Below, piece by piece: positions 1 to 64,000 of a stretch of DNA of 64,000 nucleotides. A program made the position numbers and the translations under genes. This DNA is from Pseudorhodoplanes sinuspersici (GTDB taxonomy: Bacteria > Pseudomonadota > Alphaproteobacteria > Rhizobiales > Xanthobacteraceae): assembly GCF_002119765.1 (NCBI RefSeq), contig NZ_CP021112.1:924501-988500 (forward strand), given 5' to 3'. How positions within the stretch are numbered: position 1 is the first letter of the stretch; the number at the start of each line of letters is the position of its first letter. The notes under the pieces are model-generated. The model made no database searches. It was given only the letters and a program-made list of their open reading frames with translations, and was not told the origin of the DNA.

Positions 1-408
1 GAGCCAGATATCGTAGCCGGCGAAGCCCGACGTAATGGTGACGATCTTGTAGGGGATCGGCGTCAGGCCCTTTAACAAGATGATCCACATGCCGTATTGG
101 GCATAGGCTTCACGGAAAGCCTCGACTTTGTCGCCGTAGCCGTAGAGCGCGATCAGCCACTGCCCGACCGAGTCATAGAGAAGGGCCCCAATGGCATAAC
201 CCAGCACGCCACCTGCGACCGAGGTCCAGGTGCAGATAAAGGCATAGGAATAGGCTTTTTCCGGCCGCGCCAGCGCCATCGGCACCAGCATCACATCGGG
301 CGGGACTGGAAAGACCGAACTTTCGAGGAACGAGACAATCCCCAGGATCCAGGTCGCAAACGGCTTGTAAGCCGCAGCGACGCACCAGTCGTACATCCGT
401 CGAAGCAT
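1..408 (-). CDS. YqaA/DedA-family membrane protein, partial at the window edge
   Basis: The reading frame opens at an ATG whose first base is 408 and stays open for 136 codons to position 1, so the 3' end lies outside the window. The product begins MLRRMYDWC and continues through hydrophobic stretches with 'FLESSVFPVPPDV' and 'PIPYKIVTI', which are typical of SNARE-associated (DedA/VTT, YqaA-like) inner-membrane proteins. Family members are proposed to be lipid scramblases or flippases that affect envelope homeostasis, but the function of this branch is not settled. hisE lies upstream on the same strand, 64 bp away. The family call is fairly sure; the role is not. Confidence 0.75.
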   Translation of the reverse strand, partial: MLRRMYDWCVAAAYKPFATWILGIVSFLESSVFPVPPDVMLVPMALARPEKAYSYAFICTWTSVAGGVLGYAIGALLYDSVGQWLIALYGYGDKVEAFREAYAQYGMWIILLKGLTPIPYKIVTITSGFAGYDIWL

Positions 409-472
409 GCGGAATCTGGGGTCCTGAGAATGAGAGGGAGATACGCCTGGGAGGAGGCGGCCGAGCGCAGGG

Positions 473-880
473 TCAATAGCCGGATCGGCGGCGCTTGGAA
501 ATGCTGCGGGGCCCCAGCGCGACGACTTTTCGTCGCACCGGCTCCTCCAAGGTATCATTCGCTGGCTGGGTCTTGGGCAATTTTTCGGCCAGGCCAAGCA
601 GCTTTTCGCGGCGCTCCATTTCCGCCCAGACGTCCTGCGGAGCGATGCCCATATCGGTCCAGAGCACAACGAGATTGTACAGCAGATCGGCGCTTTCGCG
701 GACCACGGCCTCACGATCGCCGCGCATCGCATCGATGACGACTTCGACGGCTTCCTCGGCCAGTTTCTTGGCGACCTTGGACCGCCCAGCACGGATCAGC
801 CGCGCCGTGCGCGACTGCACCGGATCGCCCGTCTGCAGGGCGAGCACAGACCTATGAAGGCGTTCGAGCGAATCACTCAT
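473..880 (-). CDS. hisE: Phosphoribosyl-ATP diphosphatase (HisE-like)
   Basis: A 135-residue protein of the all-alpha NTP pyrophosphatase superfamily. HisE converts phosphoribosyl-ATP to phosphoribosyl-AMP and diphosphate, the second step of histidine synthesis, in the cytoplasm. The diagnostic metal-binding pattern is visible: 'KLAEEAVEVVIDA' followed by 'ESADLLYNL', that is EExxE...ExxD. The usual length is about 105-110 residues. The extra residues are a basic C-terminal tail ending 'SISKRRRSGY'. It stands alone here, away from other his genes, which makes a paralogue in a different NTP-cleaning role possible. The ATG start follows an AT-rich leader (881-1001) that probably carries its promoter. 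Confidence 0.8.
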   Translation of the reverse strand: MSDSLERLHRSVLALQTGDPVQSRTARLIRAGRSKVAKKLAEEAVEVVIDAMRGDREAVVRESADLLYNLVVLWTDMGIAPQDVWAEMERREKLLGLAEKLPKTQPANDTLEEPVRRKVVALGPRSISKRRRSGY

Positions 881-1001
881 GATTACACATTACTCCAAAA
901 CACATTCAATTTTTGTTAATGAATAAGGCAAAAATAGCCCAATACCCTTAATCGCGCATAATGGTCCCGGGTTCCCCCTCCCGGCCGATGCGGGTGCGGC
1001 T

Positions 1002-4000
1002 TCACTCGTCCGTCGCCAACAGGCTGGCATTGCCGCCGGATGCGGCCGTGTTGACCGTCACCACCTGCTCGGTAGCAAAGCGCCGCAGATAATTAGGACC
1101 GCCCGCTTTCGGCCCTGTCCCCGACAGGCGCGTGCCGCCAAAGGGCTGCGTGCCGACCACCGCACCGATCATATTGCGGTTCACATAAACATTCCCGTTG
1201 GACAGCCGATCGGCGATCTGCATGACGCGCGCATCGATCCGGGAATGGATGCCGAGCGTCAGCCCGGTGCCGTTGCTTTCGATATCGTCGAGGAGTTGTG
1301 GCAGTTCGTGCGCACGCCAGCGGACGACATGCAGAATCGGCCCGAACACCTCCTCCTTGAGATCGGACGCGCGCGGCAACTCGATGATCGTCGGCGGCAC
1401 GAACAGACCCCGCGACGGCAGCGTATGATCACTGTCCCAACGATAGCGCACGCGGCTCGCGTGACTGTCGATCCAGCGGTCAAGCCGTTCCTTCGATTCG
1501 GTGTCGATCACCGGACCGACATGCGTTGATGGCTGCGAGGGATTGCCGAGCGTCAATTCGCGCGCTGCGCCCTCCACCATCTTGAAGACATGGTCGGCCA
1601 CATGCTCCTGCACACACAAAAGCCGCAGCGCCGAGCAGCGCTGACCGGCGGAGCGAAACACCGAACTGACCACATCGTCCGTCACTTGTTCCGGCAAGGC
1701 CGTGGCATCGACGATCATCGCATTCACACCACCGGTTTCGGCGACGAAAGGAACGATGGGCCCGTCCTTCTGCGCCAGCGTCCGGTTGATGATGCGCGCG
1801 ACCTCGGTCGAGCCGGTGAATGCGACACCGGCGACCCGCGAATCGTCGACCAGCGCACCTCCAGCTACACCGTCGCCGGTCACAAGTTGCAGCGCCGAGG
1901 TTGGAATGCCGGCCTCATGCAACAGACGCACGGCAGCGTAAGCAATCAATGGCGTCTGCTCGGCAGGTTTCGCCACGACGCTGTTACCGGCAGCCAGTGC
2001 CGCCGTCACCTGTCCGAGAAAAATCGCCAGCGGGAAATTCCATGGCGAGATGCAGACGAACACGCCGCGCCCGCGATAGCGCAGTTCGTTCGTCTCGCCG
2101 GTCGGCCCCGGCATCGCCTGCGGAGCCAGCGAGCGCCGCGCCTGCAAAGCGTAGTAGCGGCAATAATCGATGGCTTCGCGCCATTCGGCAACACAATCGT
2201 CGAGCGTCTTGCCGCCCTCGCTTTGCAACAGCGCAATGAAGGTGCCGCGCCGTTGCTCCAGCAGATCGCCGGCACGATCCAGCATCTGCGCACGTTTCTC
2301 AATCAGCGTAGCGGACCAGCGCGCGAAGCCCCCCTGTGCCGCCGCCATCGCGTCCCGCGCAACGGCCTCATCTGCGTCGGACACCTCTCCTATGGCTTCA
2401 CCGGTTGCCGGCGCCAGCACCGGCCGGCGCGTCGCTGTCCGCTCTTTGCCATCGATAATCGAATGCGCAGAATAGACCGGTTTCGCTTCAGCGATATCGG
2501 CGAGCAATTGCTTGAGGCTCGCGGCATCGCCAAATTCAACACCCGGCGAATTGCGACGCTCCGGTGCATAAAGATTCCGCGGCAACGGAATTTTCGAATG
2601 GCGCGCATGCGCGACTGACGTAATCCATTCGCGCGGACGCCGCAGGATTGTTTCGATCCGCACATTTGGATCGGCCGACACCGAGACGAACGACGTGTTG
2701 GCGCCATTTTCGAGCAGGCGCCGCACCAGATAAGCCAACAGGTCGCGATGACCGCCGACCGGAGCATACACCCGGCATTCGGCATCGGGATATTCACTGC
2801 GCAAGGCATCATAGAGTTCGACGCCCATGCCGTGCAGCCGCTGGAATTCATAGCCGCTGATGCCGCCGGCCTCTTCGATCACGCTGGCGACCGTTAGTGC
2901 ATTGTGAGTGGCAAATTGCGGATAGAGGCGCGGCCGCGCCGCCAGCAGTTGGCGCGCGCAATCCATATAGCAGAGGTCGGTCATCGCCTTGCGCGTGAAC
3001 ACCGGATAATCGGCAAGACCACGCTCCTGCGCCCGCTTGACCTCGGTGTCCCAATAGGCGCCCTTGACCAGACGGATCATGAGCCGGCGCGACAGCGCGT
3101 CGGCGGTGTCGTTCAGCCAGGTTATCACCGCCGGAGCCCGCTTCTGGTAGGCTTGGACCGCCAAACCGAAGCCGTCCCAGCCGGACAATGACGAATCCCG
3201 CAGAACAGCACTGATGATCTGCAGCGACAATTCCAGACGATCGGCCTCTTCTGCGTCGACGGTGAAGTTGAGGTCGTAGGTTTTTGCCTTGCGCGCGAGG
3301 TCCAGAAGCTGCGGCGTCAGCTCCGCCATCACGCGATCGTGTGACACCGCCTCATAGCGCGGATGTAATGCCGACAGCTTCACCGAGATGCCCGAGCGGT
3401 CCAGTAAGCTTGTGGCGCTCGACGTTTTGCCAATAACGTCGATGGCGTGCGCGTAAGCTTCGAAATGATGGGCGGCATCCGCCGCCGTGCGCGCGCCCTC
3501 GCCCAGCATGTCGAACGAGAAGCGCGATTCCTTGTCCGATTTCGCGCGCTCCAGCGCTTCGTCAATCGTTTGCCCGTGCACGAAATGCGAGCCAAGAAGC
3601 CGCATCGCCTGCCGTGTCGCAAGCCGCACCGCGGGCAAGCCCAGCCGCTTGGTCAGGCTTTCGAGAATATTTTCTGGCGTTTCTCCCGGCTGAATCAGGC
3701 GTGCGGTCATGCCCAACGTCCAGGCCGAGGCGGCAACCAGCAGCGTGTCCCCCTTGTGGTCCGGCTGCGACCAGTCCCGCCCCGCCAGCTTGTCCTCAAT
3801 CAGCCGGTCGGCCGTTGCCGCGTCCGGGACACGCAGCAGCGCCTCGGCCAGCACCATCAGCGCCAGCCCCTCCCGCGTCGATAATGAATAAGCGTGCAGG
3901 AAGTCGTCGATGCCGCCAACCCCGCCCGCATGCGAGCGAATGGCTTCGATCAGCCGCGTCGCCAGCGCATCAGTTCGTGCTTCGGCCTCAGCCAATTGCG

Positions 4001-4118
4001 GATCAGACAGCCATCGCCGGGCGAAATCCTCGTCCGGCGGCATATAGGGGGCGGCAAAGACCGGAAGGGCGCTGTTCCGCAGCTCGTTGTCGGCTCCAAC
4101 AGCGTCCGGCTTGCTCAT
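1002..4118 (-). CDS. putA: Bifunctional proline dehydrogenase / L-glutamate-gamma-semialdehyde dehydrogenase (PutA)
   Basis: A 1038-residue PutA that oxidises proline to glutamate in two steps, using FAD and then NAD+. The N-terminal half has proline-dehydrogenase barrel motifs such as '[12 protein letters not shown]', '[13 protein letters not shown]' and '[16 protein letters not shown]'. The C-terminal half is an aldehyde dehydrogenase, with '[12 protein letters not shown]', '[11 protein letters not shown]', the general-base region 'VAETGG' and the nucleophilic cysteine in '[10 protein letters not shown]'. The length fits the short PutA class, and no ribbon-helix-helix DNA-binding domain precedes the dehydrogenase, so it should not repress its own gene. 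No putR-like gene is adjacent. The ATG at 4118 faces the divergent ABC importer. Confidence 0.95.
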
Positions 4119-4368
4119 CGTCGTCGCCTCCCGGCGATCATCTCTACGTGATTCAGTTAACGGCAGCAGTGCGCTAACAGGTGTGTATTTGCTCTCTGCC
4201 CGTCAATTCGGCACGATCTGCATCAGCACTGTGCAGCCGCATGCCGCGGCATCGTTCTACCTTGCTCTTTAAGGCGGCATGTTCTTTGCTGTTAACGTGA
4301 CGGTTATGTATGTGACGTCCTAGCCGGGCCTTAAAGAGCTGCTGGACGGAGTCGGGAAAGGATAAAAA
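4119..4368. promoter_or_regulatory. Divergent control region between putA and an ABC importer
   Basis: A 250-bp gap between two outward-facing genes, so both promoters must lie here. It holds a perfect 12-bp palindrome, ATGCCGCGGCAT, at 4241-4252, roughly midway, which could be an operator. A purine-rich Shine-Dalgarno (GGAAAGGA) precedes the ATG at 4369. I see no TPP or other known riboswitch before the importer gene. Confidence 0.4.
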
Positions 4369-5397
4369 ATGTCGATTGTTGCGGAAGCATTCCGGAGGAC
4401 CGGCGTCATCGTCGCCGTTGCAACGGCGCTCGGTTGTGGTTCGGCCATGGCCCAGACCCCCGTAAAATTCACGCTCGACTGGAAATTCGAGGGCCCGGCG
4501 GCCCCGTTTCTGGTCGCAGCCGACAAGGGCTACTACAAGGCCGAAGGGCTGGACGTGACCATCGACACCGCGGGTGGCTCGCTCGAGCCGCTGAACCGCA
4601 TCGCGTCCGGCACCTATGACATCGGCTTCGGTGATATCAACTCGCTGATCAAGTTCCGCGACGCCAATCCCAACGTGCCGATCAAGGCCATCTTCATGGT
4701 CTATAATAAGCCGGCCTTCTCGATCGTCTCGCGCAAGAGCCGCGGCGTCACCACGCCTAAGGAACTTGAAGGCAAAAAGCTCGGCGCTCCGGCCCCGGAC
4801 GGCGCCTATGCGCAGTGGAAGATCTTCACCCAGGCCAACGGCATCGATCCCTCAAAAGTGACCATCGAGAATGTTGGCTTCCCGGTTCGCGAACCGATGC
4901 TGGCCGCTGGTCAGGTCGACGCCATCACCGGCTTCTCCTTCTCGTCCTACATCAACCTGAAGGATCGCGGCGTACCGGCTGACGACATCGTCGTGATGCT
5001 GATGGCCGATTACGGCGTCAATCTCTACGGCAATGCGATCATCGTGAATCCGAAATTCGCGGCCGAGAAGCCGGAAGTGGTCAAGAAGTTCCTGAATGCC
5101 TTCCTGAAGGGGCTGAAGGACACCGTAAAGTCGCCGGAAACGGCGGTCGATTCTGTTATCAAGCGCAACGATGTCGCCAAGAAGGATGTCGAGCTTGAGC
5201 GGCTCAAGATGGCGCTGAAGGACAACATCCTGACGCCCGAGGTGAAAGCGAACGGGTTTGGTAGTGTTGACGCCGATCGTCTGGACAAGTCGATCGACCA
5301 GATCGCCATCACTTACGATTTCAAGAACGGAAAGCCCAAGGGCGAAACCATCTTCGATGCGTCCTTCCTGCCGGCTGCGGCCGACCGCAAGCTGTAA
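4369..5397 (+). CDS. NMT1/THI5-like ABC transporter substrate-binding protein
   Basis: A 342-residue periplasmic binding protein with a clear signal peptide ending 'GSAMAQT' (about residue 29). The NMT1/SsuA-type pattern 'FTLDWKFEGPAAPFLVAADKG' then 'YYKAEGLDV' starts the mature domain, and 'GTYDIGFGDINSLI' follows. This family binds thiamine pyrimidine precursors, sulfonates, nitrate or aromatic acids, and the sequence does not reveal which. It is the first gene of a three-gene importer (4369-6988) with the ATPase 23 bp downstream. The ATG has a strong GGAAAGGA ribosome site. Confidence 0.88.
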   Translation: MSIVAEAFRRTGVIVAVATALGCGSAMAQTPVKFTLDWKFEGPAAPFLVAADKGYYKAEGLDVTIDTAGGSLEPLNRIASGTYDIGFGDINSLIKFRDANPNVPIKAIFMVYNKPAFSIVSRKSRGVTTPKELEGKKLGAPAPDGAYAQWKIFTQANGIDPSKVTIENVGFPVREPMLAAGQVDAITGFSFSSYINLKDRGVPADDIVVMLMADYGVNLYGNAIIVNPKFAAEKPEVVKKFLNAFLKGLKDTVKSPETAVDSVIKRNDVAKKDVELERLKMALKDNILTPEVKANGFGSVDADRLDKSIDQIAITYDFKNGKPKGETIFDASFLPAAADRKL

Positions 5398-5420
5398 GCT
5401 CGGCTGACCCTGGGGGAACG

Positions 5421-6218
5421 ATGGAGCCCGGCTTCGTATCGCTTGACGGCGTCAGTCACCGCTATGGCGGGATTGCAGCCGGGCCCGAGGGCGTTCTCGC
5501 CGTTCAGGATCTGACCATCAATATCAACCGCGGCGAATTTGCCGCGGTTGTCGGCCCGTCCGGTTGCGGCAAATCGACATTGATGAAACTGGCCACGGGG
5601 CTGCAATTCCCGTTCGCCGGCCATGTCCGCGTCGCCAATCAGGCCGTGACCAAACCGGTCAAGATCGCCGGCATGGCGTTCCAGGCGCCGACGCTGTTGC
5701 CGTGGCGGACGACACTGGAAAATCTGCTGCTGCCGCTGGAAATCGTGCAGCCACACCGCAGAGAACTGCGCCGGAACAAAGCACAATATGTCGAACGCGC
5801 CGAGAAGCTTCTCGCCTCGGTGGGCCTCGGCGGCTTCGGCAGCAAGTTTCCCTGGCAATTGTCCGGCGGCATGCAGCAGCGCACATCGCTCTGCCGCGCG
5901 CTGATCCATGAACCGCAATTGCTGATGCTGGACGAACCATTCGGCGCACTCGACGCCTTCACGCGCGAGGAATTGTGGTGCGTGATCCGCGACCTTCATG
6001 CGGCGCGTGGCATCACCGTGGTTCTCGTGACCCACGATCTGCGCGAGGCCGTGTTTCTCGCTGACCGCATTTTCGTGATGTCGCAGCGGCCCGGCCGTAT
6101 TCTGGTGGAAAAGAAAATCGAGCTGCCGCGTCCGCGCGAACTCGACGTGACCTTCACCAAGGAATTCCAGGACATCGTGCAGGAATTGCGCGGACACATC
6201 GTGCAGGCCCGGCAATGA
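5421..6218 (+). CDS. ABC transporter ATP-binding protein (SsuB/TauB type)
   Basis: A 265-residue cytoplasmic ATPase that powers the importer encoded around it. Walker A is 'GPSGCGKST' (about residues 48-56), the Q-loop is 'FQAPTLLPW', the signature is 'LSGGMQQR' and Walker B is 'LLMLDEPFGALD', followed by the switch histidine in 'VLVTHD'. The subfamily is the nitrate/taurine/sulfonate one. The gene overlaps the permease start by 4 bp (ATGA), so the two are translationally coupled. Confidence 0.92.
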   Translation: MEPGFVSLDGVSHRYGGIAAGPEGVLAVQDLTININRGEFAAVVGPSGCGKSTLMKLATGLQFPFAGHVRVANQAVTKPVKIAGMAFQAPTLLPWRTTLENLLLPLEIVQPHRRELRRNKAQYVERAEKLLASVGLGGFGSKFPWQLSGGMQQRTSLCRALIHEPQLLMLDEPFGALDAFTREELWCVIRDLHAARGITVVLVTHDLREAVFLADRIFVMSQRPGRILVEKKIELPRPRELDVTFTKEFQDIVQELRGHIVQARQ

Positions 6219-6988
6219 AGAACGCTCAGGTCTTCATTCGGCTGGCTCCCTGGATCTGCACCGTCGCGCTGTTCCTGATCTGGGAACTCATCTGCCGCGT
6301 TTTCCAGATTCCGGAATTCTTCCTGCCGCCGCCAACCGCAGTGTTTAAAGCCAGCATCGATTACTGGCCGGCGCTCCTGCGCAATTCCTGGATCACGCTG
6401 GAAACCACGATGCTGGGTTTCCTGCTCGCAGTCGGCTTCGGCCTCGCGCTCGGCCTCGTGGTGGGCTGGTCACGAACCATCTATGCCGGTTTGTACCCGC
6501 TGATGATCGGCTTCAATGCCATTCCCAAGGTTGCTGTCGTGCCGATCCTCGTCTTGTGGTTCGGCATCGGCTTCATCCCGGCGGTGCTCACGGCATTCCT
6601 GATTTCGTTCTTTCCGATCGTCGTCAACGTTGCGACTGGTCTCGCGACCATCGAGCCCGAACTCGAGGACGTGCTGAAGGCACTCGGCGCATCCAAACTG
6701 GACATCATGCGCAAAGTCGGCATTCCTCGTTCTCTTCCGTACTTTTTCGGCTCGCTGAAGGTGGCGATCACGCTGGCTTTCGTGGGTTCAGTCGTCTCCG
6801 AAAGCGTCGCGTCCAACAACGGCATCGGCAACCTGATGCTGCAGGCACAGGCACAGTTCAATGTGCCCCTGATCTTTGCGGGACTGCTTGCGCTCGCGAT
6901 CGAGGGTATCGCGATGTATTGGGTGATGGCGGTGCTGGAGCAACGGATGACCGGCTGGGCACAGCGTTCGGGTTTCGCTCAAAACTAA
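6215..6988 (+). CDS. ABC transporter permease (SsuC/TauC type)
   Basis: A 257-residue inner-membrane permease with about six hydrophobic segments. The coupling-helix (EAA) region reads 'EDVLKALGASKLDIMRKVGIPRSLPYFFGSLK', matching the BPD_transp_1 family. It is the last gene of the importer operon that begins at 4369, and its stop lies at the edge of an intergenic palindromic repeat that could end the transcript. The convergent LysR gene starts beyond it. Confidence 0.9.
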   Translation: MKNAQVFIRLAPWICTVALFLIWELICRVFQIPEFFLPPPTAVFKASIDYWPALLRNSWITLETTMLGFLLAVGFGLALGLVVGWSRTIYAGLYPLMIGFNAIPKVAVVPILVLWFGIGFIPAVLTAFLISFFPIVVNVATGLATIEPELEDVLKALGASKLDIMRKVGIPRSLPYFFGSLKVAITLAFVGSVVSESVASNNGIGNLMLQAQAQFNVPLIFAGLLALAIEGIAMYWVMAVLEQRMTGWAQRSGFAQN

Positions 6989-7090
6989 AGCGTTTTCGAG
7001 CGAAGTGGGTACCGGTTCGCGTGAAGAAAACGCGTCAAAACAAAAAAAGCTAGAGCCCCGGCTTTGATTCCATCAACGCCAGGGCTCTAG
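6987..7090. repeat. Two-palindrome mosaic intergenic repeat (RIME-like)
   Basis: Just after the permease stop lie two palindromic modules about 10 bp apart. The first (about 6990-7033) pairs GCGTTTTC with GAAAACGC around a GCGAA/TTCGC inner stem. The second (7050-7090) pairs CTAGAGCCC with GGGCTCTAG. From memory this layout matches a dispersed intergenic element common in Rhizobiales genomes. It may also serve as a terminator between the importer operon and the convergent LysR gene. Only one copy is in this window. Confidence 0.7.
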
Positions 7091-7159
7091 TCGTGAAATC
7101 CGCACCGGTTCTGGATCACGCTGGAGCCTTCCCGGCTTGGATGGAATCCGGCATCCGAC

Positions 7160-8059
7160 CTAGGCAGGATTGCTGGACAGAGCCTTTGCCACTTGCGAGG
7201 ACGCATCGGCGTACAAGAGGTCGCGCACGGCGTCGGCAAGTTCTTCCAGCACGATCCGCTCACCGTTTTCGCCAAGACAGATACCGAAATAGACATCGTT
7301 GACCGGCGGCAGCGGCGCATCCTCCCATGACTCAAACCCTGCCCTCTTCGCCAATCGTGACGGCATGACACTGACGCCGAGGCCGCTGCTGACGGCAGCA
7401 AAGATGCTCGCTTCACTCGCTCCGACGAAAACGATCTCATAGGGCCGCTCCGCTCTGTTAAGCGCCCTCAAGGCCAACCGGTGATATGCGCAAATTTCAC
7501 CGAATGTCACCAGCGGCACCGGAGAATCGTGATCGAGCTGCAACGACGGATTCCGCACCCAGACCATCGGCTCAGCCCACTGATGACGCGCATCCGTCAT
7601 GACATCACCTTCTGACAATCCGATCAGCAGGTCGAGATCGCCCTGCCGCAGATCGCGCGACATGATGTCAAAATGTTCACCGCGAACCGAGAAACGAAGG
7701 GCGGGATAGCGCTGCTTGAACTCGGCCAGCAATGGCGGCAGCAATGGCGCTGCGAAATCACCGGAGACACCGATCCGAACGGATTGCGCCGACAATTTCG
7801 GAACGGAGATTTCCACAATCTGGTCGTTGATGCTCAACATACGGCGAGCAAAGTTCACGACGAGACGCCCTGATGGCGTCAAGCTAACGCCAGGGGCGCT
7901 CTTGTCGAATAATTCACTCTCCAGCAGGATCTGCAATCGCTTGATCTGTGCACTGACTGCAGGTTGCGTCACACCAAGCGACTGAGCCGCTTTCGTAAAG
8001 CTGCGGAAATCCACGACTGCAACCAGAGTTCGCAGAAGTTCCGTCGGGATGTTGATCAT
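7160..8059 (-). CDS. LysR-family transcriptional regulator
   Basis: A 299-residue LysR-type regulator. The N-terminal winged helix-turn-helix is plain: 'LLRTLVAVVDFRSFTKAAQSLGVTQPAVSAQIKRLQ' spans residues 8-43. A substrate-binding effector domain follows ('VRIGVSGDFAAPLLPPLLAEF...'). It converges on the importer at 4369-6988 and diverges from the ABC exporter at 8285, with 225 bp between the starts. LysR proteins usually act on the divergent neighbour, so the exporter is the first candidate target. The ligand is unknown. Confidence 0.92.
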   Translation of the reverse strand: MINIPTELLRTLVAVVDFRSFTKAAQSLGVTQPAVSAQIKRLQILLESELFDKSAPGVSLTPSGRLVVNFARRMLSINDQIVEISVPKLSAQSVRIGVSGDFAAPLLPPLLAEFKQRYPALRFSVRGEHFDIMSRDLRQGDLDLLIGLSEGDVMTDARHQWAEPMVWVRNPSLQLDHDSPVPLVTFGEICAYHRLALRALNRAERPYEIVFVGASEASIFAAVSSGLGVSVMPSRLAKRAGFESWEDAPLPPVNDVYFGICLGENGERIVLEELADAVRDLLYADASSQVAKALSSNPA

Positions 8060-8284
8060 TCGCCAAGTCTTGGAAGGTGTTATTTTTCACATGTTTATTC
8101 TGCGTATTCTGGCATAGACTCGCGGACGGTGTGCATATAACTGCAATCACATGTAGTTTATTGATGATAACGATGTGGAAGATGAACGAAGAGCCATTCA
8201 TCTGTTCACATAGCCGGGTAGTTTCGTAGCGGATAAATCCTAGGTTGCGTTGAGTACGACGTTCTAGTGGAACCCTACGAACAA

Positions 8285-10072
8285 ATGAATCTCTTTCGCC
8301 TCTATGGTCGCGTTCTCGCGCTGCTTGGCCCCGAAGCCAAGCTGGGATGGTTTCTCGCCTTCTCGAACGTTGCGCTGGCTGCGGCGCAATTTGCTGAGCC
8401 AGTCCTGTTCGGCCGCATCATCGATGCGCTGGCCGGCTCTCAGAAACAGGGCACGACGCTGACCTTCGAGGGGCTGTTGCCCCTCCTGGGCGCATGGGCC
8501 GGCTTCGGACTTTTCACGATCCTGTGCGGCGTCTTCATCGCCCTGCATGCTGACCGCCTTTCACATCGTCGGCGGCAGGCCGTTCTGACCGACTATTTCG
8601 AGCATGTCCTGCAACTGCCGCTTGCCTATCACGGCGGCTCGCATTCCGGCCGGCTCATGAAGGTGATGCTGACCGGCACGGACTCGCTCTGGGGTCTTTG
8701 GCTCTCGTTCTTCCGCGAGAATTTCGCGGCTCTTGTTTCGCTCTTCATTTTGCTGCCGCTGTCGCTGTTCCTGAATTGGCGGCTGGCGACGCTGCTTATC
8801 ATTCTATGCGCGATCTTTGCTGCCCTCACGAGTTACGTCCTGCACCGGACCAGCGAATTGCAGACATCGGTCGAGAAGTATTATTCCGACCTTGCCGAAC
8901 GCGCTTCGGACGCCCTTGGCAACGTCGCGCTGGTGCAAAGCTTCGCCCGCGTCGAGGCCGAGGTCATGGGCCTGCGCATGGTGGTCGAGAGGCTGCTGGG
9001 CGCGCAGATGCCGGTGTTGTCCTGGTGGGCGGTGATGACGGTTCTGACACGTGCGTCAACCACCATCACACTGCTATCGATCTTCCTGCTCGGGACATGG
9101 CTGTTCTTTCACGGACTCACCACCATCGGCGAAATCGTGATGTTCATGAGTTTCGCCACCATGCTGGTGACGAAACTCGAACAGGTTGCAGGCTTCATCA
9201 ACAGCGTCTTCATGGTGGCGCCGCGGCTCAAGGAATTCTTCGACGTTCTCGACACCACCCCCTCCGTTCGCGACACGCCGAATGCCATCGACCCTGGCCG
9301 GGTCACAGGCGACGTCCGTTTTGAAGACGTCTCCTTCTCCTATGACGGCAAGCGGCCCGCCATCGCCGACCTGACTTTCCACGCCAGGCCAGGCGAAGTG
9401 ATCGCGCTGGTCGGCCCGACCGGCGCCGGCAAGACCACGGCGCTGGCGCTGCTGCATCGCGTGTTCGATCCGCAATCGGGCCGTATCACCATCGACGGCA
9501 CCGACTTGAAGGCGATGAAACTCTCTGCCCTGCGCCGGAATATCGGCGTCGTGTTCCAGGAAGTGCTGCTATTCAATCGGTCCATCCGCGAGAATCTGCT
9601 TGCCGGAAAATCCGATGCAACCGATGCCGAAATGTATGAGGCTTTGCGGCGCGCACAGGCGATCGATTTCGTCGAGCGCAATCCGGAAAAGCTGAACGCG
9701 ATTGTCGGTGAGCGCGGACGTTTCCTGTCGGGCGGCGAGCGTCAAAGATTGTCGATCGCCCGCGCGCTTCTCAAAAATCCACCAATCCTGATTCTCGATG
9801 AAGCCACCTCCGCGCTCGATGCGGCCACCGAACTCAAGGTACAGGCCGCGCTTGACGAGGTGATGAAAGACCGCACCACCTTCGTCATCGCACATCGGCT
9901 GGCCACCATCCGCAATGCGACGCACATTCTGGTTTTCCGCGACGGACGCGTCATCGAGACAGGCAGCTTCGACGAACTCGTGGCGCAGGAGGGCGCATTT
10001 GCGGAGTTGGCCCGCTCGCAATTTCTTGTCAGAGAGAAACGGGACAGTCCCGGCGAAGACGCGGCCGAATAG
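8285..10072 (+). CDS. ABC exporter, fused membrane and ATPase domains (NdvA/ChvA-like glucan exporter)
   Basis: A half-transporter of 595 residues that should work as a homodimer in the inner membrane. Residues about 10-300 form the six-helix exporter domain. The C-terminal ATPase carries Walker A 'GPTGAGKTT', the signature 'LSGGERQR' and Walker B '[12 protein letters not shown]'. The opening ('LFRLYGRVL', '[13 protein letters not shown]') resembles the rhizobial cyclic beta-1,2-glucan exporters NdvA/ChvA, but the ndvB synthase is not in this window, so the substrate is inferred. I chose the ATG at 8285. A GTG at 8267 would add six residues and has no better ribosome site. Confidence 0.82.
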
Positions 10073-10303
10073 GCGACATCGACGGTCGGTAACCACATTT
10101 CCGGGAACCCGTGCCATGAGAGCCTGTCCCCATTGAGGCGTCGAACTTTGGTCGTTTTCTTGGGGAATGAGCAGGTTCGGGACGCAAAATCGTAGGGGTT
10201 CCGGACTTCCACTTTGCTTTCCGGGACCTGATCGGCGTAAATTGAGTCATCTCTTACCCGACATAGTTCCGATGGGCCGACACCAGCAACCGGACTGTAT
10301 GAC

Positions 10304-11845
10304 GTGATTATTGCATCCTCGGCCTTCCTCCCTGCGCGGGCCAGACCCGTTATTGCGACCGGCCTGATCCTGGGATGCTTCATCATGGCGTCTGCTCAGC
10401 GTGCCGGCGCCGAGTCCATGCTGCTGATCGAGGCCGATAGCGGCCGCGTGCTGCACTCCGAGAATGCCACCCAGCCCTGGTACCCCGCCTCGGTCACCAA
10501 GCTGATGACGGCGTATGTGACATTGAAGGCGGTGAAGGCCGGACGGATTTCGCTCGATACATTGATCACCGTTTCGCCAGACGCGGTCGCACAGGCTCCG
10601 AGCAAAATGGGCTTCAAGGCCGGCTCGCAACTGACGGTCGATAACGCGCTGAAGATGCTGATGGTAAAGTCGGCGAACGATATCGCCGTCACCCTGGCTG
10701 AAGGCGTGTCCGGATCGGTCCCGGCTTTCGCCGAGGAGATGAACCGTGCAGCCGCGCGGCTCGGCATGATGCAAACGAGCTATGTGAACCCGAACGGCTT
10801 GCCGGCCGACGAGCAGATTACGTCGGCGCGCGATCAAGCGATCCTGGCTCGCGCCATCTATCGTGAGTTGCCGGAATACGAACTGTATTGGCGCATCTCC
10901 GCGATCAAGCTCGGCAAGCGTGTCATGCGCAACTACAACACATTGCTCGATCGCTATCCTGGCACCGACGGAATGAAGACCGGTTTCATTTGTGCCTCCG
11001 GCTTCAATGTTGTCGTTTCCGCCAAACGCAATAACCGGCGGCTGATTGCGGTCGTGTTCGGTGCGCCCTCTGGCGGCGTGCGTGCCGTGAAGGCTGCGCA
11101 GATGCTTGAGCGCGGATTCCAGAGCAACAGATTTTCATGGCTGACACCGACCTCCGGCACGGTCGAGACGCTGAAGGCCATCGATGCCCCGCCGCCAAAC
11201 CTTCGTGACGATATCTGCGGCAAGAAACGCAAACGGCCGGCCGCCGAATCGGAAGACATCGACGACGAGCATACGCAGGCCACGCTGCCACCCGGCATGG
11301 ACCCAAATTCGCCGCAAGCTGTCATGCTCTCGAGCCTGCATACGGCCAATACCAAGCCATCCGCTCTGATCGGACCGCTTGTGCCGTCGATGGAGCCGAT
11401 TGAAGTGTTCCTTGGCCCGACCAAGGGATCGGTGCCGGACACGCAGGTTGCCGGCCCAAAACCGAAGAAGAAGAGCAAACCTTCAGCCACCGCCGCAGCC
11501 ACACCAGCGAAGCCGGCCGCGGCGCCCGTTGCGGCGGCCTCACCAGCAACCACGTCGGCGAAGCCGACGCTCACAACGCCGTCTGCGCCGCCAGTCGGCA
11601 AATTTACCTCGACCGGAACAGCGAATCCGACTGCCAAGCCGGACACGGCTGCACCTGCATCAGCGGCAAAGAAGAAGGCGACCAAGTCGGCGGCGGCACC
11701 TGCCGCTGGCTCATCGAAGACAACGGCGGCCCCGACGACAAAGCCAAAGCCGAAAAAATCTGCTGATCCAGCACAGAGACCAACCGCCGAGGCGACTGCC
11801 AAACCTGCAGCTAAACCCGCACAACCGGCTGCGACCACGCGGTGA
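10304..11845 (+). CDS. D-alanyl-D-alanine carboxypeptidase (peptidase S11) with a long low-complexity tail
   Basis: A 513-residue penicillin-binding protein that trims the terminal D-Ala from peptidoglycan stem peptides in the periplasm. A signal peptide ends near residue 36 ('RAGA-ES'). The serine-protease-like triad motifs are all present: SVTK at 63-66, SAN at 123-125 and KTG at 225-227. From about residue 370 to the end the chain is an Ala/Pro/Lys/Thr-rich, probably disordered tail, unusual in length for this family and perhaps a wall-binding or spacer region. The start is GTG at 10304. The stop overlaps the start of the CobW-like gene by 4 bp. Confidence 0.92.
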   Translation: MIIASSAFLPARARPVIATGLILGCFIMASAQRAGAESMLLIEADSGRVLHSENATQPWYPASVTKLMTAYVTLKAVKAGRISLDTLITVSPDAVAQAPSKMGFKAGSQLTVDNALKMLMVKSANDIAVTLAEGVSGSVPAFAEEMNRAAARLGMMQTSYVNPNGLPADEQITSARDQAILARAIYRELPEYELYWRISAIKLGKRVMRNYNTLLDRYPGTDGMKTGFICASGFNVVVSAKRNNRRLIAVVFGAPSGGVRAVKAAQMLERGFQSNRFSWLTPTSGTVETLKAIDAPPPNLRDDICGKKRKRPAAESEDIDDEHTQATLPPGMDPNSPQAVMLSSLHTANTKPSALIGPLVPSMEPIEVFLGPTKGSVPDTQVAGPKPKKKSKPSATAAATPAKPAAAPVAAASPATTSAKPTLTTPSAPPVGKFTSTGTANPTAKPDTAAPASAAKKKATKSAAAPAAGSSKTTAAPTTKPKPKKSADPAQRPTAEATAKPAAKPAQPAATTR

Positions 11846-12981
11846 CGGCGAGCGAACAACCGGCGGAACGCGTGCCGCCGCAACCTATTCCGTTGACGCT
11901 GCTGACCGGCTTTCTCGGCGCCGGCAAGACAACATTGTTGAACGGACTGCTGAAGGATCCAGCCCTGTCGGATACAGCGGTCATCATCAATGAGTTCGGG
12001 GATATTGCGCTCGATCATCTTCTCGTCGAGAAGATCGATGGCGACATGATGGTACTGTCCAGCGGCTGCCTGTGCTGCAATTTGCGCGGTGATCTTGTTA
12101 CAGCGCTGGAAAGGCTCCTGCGCAATCTCGATAACGGTCGCGCTTCTTTCAAGCGCGTGATCGTGGAAACCACCGGTCTCGCCGATCCCGCGCCGCTATT
12201 GCAGACGGCGATGTCGCATCCATATTTGCTGATGCGCTTCCGGCTCGACGGCGTGGTGACGCTGGTGGACGCGATCAACGGTTCAGCGACACTCGACAAT
12301 CACGCCGAAGCCGTGAAACAGGCCGCTGTCGCCGACCGCATCGTACTCACCAAGACCGATTTGCTGGACACGCCAGAGCACATCGCCGCCCGGAATACGC
12401 TGCTGCAGCGGCTGCACAAGCTCAACCCGGCGGCAACCCTTCTCGACGCCGCGGCAGGCGAAGCGACCCCGGCAAACCTGCTCGGCTGCGGCCTCTACGA
12501 TCCATCACGCAAGATCCCCGATGTCAGCCGCTGGCTGGCCGATGAGGCTATCGCAGCCGCGCAAGCCCACGACCATCACCATCATCATGACGTCAACCGG
12601 CATGACGAGCGTGTCCGGGCCTTCACGCTATCGACCGAGCGCGCCATTCCCGCCGCGATGCTCGATCTGTTCCTTGAGTTGCTCCGTTCCACGCACGGAC
12701 CGAATCTTCTGCGCATGAAGGCCATCGTCAACGTCGAGGAGACGCCGGACCGGCCGATGGTGCTGCACGGCGTCCAGCACGTGCTGCATCCTGCCGCGCA
12801 ACTCGAAGGCTGGCCGGATGACGACCGGCGGACGCGCATGGTCTTCATCGTCCGCGACATCGAACCGCGGATCATCCGGGAACTGTTCGATGCGTTTCTC
12901 GGCTATACCGCACCGGATCGGCCGGATGCCGCCGCCATCGTGGATAATCCGCTGGTGCCCTTCGGCGGCCGGGACCGTTAA
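11842..12981 (+). CDS. CobW/G3E-family GTPase, putative metal chaperone
   Basis: A 379-residue G3E GTPase. The P-loop 'GFLGAGKTT' is at residues 23-31, the hallmark metal-site motif CLCC at 76-79, and the guanine-specificity motif TKTD near residue 171. A histidine-rich linker 'HDHHHHHD' (around residue 250) separates the GTPase from the CobW C-terminal domain. Such proteins insert or deliver metals, most often zinc or cobalt. The start is a GTG that overlaps the preceding D,D-carboxypeptidase stop (GTGA), so the two genes are co-translated. No cobalamin genes are near, which favours a zinc role over cobalt, but this is inference. Confidence 0.9.
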   Translation: MTASEQPAERVPPQPIPLTLLTGFLGAGKTTLLNGLLKDPALSDTAVIINEFGDIALDHLLVEKIDGDMMVLSSGCLCCNLRGDLVTALERLLRNLDNGRASFKRVIVETTGLADPAPLLQTAMSHPYLLMRFRLDGVVTLVDAINGSATLDNHAEAVKQAAVADRIVLTKTDLLDTPEHIAARNTLLQRLHKLNPAATLLDAAAGEATPANLLGCGLYDPSRKIPDVSRWLADEAIAAAQAHDHHHHHDVNRHDERVRAFTLSTERAIPAAMLDLFLELLRSTHGPNLLRMKAIVNVEETPDRPMVLHGVQHVLHPAAQLEGWPDDDRRTRMVFIVRDIEPRIIRELFDAFLGYTAPDRPDAAAIVDNPLVPFGGRDR

Positions 12982-12991
12982 CAGATTGTAA

Positions 12992-13068
12992 CCAGTGCAC
13001 CGTTTCCGAAGTTCGTGCGGTATCTGCCGCAATCTCTTGTACGAACTTCGGAAACAAAGATGCACTGG
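12992..13068. repeat. Palindromic repeat, copy A
   Basis: A 77-bp imperfect palindrome directly after the CobW gene. The outer arms CCAGTGCA/TGCACTGG and inner arms TTTCCGAAGTTCGT/ACGAACTTCGGAAA are perfect complements. The central part reads, on the minus strand, ACAAGAGATTGCGGCAGA, closely matching the centre of copy B 14 bp downstream on the plus strand. It could also terminate the upstream operon. Confidence 0.85.
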
Positions 13069-13081
13069 CAAGTCTATGATT

Positions 13082-13160
13082 CTAGTGCCGCTTTTGATTT
13101 TGAAGTTCCTGACAAGAGCTTGCTGCAAATGGTGCAGGAACTTCAAAATCGCGGCACTAG
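13082..13160. repeat. Palindromic repeat, copy B (inverted relative of copy A)
   Basis: A 79-bp palindrome with arms CTAGTGCCGC/GCGGCACTAG and GATTTTGAAGTTCCTG/CAGGAACTTCAAAATC, both perfect, separated by a TTTT bulge on one side. Its centre, ACAAGAGCTTGCTGCAAA, aligns with the reverse complement of copy A, so the two elements form a head-to-head REP-like doublet of one family with diverged stems whose base pairing has been kept. Confidence 0.85.
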
Positions 13161-13206
13161 TTAACCACCTCTTGAAACCCGGTGGCGACTTTTTGATGCT
13201 AGCTTC

Positions 13207-13235
13207 AAAACCCATTGGGGCCGGGTATGGGTTTT
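13207..13235 (+). promoter_or_regulatory. Hairpin enclosing the start codon of the acyl-CoA synthetase
   Basis: AAAACCCAT (13207-13215) is the exact complement of ATGGGTTTT (13227-13235). The 11-nt loop holds the GGGG that would serve as ribosome site. In mRNA the AUG itself would be in the stem, so initiation may depend on opening this hairpin. This follows from base pairing only. Confidence 0.4.
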
Positions 13236-15023
13236 TTCAGTCAGCTTAAGGGAGATTTCGTCTTCATCCGCGGCGCGTTGCGCGCCTTGCGGATGACGAC
13301 GCATATCGCGAAGAATCCGAAGCGAACCTTCCCCGACGTGATCGAGGAATTGGCGGCGCGGCACGGCGACAAGCCGGCCCTGCTCTCGGCGCGAGAGACT
13401 TTCAGCTACCGCGCGTTGTTCGAGCGCTCGAACCGCTACTCGCGATGGGCGTTGCGCGAAGGGCTGGCAAAAGGCGAGACCGTCTGTCTCCTGATGCCGA
13501 ACCGGCCGGAATTCATGGCAATCTGGCTCGGCATCACGCGCGCGGGCGGCGTCACGGCTTTGCTGAACACCAATCTCGTTGGCCCCTCCCTGGCACATTG
13601 CATCGACATCGTCTCGCCGAAGCACATCGTCGTTGCGGCCGAGCTTGTGGGCCAGTTCGAAAGTATCCGCCCCTATTTGAAGTCGCCGATCAAGGTCTGG
13701 GTTCACGGCGAGACAGCGGGTCTCGAGCCGCGAATCGACGTGATTGCCGACGAAAGTTCCGGAGAACCGCTCGCCGCGTCGGAACGACCGTCGATCACCA
13801 TCGAAGATCATGCGCTTTACATCTACACCTCCGGCACCACCGGCATGCCGAAAGCGGCGAACATCAACCATTATCGCGTGATGCTGGCCTGCTACGGCTT
13901 TGCCGGCGTGATGGGAACCAAGGCGTCAGACCGCAACTATGTCTGCCTGCCGATGTATCATACAGCGGGCGGTCTTTGCGCCATCGGCTCGCTGCTGGTG
14001 AACGGCGGCTCGGTCTATATCCGCGAACGCTTCTCGGTAAGCGAATTTTGGGACGATATCGTCAACAACGATTGCACGATGATGCAATATATTGGCGAGT
14101 TGTGCCGCTATCTCGTCAATTCGCCGCCTTCACCGAACGAGACAAAACACAAGCTGAGGCTCGCCTGCGGTAACGGCATGCGTCCTGACATCTGGGACGA
14201 GTTCAAGAACCGCTTCAAGATTCCGCTGATCCTTGAATTCTATGCGGCGACCGAAGGCAACGTGCTGATGTTCAATTTCGAGGGCAAGACCGGGGCGATC
14301 GGCCGTCTGCCCTGGTTTATCGAGCACCGATTCCCCACAGCCCTCGTTCGTTTCGATGTCGAAACCGAACAGCCCGCTCGCAACGCACAAGGTTTTTGTA
14401 TTCCCTGCGGACCGAACGAAATCGGCGAAGCGATCGGCAAAATCGTCAATGACCCCAATAAGCCCGGCAACCGCTTCGAGGGCTATGCGGGCCAGAAGGA
14501 GACGGAGAAAAAGATTTTACGGAGCGTGTTCGCACCCAATGACATCTGGTTCCGCACCGGCGATCTGATGCGAAAGGACGAGCATGGCTATTTCTATTTC
14601 GTCGACCGCATCGGCGATACTTTCCGATGGAAGGGCGAGAATGTCTCGACCTCCGAGGTTGCGGAGGTCATAAACCGGCTTCCAGGTGTCACAGACACCA
14701 ACGTTTATGGCGTCAGCATGCCGAAACACGAAGGCCGGGCAGGCATGGCCGCGATTGTTTGTCACGATTGCAACCTTGAATCACTCCATCGCCATCTTGA
14801 GGCATCCCTGCCCGATTATGCCCGACCGGTTTTCCTGCGTATCCGCAAGGACATCGACGTCACTGCCACGTTCAAGCAACGGAAAGTCGACCTGGTGAAA
14901 GAAGGGTTTGACCCTGACGAGAGTGCCGATCCACTTTATTTCAACGACCCCGTCAAACAGACGTTCGTGCCGCTGGACAAAGATCTGTATGAGCGGATTC
15001 AATCCGGCCAGCAGCGTGTGTAA
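13227..15023 (+). CDS. Long/very-long-chain acyl-CoA synthetase (FATP/ACSVL type)
   Basis: A 598-residue AMP-forming ligase that activates fatty acids to acyl-CoA. The AMP-binding signature 'YIYTSGTTGMPKAA' is near residue 200, and 'EFYAATEGN' and 'WFRTGDLMRKDEHGYFYFVDRIGDTFRWKGEN' (in separate blocks) mark the adenylation core and hinge. The style of these motifs fits the fatty-acid-transport-protein branch rather than FadD. I chose the ATG at 13227, which has GGGG about seven bases upstream, over a TTG at 13215. A DUF924 gene follows after 10 bp and is probably co-transcribed. Confidence 0.9.
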   Translation: MGFFSQLKGDFVFIRGALRALRMTTHIAKNPKRTFPDVIEELAARHGDKPALLSARETFSYRALFERSNRYSRWALREGLAKGETVCLLMPNRPEFMAIWLGITRAGGVTALLNTNLVGPSLAHCIDIVSPKHIVVAAELVGQFESIRPYLKSPIKVWVHGETAGLEPRIDVIADESSGEPLAASERPSITIEDHALYIYTSGTTGMPKAANINHYRVMLACYGFAGVMGTKASDRNYVCLPMYHTAGGLCAIGSLLVNGGSVYIRERFSVSEFWDDIVNNDCTMMQYIGELCRYLVNSPPSPNETKHKLRLACGNGMRPDIWDEFKNRFKIPLILEFYAATEGNVLMFNFEGKTGAIGRLPWFIEHRFPTALVRFDVETEQPARNAQGFCIPCGPNEIGEAIGKIVNDPNKPGNRFEGYAGQKETEKKILRSVFAPNDIWFRTGDLMRKDEHGYFYFVDRIGDTFRWKGENVSTSEVAEVINRLPGVTDTNVYGVSMPKHEGRAGMAAIVCHDCNLESLHRHLEASLPDYARPVFLRIRKDIDVTATFKQRKVDLVKEGFDPDESADPLYFNDPVKQTFVPLDKDLYERIQSGQQRV

Positions 15024-15033
15024 GGAAGATCTG

Positions 15034-15582
15034 ATGAGTGAGGTAAAATTGCCGGTCGATATTATTTCGTTCTGGCAGAACGCTGGCTACGACAAGTGGT
15101 TCAATAAGGACGATACCTTCGATGCCACGGTCCGCGAGCAATTTCTATCGACATACGAAGCCGCCGCGGCTGGCCGCCTCAACGATTGGGACGTAGCGCC
15201 GGAGGGCGCACTTGCACTCATCATTGTTCTTGATCAGTTTCCCCGCAATATGTTTCGCGGCAGCCCCAAGTCATGGGCGACCGATCCCATCGCACGCGAC
15301 ATAACAAAACGGGCATTGGCGAAAGGTTTCGACAAGATGGTGCCGGAGGCGCTGCAGACATTTTTCTATCTGCCGCTGATGCATTCCGAGGAAATCGAGG
15401 ATCAGCAGCAATGTGTCGAGCTTTACAAGGCGCTGGGCGACGAGAACAGCTTGAAATATGCGGAGATCCACGAAGATATCATCCGTCGTTTCGGCCGATT
15501 TCCGCATCGGAATCCGGTGCTTGGCCGGGACACGACGCCCGAAGAAAAAGCTTTTCTGAAAGCGGGCGGATTTGACGGTTAG
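15034..15582 (+). CDS. DUF924 family protein
   Basis: A 182-residue soluble protein of the DUF924 family, recognised by 'IISFWQNAGYDKWFNKDDTFD', 'LIIVLDQFPRNMFRG' and 'FFYLPLMHSE'. Members are alpha-helical with a tetratricopeptide-like fold and no assigned activity. The ATG at 15034 has an AAGGAAG ribosome site that overlaps the stop of the acyl-CoA synthetase gene, so I prefer it over the longer upstream frame. Co-transcription with the synthetase is likely. Confidence 0.88.
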   Translation: MSEVKLPVDIISFWQNAGYDKWFNKDDTFDATVREQFLSTYEAAAAGRLNDWDVAPEGALALIIVLDQFPRNMFRGSPKSWATDPIARDITKRALAKGFDKMVPEALQTFFYLPLMHSEEIEDQQQCVELYKALGDENSLKYAEIHEDIIRRFGRFPHRNPVLGRDTTPEEKAFLKAGGFDG

Positions 15583-15666
15583 TTCGTTTGCAGAACGCCG
15601 TTTCTTGCCGGCATGCGCTGGTGTTACGGCCGACGAAGCCGGCGGCAAGCGATCGGAACGCCTCTC

Positions 15667-15695
15667 TTGACAAAATTCCTATAGGATTTTATACC
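15667..15695 (+). promoter_or_regulatory. Consensus-like sigma-70 promoter
   Basis: A perfect -35 box TTGACA (15667-15672) is followed, after exactly 17 bp, by TATACC (15690-15695). No convincing protein-coding frame starts downstream for 500 bp. The stretch that would be transcribed instead contains a set of strong stem-loops (see 15700-15994). Confidence 0.65.
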
Positions 15696-15699
15696 GAAA

Positions 15700-15994
15700 T
15701 CGTCTCGCTCAACGAGGGGCGCCGTCCGGAGGCGTTCTGAATGGCGGAGCGGGATGCAGCGCCTGCGGGCTGGTTCGCAAGCCAGCACTCGGGCGGCGCC
15801 GGGGCTCCGCCCGAGGCCACTAAGAGCCTCTGCCAGGAGCTGGCTGACACGCGTCTGCTTTCGATAGCAGGCGCGGCGCAAAGCGCGGCCCGGCGTCGCA
15901 TAAACGCTGCCGACGATGCGCCGGAAGGCGGCTGCGTTCACGCAAGTGGGCGCAGCATCAAAAGGACTACCCTGCGCTTGCCGGCGCATCGTCG
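15700..15994 (+). ncRNA. Candidate structured non-coding RNA, family unknown
   Basis: Several perfect complementary pairs lie downstream of the strong promoter. CTCGGGCGG (15788-15796) pairs with CCGCCCGAG (15807-15815). GCCAGC (15781-15786) pairs with GCTGGC about 55 bases on. GCGCCTGC (15759-15766) pairs with GCAGGCGC (15867-15874). CGACGATGCGCCGG (15911-15924) pairs with CCGGCGCATCGTCG (15981-15994). The first three nest into a rod with internal loops, which recalls 6S RNA, but I cannot confirm that family. The universal motifs of RNase P RNA, SRP RNA and tmRNA are absent. The rest of the 15,583-16,200 gap shows no gene. Confidence 0.45.
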
Positions 15995-16200
15995 TCCCTC
16001 ACTCAACCCGCATCGCGCGGGAACAATGGCGCGTGGCTGTTTGATACTTAAATCGGCTTTTCTCTTCACCTCCCCACGGAGGCCGCATGTCTGGCCGATC
16101 GTTCGTATTTTAACCACTCGCCGAATTAGGTCTTAACGGCGCTCTGGTATTGCGCCATAGGGATGGTGCCGGCCAACGGCGCGGCGTGGAGACGTGTGCC

Positions 16201-17582
16201 GTGGCACTGATTTCAAGAGACCAGGACCGGGTTTCGGGTCTCCTCCCCGATACGCTCTATACAAAGTTCCGCGCCTGGCTTGTCGATCACAGCGATCGCT
16301 CGCTCGCGCAACGCGTCGCATCGACAGCCTTCCTGATCCGTGTTGCTGCCGCAGCGCTTGCCTTCATTTCGCAAGTCATGCTTGCGCGATGGATGGGGGG
16401 CACGAATTCGGAATCTATGTCTATGTGCTGACCTGGGTGATGGTGTTCGGCGGCCTTGTCGATATAGGCCTTGCATCGTCGGCCCAGCGCTTCATCCCGC
16501 AATATTCCGAGAAAGGTGCATGGTCGCATTTGCGCGGCTTTCTCTCGGGCAGCCGCTGGCTTACATTCTGGATCGCGATGGCGATTTCGGCGATCGGCGC
16601 ACTGGTCATCCATTCGCTCGATCATTGGCTGGATGAGTACACGATCGTCCCGCTTTACATTGGCTGCCTGATCCTGCCTGTCTATGGCGTGATGCATGTG
16701 CAGGATGGCATCGCACGGTCTTATAATTGGCCGAACCTCGCATTGCTGCCGCCCTTCGTGATCCGGCAGTTGCTTGTCATCGGACTGATGGGGGCTGCCT
16801 ATGTCGGTGGCGTGGCGACCGACGCAACGACCGGCATTGTCATCGCGGCGATCTCGATCTGGGCATGCGCCATCGGGCAGTATGTCGTGTTGACGCGCAA
16901 ACTTGCGACGGAAGTCCCGACCGGCCCAAAAAGCTACGATATTCCACGCTGGATTTCCGTATCGGTGCCGATGTTCCTCGTCGACAGCCTCTACATGCTG
17001 CTGATGTATGTTGATGTTCTGATCCTCAAGCAATTCCGCTCGCCCGAGGAAATCGCTATCTATTACGCCGCAGCGAAGACGCTCGCACTGGTTTCGTTCG
17101 TCTACTTTGCAGTGTCGGCAGCCTCCGCACATAAATTCAGCGAGTATTATGAGGCAGGCGACTACAACAAGCTCCGCACCTTCGCGAAAGATGCTGTCCG
17201 CTGGACTTTCTGGCCGTCTCTTGCTGCGGTGATTGTCGTGCTGGCCCTCGGCTGGCCGTTGTTGCGACTGTTTGGCGAGCGATTTGTCACCGGCTACTCT
17301 ATCATGTTCGTTCTGGCCATTGGCATTCTGGCACGCGCCGCAATCGGGCCGGGTGAGCGTTTTCTCAGCATGCTCGGCCAGCAGAAGCTCTGTGCTCTCA
17401 CCGCATTCGTCGCCCTTGTCACCAATCTCGGGCTCTGCTTCGTTCTCATCCCACCTTATGGCGTCCTCGGTGCTGCGATTTCGACCTCGATCGCCTTCAT
17501 CGTCGAATCGGTGATGATTTTCATCATTGCCAAGCGCCGCCTGGGGTTCCATCTGTTCGTCTGGGGTGCCCCGCGGACGTGA
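16201..17582 (+). pseudogene. Polysaccharide/oligosaccharide flippase gene with a frameshift
   Basis: The product is a multi-helix flippase of the Wzx/MATE (MVF) superfamily, which moves lipid-linked saccharides across the inner membrane. The first 66 or so codons (GTG at 16201, 'ALISRDQDRVSG...VMLARWMGG') are in one frame, and the rest ('HEFGIYVYVLTWVMVFGG...' to 17582) is in the next. The switch falls at a run of six G at about 16395-16400, and one extra G would restore a single 460-residue protein. It is either a genuine mutation, a phase-variable tract or a sequencing error. The homology on both sides of the run makes the repair unambiguous. Confidence 0.75.
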
Positions 17583-17610
17583 GTGCGTTCGCGCATCCGA
17601 GAAGGCCCCA

Positions 17611-18120
17611 ATGCCCAATATTGCAACATGGAGGGCCATGAAAGCGGCGGATATTCCTGCCGTCGACGAACTTTCAGCTCGAGTCCATATCGATTATCCG
17701 GAGCGCCGGAGCGTTCTGGAAGAAAAGTTCGCGCTCTTTCCCAAAGGTTGTTTCACGCTGACGGAACGCGATGGCGCCATATACGGTTATTGTTTTTCGC
17801 ATCCCTGGCTCGAAGGAGTGCCGCCGTCTCTCGATACATTCCTGGAGACGCTCCCCAAAAATCCATCCAGCTATTTCATCCACGATCTGACTCTCGATCC
17901 GTCCATGCAGCGCAGGAGCCTGGCCGGCAGGTTGGTGCCGACGATCGTGGATATCGCAAAAGGGATTCGGGTCCCGCAGATAGCGCTGGTCGCTGTCAGC
18001 GGCAGCCAACCATTCTGGATGCGAATGGGTTTTCGAAAGACTGATGATCCGGCCCTTCAAGCTGCGGCACGCAGAAAATACGACGAGAGCGCCGTTCACA
18101 TGCAGCGCGATCTCACCTGA
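17611..18120 (+). CDS. GNAT-family N-acetyltransferase
   Basis: A 169-residue acetyltransferase-like protein. The GNAT fold is suggested by the start 'WRAMKAADIPAVDELSARVH', by 'YFIHDLTLDP' preceding the acetyl-CoA loop region 'RRSLAGRLVPTIVDIA', and by the late strand 'FWMRMGFRKT'. The substrate is not predictable. I take the ATG at 17611 with GAGAAGG ahead of it. It lies 28 bp after the flippase and may share its transcript. It converges on the CAP-domain gene. Confidence 0.82.
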   Translation: MPNIATWRAMKAADIPAVDELSARVHIDYPERRSVLEEKFALFPKGCFTLTERDGAIYGYCFSHPWLEGVPPSLDTFLETLPKNPSSYFIHDLTLDPSMQRRSLAGRLVPTIVDIAKGIRVPQIALVAVSGSQPFWMRMGFRKTDDPALQAAARRKYDESAVHMQRDLT

Positions 18121-18128
18121 ACTTTCGC

Positions 18129-18674
18129 TTATTGCGGAGCTTCCGCCCGACGATCGTCCGGTGCCGCCAGCACAAGCGCCCAGAAGACCTTGTATTTCGT
18201 GTTCGGTACGTAAACAGCCGCGATGCCCATATGATTCGCGCCCCGCAACAGCATGTTGGCTTTATGTCCCGGCGAATCACGCCAGCCCGAAAAGGCTTCG
18301 GCCAGTGTGTGATATCCAGCGCCAATATTTTCTGCACCGGTCGAGGCGCGGTAGCCAGAGCGCCGAAGGCGATCCTTGAAATTGCCGGCGACGTTGTGAT
18401 CAAGCTTGTCACGCGTTGCCATGGCCCGCGCCTGCTCTTCGGCCATCTGCATCAATTGCGGATCGATGACGACATCGCTCAACATATTGTTGCGGCGAAA
18501 TCCGGAGATCATCGAGGCTGCAGCTTGCGGATCGAGCTGCGCGCCTTCTTTTGCCATGCTTTGATAGAACGTCGGCTGCGACGGTGGCGGCTCGGTCGCG
18601 CAGCCGCCAAGCATGAGCGGCAAGGCGAGACAAAGCCCGCCAGTAACGGTCGCAAAATTCGGACGGCCAAACAT
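18129..18674 (-). CDS. CAP-domain (SCP/PR1-like) lipoprotein
   Basis: A 181-residue exported protein. From the ATG at 18674 the N-terminus is a lipoprotein signal with lipobox LGGC, so the mature protein would be lipid-anchored. The CAP domain is seen in 'LDHNVAGNFKDRLRRSGY', 'GAENIGAGYHTLAEAFSGWRDSPGHKANML' and 'HMGIAAVYV', holding the conserved His, Glu and His residues. Bacterial CAP proteins are envelope proteins of mostly unknown activity. A start 12 codons upstream is possible but would spoil the signal peptide. Confidence 0.87.
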   Translation of the reverse strand: MFGRPNFATVTGGLCLALPLMLGGCATEPPPSQPTFYQSMAKEGAQLDPQAAASMISGFRRNNMLSDVVIDPQLMQMAEEQARAMATRDKLDHNVAGNFKDRLRRSGYRASTGAENIGAGYHTLAEAFSGWRDSPGHKANMLLRGANHMGIAAVYVPNTKYKVFWALVLAAPDDRRAEAPQ

Positions 18675-18751
18675 GCTGGCACCCCCCCAAAGCGTCCGAA
18701 ATGGCCGCAAAATGGTGACTGAACGGTAAATCGCCCCTCAGCTCGCCAAAA

Positions 18752-21247
18752 TCACTTTCGTTTGGGCTTTTTTGGGGCCGCCGGTTCTGACATCTCCGGT
18801 CCCGTCCCGGCCTCCGGTTCGGCATCGTTGATTCCATGAATACGGATATCCCGCCGCGGATAGGGTATGTCGATGCCTTGCTCGCGAAACTTTTCGAGGA
18901 TGGAGAAACAGATATCGCTTTTGACACCCGCGGCATCGCCGATATTACGAACCAACCAGCCTAGTTCGAAATTGATTGCACTATCGCCGAATCCTGTGAG
19001 AAACACCGTTGGCGCGGGACTTTGCATCACATGCGGATGGTCCTTCGCGATCTGCATCAATGTATCACGCACTTTCGCAACATCGCTGTCATAAGCAACC
19101 CCGATGGGCACGGACACGCGCGCGAATGTGTCTATATGCGTACGGTTCTTCACCACTTGCGTGATCAGTTCGGAGTTCGGAATGATGACGCTGGCGCGAT
19201 CGCCGGTTTCAATCTCCGTCGCACGGACATGGATGTATCGCACCCGTCCCTCTTCACCCTTCACATTGATGATGTCGCCGACGCGAATTGGCCGCTCGGC
19301 CAGGAGAATGAGACCGGACACGAAGTTTGACACGACCGATTGCAAACCAAAGCCGATGCCGATCGACAATGCACCGGCAACCAGCGTGATCTTCTGGAAG
19401 TCAACGCCGAGCTGGGCCAGCGCAAATGAAATTGCGGCAATAATGCCAAGATAGCTGAAGATCGTCGAAATGGAGTGCTGCAGACTGGGATCAAGCGCTG
19501 TCCGCGGCAAAAAGCTTGTTTGCAGCCAGCGCTGCACCGCCCGTGTTGCCAGGATGCCGATGACAATCGTCGCGAATGCGCCGAATATGGTCGAAAGAGA
19601 TATCGTGACGTCGCCGATGCGGAAGCCGAATGTCGCATCGCGCACCACGCCGAAGAAATCAGCCGCGAAAATTCCCCATGGTCCAAGCAGCGGCAGCAGC
19701 ACCACGAGGATCAGAATGAGCCGGATCGCTGCCGATAACAGCGTGCCAATCAGTTCGATCGAGCGTGGTCTCAATCCGAAGAAATTTGCAACAGCTCGTC
19801 CGCGCGGCGTCGATGCCGTCAATACTTCGGTAAAGAGCGCATCAATGAAGACAAGGAAAATGTAGAGCGCCCCAATGAGGCCAAGCGCCGTGAGAAATCG
19901 TCCAGCCAGAAAGGCTGCAAGACCAATGAAGCCGGTAACTAGCGCCGCAGCAATCCCGATCACGAGCAACCACCCGCCGGCACGAAGCCAGCCTGCACCG
20001 CCGACCTCATCGTCCTGCTCGTGGCTGCGCCCAACGATGAACAGGAAATGGCAGAGGATACCGGCAATAACGACAGAGAATATTGCACTCGTCGCGATCG
20101 TCAGCGATACCGGCGCAATGACGGCCCGCAATAGAACATTGATAAAAACGACAACGCCAAGAACACGCGCCGCCCACACAAGCTTCGATGAGATCAGACG
20201 CGCAGTGTCATCGTGTATGACGAGCAAGCGCCGTTCCGGATCGTCCGGTGCGAATAGGCCGAACGCCACACCGCGTCCGAAAGCCGCAATCCCAACGGCG
20301 ACCGCTAGCGAGAAAGCAATGTGGATCATGCGCTCCGGCACGAGACCAAACGCGTTGAGGATCAAGATGGCTCCTGCCACGATCGCGGGCGCCGTAATGG
20401 CAATACGCATAAGCGAAATCATCGCGAAGAACGATTTCGCGAAACGCGTCCCCAGTTCTCTTGGCCGGAAATCGTGTTGGCCGAGCCAGCGAAGAATCAA
20501 GCCGACGCATATGAGAAATGCCAGCAAAGCAAAACTTGCCGCCACGACCGTACCAACCGTCGTCGCTGCGCGCACATGATCCATCCAACCCTGAACCAGC
20601 AGCACGGCGCCACGCAGCCCGTCCGGTGCAGCCTTTGCTGCCTGCGCCCAGAAGCTGGGATCGAGCGCACTCGATGTGCGACCGAGCAACTCTTGGGTGA
20701 ACAGCGCACGGCGCCGCTCGGTAATCCGCTCGGAGATGCTTTCGACGCGTAAAGCCAATACACGCGCCTGTTTCAGCGTGCCGTCCAGTGCCGCATGCCG
20801 CTCCTTCAGACGCGTACGCTCAACGACGAGATTGGCGTCCTCTTTAGGTTCACCGTCCTCCGGCGGGTTGCCAAGCTGTTTCAGCCGGGTATCGACATCG
20901 GCAAGCCACCCTTCGAGCGAGGCGATGATTTCCCGCAATTCGTCTCGAACAGGCTCGATACTGCCGCGGTTCTCGATGAGCTGCGCGTCGGTCAGATCAT
21001 CGCGCCGAAGCAACTCTTCCATCCGATCGATGGCCTCTTTTAGCGGAGCGATCGCTTCGGCCGTGCGCGAAGGGTTCGGCTGCTTCGCCGCCGCGTCAGG
21101 TTGCGCGATAGGCTCCGCCGGCGCAGTTGAGGCTGGATCGGAAGGCGCAGGCGCCTTGCTTTGCCCAAATGACATCGGGGCCGCAAACAGCGCGGCAACG
21201 ATCATCAAAGCGGCAAGCAAGCCGCGCGATATAAACTGACTCGGCAT
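18752..21247 (-). CDS. Large MscS-family mechanosensitive channel with DUF3772 domain
   Basis: An 831-residue inner-membrane protein. A signal peptide (to about residue 29) is followed by a periplasmic helical region with DUF3772 ('DVDTRLKQLG', 'LKERHAALDGTLKQARVLALR'), then about ten membrane helices. The MscS pore and cytoplasmic domain come last ('VAGALSIGIGFGLQSVVSNFVSGLILLAERPIRVGDII' in consecutive blocks). It should release solutes during osmotic downshock. The tail 'EPAAPKKPKRK' is charged. The gene is monocistronic as far as can be seen. Confidence 0.92.
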   Translation of the reverse strand: MPSQFISRGLLAALMIVAALFAAPMSFGQSKAPAPSDPASTAPAEPIAQPDAAAKQPNPSRTAEAIAPLKEAIDRMEELLRRDDLTDAQLIENRGSIEPVRDELREIIASLEGWLADVDTRLKQLGNPPEDGEPKEDANLVVERTRLKERHAALDGTLKQARVLALRVESISERITERRRALFTQELLGRTSSALDPSFWAQAAKAAPDGLRGAVLLVQGWMDHVRAATTVGTVVAASFALLAFLICVGLILRWLGQHDFRPRELGTRFAKSFFAMISLMRIAITAPAIVAGAILILNAFGLVPERMIHIAFSLAVAVGIAAFGRGVAFGLFAPDDPERRLLVIHDDTARLISSKLVWAARVLGVVVFINVLLRAVIAPVSLTIATSAIFSVVIAGILCHFLFIVGRSHEQDDEVGGAGWLRAGGWLLVIGIAAALVTGFIGLAAFLAGRFLTALGLIGALYIFLVFIDALFTEVLTASTPRGRAVANFFGLRPRSIELIGTLLSAAIRLILILVVLLPLLGPWGIFAADFFGVVRDATFGFRIGDVTISLSTIFGAFATIVIGILATRAVQRWLQTSFLPRTALDPSLQHSISTIFSYLGIIAAISFALAQLGVDFQKITLVAGALSIGIGFGLQSVVSNFVSGLILLAERPIRVGDIINVKGEEGRVRYIHVRATEIETGDRASVIIPNSELITQVVKNRTHIDTFARVSVPIGVAYDSDVAKVRDTLMQIAKDHPHVMQSPAPTVFLTGFGDSAINFELGWLVRNIGDAAGVKSDICFSILEKFREQGIDIPYPRRDIRIHGINDAEPEAGTGPEMSEPAAPKKPKRK

Positions 21248-21322
21248 GGACCTTCCTGGAGCCGATACCCCTCAGCCTCGATCAAGGACATGCGAGATAT
21301 CGAATACGATGCGGCGGCAGGA

Positions 21323-22321
21323 TCAAGCAGTCGAATCGGTAGGTATTATGGCGTCAGGCCAAATTACGTCACCCCAGGCCAGTCGGCGTGCCCGCCGGAA
21401 TGCCTCCCCCTCTCGCCGCGAACGGAGACGCAAGGCCGCTGCGCCGCTGTTTTCACAGAGTTTAAGCGAGACGGTGCCTCCGCGAACGATCGGCGGGGCA
21501 ATCACACGCGCTTGCGGAGACTCCCCCTTTTTACGTGATGCCGCGATGTAGATGAATTTCTCGTCCTCCCACGGCACATCTGCAGACTTGATCTGCCGGT
21601 GCATCCGCGAACGGGCAACACGCCGCGAAAAATGGCACCAATCGGGCGGCGCGAGCGGGCAGGCCCGAGCATGCGGACATGGCGCCACGAGATAAGCTCC
21701 GGCGGCCAAGAGTTGTGCACGCACCTCCAGAATTCTTGACCATCCGGCCGGTGTTCCAGGTTCGACCACCATCAAAGTATCGGCCGTCGTGGCCCAGAGC
21801 TTCTCTATCAGCGGCCTGATCGCGGAAGGTGTCACTTCGTCGAGCACATAAGCAATCAGGACGAGATCATAGACCTTATCCAATACCGGAAATGCCGCGA
21901 TGTCATGTAACAACCATCGCGGCCGCCTGATGCCGCCGGCCGTCAACAAACGCTCGCCGACGCTGCGTATCACGCCAGCGTTTTCAATCAGCGTTGTTTC
22001 AGCAATATCGGGCCAGCAATCATGCGCGGCGATGACGCCAGTCCCGGGCCCGGCGCCGACATCGAGCATCGTGGTCGGCGCAAAATCAGGCCGCATGACC
22101 GCGACGGCATCCAGGCTTGCATGAATTGCAGCATAGGTCGCAGGCATACGTGCCGCGAGATAGGCCAGCGCTGCCATTTCATCCGAAAGATGCTGACGGC
22201 CGTCACGAGTCTCCGAGCGATAGCGCTCCGACAACCTTTGCGCGGCTCGCTGCAAATCGGCCAGCGTCGCGCCTTCGAGCGCGGCATCAACAGCCTGACG
22301 GATTGCGCGCGGAAGTTCCAT
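21323..22321 (-). CDS. Rsm22-family small ribosomal subunit protein (methyltransferase-like)
   Basis: A 332-residue protein with an SAM-binding Rossmann core. Motif I is 'MLDVGAGPGTG' (about residues 85-95), and 'VLIAYVLDEV' and 'LMVVEPGTPAGW' follow. A cysteine cluster 'CPHARACPLAPPDWCHF' is the Rsm22 hallmark and could hold an iron-sulfur cluster or zinc. Mitochondrial relatives act in small-subunit assembly, and whether the bacterial protein methylates rRNA is unclear. It sits alone, with the chemoreceptor gene upstream on the same strand. Confidence 0.9.
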   Translation of the reverse strand: MELPRAIRQAVDAALEGATLADLQRAAQRLSERYRSETRDGRQHLSDEMAALAYLAARMPATYAAIHASLDAVAVMRPDFAPTTMLDVGAGPGTGVIAAHDCWPDIAETTLIENAGVIRSVGERLLTAGGIRRPRWLLHDIAAFPVLDKVYDLVLIAYVLDEVTPSAIRPLIEKLWATTADTLMVVEPGTPAGWSRILEVRAQLLAAGAYLVAPCPHARACPLAPPDWCHFSRRVARSRMHRQIKSADVPWEDEKFIYIAASRKKGESPQARVIAPPIVRGGTVSLKLCENSGAAALRLRSRREGEAFRRARRLAWGDVIWPDAIIPTDSTA

Positions 22322-22431
22322 CCTTATACCGGCTGTGGGTGGACGCGTCTCACAGTCACAGGCGACCCACGTGTCCGCGCAACATTGTCTTGCTCTGTCA
22401 CGTCATGACCCGGGGCACGGAATATGCAACA

Positions 22432-22474
22432 GATTATAAAACACGGCGGGCGACGATGAAAATCGCCACCCACC
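22432..22474 (-). terminator. Rho-independent terminator of the chemoreceptor gene
   Basis: On the minus strand a 12-bp stem (with three G-U pairs) forms between GGTGGGTGGCGA and TCGTCGCCCGCC around the loop TTTTCA, followed at once by TGTTTTATAAT. It lies about 40 bp after the chemoreceptor stop at 22515. Confidence 0.7.
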
Positions 22475-22514
22475 GAAATCAGATACCTTTTTCAGGATTG
22501 GGCGACAGCCAATC

Positions 22515-24797
22515 TCAGAACTCGGCAATCTCCTCGTCCGCATTCAAAGCAATCGCAAGATTGCTCTGCATACGACCAACCGGTCCGCCTCGTCCCGTGC
22601 GCTGAGCGGTCGCTTTCATCTGAGGCACCGGCTTCCTGACCGACGGAGCCGGCGCATGTGAGGCAACGCCGGCACGATCGAACCGGAAGTAGCCAACCCG
22701 CTGGTTCATGGCCGCCTGCTGCTCTTCAAGGGTCTTGGCGGTTGCTGCATTCTCCTCGACGAGTGCCGAGTTTTGCTGCGTGACCTCGTCCATCTGGTTG
22801 AGCGCGCGATTGACCTGATCGATGCCCGTCGCCTGTTCAGAACTGGCGTTGGCGATATCCGCCACAATGTCGGCGACATTCTTGATCGATTCGACGATCT
22901 CGCTCAGCGACTGACCGGCGCGGTTCACAAGCTCGACGCCTTCCTGCACCTGACCGGAAGAGCCGACGATCAGATCTTTTATATCTTTCGCCGCTTGCGA
23001 TGAACGTTGCGCAAGGGAACGCACTTCGGACGCCACAACCGCAAAGCCTCGGCCAGCCTCGCCTGCTCGTGCAGCCTCCACCGCCGCGTTAAGGGCAAGC
23101 AAGTTCGTCTGACGCGCGATTTCGTCGATCACCGAGATGATGTCGGAAATCTTGCGAGAAGATTCCTCGATTCGCGCCATGGCATTCACCGCTTCAGCAA
23201 CGACAGCGCCCCCGCGACCTGCAATCTCCTGCGTACCTTGTGCGAGCTGATTGGCATGCTGTGCGTTCTCGGCATTCTTTTTCACTGTTGCCGCGATCTC
23301 CTCCATCGAGGCAGAGGTTTCCTCCAGGCTTGCCGCCTGCTCCTCCGTGCGCTGTGACAGATCGGTCGTGCTGGTCGAGATTTCCGCAGCCGCACTCGAT
23401 ACTTCGGAACTGGACAGGGCGATATTGGAAATCGTGTCCTGCAACTGACCGATCGCGGCGTTGAAATCGTCCTGGACTTTCCTGTAATCGGCAGCCCATT
23501 CTTCCTGAACACGATAAGTCAGGTCACCTTGTGCCAGACGCTCAAGGCCACGGCCTAGGCCATCAACCACTTGCGCAACCTGGCGAGCAGCTTCACGCTG
23601 CGCGGCTTCGTTGCGAGCCCGCTCGGCCTCAGCCGCCTGACGCTGTTGTTCGGCCGCCTGCTCGAGGCCCACTTTTTCCAGACCGGCATTTCGGAACACA
23701 AGTACGGCTTGCGCCATTTCGCCGATTTCATCACGACGATCGACACCGGCAACCTCGCTGTCGAGCTTGCCGCCGCTGATCGCCCGCATCACGCTGCTGA
23801 GAGACAGGATCGGGCGGGTGATGCCGCGGGCGATAATCCAAGCCAGGCCAATACCAAGTACAAGTGCAAGCACAGCGGCTGCAATGCTCATCGTCATCGC
23901 AGATGAGATATCGGATTCGCTCGCTTTCCTGGTCGCAGCCAGATTGGCATCCTGGCTCTTTTTGACTTCGCCCCGGCTAGCGATCATTGCGGTGGACAAT
24001 CTGTTCTCTGCTTCCAGCAAACGACTCCGCTCTGCCAGCAGCTTCATGGTTGCCTCGAACGAAGTCGTATAGGCCGCCATCGACTTCATCATCTGCTGAA
24101 GCTTTTCCTTTCGCTCGGGGGTCCGGGCGGCTTCGCCAATCTTCTTCAGCGTATCCGCCAAGAGCACGAATTGGGCGCGGGCCGCCTCTTCGAGCTTCGG
24201 ATTGCGGTTGAAATTATGCTGAAGACCATTGATGCGACCCCAGAGGAATTGTTCCATCGCGACGCCGGCCTGGCTGGCAAGCGCCAGATCATTCTCGCTG
24301 GCAGCGGTTTGCATCAGCTCTTTGAGCTCGCTGCGTAGCTTATTACCAAGCGGGATGGTGCCTTCGTTTGTGGTCTTGATCTGCTCGGCTTGGACCCTGA
24401 CAGCGTCGTCAAAGGTTCTTACATATTGCTCGAACTGATCGAGCACTTTGCGCACCATTGCTTGCTGCTCTTTGGAAGTCGAACTTGCAAGCACCGCCGC
24501 ATATCCGTTCCGGACGTCGTTACCCAGTTCGCGGACCCTCGCGAGCACCTTCTCTTCGCCTTTGTCGAAGTAGAACTGAATGTTGAGACGCATCGCGACG
24601 AAATCACGATCGGCCTGTGCGACCTTGCCGCTGGCGGCCGATTCATCCGCATATTCCTGGAAGCTGTGCGAGGCCCCGGAGAGACCGAGCACACCACTCA
24701 CGGCAACGCCTGCGAGCAGCGCAAGAACGATGACAAAACCCGCGGTAATACGAGTACCGATTTTGAAGCGGGAATTCCAACTACCAAAAGAGAGCAT
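22515..24797 (-). CDS. Methyl-accepting chemotaxis protein
   Basis: A 760-residue chemoreceptor. A transmembrane helix near residues 15-38 is followed by a long helical periplasmic sensor, a second membrane helix near 310 ('[22 protein letters not shown]'-like region), a HAMP domain and the methyl-accepting signalling domain. The signalling domain holds the invariant hairpin '[22 protein letters not shown]' region and '[12 protein letters not shown]'. I chose the ATG at 24797 with AAGGA eight bases upstream; the frame extends to a TTG at 24836. The C-terminus carries no CheR/CheB pentapeptide that I recognise. No che genes are adjacent and the ligand is unknown. Confidence 0.93.
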
Positions 24798-25302
24798 TTC
24801 TGCAGTCCTTAACAAGCCACGACTGAGACGTGACAAAATTCGGTTTTCAGGAGATCGGTAAATAGAACGCGTCCTGCCTCGTCGTTTCTATTGCCGCCTT
24901 CGCACTGCGCCCGGCGGCCGGCGCCTTGAATTGGGTACAGGTCCCAACTGACGCGGCAATGTGTGGACGGAAACGAAGGGCGGCCCGCCCGGTGGGTGAC
25001 GCGACGAGAGCTTTGCCTTGCCTTCCGGAGCGTGTCCTCGATTCCAGTCAGATCTGGCCGTCCCCCCTTTGCGCGAAATCGAAATTAATTAAGCATTGTT
25101 TTGGTTTATGATCGGTAAATCGCCACCGTCTGGCAGAAGACGAGGGCATTTGGCTCGCAAGCTGCATGCGTCACGATTGGGGATATTTCGACCTGGAGCA
25201 GAAAGCCTTGCAACCCATCGACAACCTGTTCGGCGCGAGGCTGCCACCTATGTCTTAGGTACGGTCTGTTGCCGATGTGCCCGGGCCGGACAGTTTCTTG
25301 AA
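24798..25302. other. Intergenic stretch without a recognised gene
   Basis: About 500 bp between the chemoreceptor start and the tRNA. It presumably holds the chemoreceptor promoter (minus strand). Small open frames occur on the plus strand but have no family resemblance or ribosome site. I see nothing else in it. Confidence 0.5.
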
Positions 25303-25379
25303 TGGCGATCCCGGGAAGACTCGAACTTCCGACCTACGGTTTAGGAAACCGTCGCTCTATCCGGCTGAGCTACGGGACC
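25303..25379 (-). tRNA. tRNA-Arg (anticodon CCU)
   Basis: On the minus strand a 77-nt cloverleaf starts GGTCCCGTAGCTCAGCCGG and ends with an encoded CCA. The acceptor stem pairs GGTCCCG with CGGGATC, the anticodon arm is ACGGT-TTCCTAA-ACCGT, giving anticodon CCU, and the T-loop is TTCGAGT. It reads the rare codon AGG. tRNA genes are frequent integration sites, but I see no integrase beside this one. Confidence 0.95.
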
Positions 25380-25483
25380 GCTGCGGGGGATGTATCACAG
25401 GGGGGCGGGCTGTGCCTACTGGGGACGTTTCGAGAACCGGCAGCCGTAACATCCCCGCTGTTAGTGTTCGCTGACATCGCGCT

Positions 25484-26179
25484 TTATTCATAGGCAGCAA
25501 TAAAATCGGCCAGATCGTCACCAAGAAGGCTGACATGCAGGCGCATTGTCGCATGCGCCTTCTCAGCATCATGTGCACAGATCGCAACGATGATAGTCTC
25601 GTGCTCAGCAACCGTTGTCTGGAAGCGATGCGGTTTGTAAGTGACGCGGCGCAGATACGGCGCCATACGCGCGCGCAATCGCCCGACTTCCTGCGCCAGA
25701 AACGCATTCCGGGCGCTGTCGTGGATAATAGCGTGAAAGTCGATATTGACCTGGTGAAATTCGTCGACATCACTGCCGGTAGCTGACTCGGTCAGCCGTT
25801 CGTGTATGCGCCTCATCTCAGCCTCCTGGGCGGGCGTCATCCGGCGGGAGGCGAGACGCGCGCAGAGCCCTTCCAGTTCAGCCATGACTTGGAACATCTC
25901 GAGCACCGTGTTGATTCCAACTTTCCGCACCACCACGCCCTGGCGGCTGCGGAGATCGACGAGGTCATTGGCGCCGAGCAAGCGGAACGCCTCCCGCACC
26001 GGAGTTCGCGAGACTCCATACCGTTGCGCAATCTCATGCTCGTCGAGCCGGTCGCCCGGTTTGATATCGCCCTTCAGGATCGCCTGCTCCAACTCCCGAT
26101 GCAGGACATCTGCCAGCGTTTCGCCGGATTGCTTTAAGACCGCGCTCTGCGCGAGGGCAGCCACACCTCTCTTCTTCAT
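25484..26179 (-). CDS. GntR-family (FadR/FCD) transcriptional regulator
   Basis: A 231-residue regulator. The winged helix ('LHRELEQAILKGDIKPGDRL', 'IAQRYGVSRTPVREAF') fills residues 25-80, and an all-helical FCD effector domain follows with likely metal-binding histidines in 'DFHAIIHDSARN' and 'AEHETIIVAI'. FCD regulators usually repress catabolic genes and respond to an organic acid. It diverges from the ABC importer at 26349-29063, its probable target, and three TGCATAC half-sites lie in the gap. Confidence 0.92.
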   Translation of the reverse strand: MKKRGVAALAQSAVLKQSGETLADVLHRELEQAILKGDIKPGDRLDEHEIAQRYGVSRTPVREAFRLLGANDLVDLRSRQGVVVRKVGINTVLEMFQVMAELEGLCARLASRRMTPAQEAEMRRIHERLTESATGSDVDEFHQVNIDFHAIIHDSARNAFLAQEVGRLRARMAPYLRRVTYKPHRFQTTVAEHETIIVAICAHDAEKAHATMRLHVSLLGDDLADFIAAYE

Positions 26180-26348
26180 TTCTGCATACTACTTGATCAG
26201 TGTTGCATACAAATTCAACGAAAGACCGTCCCGTTCGAACGAATGATCGTTGAGAAATATGGCATTTATGCCCAGTTGGCAACGCAATACGTTGTATGCA
26301 GGATTGGCCCGTTCCTTGCTTTTCTCTTCCTGAAACTGGTGAGACTGC
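26180..26348. promoter_or_regulatory. Divergent control region of the GntR gene and ABC importer
   Basis: Holds TGCATAC at 26183-26189 and 26204-26210, and its reverse complement GTATGCA at 26294-26300. Three copies within 118 bp of a divergent GntR gene make them candidate GntR half-sites. The same 7-mer occurs twice before the amidohydrolase at 32710. A 7-mer alone is expected several times by chance in 64 kb, so the clustering is the evidence. Confidence 0.4.
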
Positions 26349-27203
26349 ATGCGAACATCCAGCATTTCCGCCCCGGCCGCGCCAGCATCCCAGACCATCA
26401 GTCCGGCTGCTGCGCGGGCATTCGCAGAGCCTTCCCGTCTGGCTGGATTGAGGCCCCACGCCTCCAATTTGTTACTCAGCATACTGTCGGTGCTGTCGCT
26501 GGTCGGCCTTTGGTATATCGGCTCGTGGACCATGTCTGAACGCGTGCTGCCCGGGCCGTATGCCGTGGCCGCAGTGCTGTATGAGGCGATGTGGTCCGGC
26601 GAGATCTGGGGCGATATCGGCATCACGCTCGGCCGCATCGTCATCGCCTTCTCAATCGCGATGGTGATTTCGGCGACGCTCGGCTTCACCATGGGGCTGT
26701 CGCACGGCGCGAGCGTGTTCTTCCGTGTGTGGATTGTCTCTTTCATCACCATCCCCGCGCTTGTGGTCATGCTGACCTGCTACATGGTGGTGGGCCTAAA
26801 CGACACGGCGGCGATCTTGGGCGCGGCCATCCCGATCATCCCGATTCTCACGATCAACATCCGCGACGGGGTGAAGGGCATCGATCCGAAGCTGCTCGGC
26901 ATGGCCAAAGCCTTTCGCGCGGGCCGTCATCAGCAGATCTTCGAGGTCGTCGCGCCACAAGTGGCGCCGATCCTGGTGGCCTCAGCACGTTTCGGCCTCG
27001 GCCTGATCTGGAAAATGGTGCTGTTCGCGGAGGTGCTCGGACGCGGCGACGGCATCGGCTACAAGATCGAATTCTACTATCAGATGTTCAACATGAAGGA
27101 GGTACTGGCGCATGCGTTGAGCTTCCTCCTCGTCATGTTGTTCATCGAAGTGGTCATCCTCGGAACCCTCGAGAAGCGCATCTTCCGCTGGCGATCGCAA
27201 TAG
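26349..27203 (+). CDS. ABC transporter permease (SsuC/TauC type)
   Basis: A 284-residue inner-membrane permease with six or so membrane helices after a non-conserved, polar 35-residue N-terminus. The cytoplasmic coupling region reads 'KLLGMAKAFRAGRHQQIFEVVAPQVAP'. It is the first gene of an importer operon (permease, ATPase, binding protein), an order opposite to that of the importer at 4369. The substrate is unknown. Confidence 0.88.
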   Translation: MRTSSISAPAAPASQTISPAAARAFAEPSRLAGLRPHASNLLLSILSVLSLVGLWYIGSWTMSERVLPGPYAVAAVLYEAMWSGEIWGDIGITLGRIVIAFSIAMVISATLGFTMGLSHGASVFFRVWIVSFITIPALVVMLTCYMVVGLNDTAAILGAAIPIIPILTINIRDGVKGIDPKLLGMAKAFRAGRHQQIFEVVAPQVAPILVASARFGLGLIWKMVLFAEVLGRGDGIGYKIEFYYQMFNMKEVLAHALSFLLVMLFIEVVILGTLEKRIFRWRSQ

Positions 27204-27242
27204 TCGCCGGCGACGAGGCCTCTCACATTGCAAAGAGTCCGC

Positions 27243-28037
27243 GTGCCACAGATTGATCTCAGAAATATCCGCAAAGAATTCGGCGGCTGGCGCGGCGCGC
27301 GAAGCTGGACAGCCCTGACCGATGTCGATCTCTCGGTCGAGACCGGCGAGATCGTCGGCATCCTCGGGCCATCGGGCTGCGGAAAATCCACGTTGCTAAA
27401 CATCGTGGCCGGACTCGAAACGCAGTATGATGGCGAGTTCACTATTCAAGGCAAGACCATCGAACAGCAGATCGAGGCCGGCTTTCGCGTGGCCTATGTC
27501 TTCCAGGAAGCTCGCTTACTGCCGTGGAGGACGGTGCGAGGCAACATCGAATTCGCGCTCAAGGCCTCGAAGTTTCCACAAAATGAGTCGCGCGTTCGTG
27601 TCGACCGCATACTCGAACTAGTCGAACTCTCGAAGTTCGCGCACTTCTATCCGCAACAATTGTCGGGCGGCATGCAGCAGCGTGTGTCGATCGCACGCGC
27701 CTTCGCAATTGAGCCGGACATTCTCTTGATGGACGAGCCGTTCAGCGCGCTCGATGAAATGACCGCACAGCACCTGCGGGAAAGCCTGCTGAAAATCTGG
27801 TCGGCCTTCAGAACGACCATCGTGTTTGTCAGCCATAACGCACTTGAGGCTTCGTTCCTCGCCGACCGGGTCATGATCATGAGCCATGGACCAGCTGGTA
27901 CTATCCGCCAGGAAATCAGCCTAGCGGGGGTTCGTCGGCCGCGGTCCTACGATGATCTCGACCTCATCGAGAAAAGCAGGGCTGTCGTCAGCGCGCTCCG
28001 CAAGCACTCCGGTCGATCTGATCCCGTTCACGCCTAG
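27243..28037 (+). CDS. ABC transporter ATP-binding protein (SsuB/TauB type)
   Basis: A 264-residue ATPase with Walker A 'GPSGCGKST', Q-loop 'FQEARLLPW', signature 'LSGGMQQR', Walker B 'ILLMDEPFSALDEM' and switch 'VFVSHNALEA'. I take the GTG at 27243, preceded by AAAGAG. A TTG at 27228 would add five residues. It pairs with the permease before it and the binding protein 30 bp after it. Confidence 0.9.
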   Translation: MPQIDLRNIRKEFGGWRGARSWTALTDVDLSVETGEIVGILGPSGCGKSTLLNIVAGLETQYDGEFTIQGKTIEQQIEAGFRVAYVFQEARLLPWRTVRGNIEFALKASKFPQNESRVRVDRILELVELSKFAHFYPQQLSGGMQQRVSIARAFAIEPDILLMDEPFSALDEMTAQHLRESLLKIWSAFRTTIVFVSHNALEASFLADRVMIMSHGPAGTIRQEISLAGVRRPRSYDDLDLIEKSRAVVSALRKHSGRSDPVHA

Positions 28038-28067
28038 CCACCACTTTCTGTACGAAAGGAAAGACTG

Positions 28068-29063
28068 ATGTTCGGTACCAGATGCCTTCTACACGCCGCA
28101 GCCGCTGTCCTCTTGGCGGTATCCTCCACACATTCAGTCGCGCAGGCGGCTCCGAAAGGCGATGGCGGCACGATCCGCATGATGCTCAATCCGGCCGGCA
28201 CGATGTCGCTCCCGCCCTTCGTCATCAAGAAATTCAAGCTCGACGAGAAATACGGTTTCAAGCTCGAGACCATCAACTACACCAATGCCAATACCGCGAC
28301 GGCGGCGATGCAGAGCAAGAGCGCCGAGATGATCGTCTACGAATGGCTCGCAACTGCCCGCATTATCGATGGCGGCATTCCGGTCGTCGGCGTCGCCCCG
28401 TTCATGACCTATATCAACACGGTGCTCGTTCCGGAGGATTCAAAGCTGAAAACGCTCGCCGATCTCAAGGGCAAGCGGCTCGGCGTCCACAGCAAGACGT
28501 CCTACGACTGGATGATCATGCAGGCATCAGCGAAGCAGAAATTCAACATCGATCTCGCCAAAGAAGTCACCATCCAGGAAGCCGCAGCGCCCCTCCTGCG
28601 TGGCGCAAGCGACCAGGGACAGCTCGACGCCACCCAAATGTGGAATTCGCTTGCGGCAGACATGCTGGCGTCCAAAAAGTATAAGACCCTCGTCACGATC
28701 CGCAGCATCACCGAGGATCTCGGCATTCCTACAGTGCCTTACCTGTTCTTCGGCATGCGCGCGGATTACGCGAAGGAGCATCCGGAGAATGTGAAGGCTT
28801 TCGTCGCGGCCTACCAGGAGGTCTATGACATCCTGAGGACCAACGACGAGGTTTGGGAAGAACGCGGTAAGGAAATGAAGCTGTCACCCGAAGGGATCAA
28901 GCGGTTTCGCGATCAGGTCCGCGCCGACCTGGTCAAGACTTTCACGCCAGAGATGAACGACGCGCTGCAGAAGACCTTCGATATCGTTCTCAACGTCGCA
29001 GGTCCCGGTGTGATCGGCTTTACCAAGCTGCCGCCGAAGATGCTCTCGCTCGACTATCAATGA
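28068..29063 (+). CDS. NMT1/SsuA-like substrate-binding protein
   Basis: A 331-residue periplasmic protein with a signal peptide ending near 'VAQAAPKG' (residue 27). 'MLNPAGTMSLPPFVIKKFKL' and 'LADLKGKRLGVHSKTSYDWM' mark the NMT1/NrtA fold. The long 'DEKYGFKLETINY' segment is the usual second strand region. The last gene of the GntR-linked importer, ending before a hairpin terminator. The ATG has GAAAGGAAAG ahead of it. Confidence 0.88.
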   Translation: MFGTRCLLHAAAAVLLAVSSTHSVAQAAPKGDGGTIRMMLNPAGTMSLPPFVIKKFKLDEKYGFKLETINYTNANTATAAMQSKSAEMIVYEWLATARIIDGGIPVVGVAPFMTYINTVLVPEDSKLKTLADLKGKRLGVHSKTSYDWMIMQASAKQKFNIDLAKEVTIQEAAAPLLRGASDQGQLDATQMWNSLAADMLASKKYKTLVTIRSITEDLGIPTVPYLFFGMRADYAKEHPENVKAFVAAYQEVYDILRTNDEVWEERGKEMKLSPEGIKRFRDQVRADLVKTFTPEMNDALQKTFDIVLNVAGPGVIGFTKLPPKMLSLDYQ

Positions 29064-29096
29064 ATGATGGATTGGGCGAGACACACATCAATGAAT

Positions 29097-29116
29097 AAGG
29101 GCCCTGAGGGGCCCTT
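29097..29116. terminator. Hairpin between convergent genes
   Basis: AAGGGCCC-TGAG-GGGCCCTT is a perfect 8-bp stem with a 4-nt loop, midway between the importer stop (29063) and the dioxygenase stop (29142). On the minus strand it is followed by ATTCATT. It probably serves both genes. Confidence 0.65.
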
Positions 29117-29141
29117 ACTGCGTCGGAGATGGCAGAAACAT

Positions 29142-30137
29142 TCAGGCGGCCGCAGCAGCGGCACCATAGCTGCGCTGGTACATCTGCTGCATGTGCTCGG
29201 CGACCGAGACGGTCGGGTATTTTGGCGTCTCGCCAGGCTTCAGGCAACTCGGGATGCATTCTAGCGGATGATCCGCGTTGCCCGAGTAGAAGAAAGGAAT
29301 CGAATAGCGGGACTTGCCCGAGACGTTGACGACGCGATGAACCGTGGAGCGATAGAGGTCGTTAGTCCAACGAGCGATGGCGTCGCCAATATTGAAGACG
29401 AAAGTGCCGGGGATGGGCTTGGCATGAATCCAGGTATTACCCGCATCGCGCACCTGCAAACCACCATTGCTATCCTGAAGCAGCATTGTCAGCGCGCCAT
29501 AATCGGTATGCGCGCCGGCACCAGTCTGGCCTGGAACAGCATCCGCCGGATGCGGCGGATAATACAACAGCCGCAGCGTCGAAAGCGGATCGCGATTGAA
29601 ACCGTCGAAATAGTCTTCCGGCAGATCCAGCGACAGTGCGAGGCCGATCATGATCCGCTCGCTGAGATCACGCATTGCCGCATGATATGCTCGCATTGTC
29701 GGCTTGAAGCCGAGCAGGTCCTGCGGCCACAAATTCGGCCCGTGATTAAACTTGCCGGCCACGACCGCAGGATGATCGGGCGGCAGTTCGAGACCCATAT
29801 AATAGGTCTCTTTCAGATCCGGCGGCGCGGTAGGATCGAGCGCCTGCGCTTTCAGCGGCTCCCAGCCACGATTGCACCTGGACAGCGTCTTCGAGACCTT
29901 GCGCTTATCGTCATCGGACTGATCGAAGAAAATGCGCGTCTGTTCCTGAACGGCATCGATCAGCCCCGCGGGAACACCGTGGTCGGCAATATAGAAAAAT
30001 CCGTTGGTGATGCAGGCCGCGCGAATATTGTCGGCGACAGCCTTACGGTTTGTCAACTTCGACGACGACAATCCACTGACATCGATGACCGGAAGCTGGT
30101 TGGAAGAGATTTCCGCGGCATTCAGGGAGTCGGGCAT
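29142..30137 (-). CDS. Isopenicillin-N-synthase-family 2-oxoglutarate/Fe(II) dioxygenase
   Basis: A 331-residue non-haem iron oxygenase. The N-terminal DIOX_N part ('LPVIDVSGL', 'NGFFYIADHGVP') precedes the catalytic core, where HTD in 'GAHTDYGALTMLLQD' and the distal H in 'STVHRVVNVSGKSRYSIPFFY' supply the iron ligands and the RxS motif that binds 2-oxoglutarate. Bacterial members hydroxylate or cleave diverse small molecules. It may be transcribed with the LysR gene upstream on the same strand (113 bp gap). The reaction is unknown. Confidence 0.9.
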   Translation of the reverse strand: MPDSLNAAEISSNQLPVIDVSGLSSSKLTNRKAVADNIRAACITNGFFYIADHGVPAGLIDAVQEQTRIFFDQSDDDKRKVSKTLSRCNRGWEPLKAQALDPTAPPDLKETYYMGLELPPDHPAVVAGKFNHGPNLWPQDLLGFKPTMRAYHAAMRDLSERIMIGLALSLDLPEDYFDGFNRDPLSTLRLLYYPPHPADAVPGQTGAGAHTDYGALTMLLQDSNGGLQVRDAGNTWIHAKPIPGTFVFNIGDAIARWTNDLYRSTVHRVVNVSGKSRYSIPFFYSGNADHPLECIPSCLKPGETPKYPTVSVAEHMQQMYQRSYGAAAAAA

Positions 30138-30250
30138 CGCACACCTCTCATTTAGAGCGCGTTCACGCCGGCCGGCTCCGGCTATTGATCCAGCTTAGAC
30201 ATGTCGATGCGCTCTCGGAAAGCACTGACTCTCGCTCAGGGTGATGCTTT

Positions 30251-31186
30251 TCAAGCATCAGGTTGCTGTTCGGCTTGTTGTCGCCGCTGCAGGTCGTCGG
30301 CGAGGAGCTGGAACAACATGTCAACCGGCGCCGGCAGGGATCGCTGGGCCCGGCACAGGATCGAAACAGTGCTGATGACCGGTCCGCCGGCATCGAGCGG
30401 AACATGGACAATGCTGTGCTCTGCCAGCGAGCGGTCGAGACCGAACCGGGTTTGGATACCAATGCCGACATTCCTCTCCACCAAAGCGCGGATCGCATCG
30501 ATGGAATTCGAACTCACCGACGCCACCAGCCGCGCGTTGAGCCGCTGAAAAGCCGGTGCAAGCATCTGCATGATGGAAATCGCCTCTTCCGGCAGGATGA
30601 GAGGATAGCCGAGCAGCGCTGATAGGCTGACTTTGGATTGCCGGCTCAGATCGTGGTTCGGATGCATGATGGCGCCGACAGCAAACTTCGCGGTGAAAAG
30701 CTGCCGCAGCCCGGCCGACACGGGCAGATCGAAGCCGACACCCAGATCGACGTCCCCCGCGATCAGGGCCTGCTCGGTGCGTAAGGACTCTGTTCGGCGC
30801 AGCGACACCGTGATCCGCGGCGCCTTGCTGAGGAGCGTGGCGATGACACCCGGCATCATGCTGGTGCAGATGCCTTCGGCCGCGGCGACAGTCACATGGC
30901 CCGAATGCACGCCAATCAACTGGTCCAGTTCGGCGCTCAGCCGCTCCGCATCCTGCAGGACGACCAGCGTGTGACGCGCGAAAGCCTCGCCAGCGGCAGT
31001 CAGGCGAACGCCAATGGCGATCCGTTCAAAGAGTGGTAGGCCGATCTCCTGCTCAAGCTGCAGGATCTGACGATTGACGGCCGATGAAGCAACATTGAGC
31101 CGGCGGGCAGCTTCGCGAATGGAGCCCGAGCGTCGCACCGCGTCGAAATACAGAATGGCATTCGAGTGCAGCCGCGGGACTTTCAT
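30251..31186 (-). CDS. LysR-family transcriptional regulator
   Basis: A 311-residue LysR regulator with helix-turn-helix 'AVRRSGSIREAARRLNVASSAVNRQILQLE' at about residues 16-45 and a standard effector domain ('GHVTVAAAEGICTSMMPGVI'). It lies between the dioxygenase and the thiamine-diphosphate enzyme, all on the minus strand. This is unusual for a LysR protein, which more often diverges from its target. An 8-bp hairpin (TGATGCTT/AAGCATCA, 30242-30260) overlaps its stop codon. Confidence 0.9.
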   Translation of the reverse strand: MKVPRLHSNAILYFDAVRRSGSIREAARRLNVASSAVNRQILQLEQEIGLPLFERIAIGVRLTAAGEAFARHTLVVLQDAERLSAELDQLIGVHSGHVTVAAAEGICTSMMPGVIATLLSKAPRITVSLRRTESLRTEQALIAGDVDLGVGFDLPVSAGLRQLFTAKFAVGAIMHPNHDLSRQSKVSLSALLGYPLILPEEAISIMQMLAPAFQRLNARLVASVSSNSIDAIRALVERNVGIGIQTRFGLDRSLAEHSIVHVPLDAGGPVISTVSILCRAQRSLPAPVDMLFQLLADDLQRRQQAEQQPDA

Positions 31187-31368
31187 CGCTTCACCATCCT
31201 ATACTGCGCGTTGCAGGCTCCGGCCTTTCAGGAGGGCGTCGCTCATCTGCGAGTGACGTGCGAAACGCCCATCGCATATTGCTTGAAATAAGATTTGAAC
31301 CTCGCTGGGTATGGCGTCGTCGAGGTGGGGGGATCGATCCGTCACCAGACGCGCTCGCTTGTGTCACA

Positions 31369-32526
31369 TCAAGAGTTCAGCCGCGTCAGATTGAAGGTCG
31401 GCACCAACGCGAATGGTCGCAGACAACCATCCATCCACCGCAGCGCATCCCGGATCGCCGGTTTGATGTCGTCGAGCCTTTCGATCAGGCGATGGTTGAC
31501 CCGCATCGCCTTGAGTACGTCGAGCGTGACTTCGCCACCCTCGGCGAAGAATTCCTGATCACCAGTATCACCACGAAACTCGGTGACAATCAGCGTCGGA
31601 ATCCCATAGCTCATGTGGCCGCGCAGCAAGTGATACACGCTGGCGAACAGCCCGAAATTCTCGATCAGCGCCACCGGCCGTCGCCCCGCTAGCCATGCGC
31701 CGGCGCACAAGCCGAAGCCGGTCCCTTCATGCGGCACCGAGATGTAACTGAACGATTCGTCTCTCATGAGAAGCTCTTGGGCCAAGGTGAAGCCGCTGCA
31801 CGGCAGGCCAACGGCGAAGTCGATGCCGTTCTCTTTGAGTCCTTCGTAGAGAATCTGACCGAAACTAGACTGGCCGACGTCTCGCAGGATCAAATCAGCC
31901 GCGGGCTTCGCGCCGTGCTCTTTCGCTGACGGTTTGAAGATCTTGACGCCGTGCGTCTGCTCGACATGGCGGGCGAAGCGATACTTGTTCTCCTTCAGGT
32001 CCATCGGCAGCGGCCCGACGAATTGCTGCTCGACGCTGGTCTTGACCACGAGTACGAGTGGCCGATCCGCATAGCGCGCGTCGAGCGCGGTGAGGAAGGC
32101 ATCGACATCGGCGACCGCCGCGACATTAGTGATGCCATAAGCACGCGCCAGCATGGCAATATCGACACCGGATGAACTGAGCGAGCCGACGGTAGGCAAC
32201 TTGCCTGTGGAGATGTAGCCGCCGTTATCGAAAACGACCACGGTCAGGTTGCCGCCAGCTCGCGCTGCGATCAGACCGAAGACGGAAGGATCGAAGAAGA
32301 TGCTGCCATCCCCATCAAGCGCGATCACCTCGCGGTTGGGCAGCGCCAGCGAAAGGCCAAGCGCGTAAGGCGTCACCATGCCCATCCCGACGGCGTAGAG
32401 GTTGGCATCCGAGGGGCGGATCGAAAACCATTCCGTGGCGGTGTTGGCCAGATTCGTTACAGCCAGCTCGTCTGTAATGCGGCCGGCAAGCGCCTTTAGG
32501 AATGCATAGCGCTTCACCTGATACAT
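31369..32526 (-). CDS. Thiamine-diphosphate decarboxylase with domains in the order PP-PYR (sulfopyruvate/phosphonopyruvate decarboxylase-like)
   Basis: A 385-residue ThDP enzyme. Residues 1-165 are the cofactor-diphosphate (PP) domain, with the metal/ThDP motif GDGS at 72-75 and NGG at 101-103. Residues about 215-380 are a pyrimidine (PYR) domain with the activating glutamate E267 in 'VPHEGTG'. Phosphonopyruvate decarboxylases have PYR first. In sulfopyruvate decarboxylase the two domains are separate ComD and ComE subunits, and here they look fused in ComE-ComD order. The likely reaction is decarboxylation of a 3-substituted pyruvate. The gene diverges from the amidohydrolase at 32710. Confidence 0.82.
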   Translation of the reverse strand: MYQVKRYAFLKALAGRITDELAVTNLANTATEWFSIRPSDANLYAVGMGMVTPYALGLSLALPNREVIALDGDGSIFFDPSVFGLIAARAGGNLTVVVFDNGGYISTGKLPTVGSLSSSGVDIAMLARAYGITNVAAVADVDAFLTALDARYADRPLVLVVKTSVEQQFVGPLPMDLKENKYRFARHVEQTHGVKIFKPSAKEHGAKPAADLILRDVGQSSFGQILYEGLKENGIDFAVGLPCSGFTLAQELLMRDESFSYISVPHEGTGFGLCAGAWLAGRRPVALIENFGLFASVYHLLRGHMSYGIPTLIVTEFRGDTGDQEFFAEGGEVTLDVLKAMRVNHRLIERLDDIKPAIRDALRWMDGCLRPFALVPTFNLTRLNS

Positions 32527-32709
32527 GCGGATCTTCGTATGGAACTAACGTCTGTTTGCATACCTAATTTCCAAGAAATCATTTTCAAAACCCATCTTGG
32601 CCGCTTTTATCGAGAAGAAGTAGCTTATAAATCAGCAGCCTTGCCTATATTTTTTGCGGGCATTTTTGCATACACTCTTTATCGTTTGGTTGCCAAGCGG
32701 AACAGAGAA
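32527..32709. promoter_or_regulatory. AT-rich divergent control region
   Basis: Unusually AT-rich for the window and holding no convincing coding sequence, although a frame stays open through it. TGCATAC occurs at 32557-32563 and 32667-32673, 110 bp apart, matching the half-sites beside the GntR gene. Both flanking promoters should lie here. Confidence 0.4.
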
Positions 32710-33672
32710 ATGAAATCGGGAAGACCCGTCACGATCGCGATCGAAGAGCATTACAACGACCCGAACTTGGTCGCGCATTTTACGGGGCTAGATCTCATCC
32801 GGCCGCCGCACATCGAAATGAAGTTGTTGGATATTGGCGAAATCCGATTGCGCGAGATGGACGAGGGGGCGATCGATATTCAGGTCCTGTCCCATGCGGG
32901 GCCGACCACCCAAAAGCTCGAACCCGAAATCGCGATTCGGATGGCGAAGGTCACGAATGACGGCTTGGCCGCAGTCATAGCACGCGCGCCAGACCGCTTC
33001 GCAGGTTTCGCCGTACTGCCGACGCCAGCTCCGGAGGCCGCTGCTGATGAACTTGAGCGCTGCGTCGCCGAACTCGGCTTCAAAGGAGCGGTGGTCAATG
33101 GGCTCACCAACGGCAAGTTTCTGGATGAGCGCGAGTTCTGGCCGATCCTGGCGCGCGCTGAGAGGCTTGGCGCTCCGATTTATCTGCATCCGGCCTTGCC
33201 AAACCCTGACGTGGACAAGGTCTATTATGAAAATCTCAGCGCTAGTTTTCCCGAACTGCGAGGACCGGTGTGGGGTTTTACAGCGGAGACTGCCACACAA
33301 GCGATCCGGATGGTTCTCAGCGGTGCTCTTTCAGAATATCCAAAACTGCAACTGATTCTCGGTCATCTTGGTGAGGCGTTGCCGTTTATGCTGTGGCGCA
33401 TCGACGATCTGCTTGCGCGGCCAGTGAGCGATGGCATGACGTTTAGTGATATATTCCGGTGTAATTTCCATCTTACGACAAGCGGAAACTTTTCCGACAC
33501 CGCACTCGCCTGCAGCATTGCGGAAATGGGGATCGACCGGATCCTGTTTGCTGTGGACTGGCCATTCGCTTCCAACAAGGCCGCCACTGATTGGGTGAAG
33601 CGAACCGCGCTCAGCGAAGGCGATAAAGCAAAAATTCTTGGAGAGAACGCGAGGAAGTTACTGAAAATGTAG
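32710..33672 (+). CDS. Amidohydrolase-family protein (non-oxidative decarboxylase / ACMSD type)
   Basis: A 320-residue TIM-barrel metalloenzyme. 'IAIEEHYNDP' at the N-terminus gives the E-x-H pair typical of gamma-resorcylate and dihydroxybenzoate decarboxylases. 'IYLHPALP', 'LGHLGEALPFMLWRIDD' and 'FAVDWPFASN' supply the histidine and aspartate ligands. A cofactor-free decarboxylation of a hydroxyaromatic or related acid is therefore likelier than hydrolysis. I chose the ATG at 32710 because the upstream frame is AT-rich and non-conserved. It ends 48 bp before an IS element. Confidence 0.87.
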   Translation: MKSGRPVTIAIEEHYNDPNLVAHFTGLDLIRPPHIEMKLLDIGEIRLREMDEGAIDIQVLSHAGPTTQKLEPEIAIRMAKVTNDGLAAVIARAPDRFAGFAVLPTPAPEAAADELERCVAELGFKGAVVNGLTNGKFLDEREFWPILARAERLGAPIYLHPALPNPDVDKVYYENLSASFPELRGPVWGFTAETATQAIRMVLSGALSEYPKLQLILGHLGEALPFMLWRIDDLLARPVSDGMTFSDIFRCNFHLTTSGNFSDTALACSIAEMGIDRILFAVDWPFASNKAATDWVKRTALSEGDKAKILGENARKLLKM

Positions 33673-33775
33673 CAACGATCGTGTGCTCTCACTTTTCTAG
33701 AAGCCATGACGGTGTTGAGCTGCTGCCGGTTTGATGGACACCAAGATAGGGTGTTTCATGAAGCCGGAGGTTGCC

Positions 33776-34066
33776 ATGCAAAGACGGAAGTTTGGTCGCG
33801 AGTTCAAGCTTGAAGCGATAAAGCTGGTCAGGGAGCGCGGGGTCTCGGTCGCACAGGCAGCGCGTGACCTGGATGTCCATGAGAACGTGCTGCGCAAATG
33901 GGTGCGCGAGCTGGGCGCCGATCCTGCACAGGCCTTTCCCGGCCACGGACAGATGAAGCCAGAGCAGCAGGAGATCGCGCGCCTGCGCCGCGAAGTGGCC
34001 AAGCTCAAGGCCGAGAGGGATATCCTAAAAAAGGCCGCAGCCTTCTTCGCGAAGGAAGCGACATGA
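33776..34066 (+). CDS. IS3-family transposase OrfA
   Basis: A 96-residue DNA-binding OrfA: a helix-turn-helix ('FKLEAIKLVRERGVSVAQAARDLDVHENVLRKW') and a C-terminal leucine-zipper-like helix ('IARLRREVAKLKAERDIL'). The ATG at 33776 has GGAGG six bases upstream. Near its end, A-AAA-AAG at 34027-34033 lies exactly in frame for -1 slippage into orfB, which would give the OrfAB transposase. Confidence 0.92.
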   Translation: MQRRKFGREFKLEAIKLVRERGVSVAQAARDLDVHENVLRKWVRELGADPAQAFPGHGQMKPEQQEIARLRREVAKLKAERDILKKAAAFFAKEAT

Positions 34067-34902
34067 AGTTCGTCTTCATTGCGAAGCACCGGGGCATCTG
34101 GCCGGTGGCATGGCTGTGCAACGCATTGGGCGTCTCCCGGTCCGGCTTCCATGCTTGGCTGAACCGCTCGTTCAGTGCCCGAGCCCGTAGCGATGAAGTG
34201 ATCGGCGGGCGGATCAAGGCAAGCTTCGTCAATAGCGATCGGACCTACGGAGCGCGACGCGTCTGGCGCGACTTGCTTGCCGACGGTATCGAATGCGGTC
34301 TGCACCGGGTCGAACGACTGATGCAGCAGCAGGCCTTGCGAGCCAGGCCACGACGACGGCGCTTGCCTAAGGATAACGGTGATCGCCAGATTGCAGTTGC
34401 TCCCTCGAACCTGCTGGACCGGCAGTTCGCAGCTGAGCGACCGAACCAGAAATGGGTTGCCGACTTTACCTATATCTGGACGGCCGAGGGATGGTTGTAC
34501 GTCTCTGCCGTGATTGACCTGTTCTCACGGCGCGTCGTCGGCTGGTCAATGAGTGCCGGTATGACGGCTCAGTTGGTCGCGGATGCCCTGCTGATGGCGG
34601 TGTGGCGTCGTGGCAAACCGGACGCGCTCATGCATCACTCTGATCGCGGCAGCCAATATGCCAGTGACCAGTTCCAGCGCTTGATGGCCGACAGTGGCAT
34701 CACCTGCAGCATGAGCCGATCCGGCAACGTCTGGGACAATGCCGCTATGGAAAGCTTCTTCTCATCGCTGAAAACCGAGCGCATCGCTCGAAGGAACTAC
34801 CGCACCCGGAACGAGGCCAAGGCAGATGTGTTCGATTACATCGAGCGGTTCTATAACACGACCAGGCGTCCCTCGACGATCGGATACGTCAGCCCCGTTT
34901 GA
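34063..34902 (+). CDS. IS3-family transposase OrfB (DDE integrase)
   Basis: A 279-residue DDE transposase. The catalytic acidic residues lie in 'KWVADFTYIW', 'HHSDRGSQY' and 'NAAMESFFSSLKTE'. The start overlaps the OrfA stop (ATGA). The frame is -1 relative to OrfA, consistent with programmed frameshifting. No internal stop or frameshift is seen, so the element may still be active. Confidence 0.93.
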   Translation: MKFVFIAKHRGIWPVAWLCNALGVSRSGFHAWLNRSFSARARSDEVIGGRIKASFVNSDRTYGARRVWRDLLADGIECGLHRVERLMQQQALRARPRRRRLPKDNGDRQIAVAPSNLLDRQFAAERPNQKWVADFTYIWTAEGWLYVSAVIDLFSRRVVGWSMSAGMTAQLVADALLMAVWRRGKPDALMHHSDRGSQYASDQFQRLMADSGITCSMSRSGNVWDNAAMESFFSSLKTERIARRNYRTRNEAKADVFDYIERFYNTTRRPSTIGYVSPV

Positions 34903-34955
34903 GTTCGAGCGGAAGCTGGGATTAGCTTAACTGGCTGTCCACTGAACCGGCAGCA

Positions 34956-35351
34956 GGCCACGCCTTCAACCCTTGCTAGCAAGAATATTTGGCGCTGGAT
35001 TGGCGACACACCAGCGAGCACTTCAGCAACAATTCTAAGCTCTTGCCTCGACAACAGCACACGTTCCGCATCCGGCGTTTCGTCGACAACAAGGTCCAAA
35101 AGTGACGGATCTTCGTAGCGGATCAGCTGCTCGCGCTTATTGTGGTTGATAGCGAGGTTGGTAGCGGCACGAAAGAGGTAGCTTTTTCGGTCTGCTACCG
35201 TCGCACTCAAGTTCGAGCTCAGAAGCTTAAGGAAGAGGTCTTGAACAAGGTCAGCCGCAGTATCCGGCGAAGATACTCGACGCTGCAAAAAGCGGGTCAC
35301 GTCTTTCCTATGAAGCCGAAATAGTTCTTGGACGTCCCACATAGCACTCAC
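34956..35351 (-). pseudogene. ECF sigma factor (FecI-type), C-terminus lost to an IS
   Basis: About 130 residues of an ECF sigma factor remain. The sigma-2 region is clear ('RLHRKDVTRFLQRRV', 'TAADLVQDLFLKLL', 'SYLFRAATNLAINHNKRE'), and sigma-4 begins ('LAGVSPIQRQIFLLARVEG') and then runs into the terminal repeat of the IS3 element at 34955. The helix-turn-helix of sigma-4 is gone and is not found on the other side of the IS, so the product cannot recognise -35 boxes. It is a third FecI-type factor beside the two complete ones in this region. The start is GTG 35351 or ATG 35342. Confidence 0.85.
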
Positions 35352-35534
35352 GCTAGCCGCGCCAGTTTCAGCGCTGAGCCTTTCTATCGTGGCGCAAAAT
35401 CGTCATCAAACTCGATGATTTATAAGAATTCCAGAGAGAGTGCTGGGGAGGAGTAAAACTGTGTTCCCCGGGCCATACCGCTTGGCTTTTTGCGGACACA
35501 GGAATTGCGCAGAGCGAAACAACGCGTTGAAAAA

Positions 35535-35744
35535 TCACTTCTCCAGAAGCCCGCTTGGCGTCGTCTTCAGCGTCTTCGCCAGCTTGACCAACATATCAAG
35601 CGACGGGTTTCTGACTCCCCGCTCGATCCCGGAGATGTACGTCCGATCAATCCCCGTCTCGAACGCCAGGTCCTCCTGGGACCAGCCCAGGTCCTTTCGG
35701 GCTGCCCGCACGTTCCTTCCCAGGATCTTCCTGTAGTTTTCCAT
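35535..35744 (-). CDS. Small XRE-type helix-turn-helix regulator, copy 1
   Basis: A 69-residue protein that is almost entirely a lambda-repressor-like HTH: 'LGRNVRAARKDLGWSQEDLAFETGIDRTYISGIERG'. It has no effector domain. Such minimal XRE proteins control mobile elements or restriction-modification genes. It differs from copy 2 (42148-42357) at only a few residues, mainly the last eight. The gene is within a 247-bp direct repeat, and a deleted IS lies immediately upstream. Confidence 0.88.
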   Translation of the reverse strand: MENYRKILGRNVRAARKDLGWSQEDLAFETGIDRTYISGIERGVRNPSLDMLVKLAKTLKTTPSGLLEK

Positions 35745-35806
35745 CCGGGCATCGCGCCCGGACGTCGACTAATCGTCCACGGACTCAGCGTCACATTGTC
35801 CTGTAC
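35560..35806. repeat. 247-bp direct repeat, left copy
   Basis: Aligns without gaps to 42173-42419, with 21 mismatches by hand count (about 91% identity). It covers most of the XRE gene and its upstream region. Both copies stop at ..CCTGTAC, right beside an IS end (one base before it on this side, a few bases before it in the right copy). The copies lie in the same orientation and bracket the first receptor system. Confidence 0.85.
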
Positions 35807-36676
35807 TGTCCGTCGTCAGGTAATTCGAGACTGATTAAGCGTTTCTCGAAGGGCTCATCTGGGGTTAGAGTTTAGGCGGCCTGCAGTCTGTGCTGCAAGC
35901 GGCGGTTCGCAACGGTTTCACGCTTGATGCGCTGACGCTCGGCCAGGATTTTCTCGGCCCGGTCGGGGTAAACGTCGGCAGGCGTGAGGTTGTCGATGCT
36001 CTCATGGTAGCGGCGGTGATTATAGTGTTCGACAAACGCGCCGACCTGACGTTCGAGGTCGCCCGGTAGATAGTAGTTTTCGAGCAAGATGCGGTTCTTC
36101 AAGGTCTGATGCCAGCGTTCGATCTTGCCCTGGGTCTGGGGATGATACGGCGTTCCGCGCACATGCTGCATGTCTTTGCCCTTGAGCCACGTGGCCAGAT
36201 CGTCCGCCACGTAACTTGATCCGTTGTCGCTCAGAAGCCGTGGCCGCTGCTTTACGTTGATATGGTCCAGGCCTGAGGCCGCAAGCGCCTGGTCAAGCGT
36301 GGCCGCGACGTCTGATGCACACATCGCGGGACCAAGCCTCCAGGCCACGATGTAACGCGAGAAGTCATCGAGTACGGCGCTTGCCGGCTTCCAGGAATTT
36401 CTTGGACCAGCCATAATAGATCGAGGCAGCAATGCCCTCGCGGCGGCAGAGCTCGGAGATGTTTTCCTCGCCGCGCAGTCCTTCCAGCACGATGCGGATC
36501 TTCTCTTCCGCCGAATACTGCCGTCGCGTCTGACGACGGATGGCCTTCAGTACTTGTTCTGCCGGCGCTTTGCCCGGCCCGGATTCCTGCTTCATCTTCG
36601 CTCCTTACGGCTATGAACCAGAAATCCTCCCTTCGGAAAGTCCCTCAATTTGTCTCAAGGGCGCTGACGGCAAACA
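35807..36676 (-). mobile_element. Internally deleted IS3-family element
   Basis: An 870-bp derivative of the element at 42425-43934. The ends correspond: the orfB-side end reads inward TGTCCGTCGTCAG (from 35807), and the orfA-side end reads inward TGTTTGCCGTCAG (from 36676). The middle is missing, joining the end of orfA's first half directly to the catalytic half of orfB. It is not autonomous, but the ends remain and could be mobilised in trans. No target duplication was seen. Confidence 0.8.
35872..36595 (-). pseudogene. Transposase remnant: OrfA N-terminus joined to OrfB C-terminus
   Basis: The first 70 or so residues are OrfA ('QTRRQYSAEEKIRIVLEGLRG', 'ISELCRREGIAASIYYGWSKKFLEAGKR'). At about 36,375 the sequence jumps, in another frame, to the OrfB core 'VLDDFSRYIVAWRLG' and on to 'HNHRRYHESIDNLTPADVY'. 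The first DDE aspartate (TDFTY) is lost, while 'LLSDNGSSYV' and 'GKIERWHQTLK' remain. It cannot encode an active transposase. Confidence 0.85.
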
Positions 36677-36692
36677 CATCAACCCTACGGCC

Positions 36693-39600
36693 TCAGAAGC
36701 GATAATGCAGCCCGACCTTGAGCATCGGAATATCGACCTTGCTGATGATCCTGCGGCCGTTAGCCTCGGTCGAGGTGACCGGAAAGCCATAGCCATTGGC
36801 AATCATGACGCCAGCTTTGGCATTCGGGAATTTGAATTCAGTCTCATCGAAGCGAGCGAGCTGGTATTCGCCGGTCAGCGACCAGGACTCGTTGAGCGCG
36901 AATTCGGCACCACCGCCAATCACGTAACCCGTCCGCGTCAAAGATGCACTCTCGGTGAACGCGGCGATGGAAGAATCAACGGCAGTGCAGCACCCAGGAT
37001 TTGTCTTACTGCCGACATATTGCGTGCGCTCCTCGTTCTGGCGCATGAAGGCGACGCCACCGGTCGCATAGACCATCAGGCGGTCATTGAATGCGTAGCC
37101 CAGGCGGCCCCGCACGGTCGCCATCCAGTCGATTTCCGTTTTGCGAACGGCCTCGAATGCACGCTGTCTGAACATATTGTTGCTATCAGGAAGGGAGGAA
37201 CCTTCGTTGGCGAAAGTCACCTGCGAGCCGGAAATCTCCGACTTGGCGATGTCGGCGGCAATACCAGCGACAATGCGGTTTGCGAACTGATAATCGTAAC
37301 CGATCTGAGCGCCGAACGAGAACGCCTCGATTTTCTGGTTGGGCGCCTCACCTGCCGAATAGCGCATGGTCGAACCGTCCAGCGTCCTAGCCGCTCCGGT
37401 GAGCTTCGCGAAATTTTGGGCTGCATTCACGCCGGCGTGGAAGCCGGTCCAGCTCTTGCCGCTTGCGGAAGGCGAGAACAGACCTGCGAGCGAGGCAAAG
37501 GACGCTGGCTCGCTTCCACCGAATTTGCCGGTGACGCCGAGGCGCGCGGTGCGTCCGGGGCCTGGCTGCTGCACGAGGCTCAGCGGATCGACATAATAAC
37601 GATCACCCAGATTTTCAATCGTCGCCCACAAAGTGATGTCCTTCGACAGCTTGTATTCGGAGAATACATCGACCAGCCAATAGGGATTCCAGTCAATCGG
37701 AGCGATGATCGCAGATGCACCATACTGGACCGCGCCATGGCCGATGGCGCGCGGGCCGATATAGCTCACCCGGCCGCCGACCGTCAGATCATCGTTCAGC
37801 AGCTTCTGCGAGGCGGTCAGCGTGGCGGAATATTCGGGCGGAATCTGGTTGGTCGCGTAGTCACCCGAGAGGGTTGAATCCGAGCAGGTGTTGGCTGTCG
37901 GACAGAATTCGACTTTCAGATACTTGTTCGCCGCCAGCTCCGCGGTGAAGCCATTGTGTTCGTACCTCGCCGAGAGCTCCAGTCCTTCGAAACGCGCGCG
38001 GTCGATATTTTGTACCTGCAGACCGGTCCATGTGTATGTGTAGCCGTATATAGGATGAACTGTAGTCCCGCTGACCCCGACGCGGGCGACATAGTCCTTT
38101 ACGTCCCAATTGAAGTATCCGAACTTCATCATGGCTTTATCGTTTGCCGCAAAAACATTATCCTTGATGAGGTTGACACCCGCTTCCCAATTATTGGAAC
38201 GCTCGGGGCCGATATCGGGATTGGGGATCAGCGTGTAAGCGGCGACCGATTCAAACAGCGTCGGCATGCGCAAGGCGCTGGAATAACTGACGTAGAATTG
38301 CGTGCCTTTCACCGGCTCGACAACGATGCCTGCAGAGGGGCTATATCCATCGCTCTTGCGCGAGGGATCGGGATTACGATTCAGCTCGTTGGTGATCGTG
38401 CTGCGGTCCATCGACGAATATTGCGAGTAGCGAAGACCACCCTTGAGGGTCAGCCACTCCACGGGCGAGTAAGCTATTTTTCCAAAATAGCCGGCTTCCT
38501 CTCGAGAGCCATTCCGGGTCGGAATGCCCAAATTCAATGCGTCGGTGAACGGCGTCGGCTTGGTGTCCTCGTTCACATAGGAGATGCCATATTCGAGATC
38601 GAGCGAACCGAACTTGTTCAGCGAGACGTGCGATTTGTTGCTGACGTCGCCGCCCCACATCCTGCTATCATTGCCGGGAAGATAGCCGATGGACAGTCCG
38701 AAATCTTCCGGCTTCACATTCGTCACGCTGGCGCGGGGCGGCGTGCGCATGTTGAGCTTGGTGGTCCAGAAATTCGCCTTGAGATCAATCAGGTCATTAT
38801 CGTCCGGCTTCCACCTGTACCGCACCGTTCCGGTATCAACCTTTGTTGTATTTTCCTGCCATTGTTGCACGGACTGGGCGAGCGGACTTCCGAACAACGA
38901 CGCCAGCATATCGCCCGACGTGCTGCGATAGCCTGTATATCCGAACTGGAGGCTTTGCCCGTTATCGCCACGGACCGTGGCTTTGGCCAGATATGACTCG
39001 GTTTGCAGCTGAGTGTTGAGAACCTGCTCGCCAGCGCGGTAGCTCGAGAGGCCACCGTTTTGATAGACATGCGCATAGGAGATCGGACTTGGCGGATAGT
39101 AACAAAAGCCGCTGGAATAACAGAGCGGCTGCGGTCCGGTATCGATCACCTTCGCGCCCGGACCATTCTTGCCCGCGAAGTAATTCCCCTGCTTGCGGAA
39201 AGCATATCCCCAGAGCAGGTCAAACTTGTCTTCTTTCAACGCTGCGACGGTGCTGAAAGAACCGCTGGTGGGCGTCAGAAAACCTGGCCGATCGAGACCG
39301 GACGCCTGTGCGGTCGGGACTGGGTAAGGCTGCGGGTCGCTGACATAAGGCTTCGGCCATGTATAGCCGCCGCGATCGCCCGGCACCGGTGTTGCCGTAT
39401 TGGTCCCAAAACCACTCTTGACCCAAACACCCCACTTTTCGCCGGGCTTCACCACATCGTCGGCCCCCAGCGTGCGCATCGCCACCGTTCCGGCGATGCC
39501 GCGCGAACTTGCATCCGATCCTTTGCGGATATCGGCACCGGCCAGCAAATCGGGATCGACAAAGGTGCGGTTCGAAATGCCCTGATAGCCTTGATAGACT

Positions 39601-40247
39601 TGCAGGCCATTCTCGGCGCCGTCGATCGTGACGGCCACACGCCCCATGCCCTGCATGCCGCGGATGTTGACATCGATTGACCCTGCGCCATTACGGGCCT
39701 CACCCGACATCACGCCGGGCGTTCCGCGAAAGATATCGGCCGGGCTCGAACCACGAAAACGATCGATGGTTTCCTGCGAAATATGCGACACGGGACCCGG
39801 CGTTGAATAAGGCGCCTCGACGGCAGCGCTCGTTCCACCACCCGATACATTGATCGTGTCGAGCTGGATCGCCCCATCGACGCTCGCGTCTTGTGACGAT
39901 GGTCCGCTGATTGTCACAGTGCTCGCGCTCGTGAAGCGATAGCTGAGACCCGTACCAGCCAGCAGTTGCGATAGGCCCTGCTCGCGCGAATACGGACCTG
40001 ACAAGCCGGGGCTATTGCGACCGGCGGTCAGATCCGACGGGAAAAGAAGGCGCAGGCCAGCCTGATCGGCGAACGCATTCAACGCGCCGCCCAGCGCCTG
40101 CGCGCGGATATTGAAAGCGATGGCCTGACTGCCCGCCTGCGCCGCCGCCGTACGCATCGACGCGTCTACTATGGCGACATTACTTAGAAGGAGCGCGATC
40201 GCGCTTCCGCGTAGAAATCGTGCTCGTAATCCAGCTTGACCAGTCAT
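36693..40247 (-). CDS. TonB-dependent receptor fused to a C-terminal Omp25-like beta-barrel
   Basis: A 1184-residue outer-membrane protein. A signal peptide (about 1-38) is followed by an STN signalling domain (about 43-115, 'FNIRAQALGGALNAFADQAGLRLLF'-like region), a plug (about 150-260, 'DVNIRGMQGMGRVAVTIDG') and a 22-strand-type barrel. 'LRMPTLFE' and 'NPDIGPERSNNWEAG' resemble the FRAP/NPNL region of haem receptors. The barrel ends near residue 909 with 'LGVTGKF', a normal receptor terminus. A second, complete small barrel then follows ('SWTGFHAGVNAAQNF', 'GAQIGYDYQFANRIVAGI', ending 'LKVGLHYRF'), as in Omp25/Omp31 porin-like proteins. Third gene of a fecI-fecR-receptor operon. Confidence 0.88.
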   Translation of the reverse strand: MTGQAGLRARFLRGSAIALLLSNVAIVDASMRTAAAQAGSQAIAFNIRAQALGGALNAFADQAGLRLLFPSDLTAGRNSPGLSGPYSREQGLSQLLAGTGLSYRFTSASTVTISGPSSQDASVDGAIQLDTINVSGGGTSAAVEAPYSTPGPVSHISQETIDRFRGSSPADIFRGTPGVMSGEARNGAGSIDVNIRGMQGMGRVAVTIDGAENGLQVYQGYQGISNRTFVDPDLLAGADIRKGSDASSRGIAGTVAMRTLGADDVVKPGEKWGVWVKSGFGTNTATPVPGDRGGYTWPKPYVSDPQPYPVPTAQASGLDRPGFLTPTSGSFSTVAALKEDKFDLLWGYAFRKQGNYFAGKNGPGAKVIDTGPQPLCYSSGFCYYPPSPISYAHVYQNGGLSSYRAGEQVLNTQLQTESYLAKATVRGDNGQSLQFGYTGYRSTSGDMLASLFGSPLAQSVQQWQENTTKVDTGTVRYRWKPDDNDLIDLKANFWTTKLNMRTPPRASVTNVKPEDFGLSIGYLPGNDSRMWGGDVSNKSHVSLNKFGSLDLEYGISYVNEDTKPTPFTDALNLGIPTRNGSREEAGYFGKIAYSPVEWLTLKGGLRYSQYSSMDRSTITNELNRNPDPSRKSDGYSPSAGIVVEPVKGTQFYVSYSSALRMPTLFESVAAYTLIPNPDIGPERSNNWEAGVNLIKDNVFAANDKAMMKFGYFNWDVKDYVARVGVSGTTVHPIYGYTYTWTGLQVQNIDRARFEGLELSARYEHNGFTAELAANKYLKVEFCPTANTCSDSTLSGDYATNQIPPEYSATLTASQKLLNDDLTVGGRVSYIGPRAIGHGAVQYGASAIIAPIDWNPYWLVDVFSEYKLSKDITLWATIENLGDRYYVDPLSLVQQPGPGRTARLGVTGKFGGSEPASFASLAGLFSPSASGKSWTGFHAGVNAAQNFAKLTGAARTLDGSTMRYSAGEAPNQKIEAFSFGAQIGYDYQFANRIVAGIAADIAKSEISGSQVTFANEGSSLPDSNNMFRQRAFEAVRKTEIDWMATVRGRLGYAFNDRLMVYATGGVAFMRQNEERTQYVGSKTNPGCCTAVDSSIAAFTESASLTRTGYVIGGGAEFALNESWSLTGEYQLARFDETEFKFPNAKAGVMIANGYGFPVTSTEANGRRIISKVDIPMLKVGLHYRF

Positions 40248-40379
40248 AACGCCCCAATGCCCATCATTGAAGGACATCATCGGCGGCAGGTTGTGCTCTT
40301 GTTCGATGTCCTTGGCTCTAGGACGAAACGGCGAGCGCAAACTTGCACCTCGCAGCAGCCATTATCTTTTGTGTCTGTT

Positions 40380-41333
40380 CTAAAGAATGACCGTGACAAG
40401 AGGCAGACGAACCACGCGGACCGGCAATGTCTCTGCGATCGTCTGCAACACGCTTTCCGGATCGGACAGATCGAAGACGCCGGTGACCTCCAGCGATCGC
40501 AAAGTCTGACCGACAATGACGACCTGCCCTCTGCGATACCGCTCGATATCGGTAATGACCTCGGCAAGCGGCTTGCGATTGACGATCAGCTTGCCCCTGC
40601 GCCAGGCCGTTTCGGCGTCGGCGTCAATCGTTTGCACGGCGGACGGCGCGCTACGCGATGTATATTGGATGCGCTGATTGGCGCTGACCCGAACGGGACT
40701 GCCGCGAGCAAGGTCTGTGGAGGTGGCGACGACGCCTTCCAACACAGTGACCACGACCTCGGCGCGCCGCACATCGACGTCGAACACCGTGCCGATCGCG
40801 CGTGTCTCCCCACTCGCCGCGCTAACGCTGAACGGCCGTGCCGCATCATGAGCGACGGTAAAGGTCGCCTGCCCTTCCAGCAATTTCAGCCTTCGCTCCT
40901 GTTCGCTGAAATTAACGGACAGCGCAGAACTGGCATTCAGCAGCACTGTTGACCCGTCCGGCAGCGGCACGCTGCGCCGCTCGCCGATGCCGGTCGTATA
41001 GTCGGCAAACAGCCGCGGACCGATCATCCCGCTCTGGAACAGCGCGGCGCCGGCAACAATGGCCGAACCGCCCAGCATTGCGCGCCGCGTCAATTTCGCG
41101 CGCTTTTCGCTGCGATGAAGCTGCCTGGCTTTATCGCCCGCCGAGCCGACACCCTGCCAGATGGCCTCGGCCTCGCGCGCGGCCAGCGCGTGCTCGTCGC
41201 TCTGCGCACGCCAGGCGGCAAAGGCCGCGTGATCGGCTGGCGTCGCTGCGCCGGAATGAAGCTTCACGACCCAGTCGATCGCCGCGTCGCTGAGGGCGAG
41301 ATCGGCGTGCTGGGGTCGCTGCTCGGGGGCCAT
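40380..41333 (-). CDS. FecR-family anti-sigma regulator, system 1
   Basis: A 317-residue inner-membrane regulator. The N-terminal cytoplasmic part ('AAIDWVVKLHSGAATPADHAAFAAWRAQ') binds the sigma factor, a membrane segment lies near residue 90-110, and the periplasmic FecR domain follows ('FADYTTGIGERRSVPLPDGSTVLLNASS', then 'RLKLLEGQATFTVAHD'). It relays the receptor state to the FecI-type factor encoded upstream. Gene order fecI (41492-42037), fecR, receptor is the standard one. Confidence 0.9.
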   Translation of the reverse strand: MAPEQRPQHADLALSDAAIDWVVKLHSGAATPADHAAFAAWRAQSDEHALAAREAEAIWQGVGSAGDKARQLHRSEKRAKLTRRAMLGGSAIVAGAALFQSGMIGPRLFADYTTGIGERRSVPLPDGSTVLLNASSALSVNFSEQERRLKLLEGQATFTVAHDAARPFSVSAASGETRAIGTVFDVDVRRAEVVVTVLEGVVATSTDLARGSPVRVSANQRIQYTSRSAPSAVQTIDADAETAWRRGKLIVNRKPLAEVITDIERYRRGQVVIVGQTLRSLEVTGVFDLSDPESVLQTIAETLPVRVVRLPLVTVIL

Positions 41334-41491
41334 TTTTCAACCGGCAAGGGTGTGAGGACGCCACCTCGACGAGGGGCTCGCCAAACTGGATTTACACCAA
41401 GGACGAAATGACGAGACGAAAGTTACACCGGCGCGGGGATAAAAAAGCGTCAGGAAGATGATGGCTTAAATCACAGGACGCGTGCAGGTCG

Positions 41492-42037
41492 TCAGGATGC
41501 GCGGAGGTGATCCCGGCAGTGCCGCAGTGCCTGGGCGAGATAGCGCGCCACCATGCTTTCCGACACGCTCAGCTTGCGGGCAATATCGCGGTGGGGCCAT
41601 CCATCACATCGGCTCATCAGCAGAGCCGATCGCGCCTTGGCCGGCAACTCAGCCAAAGCCTTGACCAGTCCGCGAAGCTGATCGCGGTCGATCGCATAAA
41701 CTTCCGGCGAGGGCGAATGGTCGGCCAGCGAGGCGAGAAGCATGTCGTCGCTGACGCAGCGGGAGGAATGCCGCCGCTCCTTGCGCACAAGATCGATGGC
41801 GATATTGCCGGCGACACGGAGGATGAAGCCCTGGCGGTCACTGATCGCCGCGTTGTTCTCGCTCGCCGCGCCGTCCTGGCTTAGTGTCGCGAGGCGCAGC
41901 CAGGTTTCCTGCAATGCCTCTTCGGCCAGATCGTGCGACCCCACGCGTTTGACGAGGAAACCCCGCAGCGCTTTCCATTGCTGGATATACACCGACAGCA
42001 AGTCGTTATCGAGCTTGGCCGCTTTAAGCGTACTCAT
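41492..42037 (-). CDS. FecI-type ECF sigma factor, system 1
   Basis: A 181-residue ECF sigma factor. Sigma-2 has 'LRGFLVKRVGSHDLAEEALQETWLRL' and 'GFILRVAGNIAIDLVRKERR'. Sigma-4 has 'LAELPAKARSALLMSRCDGWPHRDIARKLSVSESMVARYL', with its helix-turn-helix. It should transcribe the receptor operon when the receptor signals through FecR. I take the ATG at 42037; a GTG two codons upstream is also possible. Confidence 0.92.
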   Translation of the reverse strand: MSTLKAAKLDNDLLSVYIQQWKALRGFLVKRVGSHDLAEEALQETWLRLATLSQDGAASENNAAISDRQGFILRVAGNIAIDLVRKERRHSSRCVSDDMLLASLADHSPSPEVYAIDRDQLRGLVKALAELPAKARSALLMSRCDGWPHRDIARKLSVSESMVARYLAQALRHCRDHLRAS

Positions 42038-42147
42038 GGTCACTACGAGGCGCGAGGTCAGAATGTTCTACGAGGCTAACCCGGTCTTAGAAAGACGAAC
42101 AAACCTTTGCAACATCAATGATTTGGACGGCTTCTAATTCGAGAAAA

Positions 42148-42357
42148 CTACTTCCGTAACAAGGCAGGAGACGTCATCTTCAGCGTCTTCGCCAACTTGA
42201 CCAACATATCAAGCGACGGATTTCTGACTCCCCGCTCGATCCCGGAGATGTACGTCCGGTCGATATCCGTCTCAAACGCCAGGTCCTCCTGAGACCAGCC
42301 CAGGTCCTTTCGGGCAGCCCGAACGTTCCGACCCAGGATTTTCCGGTAGTTCTCCAT
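42148..42357 (-). CDS. Small XRE-type helix-turn-helix regulator, copy 2
   Basis: A 69-residue HTH protein nearly identical to the one at 35535-35744. The differences are 'ETDIDRT' for 'ETGIDRT' and a different last ten residues ('KMTSPALLRK'). It lies upstream of the FecI-type sigma gene on the same strand and next to the second IS copy. Whether it regulates the iron genes or came with the mobile DNA cannot be told. Confidence 0.88.
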   Translation of the reverse strand: MENYRKILGRNVRAARKDLGWSQEDLAFETDIDRTYISGIERGVRNPSLDMLVKLAKTLKMTSPALLRK

Positions 42358-42419
42358 CCGGGCATGCCGCCCGGATGTAGACTAATCGTCCACGGACTCA
42401 GCGTCACATTTTCCTGTAC
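42173..42419. repeat. 247-bp direct repeat, right copy
   Basis: The partner of 35560-35806 (offset 6613 bp, no gaps, 21 mismatches). Recombination between the two would delete the internally deleted IS, the fused receptor, FecR and FecI of system 1 as one block. Confidence 0.85.
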
Positions 42420-42509
42420 GATTATGTCCGGCATCAGCTCTTGTAGGACAGATTTAACGGCTTGAGGAACGGAGGATTTCTGGCTCATCGTACCCCTTGA
42501 GGAGTGGAG

Positions 42510-42884
42510 ATGAGACAGAAATCCGAGACACGGGCGATATCGTCCGAGCAGGTTGTGAAGGACATTCGCCGGGCGACCCGCAAGCACTATTCTGCAGAAG
42601 AAAAGATTCGCATCGTTCTGGACGGTCTTCGCGGCGAGCATTCGATCGCGGAGCTCTGCCGTCGTGAAGGGATCGCCGAGAGCCTTTATTACAGCTGGTC
42701 GAAGGAATTCCTGGAAGCCGGCAAGCGGCGGCTGGCTGGCGACACCGCGCGGGCAGCGACCAACGGCGAGGTCAAGGATCTGCGGCGACAGGCGCAGGAG
42801 CTGAAAGAGGTTGTCGCCGAGCAGGCGCTCGAACTGCGACTGCTCAAAAAAAGCATGATCGCGGATGGGGGCGACGAGGCATGA
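42510..42884 (+). CDS. IS3-family transposase OrfA
   Basis: A 124-residue OrfA with the helix-turn-helix 'YSAEEKIRIVLDGLRGEHSIAELCRREGIAESLYY' and a long C-terminal coiled segment ('EVKDLRRQAQELKEVVAEQALELRLLKKS'). A run of seven A (in 'CTCAAAAAAAGC') near its end may serve frameshifting. The ATG at 42510 follows GAGGAG; a GTG two codons upstream is an alternative. Its stop overlaps the orfB start (ATGA). Confidence 0.9.
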   Translation: MRQKSETRAISSEQVVKDIRRATRKHYSAEEKIRIVLDGLRGEHSIAELCRREGIAESLYYSWSKEFLEAGKRRLAGDTARAATNGEVKDLRRQAQELKEVVAEQALELRLLKKSMIADGGDEA

Positions 42885-43860
42885 GATATCCCGCATCGGA
42901 GAAGCTCGAGATCATCCGCCTGGTCGAGCAGTCGCATCTGCCGGTTCGCCGCACGCTGAACAAGCTCGGCATTCTGCCATCACGATTTTATCGATGGTAC
43001 GATCGCTATCAGACCGGCGGACCTGAAGCTCTGGAGGATCAATCGTCAAAGCCGGGGCGTGTCTGGAACAAGATCCCAGATGCGATCCGTGATGATCTCG
43101 TGCAACTGGCGCTGGATGAGCCGGATCTGTCACCGCGGGAATTGGCCACCCGGTTCACCGATACGAAGGGTTATTTTGTGTCGGAATCCTCGGTCTATCG
43201 GCTGCTCAGGCGCATGACCTGATCGCCAGCCCCGCGTTCATCGTGATGAAGGCTGCCGATGAGTTCAAGGACAAGACCACAGCACCGAACCAGCTCTGGC
43301 AGACCGACTTCACCTATCTGAAGGTCATTGGCTGGGGCTGGCTCTATCTGTCGACTGTGCTCGATGACTTCTCACGCTACATCATCGCGCACAAGCTCTG
43401 CACGACAATGAGGGCTGATGACGTCACGGCCACATTGGAATTGGCGCTCACAGCATCGGGATGCAGCCAGGCACGGGTGGCTCACAAACCCCGTCTGCTG
43501 AGCGATAACGGTTCGAGCTATGTCTCTGCCGACTTGGCGCAATGGCTTACAGCTCAGGGCATGGGACACGTTCGCGGCACTCCCCGCCATCCGCAGACCC
43601 AGGGGAAAATCGAACGATGGCATCAGACGCTGAAGAACCGGCTCCTGCTCAAAAATTACTATTTGCCCGGTGATCTTGAAGCCAGCATCGACAGGTTCGT
43701 CGATCATTACAACCATCGCCGCTACCACGAAAGCCTCGGCAATCTAACCCCGGCCGACGTCTACTGCGGACGCGGTCAAACCATCCTGCTGGAACGAGAA
43801 AGGATCAAACGGCAGACCATCCAGACCCGACGCTTGCTGCATCAAGAAAAAGCCGCCTAA
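42881..43860 (+). pseudogene. IS3-family transposase OrfB, frameshifted
   Basis: The first 112 codons ('ASEKLEIIRLVEQSHLPVRRTLNKLG', up to 'SVYRLLR') are in one frame. The rest ('HDLIASPAF', 'LWQTDFTYLK', 'LLSDNGSSYV', 'GKIERWHQTLK', 'HNHRRYHESLGNLTPADVY') is in another. One base appears to be missing near 43,212. All three DDE residues are present in the second part. The element is therefore probably immobile unless the shift is bypassed or is a sequencing error. Confidence 0.82.
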
Positions 43861-43964
43861 GATCAACAAACAGATGAGTCAGAACCTCCATTCAATCACC
43901 ACATAATCTGTCGCAAATCATCTGACGACGGACAGAGCAATGGGTCGCGGAGCTGGAACAGCTC

Positions 43965-44150
43965 GCCGGATGGAGATTGATAGACCTGTTTCACCGAGTG
44001 AAACTCTCTTCTGTCATCCAGACGGGACACCGATAAAGAGCTTCAAGAATAGCTTTCAGCAGGCACTTAAGCGTGTTGGCATTCTCTATGGGTCCGACAG
44101 AAAGAAGCGGGTTCGCGATCCGAAGGCAGCGACGGAGCTGGCGAAAGTGC
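43965..44150 (+). pseudogene. Tyrosine recombinase remnant 1, catalytic core deleted
   Basis: The frame reads 'FCHPDGTPIKSF', 'NSFQQALKRVGILYGSDRKKRV' and then jumps to 'RDPKAATELAKV'. In the sister remnant at 50450-50776, some 58 residues holding the R-H-x-x-R/Y active-site region lie between 'GGKKRV' and 'RDPKAATEL'. Here they are missing, consistent with a deletion between the two similar AAGAAGCGGGT / AAAAAGCGGAT stretches. It begins right after the IS end at 43934. Confidence 0.75.
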
Positions 44151-44287
44151 AAAAAAGAAAACGCGCCCTAAGCTGCTTTTTTATATCTGCTTTGTGCGTG
44201 AATAGCGAACATCGGACATGAATTGCTTCCGACTTCGGAATCGTACATCCTGTTTTCGGATGATGAGAAGCCAGTTGTGCTCCGATT

Positions 44288-45931
44288 TCACTGGCTTGCC
44301 TGCTCTTGAACAAGCCGCCACGATGCCTGATGAAGCCGGCCGTCCCATCCCTCGGCTATCATCCAGAGGCGCGTATTATTTTCTATTTTTTCGGGTAATT
44401 TTACACCCGCTCTTGCGAAACCCGACTGACCGGTAATTCGCTGACCGTTCGAACCGGCTGACTGTGATCCGACGCTCACCCAGAGACGTTTGATGTCCTT
44501 CCAGCAATCGGGACAAAACCGCGCGAGAACCATCGCGCGCGCTCCCGGCCGGACCGGATCGGATGTATCGCCAAGACCTGCTATCATCAACGCGCCGAGG
44601 CGCCAGGGGCCGATCTCCTGCGCGGCGTAGTTCGCCGCTCGTTCATCCGCCGATGCCGAATAGAACCGCAAGGTCATCACCGAGGCTGCGATCGCGAGCA
44701 CGAGGATCGTGATATTGAGCGGCTTCAGAACTCCCATCGTGCCGCCCCAGGGCTTGAGTATCGAGAGGACATGCCGCCTCGCGGATTTGCCCCGTGCTCC
44801 GGCCCGCCGCGCGGAGCGTTTCCAGAACACGATCACGCCGCTCACCGCGAGACCGGTGGTGATCAGCCCGAACGTGAACCAGATCGTCTTTGACACGAGG
44901 CCAGCGAAATCGCCGAAATGCAGCGCATCGGTCAGCACGCGCACAAAGGAAAGCGAATAGCCGTCGCGGGCGAGGTCGCGGCCAAGGATCTCGCCGCGAT
45001 AGGGATCGACGAAGACTTCGGACAGGTTCGGCCCGAAGAACTCGCCGGTATTGCCGCTGAAGGTGACCGGTGCGCCATGCACCTCCGGCAGATTGACAAA
45101 GCGGATGTCGAAATCGGGCAGGTCCTTGCGCACGATCGCGGCCAGCGCATCGAGCTTCAGCATCTGAGGCGGCTGCGGCCCCATGCCGTCAAGCACCGCG
45201 TCCGGGATTTTCGGATGTTGGTGCTCGGCAATGGCTTGCGGAAAATTCAGCAGCGGTTCTCCGACTCGGATCCAGAAATAGAAAAAGCTTGTCAGCACCA
45301 TGATGACAAGGAACCAGATCGACCAGACCCCACCTAGGCGGTGCAGATCGCCCATCGTGGTGCGCAGGTTGCGGCCACGGGGCCTGCGAAGGAATCCACG
45401 CCAGAATTTCCGATAGGTGATGAGACCGGTGACCAGCGATGCCAGCATGAAGAAGGTAAAGCTGCAGACGATCACGTAGCCCCAGGTCGGGATCATCAGG
45501 AAGGAATGGAATTGACCGATAAAATAGCCCGGCATCATGAACGGCGTCGTGCCCTGCACTACGCCGCGATAGGGATCGACCCAGATCCGCCGCACGCCAT
45601 CTTTCGGAGAAACAGCAATGATGTTCAGCCCGGTGCGCGGGCCGGCACCCTGCACCGGCACCTGTCCGATCAGACCCATCTCCGGATGCGCAGTCCGAAC
45701 GGCGGTCAGCACCTGGTCGATGCCCGCGCGCTCGACCGACGGCGTGACGCGCGACTGCGGATAGATCAGCCAGTCGATCTCGTCACGAAAGACGGCCAAT
45801 GTCCCCGATAGCAGGATGATCGTCAGCAGCAGGCAGAAGCTGAGACCAAGCCATGAATGGATGGTGAAGGCCGCGCGCGCAAAGGTCACGCGGCCGCGCT
45901 GTTGAGCCTGTTCCTGCATTCCTGCTCGCAC
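44288..45931 (-). CDS. PepSY-domain membrane protein (putative ferric-siderophore reductase)
   Basis: A 547-residue inner-membrane protein of the PepSY-associated TM family. Five hydrophobic helices are visible, in order: 'WLGLSFCLLLTIILLSG', 'VIVCSFTFFMLASLVTG', 'WSIWFLVIMVLTSFFYF', 'TIWFTFGLITTGLAVSG' and 'LNITILVLAIAASVMT'. A long periplasmic PepSY part lies between them. Relatives beside siderophore receptors are thought to release iron by reduction. The GTG start overlaps the receptor stop (TAGTG), so translation is coupled; an ATG four codons in (45919) is an alternative. Last gene of the second iron operon. Confidence 0.85.
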   Translation of the reverse strand: MRAGMQEQAQQRGRVTFARAAFTIHSWLGLSFCLLLTIILLSGTLAVFRDEIDWLIYPQSRVTPSVERAGIDQVLTAVRTAHPEMGLIGQVPVQGAGPRTGLNIIAVSPKDGVRRIWVDPYRGVVQGTTPFMMPGYFIGQFHSFLMIPTWGYVIVCSFTFFMLASLVTGLITYRKFWRGFLRRPRGRNLRTTMGDLHRLGGVWSIWFLVIMVLTSFFYFWIRVGEPLLNFPQAIAEHQHPKIPDAVLDGMGPQPPQMLKLDALAAIVRKDLPDFDIRFVNLPEVHGAPVTFSGNTGEFFGPNLSEVFVDPYRGEILGRDLARDGYSLSFVRVLTDALHFGDFAGLVSKTIWFTFGLITTGLAVSGVIVFWKRSARRAGARGKSARRHVLSILKPWGGTMGVLKPLNITILVLAIAASVMTLRFYSASADERAANYAAQEIGPWRLGALMIAGLGDTSDPVRPGARAMVLARFCPDCWKDIKRLWVSVGSQSAGSNGQRITGQSGFARAGVKLPEKIENNTRLWMIAEGWDGRLHQASWRLVQEQASQ

Positions 45932-48402
45932 TAGAAGCGCAGCTGACCTCTCACACCGACCACACGCCCATCGCCGATGGCCGCTGAGCCGCTCAGCCCT
46001 GGCGTGGAAATGCTTGTGAGATATTGCTCGTCGAACAGGTTCCGAGCAAAGATCGCCAGCGTTCCATTCTTGGTCTCGTATCCGATCTGTGCATTGACCA
46101 GGGTGTACGAGTCCACATAGCGCAGCGGGTTGTTCGACAGATCGCGCGGGCTGAAATAGCCATCGGTGTAAGACACATCAGCGCTGACAAACATACCGGA
46201 CTGATGCTTCCAGATGCCGCCGGCCGAGACCGTCACGCTGGGCGCTTCCGGAAATTCATTGCCTGCGTAATTCTGGAGCGTTCCCCCATCGAATGTGGTC
46301 GCTTCATCGAATTTGGTTTTGAGCAGACCGACCGATGCAAACAACGTCAATTCGTCAACCGGGCGCACACGCACCTCAAGTTCGCCGCCATAGAGATGGG
46401 ACTTACCGACATTCTGAGTCATACTTTGCCCAGTCCAACCGGGAATCTCCACAGCCAGCTGCTGATCCTTGTAGTCGTAGTAGAAGACATTGGCATTGAG
46501 CTGCAGCCGGTCACCCCACCATTTCGAACGGTAGGCCAATTCGTAGGCCCACATGAATTCCGGATCGACCTGATTGATGATGGTTGTGCCGACCGGCACC
46601 TCCGAGAATCCTTTCCGGTAGCCTTTGGTCACCGTTCCGGCGAGGGTCTGGTTCGTTGTCAGGTCATAGGCGAGACCGATTTTCGGAAGAAATTCAGTGT
46701 TGCTGGATTCGGAAACCTCGTTCAGCGACGTCGGCGGGGTACCGCTGAAGGGGTCCCAAGCCATACCAGCGAAATTTCTTTCGGATTTGTCGCGCAGCAA
46801 GCGTCCGCCTGCCAGCAGGGTCCATTTATCCCAGACACGATAACGAAGGTCGGCATAGGCCGCTATCGACGTATCATTGAAGTTGAAGGTGGCGTCCTGA
46901 ATCGGAAAGAAAGGAGCGAGGCTGGTTGTCGCGAAAGATTCGCTTTGAGTTTTGAAGCGCCCCGCAAACAGGCCAACAACGCCACTCAATGGCGAATCGG
47001 GCTGGTCGAATGAGAAACGCAGATCCTGGGAAAAATCCTCAACGTTGCGCCTGTCATCGCGGAACCAGATTGGCTCGTTCGGCCCGCTGATCCGCACTTT
47101 TGTGTCCGCCAGCGCCGTGATCGACTGCACTTTCAAGCCCGGCGAAAACTCGTATGAGATGTCAGCAATGTAATTGTTGACCGCGGCAGTACGAAGCTCC
47201 GGAAACTGTGAAAAGGCCGCATTGTATTGTCGCGCGAAAAAGTCCGGTCCCGTCACTGTGGTCTGCATCGGATTGTCGAGTGTGCGATTGACCGTGAACA
47301 GAGCACGCAATCCCGGCATCGCCGAAGGCGTGATCAGCAACTTGGCGCGGATCTGATCGAGCTGATCCTCACCGAGCACATTGTATGCCGGGTTAGAATA
47401 ATTGATATTGTTACTCTGCCGTATGGTCTGACCGGCGATGCGCAGCGCCATCTGGTCCTGAACCAGCGGCGTATTCACAACGAAGGCTCCCATGTGATAG
47501 TCGCTACCGCCAGCCTGCCCCTCGACGATGACGCCGGGCTTGTAGGTGGGGTCGTTGGTCTTGATGACCACCGCGCCGGCAAGCGCGTTGCGCCCCTGGA
47601 TCGTGGATTGCGGACCGCGCAGCACCTCGATCTGTTCGACGTCCCAGATTCCGCGAGCACCGCGCCGGGTTGCCTCAGTGCTTTGGATCGCGCCGTCGAT
47701 GATAACCGAAACAAGCGGCGCCGAACTACCTGATGGTGCTGTCACACCTTCGGAATTCAGGCCGCGGATGACAAAGCCATTACTGCTGTCGCCTGTCCTG
47801 AACTGGCGCACGTTGGCAAGCATATCGAACGAACGCTGCAGATCGGGAATGTTGTAGTCGCTGATCTGCTGACCGGTGACGACGCCGACGCTTGTGTAGG
47901 TTCGGAAATAGTCGCGCGCAACCTTCTCTCCCTGCACGGTGATTTCGTCGAGAGCGATCGCGCCCGAGGGTGTCGCCTGCGCCATGGCACCTGCCCCGCC
48001 GCTGCGGGTCAACGTCACGGTCTGGCCGCCGGTGAACCTCGGCGACAATCCGCTCGACCAGAGCATGCGGTCGAGTGCGGCCTGCGGCGACATTGTCCCT
48101 TTGACGGGATTGGAGCGAATGGAGCGGCTGAGATTGCTATCGTAAACGACCTGAATTCCAGTGACGGCGCCAAACTGAGCCAAGGCCGAATCCAGCGGCT
48201 GCGCAGCAATATTAAAGGCAACGGATGCCGATCGCTGGCCTGGCTCGGCCCTCTGCGCCCATGCCGTTTCCGCATTCAGCGCACCGAAAACCGCAGCGAT
48301 CGCGAGCGTACTGCCACAAGCCATCGCTCGCCAACGGAGCCATGAGCACAAAGCCCCCGGTGCTTTTCCGCAAAGCTCTTGTGCGCATTCCACTTTCGTC
48401 AT
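45931..48402 (-). CDS. TonB-dependent siderophore receptor with STN signalling domain
   Basis: An 823-residue outer-membrane receptor. A signal peptide ends near residue 50 ('ETAWAQ'). The STN domain ('FNIAAQPLDSALAQFGAVTGIQVVY') covers about 62-130, the plug has 'GFVIRGLNSEG' and 'WDVEQIEVLRGPQSTIQGRNALAGAVVI', and the barrel ends 'GVRGQLRF'. The STN domain means it signals to FecR (48538-49491). The siderophore cannot be inferred. Co-transcribed with the PepSY gene. Confidence 0.93.
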   Translation of the reverse strand: MTKVECAQELCGKAPGALCSWLRWRAMACGSTLAIAAVFGALNAETAWAQRAEPGQRSASVAFNIAAQPLDSALAQFGAVTGIQVVYDSNLSRSIRSNPVKGTMSPQAALDRMLWSSGLSPRFTGGQTVTLTRSGGAGAMAQATPSGAIALDEITVQGEKVARDYFRTYTSVGVVTGQQISDYNIPDLQRSFDMLANVRQFRTGDSSNGFVIRGLNSEGVTAPSGSSAPLVSVIIDGAIQSTEATRRGARGIWDVEQIEVLRGPQSTIQGRNALAGAVVIKTNDPTYKPGVIVEGQAGGSDYHMGAFVVNTPLVQDQMALRIAGQTIRQSNNINYSNPAYNVLGEDQLDQIRAKLLITPSAMPGLRALFTVNRTLDNPMQTTVTGPDFFARQYNAAFSQFPELRTAAVNNYIADISYEFSPGLKVQSITALADTKVRISGPNEPIWFRDDRRNVEDFSQDLRFSFDQPDSPLSGVVGLFAGRFKTQSESFATTSLAPFFPIQDATFNFNDTSIAAYADLRYRVWDKWTLLAGGRLLRDKSERNFAGMAWDPFSGTPPTSLNEVSESSNTEFLPKIGLAYDLTTNQTLAGTVTKGYRKGFSEVPVGTTIINQVDPEFMWAYELAYRSKWWGDRLQLNANVFYYDYKDQQLAVEIPGWTGQSMTQNVGKSHLYGGELEVRVRPVDELTLFASVGLLKTKFDEATTFDGGTLQNYAGNEFPEAPSVTVSAGGIWKHQSGMFVSADVSYTDGYFSPRDLSNNPLRYVDSYTLVNAQIGYETKNGTLAIFARNLFDEQYLTSISTPGLSGSAAIGDGRVVGVRGQLRF

Positions 48403-48537
48403 AGCCGCTCAACCCCAAACCGGCCGCAGAATGCAGCCCCCGGAGATGAAGACGACATGGCAACAATGAGTCCGAATCCGAATTCAGAAGATTAGACGAA
48501 TTCAAGAATACGAAGAGGCGGCTGACGAAGCCGGCCG

Positions 48538-49491
48538 TCAGCCGATCAAGGTGAAGAACGGCGACAAATGCCGGACTGGCAGGCCTAAGGCATTGCCGAT
48601 GTGATCCAGCGCTTCATCGATGCGGCTGAGGTGGAACACACCGGTGACACGCCGTTGCGCTGCCGCCTTATCGACAACCACCACGAGACCCTTTTTGTAC
48701 CGGTTCAATTCGTCAGCGACCTTTGCCAGCGGCTCATCCCGGAAGAGCAACTGCCCCTTACGCCAGCCGGAAACAGCTTCCATGTCGGCTATCGCCTTGG
48801 TCGCGACATGTCCATTCTCACACAAGGCTTGCTGCCCCGCCTTGATTTGGCCGGTCTCTGGCATGAGGAGATCCAGGCTTCCTTCGAGACACGACACCAC
48901 CGTCCTGTTTTCATCAAGACGGACGACAAAGACAGCATTGCTGGCCGTCACAACAGCCTGACGAGCCGACAGCGACAAAATCGGTCCTGCACGCGAACGC
49001 GCTGTGAAAGCCGCCTCGCCACTGACCAGCCTCAGATGACCTTCGCCCTTCGCAGTCTCAAGCGACAAACCACTGCGCGTATTCAGTTCGACGGTGATAT
49101 GAGGAAACGTGAGACGGCGTTGCTCGCCAGCAAGTGTCCTGTAGTCGGCGAAAGCATCCTGTATCGTAGGAAGAAAACCGAGCTTCGACCCCGCAAAAGC
49201 CAGTCCAGCCACCGAGGCCGCGACCGCTCCTCCCTGCAGGACCAATCTGCGGCTTGGAATGCGAGAGCGTCTTCGGGATATGGCTGCCGCTGTCCCCACA
49301 TGTTGCCACACCCGCATGGCATCGAGAGCGGCGCCCTCGTATTCAGGCCCACGCGCACGCCATCGCAGGAAAGCGTCGCGATCGGCTTCCGTGGCATCGC
49401 CAGAGGTCAATTTGAGAATCCAGGCCACGGCCTCCTGCTCCAGCCTGCCTTGATCGACCCGATCATGCTCGTTTTTATTGTTTGAAGGCAT
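48538..49491 (-). CDS. FecR-family anti-sigma regulator, system 2
   Basis: A 317-residue regulator. The N-terminal sigma-binding part has 'AVAWILKLTSGDATEADRDAFLRWRARG'. A membrane segment lies near residue 90-110, and the periplasmic part has 'DYRTLAGEQRRLTFPHITVELNTRS' and the C-terminal STN-like 'RRVTGVFHLSRIDEALDHIG'. I prefer the ATG at 49491 to one 17 codons upstream, because conservation begins there. It lies between FecI-2 and the siderophore receptor. Confidence 0.9.
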   Translation of the reverse strand: MPSNNKNEHDRVDQGRLEQEAVAWILKLTSGDATEADRDAFLRWRARGPEYEGAALDAMRVWQHVGTAAAISRRRSRIPSRRLVLQGGAVAASVAGLAFAGSKLGFLPTIQDAFADYRTLAGEQRRLTFPHITVELNTRSGLSLETAKGEGHLRLVSGEAAFTARSRAGPILSLSARQAVVTASNAVFVVRLDENRTVVSCLEGSLDLLMPETGQIKAGQQALCENGHVATKAIADMEAVSGWRKGQLLFRDEPLAKVADELNRYKKGLVVVVDKAAAQRRVTGVFHLSRIDEALDHIGNALGLPVRHLSPFFTLIG

Positions 49492-49588
49492 CGATCCGAG
49501 GAATGACAAGTGATGCGGCTGAAAAGCGCCGCCGGGATGCAACTTTTATTATGACGATTCCAAATGCCCAATCCCGAATCGGGAGCCG

Positions 49589-50092
49589 TTACTTTTTTGG
49601 ACTGGGCCGGCAGGCTGTCAGCGCGCGGGTGAGCTCAAACTCCACCGTCCGCGTCGAAATGCCGAACTGGCGAGCGATGGCGTGGTGCGGCAACCTTTCT
49701 AATCGACTCATCAGAAGAATCTGGCGTTGACGGTCCGGCAAGTCCTGAAGCAAGCCAAGAACGCGCTGCAATTCGGATCGGTCGATCGTGATTTTTTCGG
49801 GGTCCGGTTCATCTTCAGGAATTTGCAAAATCTCATCGATTTCACCGCGCGTCAGCCGCCGGCGCGCCACCGCACGGGTGTGGTCGGTAACGAGATTACT
49901 GGCAATGCGAAAGAGATAGGCCTGCGGATTTTCAATCGCCACAGCGCCCCCGGCCTGGCTGACGCGAATCCATGTCTCTTGCGCAAGATCCTCCGCTAAC
50001 GCCGGATCGCGGGTTCGCTGTGTCAGGAACCGAACGAGAGCCTCACGCTGCCGAAGATAAAATGACCGGATATTGGAGCGATCCTGAGTCAT
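49589..50092 (-). CDS. FecI-type ECF sigma factor, system 2
   Basis: A 167-residue ECF sigma factor with sigma-2 'LVRFLTQRTRDPALAEDLAQETWIRV', 'AYLFRIASNLVTDHTRAVARRR' and sigma-4 'LQDLPDRQRQILLMSRLERLPHHAIARQFGISTRTVEFEL'. The frame is open for 93 codons more upstream, but conservation starts at the ATG at 50092. It should drive the fecR-receptor-PepSY operon downstream. Confidence 0.92.
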   Translation of the reverse strand: MTQDRSNIRSFYLRQREALVRFLTQRTRDPALAEDLAQETWIRVSQAGGAVAIENPQAYLFRIASNLVTDHTRAVARRRLTRGEIDEILQIPEDEPDPEKITIDRSELQRVLGLLQDLPDRQRQILLMSRLERLPHHAIARQFGISTRTVEFELTRALTACRPSPKK

Positions 50093-50449
50093 CGACAAAA
50101 CTGACCTGATATGCGCTGGCGGCCGATGCGCAGAAACCGCAAGATGACGATACACGCCGCAAGTTTTCGGCACAATTCCCAGCTCGTCGGACTGAGAAAG
50201 ATCAGAATTGTTCGAAATTGCAGCCGACATGCTCGTAAATGACTGCTTTGGATCAAGGCGGACATGGTCTGACAGATGAATTTCGAGTGAGTTGAAATAA
50301 AGTGGCCCGGACGGGACCACTTCGGCCATTTTCCGACTTCGAAACCGAACGCATCTTGGCAGCCCGGTCAACAGCTCCCGTCGAGCAGTGCGATCATTTT
50401 CGAAGAGCTTCTTCTTATCGGAGCTGCGCCCTGGCCTTCAGCAGCACCG
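50093..50449. other. Promoter-side gap before the second iron operon
   Basis: About 360 bp upstream of the second sigma gene. A minus-strand frame runs through part of it without family resemblance. It should hold the sigma gene's promoter; a Fur site would be expected, but I could not pick one out with confidence. Confidence 0.35.
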
Positions 50450-50776
50450 ACAGCTAGAGATCAATAGACCAACTTTACCGGGTGAAACGCCGCTTTAGCA
50501 TCCAAGGAGAGCCATTCAAGATCAAGAACAACTTCCAGCAGGCCCCTGAAAAAGGCTGGCGTTCTGTATGGATCTGGCGGGAAGAAGCGGGTCCCCTACT
50601 CGCTCCGGCACACCTACGCCACGATGAGATTGTCGGAGGGCGTCAGCGTCTTTCAGCTAGCGGCTAACATGGGCACCTCGGTCGAGATGATCGAGAAGTT
50701 TTACGGTAAAAAGCGGATACGCGATCCGAAGGCGGCGACGGAGCTTACCAAAAATGGACCGCCCTGCGAACTGTAG
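50450..50776 (+). pseudogene. Tyrosine recombinase remnant 2 (C-terminal catalytic part, frameshifted)
   Basis: After a shifted start ('FKIKNNFQQA') one frame reads 'AGVLYGSGGKKRVPYSLRHTYATMRL', 'SEGVSVFQLAANMGTSVEMIEKFYG' and ends 'RDPKAATELTKNGPPCEL'. RHTYA and the tyrosine in 'EKFYG' are the recombinase active-site motifs. The N-terminal domain is missing and at least one frameshift separates the pieces. It is in the same orientation as remnant 1, with the second iron operon between them. Confidence 0.8.
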
Positions 50777-50931
50777 AAACGTTAAATCGATTCGAGGGTC
50801 CGCCTGACGTGCTCTAACATTCCAAAGGCCCACGGCTGCTCTTTTCCATCGATCAACACGACGTCCGGCCACAGCAGATATCCCGACCTTTGTGATCAAT
50901 TCGTGCCTCAAACGGTTCCGCGCGACACACG

Positions 50932-51035
50932 ATGAGCCCAAGCCACCTACACAGGCTATTCGAACTGGAAGGCGTCTCATTTTCCGAATATATCGTGCGC
51001 GAGAGGCTTAAGCGCGCGCAAGGCATGCTGCGCAA
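50932..51035 (+). pseudogene. AraC-family regulator remnant (part of the HTH domain)
   Basis: About 34 residues, 'SPSHLHRLFELEGVSFSEYI' then 'VRERLKRAQGMLR', match the second helix-turn-helix of AraC-type regulators. Nothing recognisable of the protein lies upstream. The sequence then passes directly into a hydrolase remnant. Confidence 0.7.
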
Positions 51036-51193
51036 AAGACGACATTCTCACTCCGCCACACTTCAGCCGGGAGATCCCCGGCGCAAAGCTTGTCGAACTG
51101 CACAAGGGCGGACACTGCGCATCGGAGACGAATACGGCGGCATTCAATGCCGCCGTTCTTGATTTTATCGCGGAACATGAAGGGGGGCAGTAG
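51036..51193 (+). pseudogene. Alpha/beta-hydrolase remnant (RutD-like C-terminus)
   Basis: In a frame ending at the TAG 51191-51193 the sequence reads 'DDILTPPHFSREIPGAKLVE' and then 'LHKGGHCASETNTAAFNAAV'. This is the last strand, catalytic histidine and final helix of an alpha/beta hydrolase. The shape resembles RutD, which fits the adjacent rutB-like gene. The nucleophile and the rest are gone. Confidence 0.65.
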
Positions 51194-51196
51194 CGC

Positions 51197-51925
51197 TCAG
51201 GCCGCCGACAGTTTCGCCGCTCCCGTAAACGCCCGCACGACGGCATCGCTCCGTGCTGTCCAGCCGAAGAACTTCTGGACGTTGAAAACGCTCGCTTCAA
51301 AAATCGAATCGGAGCCGGCCTGCAATGTGGCATCGGGCACCATCACCGCAAAGAATTCGCGATGGTAGGCGTCACGCAATGTCGATTCCACGCAGACATT
51401 GGTGTTCACACCAACCAGCAGCAATGTTGTGATGCCGCGGGCGCGCAAAAGCTGTTCGAGATTGGTGCCGGCAAAGCCGCTGTAGCGAGCCTTCGGCACC
51501 ACAGCCTCGCCGCTGATCGGCTTCAGCGCATCGACGATCTCGTAGTCCCAGGTGCCATAGGTGATGAGCTGACCGCGTGCGGAGGGATTTGCACGCATGT
51601 ATTTCAGCGCGTTCGATTTGTGCCAGACCGGCGCGGTCGGGCCACCGGCTTCGGTCTGCAAGGCGTCGAAGCCGTTCTGGAGATGGACCACGAATAATCC
51701 GACCTCGCGTGCGGCAGCGAGAACGCGCGCCGATGTTTCGATGACGGGAGCGCTGGTGCTGACATCGAAGCCGACGCGGTCCAGATATCCACCCTTGGAG
51801 AGATAGGCGTTCTGCATGTCGACAACCACAAGGGCGGTCGTTGAAGGATCAAGGGCGATCGCTTCCGGCTCCGCCTCGAGATGGATCGGACCAACGCCCA
51901 CAGACGATTTAGCGGATGTGCTCAT
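51197..51925 (-). CDS. rutB: RutB-like ureidoacrylate amidohydrolase (isochorismatase family)
   Basis: A 242-residue cysteine hydrolase. It follows E. coli RutB closely as I remember it: 'VVVDMQNAYLSKGGYLD', 'HKSNALKYMR', 'VPKARYSGF' and 'TNVCVESTLRD'. The catalytic triad would be D36, K145 and C178. RutB hydrolyses (peroxy)ureidoacrylate in uracil degradation. RutA, the ring-opening oxygenase, is not in this window, so the true substrate may be another ureido or carbamoyl compound. The gene lies 3 bp downstream of the permease and ends the operon 55289-51197. Confidence 0.8.
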   Translation of the reverse strand: MSTSAKSSVGVGPIHLEAEPEAIALDPSTTALVVVDMQNAYLSKGGYLDRVGFDVSTSAPVIETSARVLAAAREVGLFVVHLQNGFDALQTEAGGPTAPVWHKSNALKYMRANPSARGQLITYGTWDYEIVDALKPISGEAVVPKARYSGFAGTNLEQLLRARGITTLLLVGVNTNVCVESTLRDAYHREFFAVMVPDATLQAGSDSIFEASVFNVQKFFGWTARSDAVVRAFTGAAKLSAA

Positions 51926-51928
51926 GTT

Positions 51929-52759
51929 TCACGCTCCATATCGCTTCAGGGCAAAGGCTTCGGCTGCAACCACAAGTCCGTAGAGAACGAGACCGATCAC
52001 GCAGAGCAGTGTGATCGATGCGAAAATGAGTGGCATTTCAGCCTGCGAGGCGGCGAACAGGATCATATAGCCAAGGCCGGCCTGCGCGGTGATGAATTCG
52101 CCGACGATGACGCCAATCATGGCGAAGGTGATGGCGATCTTCAGACCGGCAAAGATGTGCGGGACGGCGGCAGGAAAGCGCACGCGCGTATAGACCTTGC
52201 TGCCGGTGGCGCCAACCGCCTTGCACAGGCGGAGAAGATCGCGATCGACCGATGTGAGGCCGGTGAGGGTCGCGACGACTACGGGAAAAAACGAAATGAA
52301 GACGGAAAAGGTTACGCGGGATTCGCTGCCGATGCCGAGCCAGACAATAAAGAGCGGTGCGAGGGCGATTTTCGGAATGAGCTGGAAGAAGACGATATTG
52401 GGATAAAGAGCCTCTCGCGCAAACCGTGACGCGGAGACAAGGACCGCAAGGCCGACGCCAAGGACAAGCGAGATCAGGAAGCCGGCGATGGTTTCCAGCG
52501 TGGTTGGCACCGCCTGCTTCAGCAGGAAGGGCAGCGTATCGATCAGGCGCACCGCAATGACGGATGGGGCCGGCAGCAGGACTTCCGGGATGTTCTTCAA
52601 GCGAACGATCGCTTCCCACGCGCCAATGATGATGGCCGCCGTGACGAGGGGAAGCAGCAACAGTCGCGCATGCTTGTAGAACGACTGCAAATCGAAGCGC
52701 GCCGACCTGGCTTCGGGGTGTTCGATGACAGGTTGTTCGGTCATGTCGATGGCGGTCAT
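51929..52759 (-). CDS. ABC transporter permease (SsuC/TauC type)
   Basis: A 276-residue permease with about six membrane helices. The coupling-helix region reads 'LLRLCKAVGATGSKVYTRVRFPAAVPHIFAGLKIA'. Together with the ATPase and binding protein upstream on the same strand it forms the importer of the rutB-like operon. The substrate is presumably the compound that RutB and the RidA-like protein act on. Confidence 0.9.
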   Translation of the reverse strand: MTAIDMTEQPVIEHPEARSARFDLQSFYKHARLLLLPLVTAAIIIGAWEAIVRLKNIPEVLLPAPSVIAVRLIDTLPFLLKQAVPTTLETIAGFLISLVLGVGLAVLVSASRFAREALYPNIVFFQLIPKIALAPLFIVWLGIGSESRVTFSVFISFFPVVVATLTGLTSVDRDLLRLCKAVGATGSKVYTRVRFPAAVPHIFAGLKIAITFAMIGVIVGEFITAQAGLGYMILFAASQAEMPLIFASITLLCVIGLVLYGLVVAAEAFALKRYGA

Positions 52760-52787
52760 TCAACGAAACCCATGGCGTCGGACGAGG

Positions 52788-53570
52788 TCAGTGCAGCGGC
52801 GAATTCGTCCGGTGAATCTTGTCCTTCAGGTGAAGATAGAGCTCGTTGAATTCCGGCCTGGCTTCGACGGAAGGATCGCGCGGCCGCGCGAACGGCACAC
52901 GCAGGTCTTCGATGATGCGCGACGGACGGCGACCCATCACCAGAATTCGATCCGACAGAAAGATTGCCTCGCGGATCGAATGGGTAATGAAGATCGCCGT
53001 CTTCGGCGACTTGTCCCAGATGCGGGCAAGGGCTAGGCCCATTTCGTCACGCGTGATGGCATCCAGTGCGCTAAACGGCTCGTCCATCAACAGGATGCGC
53101 GGATCGTTGATCAGCGCGCGGGCCAGGGCGACGCGCTGGCGCATGCCGCCGGACAGTTCGCGCGGCCGCTTTTCACGAAAATTCCAAAGGTCGACCATCC
53201 GCAACAGCGTTTCGGCGCGGGTCTTGTCCTCGGAGGTAATGGTGCGGCACATATCGACCGGGAACAGGACGTTATCCAGCACGCTTCGCCAGGGCAGAAG
53301 CGTTGGGTCCTGAAACATCATGCCGGCTTCGGTCTGCGGTCCTGACACCTCCATGCCGTCCAGTGTCGCAACGCCGGATGTCGCAGGCTCGAGTCCTGCC
53401 AGCATCAGCATCAACGTGCTCTTGCCGCAACCGGAAGGACCGAGAATGGAGACGAAATCGCCGCGGGCAATGTCGAAGCTTGCTTCGGCCACGGCCTCGA
53501 CGGCGCCCGACGGCGTTTCATAGATCTTGCGCAGCCGGTCCGCTGTAATGGCGTTGAATGGCGCAGACAT
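52788..53570 (-). CDS. ABC transporter ATP-binding protein
   Basis: A 260-residue ATPase with Walker A 'GPSGCGKST', Q-loop 'FQDPTLLPW', signature 'LSGGMRQR', Walker B 'ILLMDEPFSALD' and switch 'IFITHSIREA'. I chose the ATG at 53570, which lies 4 bp after the stop of the binding-protein gene and has AGGT just upstream, over an earlier ATG overlapping that gene. It belongs to the nitrate/taurine subfamily. Confidence 0.9.
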   Translation of the reverse strand: MSAPFNAITADRLRKIYETPSGAVEAVAEASFDIARGDFVSILGPSGCGKSTLMLMLAGLEPATSGVATLDGMEVSGPQTEAGMMFQDPTLLPWRSVLDNVLFPVDMCRTITSEDKTRAETLLRMVDLWNFREKRPRELSGGMRQRVALARALINDPRILLMDEPFSALDAITRDEMGLALARIWDKSPKTAIFITHSIREAIFLSDRILVMGRRPSRIIEDLRVPFARPRDPSVEARPEFNELYLHLKDKIHRTNSPLH

Positions 53571-53574
53571 GACC

Positions 53575-54705
53575 TCAACCGAGAATGGCCGCGTATTCGG
53601 CAACGTTCTTCTTGACGTTGTCCCATTCCGCGGGCGTCAACTTGACGGCACCGGCGAAAGCGTTGGTGAACAGGGTGGAGGCGTCCGGCTTCTTGGCGTC
53701 TTTGGGGGCGCCGAATTCCATCACCAGATCCACCATCTCCGCGGCCTTCGCCATATCGGTGAAGCCGATCGAATGCGTCTGTGCTTCTTTCGACATGACG
53801 GTGTAATGCATCATCGCCTGAGAGATTTTTGCGTTTTCCTTGCCGCCTTTGGTGACGGCCAATTCCGGCACTTCCTTCATGAAGATGTCGATGCCGGCTT
53901 CGGGATCCTTCAGCGCGAACGCCAAGCCCTCGGTCAGCGCTTCCGTGACCGCGCGCGACAATTCCTTGTCCTTGGCGAGATTGGCCTGCGTCGTCACCAC
54001 CTGGCCCGAATAAAGCGAAACGCCGGCGGCGTTCCATGGCATGAAGCGGGGCGGCTCTTTCATCGCCAGCATGACCGGAATGCTCGATGTCGCGATCGCG
54101 GTGATGGCGTCGACCTGTTTGTTCACGACGCTCTGCTCGACCACGCGGGCATCCATCTGCACCATTGAAACGCCCGAAGGATCGATACCAGTCTTGCGCA
54201 CATAAGCTGGCCAATAGGGTGCTTCGGCCGATGTCGAGACGGTACCGATCTTCTTGCCCTCGAGATCCTTCGGCGCTTTGATCGGGCTGTCGGCGCGGAC
54301 CACCATGCCCATGGTCGAGTCGTAGCCCAGCGTTGCCATGGCAACGAGTGGAAGGCCGCGCGCCGCACCGAGGATCGTGCCGCCGGCAAAGATGAAGCCG
54401 TAATCGAATTCGCCGGCACCAACCGCCTGCGCAGCAGCGACCGAACCGAATCCGCGGCTGATCGCAATATCGATGCCGCGCTTTTTGAAATAACCTTGGT
54501 TCTTCGCGACAAAGGTGAACAGCGACGAGCCATTCGCCAGCCAAGGCAATGTGAGCTTCACCGTTTTCGCGCCTTGCGCGATGGCTGGCATCGCAAGACC
54601 TCCGGCTGCGGCTGCGACGGGCAGCGCTGCGGCGGCTTTCAAAAGACTGCGACGCGAGAAAGGCTTTGATCCGGCAGCATTCGAACGGTGCATCTCGTCT
54701 GGCAT
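53575..54705 (-). CDS. ABC substrate-binding protein with Tat signal (NMT1-like)
   Basis: A 376-residue binding protein. The twin-arginine motif SRRSLLK is followed by a hydrophobic stretch ending 'AMPAIAQGA' (about residue 46), so it is exported folded. The mature domain begins 'VKLTLPWLANGSSLFTFVAKNQGYF'-like and has 'GEFDYGFIFAGGTIL'. It differs from the Sec-exported binding proteins at 4369 and 28068. First gene of the permease/ATPase set. Confidence 0.9.
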   Translation of the reverse strand: MPDEMHRSNAAGSKPFSRRSLLKAAAALPVAAAAGGLAMPAIAQGAKTVKLTLPWLANGSSLFTFVAKNQGYFKKRGIDIAISRGFGSVAAAQAVGAGEFDYGFIFAGGTILGAARGLPLVAMATLGYDSTMGMVVRADSPIKAPKDLEGKKIGTVSTSAEAPYWPAYVRKTGIDPSGVSMVQMDARVVEQSVVNKQVDAITAIATSSIPVMLAMKEPPRFMPWNAAGVSLYSGQVVTTQANLAKDKELSRAVTEALTEGLAFALKDPEAGIDIFMKEVPELAVTKGGKENAKISQAMMHYTVMSKEAQTHSIGFTDMAKAAEMVDLVMEFGAPKDAKKPDASTLFTNAFAGAVKLTPAEWDNVKKNVAEYAAILG

Positions 54706-54821
54706 GGTTCGGGTCCTCGCAATTGCATCTTGGTTATGCAGAAGGTGCTTACTTGTGCTTCCGCAGACCTAGCCAGAAACGTGCCAAGTAAAATGCAAGG
54801 CACGTGGCTTTTTTGGTCGCG

Positions 54822-55289
54822 TCACGACACTTCGAAAATGCCGTCCACTTCCACGCTCGCATTGGCGGGAAGATTGGCGACACCGACAGACGTTCTGGCA
54901 TGGCGGCCATTTTCGCCAAACAATGCGAGCATCAAATCGGAGGCTCCGTTGATGACTTTGGGCACGTCCGGATAATCGGGTTTTGCCAGCGCAAAGCCGC
55001 CCAGGCGGTGGCAGCAGACAACGCGATCCAGGTCGCCATCGAGCACAAGACTGAGCGAAGCCAAGAGGTTGAGCGCGCAAAGCTCAGCGGCTTTCTGAGC
55101 GGTCGCAAGATCGATCGTTTCTCCAACCTGGCCTGCGTAACGAACCTCGCCATTCCACTCGCAGATCTGGCCGGCAAGGAACACAAGCGAGCCCGAGCGG
55201 GAATAGGGTTTGAACGATCCGCGCGGTTGCGGCACCGGCGGTATCGTCAGCCCAAGCGTGGCAAGTCTTTGTGCGACGATACCTGTCAT
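54822..55289 (-). CDS. RidA/YjgF-family protein (RutC-like enamine deaminase)
   Basis: A 155-residue RidA-superfamily protein that probably hydrolyses reactive enamines or imines such as aminoacrylate. Landmarks are 'LVFLAGQICEWNGEVRYAGQVG', 'AAELCALNLLASL' and the catalytic arginine region 'GRHARTSVGVANLPANASVEVDG'. It is longer than classic RidA (about 130). Placed at the head of an operon with a RutB-like enzyme, it could do the RutC step. ATG at 55289; a GTG one codon upstream is possible. Confidence 0.85.
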   Translation of the reverse strand: MTGIVAQRLATLGLTIPPVPQPRGSFKPYSRSGSLVFLAGQICEWNGEVRYAGQVGETIDLATAQKAAELCALNLLASLSLVLDGDLDRVVCCHRLGGFALAKPDYPDVPKVINGASDLMLALFGENGRHARTSVGVANLPANASVEVDGIFEVS

Positions 55290-55554
55290 CACGATATTCC
55301 CGGCGTTGGCATCGCAACGCGACGAGACATCGTAACGGTATGCATAATCTGCTTACTTATTGGCCAGAGAGAACGTGCCGGTTTGAGCGCGTGCATTTCC
55401 ATTAAGCCTTTCTGACTGCGAAGGATTTACGGATCACCATGCAAGGCCAGAGGTCGATCCTGTCCGCCCTGCTGAGGCTCAAAACTGCGTCTTTGCCTGC
55501 TTGATCGGCGGAAATTGCGACGATTGATCGAGTCATAAGCAGAGTGCACGCTTG

Positions 55555-56301
55555 TCAATGTTCGGCGAGAAGCGAGCCATGCCCGTTCATGCGGTCCGCA
55601 ATGCCGCAACGCCGGAGTGCCGTCCAATAGGTCGCCGCGTTAATGGCGATCACAGGAATGCCAAGCCATCGTTCGGCTTCCTCGGCGATATCGACAACCG
55701 CAAGATCGGTACCGGCTTGAACGATGGCATCGACACCCGATGATGCGAGAACTTTCAACCCGTCGCGAATGTCAGCTTCGGTCGCGTGGGCGATCTGAAC
55801 CTCGCTCGGGCGCTTGAGGCTGTGAACTGTGGCGACCTTGTACGCGTAGTCTTCGAAGTATTGGGCAACGTGCGCATCGCCGATCGGCTGATATGGTGTC
55901 AGAATTCCTATTTTGCGGACACTTTCAAAGCATTTCAGCGCCTGAATGCACGCATCCGAGCCCATGGTCACCGGAACGCCCGCGCGATCCTGCAGCTTCG
56001 CAAGCAGCTTTTCGCTGCCGGCCTTGCCGCCCCAGAACGTCGGGATCGACATCGCCATGATGAGGTGATCCGGCTTGCAGGACATGACGCGATCGACGCA
56101 GGAAAACAGGTCCGGCCCGATGGCATCGACCATCGCCTCGAATTCGGTGTCGTTGCTCAGCGGTAGGTCCGGGATGTGAATGCGCCCGATATGGTTGGTC
56201 ACCCCAACGGGGCGCATAGAATCCGTTTCCGGCTGAACGGTCGTATTGGTGGAGGGAACGACAATTCCGATCTTGAGACGATAACCCAGTCTGTCAGTCA
56301 T
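55555..56301 (-). CDS. Asp/Glu-racemase-superfamily protein (maleate isomerase/AMDase-like) without the usual cysteines
   Basis: A 248-residue protein of the aspartate/glutamate racemase fold. 'LKIGIVVPSTNTTVQPETDSM' is the maleate isomerase/arylmalonate decarboxylase opening. The first active-site loop reads 'MAMSIPTFWGG' (Ser where AMDase has Ser, no Cys). The second reads 'VQAGTDLAVVD', where relatives have a catalytic Cys before G/T. Chemistry by thiol acid-base is therefore doubtful. I chose the ATG at 56301, as the upstream frame is not conserved. Diverges from the TetR gene. Confidence 0.78.
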   Translation of the reverse strand: MTDRLGYRLKIGIVVPSTNTTVQPETDSMRPVGVTNHIGRIHIPDLPLSNDTEFEAMVDAIGPDLFSCVDRVMSCKPDHLIMAMSIPTFWGGKAGSEKLLAKLQDRAGVPVTMGSDACIQALKCFESVRKIGILTPYQPIGDAHVAQYFEDYAYKVATVHSLKRPSEVQIAHATEADIRDGLKVLASSGVDAIVQAGTDLAVVDIAEEAERWLGIPVIAINAATYWTALRRCGIADRMNGHGSLLAEH

Positions 56302-56324
56302 CAGCACGTCCGTTGTGGCAACAG

Positions 56325-56350
56325 CCTTGCAAGGCCAACACCTTGCAAGG
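56325..56350. promoter_or_regulatory. Double CCTTGCAAGG palindrome, candidate TetR operator
   Basis: The perfect 10-bp palindrome CCTTGCAAGG occurs at 56325-56334 and again at 56341-56350, centres 16 bp apart, each followed by CC. It lies between the divergent racemase-family gene (start 56301) and the TetR gene (start about 56396), where a TetR dimer pair would bind. Confidence 0.55.
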
Positions 56351-56395
56351 CCTCGGAGAAACTCGCGAAGGCTGTGCAAGTCCGGTGCCGCCAAT

Positions 56396-57190
56396 ATGAA
56401 GAGTGTGAATAGTGAGGATAAGGCATTGTCGGTACGAGACAAAAATGCTGTTCCGGCAATGGGGACGGGGCATATTAGGAAAGCCGTCACACTGCCAACG
56501 GCTCCGCGCCCAAGGTCCGTCTTGCAGCGAAATGGCAATGCTTCAGCAAAGCAATCGGAACGCCGGCCCCGCGACGCGGCCGCCACATCGGATCGTATTC
56601 TGGAGGCGGCGATTTCAGAGTTCGCCGAACATGGCTATGCCGGCGCCCGCATCGACGCGATTGCGCAGCGCGCCGACGCCAACATGCGGATGCTCTATCA
56701 TTATTTCGGCAGCAAGAACGATCTTTACCTCTGCGTTCTGGAAAAGGTGTTCGAGCGGATCAGACTCAAGGAGCAGAAGCTGAACCTGAAGAGCCTGGCG
56801 CCGCTTCCAGCGATGATGAAGCTGTTCGACTTCACCTATGAACATTTTGCATCAAACCCGCTGTTCATCCGGATCCTGATCAACGAAAATCTTCTTGGCG
56901 GAAGACACCTGTCCCGCTCGGTTCGGGTCTCGTCGTTGTCCTCGCCATTGCTGGTCGCGATGAAGGAGGCGCTCCGTCGCGGTGAAGCGGAAGGGGTGTT
57001 CCGCCGCGGCATCGACCCCTTGCAGCTCTATGTCAGCATGGTGGCGATGAGCTATTTCCACATCTCCAATGGCCCGACGCTGTCGCATCTTTTCAGCGCC
57101 AATCTGTCGGCCGGGCGCTGGCGCAACGAACGGCGGCGGCACGCCAGTGAAATGCTGAAAGCATACCTGACCAGCGGGCTGACATCGTGA
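56396..57190 (+). CDS. TetR-family transcriptional regulator
   Basis: About 264 residues. A basic, unconserved N-terminal extension of some 60 residues precedes the TetR HTH ('RILEAAISEFAEHGYAGARIDAIAQRADANMRMLYHYFGSKNDLY'-type, in two blocks). The C-terminal ligand domain resembles the CecR/RutR-like subfamily ('PLFIRILINENLLGGRHL'). RutR-type regulators sense pyrimidines, which would suit the neighbouring rutB-like gene, but this is inference. The start is uncertain (56396 or 56459). Confidence 0.85.
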   Translation: MKSVNSEDKALSVRDKNAVPAMGTGHIRKAVTLPTAPRPRSVLQRNGNASAKQSERRPRDAAATSDRILEAAISEFAEHGYAGARIDAIAQRADANMRMLYHYFGSKNDLYLCVLEKVFERIRLKEQKLNLKSLAPLPAMMKLFDFTYEHFASNPLFIRILINENLLGGRHLSRSVRVSSLSSPLLVAMKEALRRGEAEGVFRRGIDPLQLYVSMVAMSYFHISNGPTLSHLFSANLSAGRWRNERRRHASEMLKAYLTSGLTS

Positions 57191-57425
57191 TGCTCCGGCT
57201 GCACGCTCGGAACGTGCCGCCGGAACCACCAGACTGTCGCCTCCAATGTCCGCATGATCGATAACGCGGACAAGGCGATGCAATTGCGTATGGCGAGGGC
57301 ATGTCTTCCGGGCTGGCTGGATCGCGTTATAAGGTTTCGCTGGCACATCACTTGCAAGATAGGTGGCGTGAAAAACCAAAAAATGCAGCCGCGGTGCGAT
57401 CTGCAATGATCTGCAGGGGAGGTGG

Positions 57426-58259
57426 ATGGTGCTGATCGGCCTGCGATCCCGGAAGCATATCGCGCCGTTCGATATCGTCCGACCGGCGGGCATCGGCGAG
57501 TGCCTGCCTTATCTGTCGGAAGGCAAGCGCGCAGCGTTGATGGCCGGCGGTCTCGACCTGATCGACCGTATGAAGAGCGGGCATGTTTTCGATACCATTG
57601 TGTCGCTCTCGGGTATTCCCGATCTGAAGGGAATAAAAGACAGCGGCGGTTCGATCACGGTGGGTGCGCTGACCACCCATGCGGCTATGGCCGAAGATTC
57701 TCTTGTCGCAGAGAGGCTTCCTGACATTGCGAAGCTCTGGCGAGAGATCGCCAATCCGCGCGTCCGTCTGACCGGAACAATCGGCGGTAACCTTGTGTCG
57801 GCGTTACCCCATTACGATGCCATGCCCGCGCTGCTTGCGCTTGGCGCGACGGCCACCGTCGCTGAGGCAACGTCCGGATTGCGAAGCGTTTCGTTGAATG
57901 ATCTGCCCGGCGGCAATGCGCTGCTGGTCAATGTCGTGATCCCGGCCTCGTCGATGCGCCTTGTTGCCGACCGTAGCCTGCATCCGCACGTTTCCGTCTA
58001 TGCCGGTGCGAAAATCGCGTCGGGAAACGTCACGGATTTGCGAGTGGCCATTGGTGGCGCGTATGCGCGCTCGCGGGTCGTTACAGTGCCCACGGAAGAA
58101 TTAAGCCAGTTGTCACTGGGAATGCGGGCGGCCACGATCGCGCAAAGGGTCGTTGAAGCATTGCCGGAGCCGCTCACGGATGGCTTCGCGAGCAGCCGCT
58201 ACCGTCTTCGCATGATCGACGTGCTGACACGGCGCTTGCTGGTGCGGCTAGGGGCCTGA
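57426..58259 (+). CDS. Molybdenum hydroxylase, FAD-binding subunit (CoxM/NdhF-like)
   Basis: A 277-residue FAD subunit of a xanthine-dehydrogenase-family enzyme. 'VGALTTHAAMAED' and 'NPRVRLTGTIGGNLVSALPHYDAMPALLALGA' hold the two FAD-diphosphate loops, and the CO-dehydrogenase flavoprotein C-terminal domain follows. It passes electrons from the iron-sulfur subunit to an acceptor. ATG at 57426 with AGGGGAGGTGG upstream. The 2Fe-2S subunit gene follows after 2 bp. Confidence 0.92.
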   Translation: MVLIGLRSRKHIAPFDIVRPAGIGECLPYLSEGKRAALMAGGLDLIDRMKSGHVFDTIVSLSGIPDLKGIKDSGGSITVGALTTHAAMAEDSLVAERLPDIAKLWREIANPRVRLTGTIGGNLVSALPHYDAMPALLALGATATVAEATSGLRSVSLNDLPGGNALLVNVVIPASSMRLVADRSLHPHVSVYAGAKIASGNVTDLRVAIGGAYARSRVVTVPTEELSQLSLGMRAATIAQRVVEALPEPLTDGFASSRYRLRMIDVLTRRLLVRLGA

Positions 58260-58261
58260 TC

Positions 58262-58744
58262 ATGAAATCGATGACTCTATCCCTGACGATCAACGGCGCG
58301 CTGCGTCATTGCGAAGTCGCATCGAGCACGGTTCTTGCAGACGTCTTGCGCGATACATTCGGATTGCAGGGCTGCAAGGTCGCCTGCGATCAGGGTGTGT
58401 GCGGCGCCTGCACGGTGCTTGTCGACGGCGAGCCGGTCGCGGCATGCGCGACCTTCGCTTTTGTTGTCGATGGTCGCTCGATCATGACCGTCGAGGGTCT
58501 GGCGCAGAACGGCGTGCTGCATGCCGTTCAGACATCGTTTCTTGAAAATTCGGCCTTTCAATGCGGCTTTTGCACATCCGGCATGATCCTGTCGATCGTT
58601 GCGCTGCTGCGAGCTCATCCCGAGCCCGATGAAGAGACTATCCGCGATTGGCTGGGGGGCAATGTCTGCCGCTGCACCGGCTATGGTCCGATCGTCGAGG
58701 CGGTTCGCCGCGTAATCCCCGCTCACGCTTTGGAGCATGCGTGA
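58262..58744 (+). CDS. Molybdenum hydroxylase, 2Fe-2S subunit (CoxS-like)
   Basis: A 160-residue electron-transfer subunit. The plant-ferredoxin-type cluster has cysteines in 'GCKVACDQGVCGACTVLVDG'. The second cluster has them in 'QCGFCTSGM' and 'NVCRCTGY', which reaches the molybdopterin. Length and motif spacing are normal. The stop overlaps the start of the large subunit by one base. Confidence 0.95.
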   Translation: MKSMTLSLTINGALRHCEVASSTVLADVLRDTFGLQGCKVACDQGVCGACTVLVDGEPVAACATFAFVVDGRSIMTVEGLAQNGVLHAVQTSFLENSAFQCGFCTSGMILSIVALLRAHPEPDEETIRDWLGGNVCRCTGYGPIVEAVRRVIPAHALEHA

Positions 58745-61062
58745 TGCATGGAGTCCAGGAAACCTCCCGGAACGATGAACTGCCGACCGAAGGCAACGCG
58801 AAGGTGACCGGGGCGGCGGTTTATACGTGGGACACGGCGCTCCCGCGCATGCTGCACGGCAAGCTGCTGCGCAGTCCCTTGCCGCATGCTCGCATTCGAT
58901 CCATCGATACAACTGAAGCGCTGGCGATCCTCGGCGTCGTCTGCATCGTGACCGGCGACGATGTTGCACCGCTGGCGGAGCAATTTTATGGCGTCGGCTT
59001 GCGCGACCAGCCGGTGATCGCGCTCGATCGCGTGCGCTTTGTCGGCGATCCGGTTGCGGCCATTGTTGCAGTGGACGAAGCGACCGCATTTCGTGCTGCG
59101 CAGGCGATCAAGGTCGACTACGAGCCCTTGCCGCCGCTCATGACGGTGGAGGATGCGCTCGCCGACGATGCGCCGGCGCTTTTCGATGGCCCGACGCCGG
59201 GTATTCCCATTCCGGTCGGGAAGGGCTGGAGCAGCGTTGCGGATCCGGTCAGAAATGTGCTGTGCGAATACAATTTCGGCTATGGCGACGCGACAGCCAT
59301 CCTTGACGCATCTGACCAGGTGTTCACCGACACCTTTGCGGTGACGCGCATCAATCATTTTCATCTTGAGCCGCACGTCAATATCGCGCACTGGAATGAC
59401 GGCCGGCTTGAAATGTGGTCCTGCAATCAGGACCCCTTTGTCATTCGCGGCGATATCGCCCGCATTTTCGGACTGCCGCTGCATCGCGTTCGCATCCACA
59501 CGCCATTGGTTGGCGGCGGCTTTGGCGGCAAATCCTATTGCAAGATGGAGCCGCTGGTGGCGCTGATGGCGCGCAAGGCCGGCGCGCCCGTGCGGCTTGC
59601 GTTGTCGATGGACGAAAGCATCCTTACGCTGGTCAAGCATCCGGGTCGTTTGACATTGACGACCGGGGTCGATCGCGAAGGCCGCCTCACGGCGCGCCGC
59701 GCCGATATCGTGCTTGATGGCGGCGCCTACTCCGATGCGTCGGCGCTCGTTGCGGTCAAGACAGGTTTTCGTGTTGGCGGCGGATATCACTGGCAGGCGA
59801 TCGCCAGCCGCGCCCGGATCGTGCGCACCACCACTGTTCCATCGGGGTCGTTCCGCGGTTTCGGCGGCACGCAGGCTTCCTTTGCCAGCGAGCGGCAGAT
59901 CGATCTGATTGCGCGCCGGCTGGGCGAAGACCCACTCACCTTTCGCATGCGTAATCTTCTCGATGTCGATCAGCCCTTTGCGCCGAATGAGCGAGGCATG
60001 GACAGCGATTTGTCCGCCGGTCTTCAGGATGTTGCCGAGCGCATCGGATATTCAAGCAAACGTCAACAAGGCCGCGGGATCGGATTCGCCGTCGGCCTGA
60101 AAGATGCCGGGGGTACCGGCAATCACGCACAGGCGCTGGTTCGTGTGACGCAGGACGGTGAGGTGATGGTCAGCGCCGCGGTCGTCGATGTCGGGCAGGG
60201 TGCGGCGTCGGCTTTGTGCCGCATCGCGACCGATGTTCTCGGTCTGCCGCTGGCCAATGCGACCTATGCGCCGATCGATACCGATCATAGCCCGCCGGAC
60301 AATGGCACGCATGTGAGTTGCGGCACGCTTGTCACCGGCCGCGCCATCGAGCAGGCGGCGGCGGAGGTGCGCAAGCAGATCGAGACCTTCGCAGCCGAGC
60401 GCCTTGATTGCGATGTCTCGGAAATCGTTCTGGAAGGCTGGACTGTCCGCCGCGGCAACGTCGTGCATCCGCTCACGCCGATGGTGCGCAAATATTATGG
60501 CGGCATTGGATGGGAGTTCATCGGGCGCGGCGCGTTCAAGGAGCCGTACGATCCCGATACGCCGATGGGTGCGCGCAACATTTCGTGGATGCCATGCTGG
60601 TCGGTCGCCGAAGTCAGCGTCGATGACGAGACCGGGCGTGTGACTTTGCACAGGCTGATCGTCAGCGCCGATCCCGGCCGCGCGTTGAGCCGCGAGGCCT
60701 GTCACGGGCAGATCGAGGGTGCAGCGATGCAGGCGCTGGGGCAGGCCATGTTTGAGGAGTTGCGCTATCGCGGCGCCGAACCGGAAAACGCTACGCCACT
60801 GACCTATCGTGTGCCGAAGGTGCGGGATCTGCCAGCCCATTTTGAAAGCGTTGTTGCTGAACATGGCATGGGCTTCGGACCGGGTGGCGTCAAAGGCATT
60901 GGCGAAGCCGGCATGCTCGGCATTGCGGCGGCGATTGCCAATGCCATCCAGGATGCGACCGGTGCATCACTGACGACAATGCCGTTCACACCTGAAAAGG
61001 TGCTCGACGCGCTCGATCAGCTCCGCCATGTCGGAGATGTGCCGGTTGTAGAACGATCATGA
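58744..61062 (+). CDS. Molybdenum hydroxylase, molybdopterin-binding large subunit
   Basis: A 772-residue catalytic subunit. 'VGGGFGGKSYC' (about residue 255) and 'SGSFRGFGGTQASFASE' contact the molybdopterin, and 'GGVKGIGEAG' near the C-terminus carries the catalytic glutamate. The CO-dehydrogenase form-I loop AYxCSFR is absent, so it should hydroxylate an organic substrate such as an N-heterocycle or aldehyde, using water as oxygen source. The cofactor is probably molybdopterin cytosine dinucleotide. ATG at 58744, next to the subunit stop. The following binding-protein gene overlaps by 4 bp. Confidence 0.93.
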   Translation: MHGVQETSRNDELPTEGNAKVTGAAVYTWDTALPRMLHGKLLRSPLPHARIRSIDTTEALAILGVVCIVTGDDVAPLAEQFYGVGLRDQPVIALDRVRFVGDPVAAIVAVDEATAFRAAQAIKVDYEPLPPLMTVEDALADDAPALFDGPTPGIPIPVGKGWSSVADPVRNVLCEYNFGYGDATAILDASDQVFTDTFAVTRINHFHLEPHVNIAHWNDGRLEMWSCNQDPFVIRGDIARIFGLPLHRVRIHTPLVGGGFGGKSYCKMEPLVALMARKAGAPVRLALSMDESILTLVKHPGRLTLTTGVDREGRLTARRADIVLDGGAYSDASALVAVKTGFRVGGGYHWQAIASRARIVRTTTVPSGSFRGFGGTQASFASERQIDLIARRLGEDPLTFRMRNLLDVDQPFAPNERGMDSDLSAGLQDVAERIGYSSKRQQGRGIGFAVGLKDAGGTGNHAQALVRVTQDGEVMVSAAVVDVGQGAASALCRIATDVLGLPLANATYAPIDTDHSPPDNGTHVSCGTLVTGRAIEQAAAEVRKQIETFAAERLDCDVSEIVLEGWTVRRGNVVHPLTPMVRKYYGGIGWEFIGRGAFKEPYDPDTPMGARNISWMPCWSVAEVSVDDETGRVTLHRLIVSADPGRALSREACHGQIEGAAMQALGQAMFEELRYRGAEPENATPLTYRVPKVRDLPAHFESVVAEHGMGFGPGGVKGIGEAGMLGIAAAIANAIQDATGASLTTMPFTPEKVLDALDQLRHVGDVPVVERS

Positions 61063-61985
61063 AACTTGCTGTCCCCGATCTGATCACCAACTCCTATTTC
61101 CCGGTCGTCGCCGCTGCGGAGCTCGGCTTTTTCAAGCAGGAAGGGCTCGACATCTCGGTCGAACTGATTGCGCCTGCGGGTCGCACTTACGAAGCGCTGC
61201 GCGATGGCGAGGCCGATTTCGTGGCGGCTGAAGCGCATGCCGGTCTTGCGGCCTTCCCGGACTGGAAAGGTATGAAGTTGATCTGCGCGTTGTCGCAAGG
61301 GATGTACTGGTTTTTGGTGATGCGCTCCGACATTGCGGGCAAGCGGGGCGATGTCAGCGTTGTACGCGGACGCCGGATCGCCGCGGCACCCTGGGTCGAG
61401 CTCGGGCTGCGCAGATTGCTGACCGAAGCGGGCATCGACCCGGAAAAAGACGGCGTGCGAATCGCGCCTCTGGAAGGATCACTTGGACCCAAGGTCAATA
61501 TCGGGGTGACAGCGGCTCGCGCGCTGGCTGAGGGGCGCATCGACGGCTTCTGGGCGAACGGCATGGGTGCGGAACTTGCCGTCATGTCCGGCGCCGGAAA
61601 GATCGTGCTTGATGTCCGCCGGGGCGACGGCCCGAAAGTTTGCTTCGACTACACATTGCCGACGTTGGCCACGAGCGATCGATTGATTGAATCAAACCCG
61701 GAGGCGGCCCATGGCGCGGTGCGCGCAATCGCCGCGACGCTTAGGGCTCTGAGGGACGACGTATCGCTGGCGACACAGGCTGCGCGAAATGTCTTTCCGG
61801 CGCAGGAGACCGAGCTGATCGCCGAACTAATCCGGCGCGATCTGCCTTATTATGATCCGATGATATCCGAACACACGGTGGCTGTGATGAATCAATTCTG
61901 CCATGACATGGGCGTGCTGCGGGGCACCCCATCCTATACTGATGTCGTTGCGGTCCACATCATGACATCCGATTGCAAGTCTTGA
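61059..61985 (+). CDS. NMT1-like substrate-binding-fold protein without signal peptide
   Basis: A 308-residue protein with the NMT1/THI5 binding fold ('LAVPDLITNSYFPVVAAAELGFFKQEGLDI' region, 'LRDGEADFVAAEAHAG'). The ATG overlaps the hydroxylase stop (ATGA), and residue 5 already belongs to the first strand of the mature fold, so there is no room for a Sec or Tat signal. It is therefore probably cytoplasmic, either as a ligand carrier or sensor for the hydroxylase, or like yeast THI5 an enzyme. No permease or ATPase genes adjoin it. Confidence 0.82.
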   Translation: MKLAVPDLITNSYFPVVAAAELGFFKQEGLDISVELIAPAGRTYEALRDGEADFVAAEAHAGLAAFPDWKGMKLICALSQGMYWFLVMRSDIAGKRGDVSVVRGRRIAAAPWVELGLRRLLTEAGIDPEKDGVRIAPLEGSLGPKVNIGVTAARALAEGRIDGFWANGMGAELAVMSGAGKIVLDVRRGDGPKVCFDYTLPTLATSDRLIESNPEAAHGAVRAIAATLRALRDDVSLATQAARNVFPAQETELIAELIRRDLPYYDPMISEHTVAVMNQFCHDMGVLRGTPSYTDVVAVHIMTSDCKS

Positions 61986-61997
61986 GGCACTTCAGCG

Positions 61998-62345
61998 CTA
62001 TCGCAGCTTTCTTCCGAGCGGCACACCGCCCGCGGCATCGACGCTTCGCAACGAGAGATTGGCCATCAACAAGGGGCCAGCTTCTGACAATACGTCACCG
62101 GCACCAGAATCTAGATAGCTCGAAATGACTTTGCCCCCAACGCGCCGCATGATTTCTATCATCGGTCGCCGCTCAGTCGGCAGGACGACAAAGTAGCTCG
62201 ACGCCTTCTCTGCCGCCGCCATGTCCACTATTAACACCGGCAGAGCCAAGGAAGGTTGCCTCTCGCTTGCATTGATGATCCCGCTCATTTCTGCCGACAC
62301 CTGCAACTTCAGACGTTCGGTCAGCCATGAACTGACCTCTGCCAT
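61998..62345 (-). CDS. Hypothetical protein, possibly an N-terminally truncated gene
   Basis: A 115-residue frame ending 13 bp from the convergent binding-protein gene. I do not recognise it. The composition looks protein-like ('SYFVVLPTERRPMIEIMRRVGGKVISSYLD' in part), with no signal peptide or membrane segment. The frame continues upstream of the ATG for about 27 sense codons to a TAA without a start codon, and that stretch also looks coding ('FIGRCGINLSSPINGSKEDA'). An older, longer gene that lost its start is therefore possible. Confidence 0.4.
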   Translation of the reverse strand: MAEVSSWLTERLKLQVSAEMSGIINASERQPSLALPVLIVDMAAAEKASSYFVVLPTERRPMIEIMRRVGGKVISSYLDSGAGDVLSEAGPLLMANLSLRSVDAAGGVPLGRKLR

Positions 62346-62472
62346 GACCTTACGCGCGTCCTCCTTGCTGCCATTGATTGGTGATGAAAGATTGATGCCG
62401 CATCGCCCAATAAATGGTCTCGCTGTTGCCAGCCTTGCTCCTTACCATTCGGCGACAATTCGGAGAAAAATC

Positions 62473-63468
62473 GTGGACGACACCGTTGATCGCCGCGTGG
62501 CTCTTGCGCTCGTATTCGCCTTGGCGGCAGGGATTGCCCCGTTTCCCGCCTTCGGACAGGGCAAATATCCCGAAAATCCAATCCGCCTCATTGTTCCCCG
62601 ATCCGCCGGTGGCGTGGTCGATATTATCGGCCGGCAATGGGCGGAACGGGTGCGGACATCTATTGGCTCGGTGTTCGTTGAAAACATCGGTGGTGGCGGC
62701 GGCACCATCGGAACCTCAGCGGCTGCGCACGCATCACCTAATGGCTACACACTGGTGATTGGAAGCACCAGCGACCTCGTCCTCAACCCGGTGCTCATGC
62801 CAAACCTCACCTACGATGCGACCAAGGATTTCGTGCCGGTTTCCATCATGGCGATTTCAGTCGGCGCCATCATCGTCAATGCTGCGCTACCGGTGAAAAC
62901 GCTGCCGGAGCTGGTCGCATTTGCGAAAGCCAATCCCGGCAAGCTTTCTTATGGATCAGCAGGCGCTGGCACCATGGCCAATCTCGCGGGTGAAATGTTC
63001 AAGCAGCTTACCGGGCTGCCTGAGATCGTTCACATCCCTTACAAGGGCGCCGCACCTGGACTTGCCGACCTCGTCGCTGGCCACATTCCGATGGTGGCCG
63101 CGACCATATCGGAAGCAGCGATTGAGCTGCACAATTCCGGCAAGGTGCGTATCCTGGTGGCAGCCTCAGACCAGCGCATTACGGCCGTGCCGGACGTGCC
63201 AACCAGCGCTGAAGCAGGTTATCCAGGTTTCATTGCGCAGCTTTTCATGGGCCTGTTTGCGCCGGCAGGTACGCCGAAGCCGATTATCGATCAACTTGCA
63301 AAAGCAACCCATGAAGTGATGGCCGACAAAGACTTTCAGTCCAAGCTGACAGCACAGGGCTATGAACCGGTCGTCAATTCTGATCCAACTAAGGCGGCCG
63401 AATACATGCAGGAAGAACGAGCTCGCTGGACCTCGGTGCTGAAAGCTTCAGGAATGAAAACGAATTGA
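62473..63468 (+). CDS. TctC/Bug-family tripartite tricarboxylate transporter substrate-binding protein
   Basis: A 331-residue periplasmic binding protein. I chose the GTG at 62473, which has GGAG seven bases upstream and gives a clean signal peptide ending 'PAFGQGKYP'. The mature part has 'PIRLIVPRSAGGVVDIIGR', 'VENIGGGGGTIGTSAAAHA' and 'SYGSAGAGTMANLAGEMF', all typical of Bug proteins that bind carboxylates. No TctA/TctB membrane genes are adjacent, which is common for Bug genes. Confidence 0.92.
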   Translation: MDDTVDRRVALALVFALAAGIAPFPAFGQGKYPENPIRLIVPRSAGGVVDIIGRQWAERVRTSIGSVFVENIGGGGGTIGTSAAAHASPNGYTLVIGSTSDLVLNPVLMPNLTYDATKDFVPVSIMAISVGAIIVNAALPVKTLPELVAFAKANPGKLSYGSAGAGTMANLAGEMFKQLTGLPEIVHIPYKGAAPGLADLVAGHIPMVAATISEAAIELHNSGKVRILVAASDQRITAVPDVPTSAEAGYPGFIAQLFMGLFAPAGTPKPIIDQLAKATHEVMADKDFQSKLTAQGYEPVVNSDPTKAAEYMQEERARWTSVLKASGMKTN

Positions 63469-63661
63469 GATAGCCATAGTCCTCAGACAACGGCGCAATT
63501 AGTTCGACCCAACCTTCTCAGCTTAGATCTCGTCCGCAGTTAGCATGTAAGCGTGATGAGATCGCCGCCGGCACGGCAGACGGGCCAGTAGCGCTGTGCG
63601 TCATCGCCTCGTTTACTGAGGCGGTCAGCACCGGCTGCCACGCCGTCCATGCCCTGCGTCA

Positions 63662-64000
63662 TCAGTAAATTGAGGCGTAGCCATCCCGTCTTGAATCGCT
63701 CGCGGCGCAGTACCCCTCGATCGAAGGATCCCCCATACGCCAAATGAATTGGCCTGCGCCGAAATCTTGATAGCTGTCGTCGATAACGCTCATTTCGTGA
63801 CCCCGCGCAGCAAGGGCTTCGACCAATTTTGGATCCATCGTAGCTTCTACATTGATGTCCAAGCCGGCGTTGAAGCGCCACCGCGGCGCATCGCATGCAG
63901 CCTGAGGATTTTGATTGAAATCCAGCATGCGGATAAGCGTTTGCACATGGCCCTGTGGCTGCATGTTTCCGCCCATGACCCCAAAACTCATGACAGGAGC
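63662..64000 (-). CDS. Gamma-glutamyltransferase family protein, C-terminal part
   Basis: 113 codons remain, the start lying beyond the window. 'PVMSFGVMGGNMQPQGHVQTLIRMLD' (in part), 'NPQAACDAPRWRF' and 'QFIWRMGDPSIEGYCAASDSRRDG' are the C-terminal small-subunit motifs of the Ntn-hydrolase gamma-glutamyltransferase family. The autocatalytic threonine is outside the window. The 190 bp between its stop and the Bug gene hold nothing I recognise. Confidence 0.88.
   Translation of the reverse strand, partial: APVMSFGVMGGNMQPQGHVQTLIRMLDFNQNPQAACDAPRWRFNAGLDINVEATMDPKLVEALAARGHEMSVIDDSYQDFGAGQFIWRMGDPSIEGYCAASDSRRDGYASIY

Follow-up and report, generated by a model that had tools for sequence, protein, structure and literature searches.

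A TonB-dependent transducer of Pseudorhodoplanes sinuspersici with a predicted eight-stranded barrel in the same chain

Outer-membrane proteins having more than one barrel per chain are a kind already known; in the 2021 survey of Solan and colleagues, combinations with eight-stranded barrels reportedly prevail and are said to have arisen independently in different lineages. Such multibarrel proteins were treated by Solan et al. (2021, PNAS, doi 10.1073/pnas.2104059118), a work cited in PMC11494523 and PMC9603273. The protein described here shares with them the presence of more than one barrel per chain and differs from multibarrel proteins generally in that one of the partners is a TonB-dependent transducer under a FecI/FecR pair; this combination is a variant of that kind. 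A literature search, covering sources other than the contents of the list of Solan et al., disclosed no receptor-barrel fusion of exactly this make. On the receptor side, an STN domain and a FecI-FecR gene pair are also found in the surface-signalling receptors of the FecA/FpvA/PupB type, which, unlike the fused gene, lack a second barrel. Among solved structures, HasR of Serratia marcescens (PDB 3csl) is the nearest in both sequence and fold, and it likewise combines STN, plug and receptor fold with sigma/anti-sigma genes upstream; its gene order, hasI-hasS-hasR, is the same as that of the fused loci (review PMC9249621). HasR, in contrast, has no extra barrel, and its haem histidines, the plug residue His189 and the loop-7 residue His603 (PMC6981324), are not conserved in the fused receptor.

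The fused gene lies on the reverse strand of the window, i.e., the whole stretch of 64,000 nucleotides under investigation (Table 1), and no internal stop interrupts its frame from the start codon to the stop at 36693. Three codons are candidate starts, TTG 40340, ATG 40280 (M21) and ATG 40247 (M32); the last one, chosen in the original prediction, precedes a sequence resembling a signal peptide, and translation from M32 gives a calculated mass of 127 kDa, that of the mature protein being about 124 kDa. It had been claimed that a receptor ending with LGVTGKF at about 37,521 runs in frame into a second barrel, and the sequence bears this out: after F940 (codon 37521-37523), the usual last residue of the receptor, a stop, an ATG and a signal peptide were sought in the linker DNA (37455-37520) and none is present, suggesting that the small barrel would reach the outer membrane only within the fused chain. 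The search of each half against protein families assigned STN, Plug and TonB_dep_Rec (Pfam) to the first part, whose barrel is about 22-stranded, and OMP_b-brl (E 2e-14, above cut-off) to the second one, which ends with HYRF. The second part alone was modelled by AlphaFold with exactly eight strands (pLDDT 86, pTM 0.84), which speaks against the alternative that it is not a barrel. In the model of the mature full chain (mean pLDDT 66, pTM 0.61) the eight strands follow a poorly defined linker, so that the two barrels are recovered at moderate confidence only and their relative placement is left unfixed. The presence of two complete membrane barrels in one predicted chain, i.e., the multibarrel architecture, is thus confirmed by families, modelled fold and relatives.

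Table 1. Features of the fused gene and of its upstream genes (positions of the window).
Feature	Coordinates	Strand	Remarks
Whole fused frame, TonB-dependent receptor plus 8-stranded barrel	36693..40340	(-)	1215 aa; likely start M32 (40247) or M21 (40280)
Signal peptide, residues 32-65, sole one in the chain	40146..40247	(-)	Read from sequence
STN signalling domain, residues 98-145	39906..40049	(-)	Pfam PF07660 above cut-off
Plug domain, residues 178-281; Tyr252 at HasR His189 position	39498..39809	(-)	Pfam and alignment
HasR-like receptor barrel ending LGVTGKF	37521..39497	(-)	Pfam, NCBIfam, structure model, HasR match
Linker, residues 941-962 (22 residues)	37455..37520	(-)	Low confidence in model
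8-stranded OMP_b-brl barrel, residues 963-1215, fused-specific extracellular residues	36696..37454	(-)	PF13505 and AlphaFold
FecR anti-sigma factor	40380..41333	(-)	
FecI-type ECF sigma factor	41492..42043	(-)	

General porins have 16-18 strands and form an open trimeric pore, whereas the small barrel has eight strands, and the nearest folds retrieved by Foldseek are of the OmpA, Ail, OmpX, NspA and OmpW type. For these reasons it is not a porin, as it had been labelled, and falls into the OmpA/OmpX/Ail class. No sequence relative of the small barrel was found in the PDB. With the alphaproteobacterial small barrels of PF13505, a family that includes the Omp25/Omp31-type proteins, it shares the eight-stranded fold, the W-T-G-F-Y start, a conserved periplasmic half and the YRF end; the fused form differs from the standalone members in lacking a separate signal peptide and in carrying a distinct conserved outer rim.

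As for the receptor, Foldseek grouped the whole-chain model with HasR and other haem/siderophore receptors, and the NCBIfam TonB-hemin score (325.3) is just above the cut-off of 316.85. A Tyr occupies the plug position of HasR His189 in 47/47 receptors examined, and the loop-7 segment contains no His in any of the fused proteins. Haem reception by HasR-type coordination was considered and is unsupported, both HasR haem histidines being absent. Since haem iron can be ligated by Tyr, Tyr75 of HasA being an example (PMC6981324), haem is possible as a ligand, though not indicated; the small barrel might possibly be a haem-holding accessory, as had been proposed, attached to a receptor devoid of the two HasR histidines. 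The HasA profile (PF06438) had no match in the genome, in a search run without a positive control and in which control genomes also gave none.

The same architecture was looked for in relatives, and 28 other frames with both parts were retrieved, one of them in the same genome, which excludes a sequencing error hiding a stop near 37,510. The resulting 29 distinct frames occur in Hyphomicrobiales and Ketogulonicigenium: within Xanthobacteraceae they are found in Ancylobacter, Azorhizobium, Xanthobacteraceae 501b and MAGs named Afipia and Xanthobacter; other carriers are Rhodoplanes, Rhodomicrobium and plasmids of Pseudochrobactrum, Shinella and Ketogulonicigenium. Twenty-seven frames are at least 1095 aa long, the two shorter ones being a broken frame (L165) and one near a contig end (L166). 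In L165 (G443:C1:3827479-3840453) the fused gene is apparently broken by a frameshift into overlapping frames of 602 aa and 700 aa. The second fused gene of the P. sinuspersici genome (C1:1591774-1594983; L006, L171) encodes 1158 aa, 42% identical to the window copy, belongs to the other main receptor clade and has its own FecI-FecR pair. At the thresholds used, the fused architecture is rare, being present in about 11 of the 199 genomes sampled from the window's family, in 3/397 of the order sample (own genome, G319 and G190) and, among the 385 of the class sample, in the own genome only; the family sample includes seven further genomes of the window's genus, none of which matched at the threshold. 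In full-length scores of the C-terminal model, fused proteins reached at least 237 bits and standalone barrels at most 137, with a model that also includes the receptor tail. Frames of 515-725 aa containing two PF13505-like barrels each were also observed (G373:C1:3412986-3414584, G405:C116:34014-35444 and G238:C6:509731-510993); judging from their sequences, they seem to be further multibarrel proteins of this order.

In every fused locus whose upstream DNA is covered, a FecI-type sigma factor and FecR are located directly upstream on the same strand; the N-terminal STN domain (PF07660) and the adjacent ECF sigma factor and FecR give the fused protein the traits of a surface-signalling transducer. 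Downstream, the annotated fused loci showed no conserved partner gene. In the window, the fecI-fecR-fused gene cassette is flanked by integrase-core transposase genes at 35872-36432 (-) and 42504-43860 (+), whose proteins are 66% identical, and further repeats exist between these two oppositely oriented flanks; the cassette could be a mobile unit. An ECF sigma factor fragment comprising region 2 only is located at 34851-35351 (-), its 3' end overlapping an IS3-like transposase frame that ends at 34902, as if cut by insertion.

The analysis of the phylogenetic trees revealed a conflict between the two parts. The receptor tree scatters the fused proteins, requiring about eight changes (about seven without the truncated duplicate row U_L036), whereas in the barrel tree 28/29 fused barrels form one group (SH-aLRT 99), within which the lone "standalone" row (L133) is a contig-edge fragment. 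The Shinella fused barrel is placed apart from the main group, on a long branch. This protein (L123, Shinella zoogloeoides plasmid p1_Teo12) also lacks the linker and the outer-rim motifs of that group, and its sequence suggests that it is probably an independent receptor-barrel fusion. The conflict fits either an old fusion followed by losses or a barrel moving between receptors. In the clade to which the window's receptor belongs, fused and unfused proteins are separated by 12 receptor positions, and the unfused G294 protein has fused-type residues at most of them, a sequence pattern which fits secondary loss or a pre-fusion sister. Barrel remnants were sought downstream of unfused receptors and none was found, so that loss is not demonstrable from remnants.

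The window copy itself is chimeric on sequence identity. Beyond about residue 200, its nearest match is the fused protein L154 (76% in the receptor, 73% in the barrel), whereas its STN (residues 51-150) is 40-66% identical to unfused systems vs 26-38% to L154, its FecI 59-60% vs 30%, and its FecR 56-58% vs 34%. The G+C content is 0.65 in FecR and 0.63 in FecI vs 0.58 in the fused gene. The FecI-FecR-STN stretch (39906-42043) thus resembles unfused-receptor systems and, relative to L154, looks as if it had been swapped in from one of them.

The small barrel is under purifying selection and about as constrained as the receptor, dN/dS over five fused pairs being 0.09-0.19 for the barrel and 0.08-0.13 for the receptor. 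Sixteen barrel positions are fused-specific, i.e., conserved in at least 85% of the 28 fused barrels and in at most 30% of the 95 standalone ones. Fifteen of the 16 lie in the extracellular half, their mean height being 0.86 vs 0.19 for the generally conserved positions (p 1e-6), an outward bias that is in part expected because family-divergent positions are mostly located in extracellular loops. R1105 and R1196 are present in 28/28 fused barrels, and other fused-specific residues include Q1107, Y1108, E1130, R1136, E998 and E1046. Standalone groups of at least 17 members, with a mean identity of 0.41-0.57, have just 1-5 group-specific positions each, small standalone groups and one group of 14 having more. 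The number and charge of the fused-specific positions are a stronger point than their outward bias.

Sequence and fold prediction show the pair of barrels with their linker, the operon and a conserved outer rim. These may be parts of a TonB-dependent transducer resembling HasR and belonging to a FecI-FecR system, in which the tethered eight-stranded barrel serves as an accessory docking face, a reading to which we give about an even chance. As to ligand class, docking role, insertion order and signalling, we infer the following course. The protein would be exported as one chain, and BAM would insert its two barrels next to each other, the topology being simple since both strand numbers are even and the short linker remains in the periplasm. 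An iron carrier (haem-type or other) would be bound by the receptor outside, while the small barrel, with its charged outer rim, would dock the ligand, its carrier protein or loops of the receptor itself near the mouth; uptake driven by TonB would then move plug and STN, and the latter would signal via FecR to FecI, inducing the operon. The existence of close receptors without the barrel implies that the transport mechanism does not depend on it. A more specific proposal, that the rim captures the ligand or its carrier and hands it over to the receptor, within a one-chain uptake-and-signalling device whose barrel module has moved between receptor lineages, is put forward tentatively, being the less probable side of the question.

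The small barrel might instead be an assembly or stability aid, providing a strong C-terminal BAM signal or an LPS anchor without binding any ligand. In the original prediction an assembly partner was suggested and a C-terminal Phe was described in both halves; the latter is true of the window copy, whereas across the family the inner terminal residue is Phe in 21/28 fused proteins, with Leu or Ile in the other seven, vs 20/20 unfused ones (p 0.03, relatedness uncorrected). The final Phe ends every fused frame (YRF/YKF/YHF), so that strict conservation is confined to the last signal, the inner one looking relaxed. This agrees with an assembly role, as does the reported stabilisation of the outer membrane via LPS by PF13505 members, e.g., OprH (PMC9581022). 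However, unfused receptors of 52-58% identity evidently assemble without the barrel, their ends being normal, and the fused-specific conservation is on the outer face rather than at the BAM signal; the idea is weakened by this and is retained as a rather unlikely rival, next in rank to the docking role. It is also conceivable that export is followed by cleavage within the linker, the fusion fixing only stoichiometry and shared regulation of separate barrels. The linker is indeed variable in length, Pro/Gly-rich and modelled with low confidence, but its start, GG(S/D/N)(E/Q)P (GGSEP in the window copy), is kept in most fused proteins, and a split version with a neighbouring separate barrel gene, sought in 17 loci of unfused relatives, was found in none of them, making cleavage quite improbable. 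A second pore or ligand channel, also suggested at the outset, is very improbable: the small part is a membrane barrel, but one of only eight strands with OmpA, Ail, OmpX and NspA as nearest folds. Barrels of this size are generally without an open channel, and the modelled one is probably not a pore. Most close receptor relatives being unfused, one might finally think of a recent, functionless read-through or of a hidden stop; this is rejected as next to impossible, because 29 frames across many genera, with clade-specific conserved residues, carry a barrel constrained as reported above.

In view of these data, the two-barrel transducer appears, on sequence and modelled fold, to be a real, conserved and rarely noticed working unit; annotated records say only "TonB-dependent receptor", which leaves the second barrel invisible in current annotation. 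The fused gene lends itself naturally to testing the way in which BAM folds a single chain into two barrels that differ greatly in size, and it bears on whether an internal barrel needs a terminal signal of its own, the inner Phe being relaxed in about a quarter of the fused proteins. The fused-specific residues represent named targets for a possible hand-over of ligand from the small barrel to the TonB receptor, a role that is hard to assign when barrel and receptor are separate proteins.
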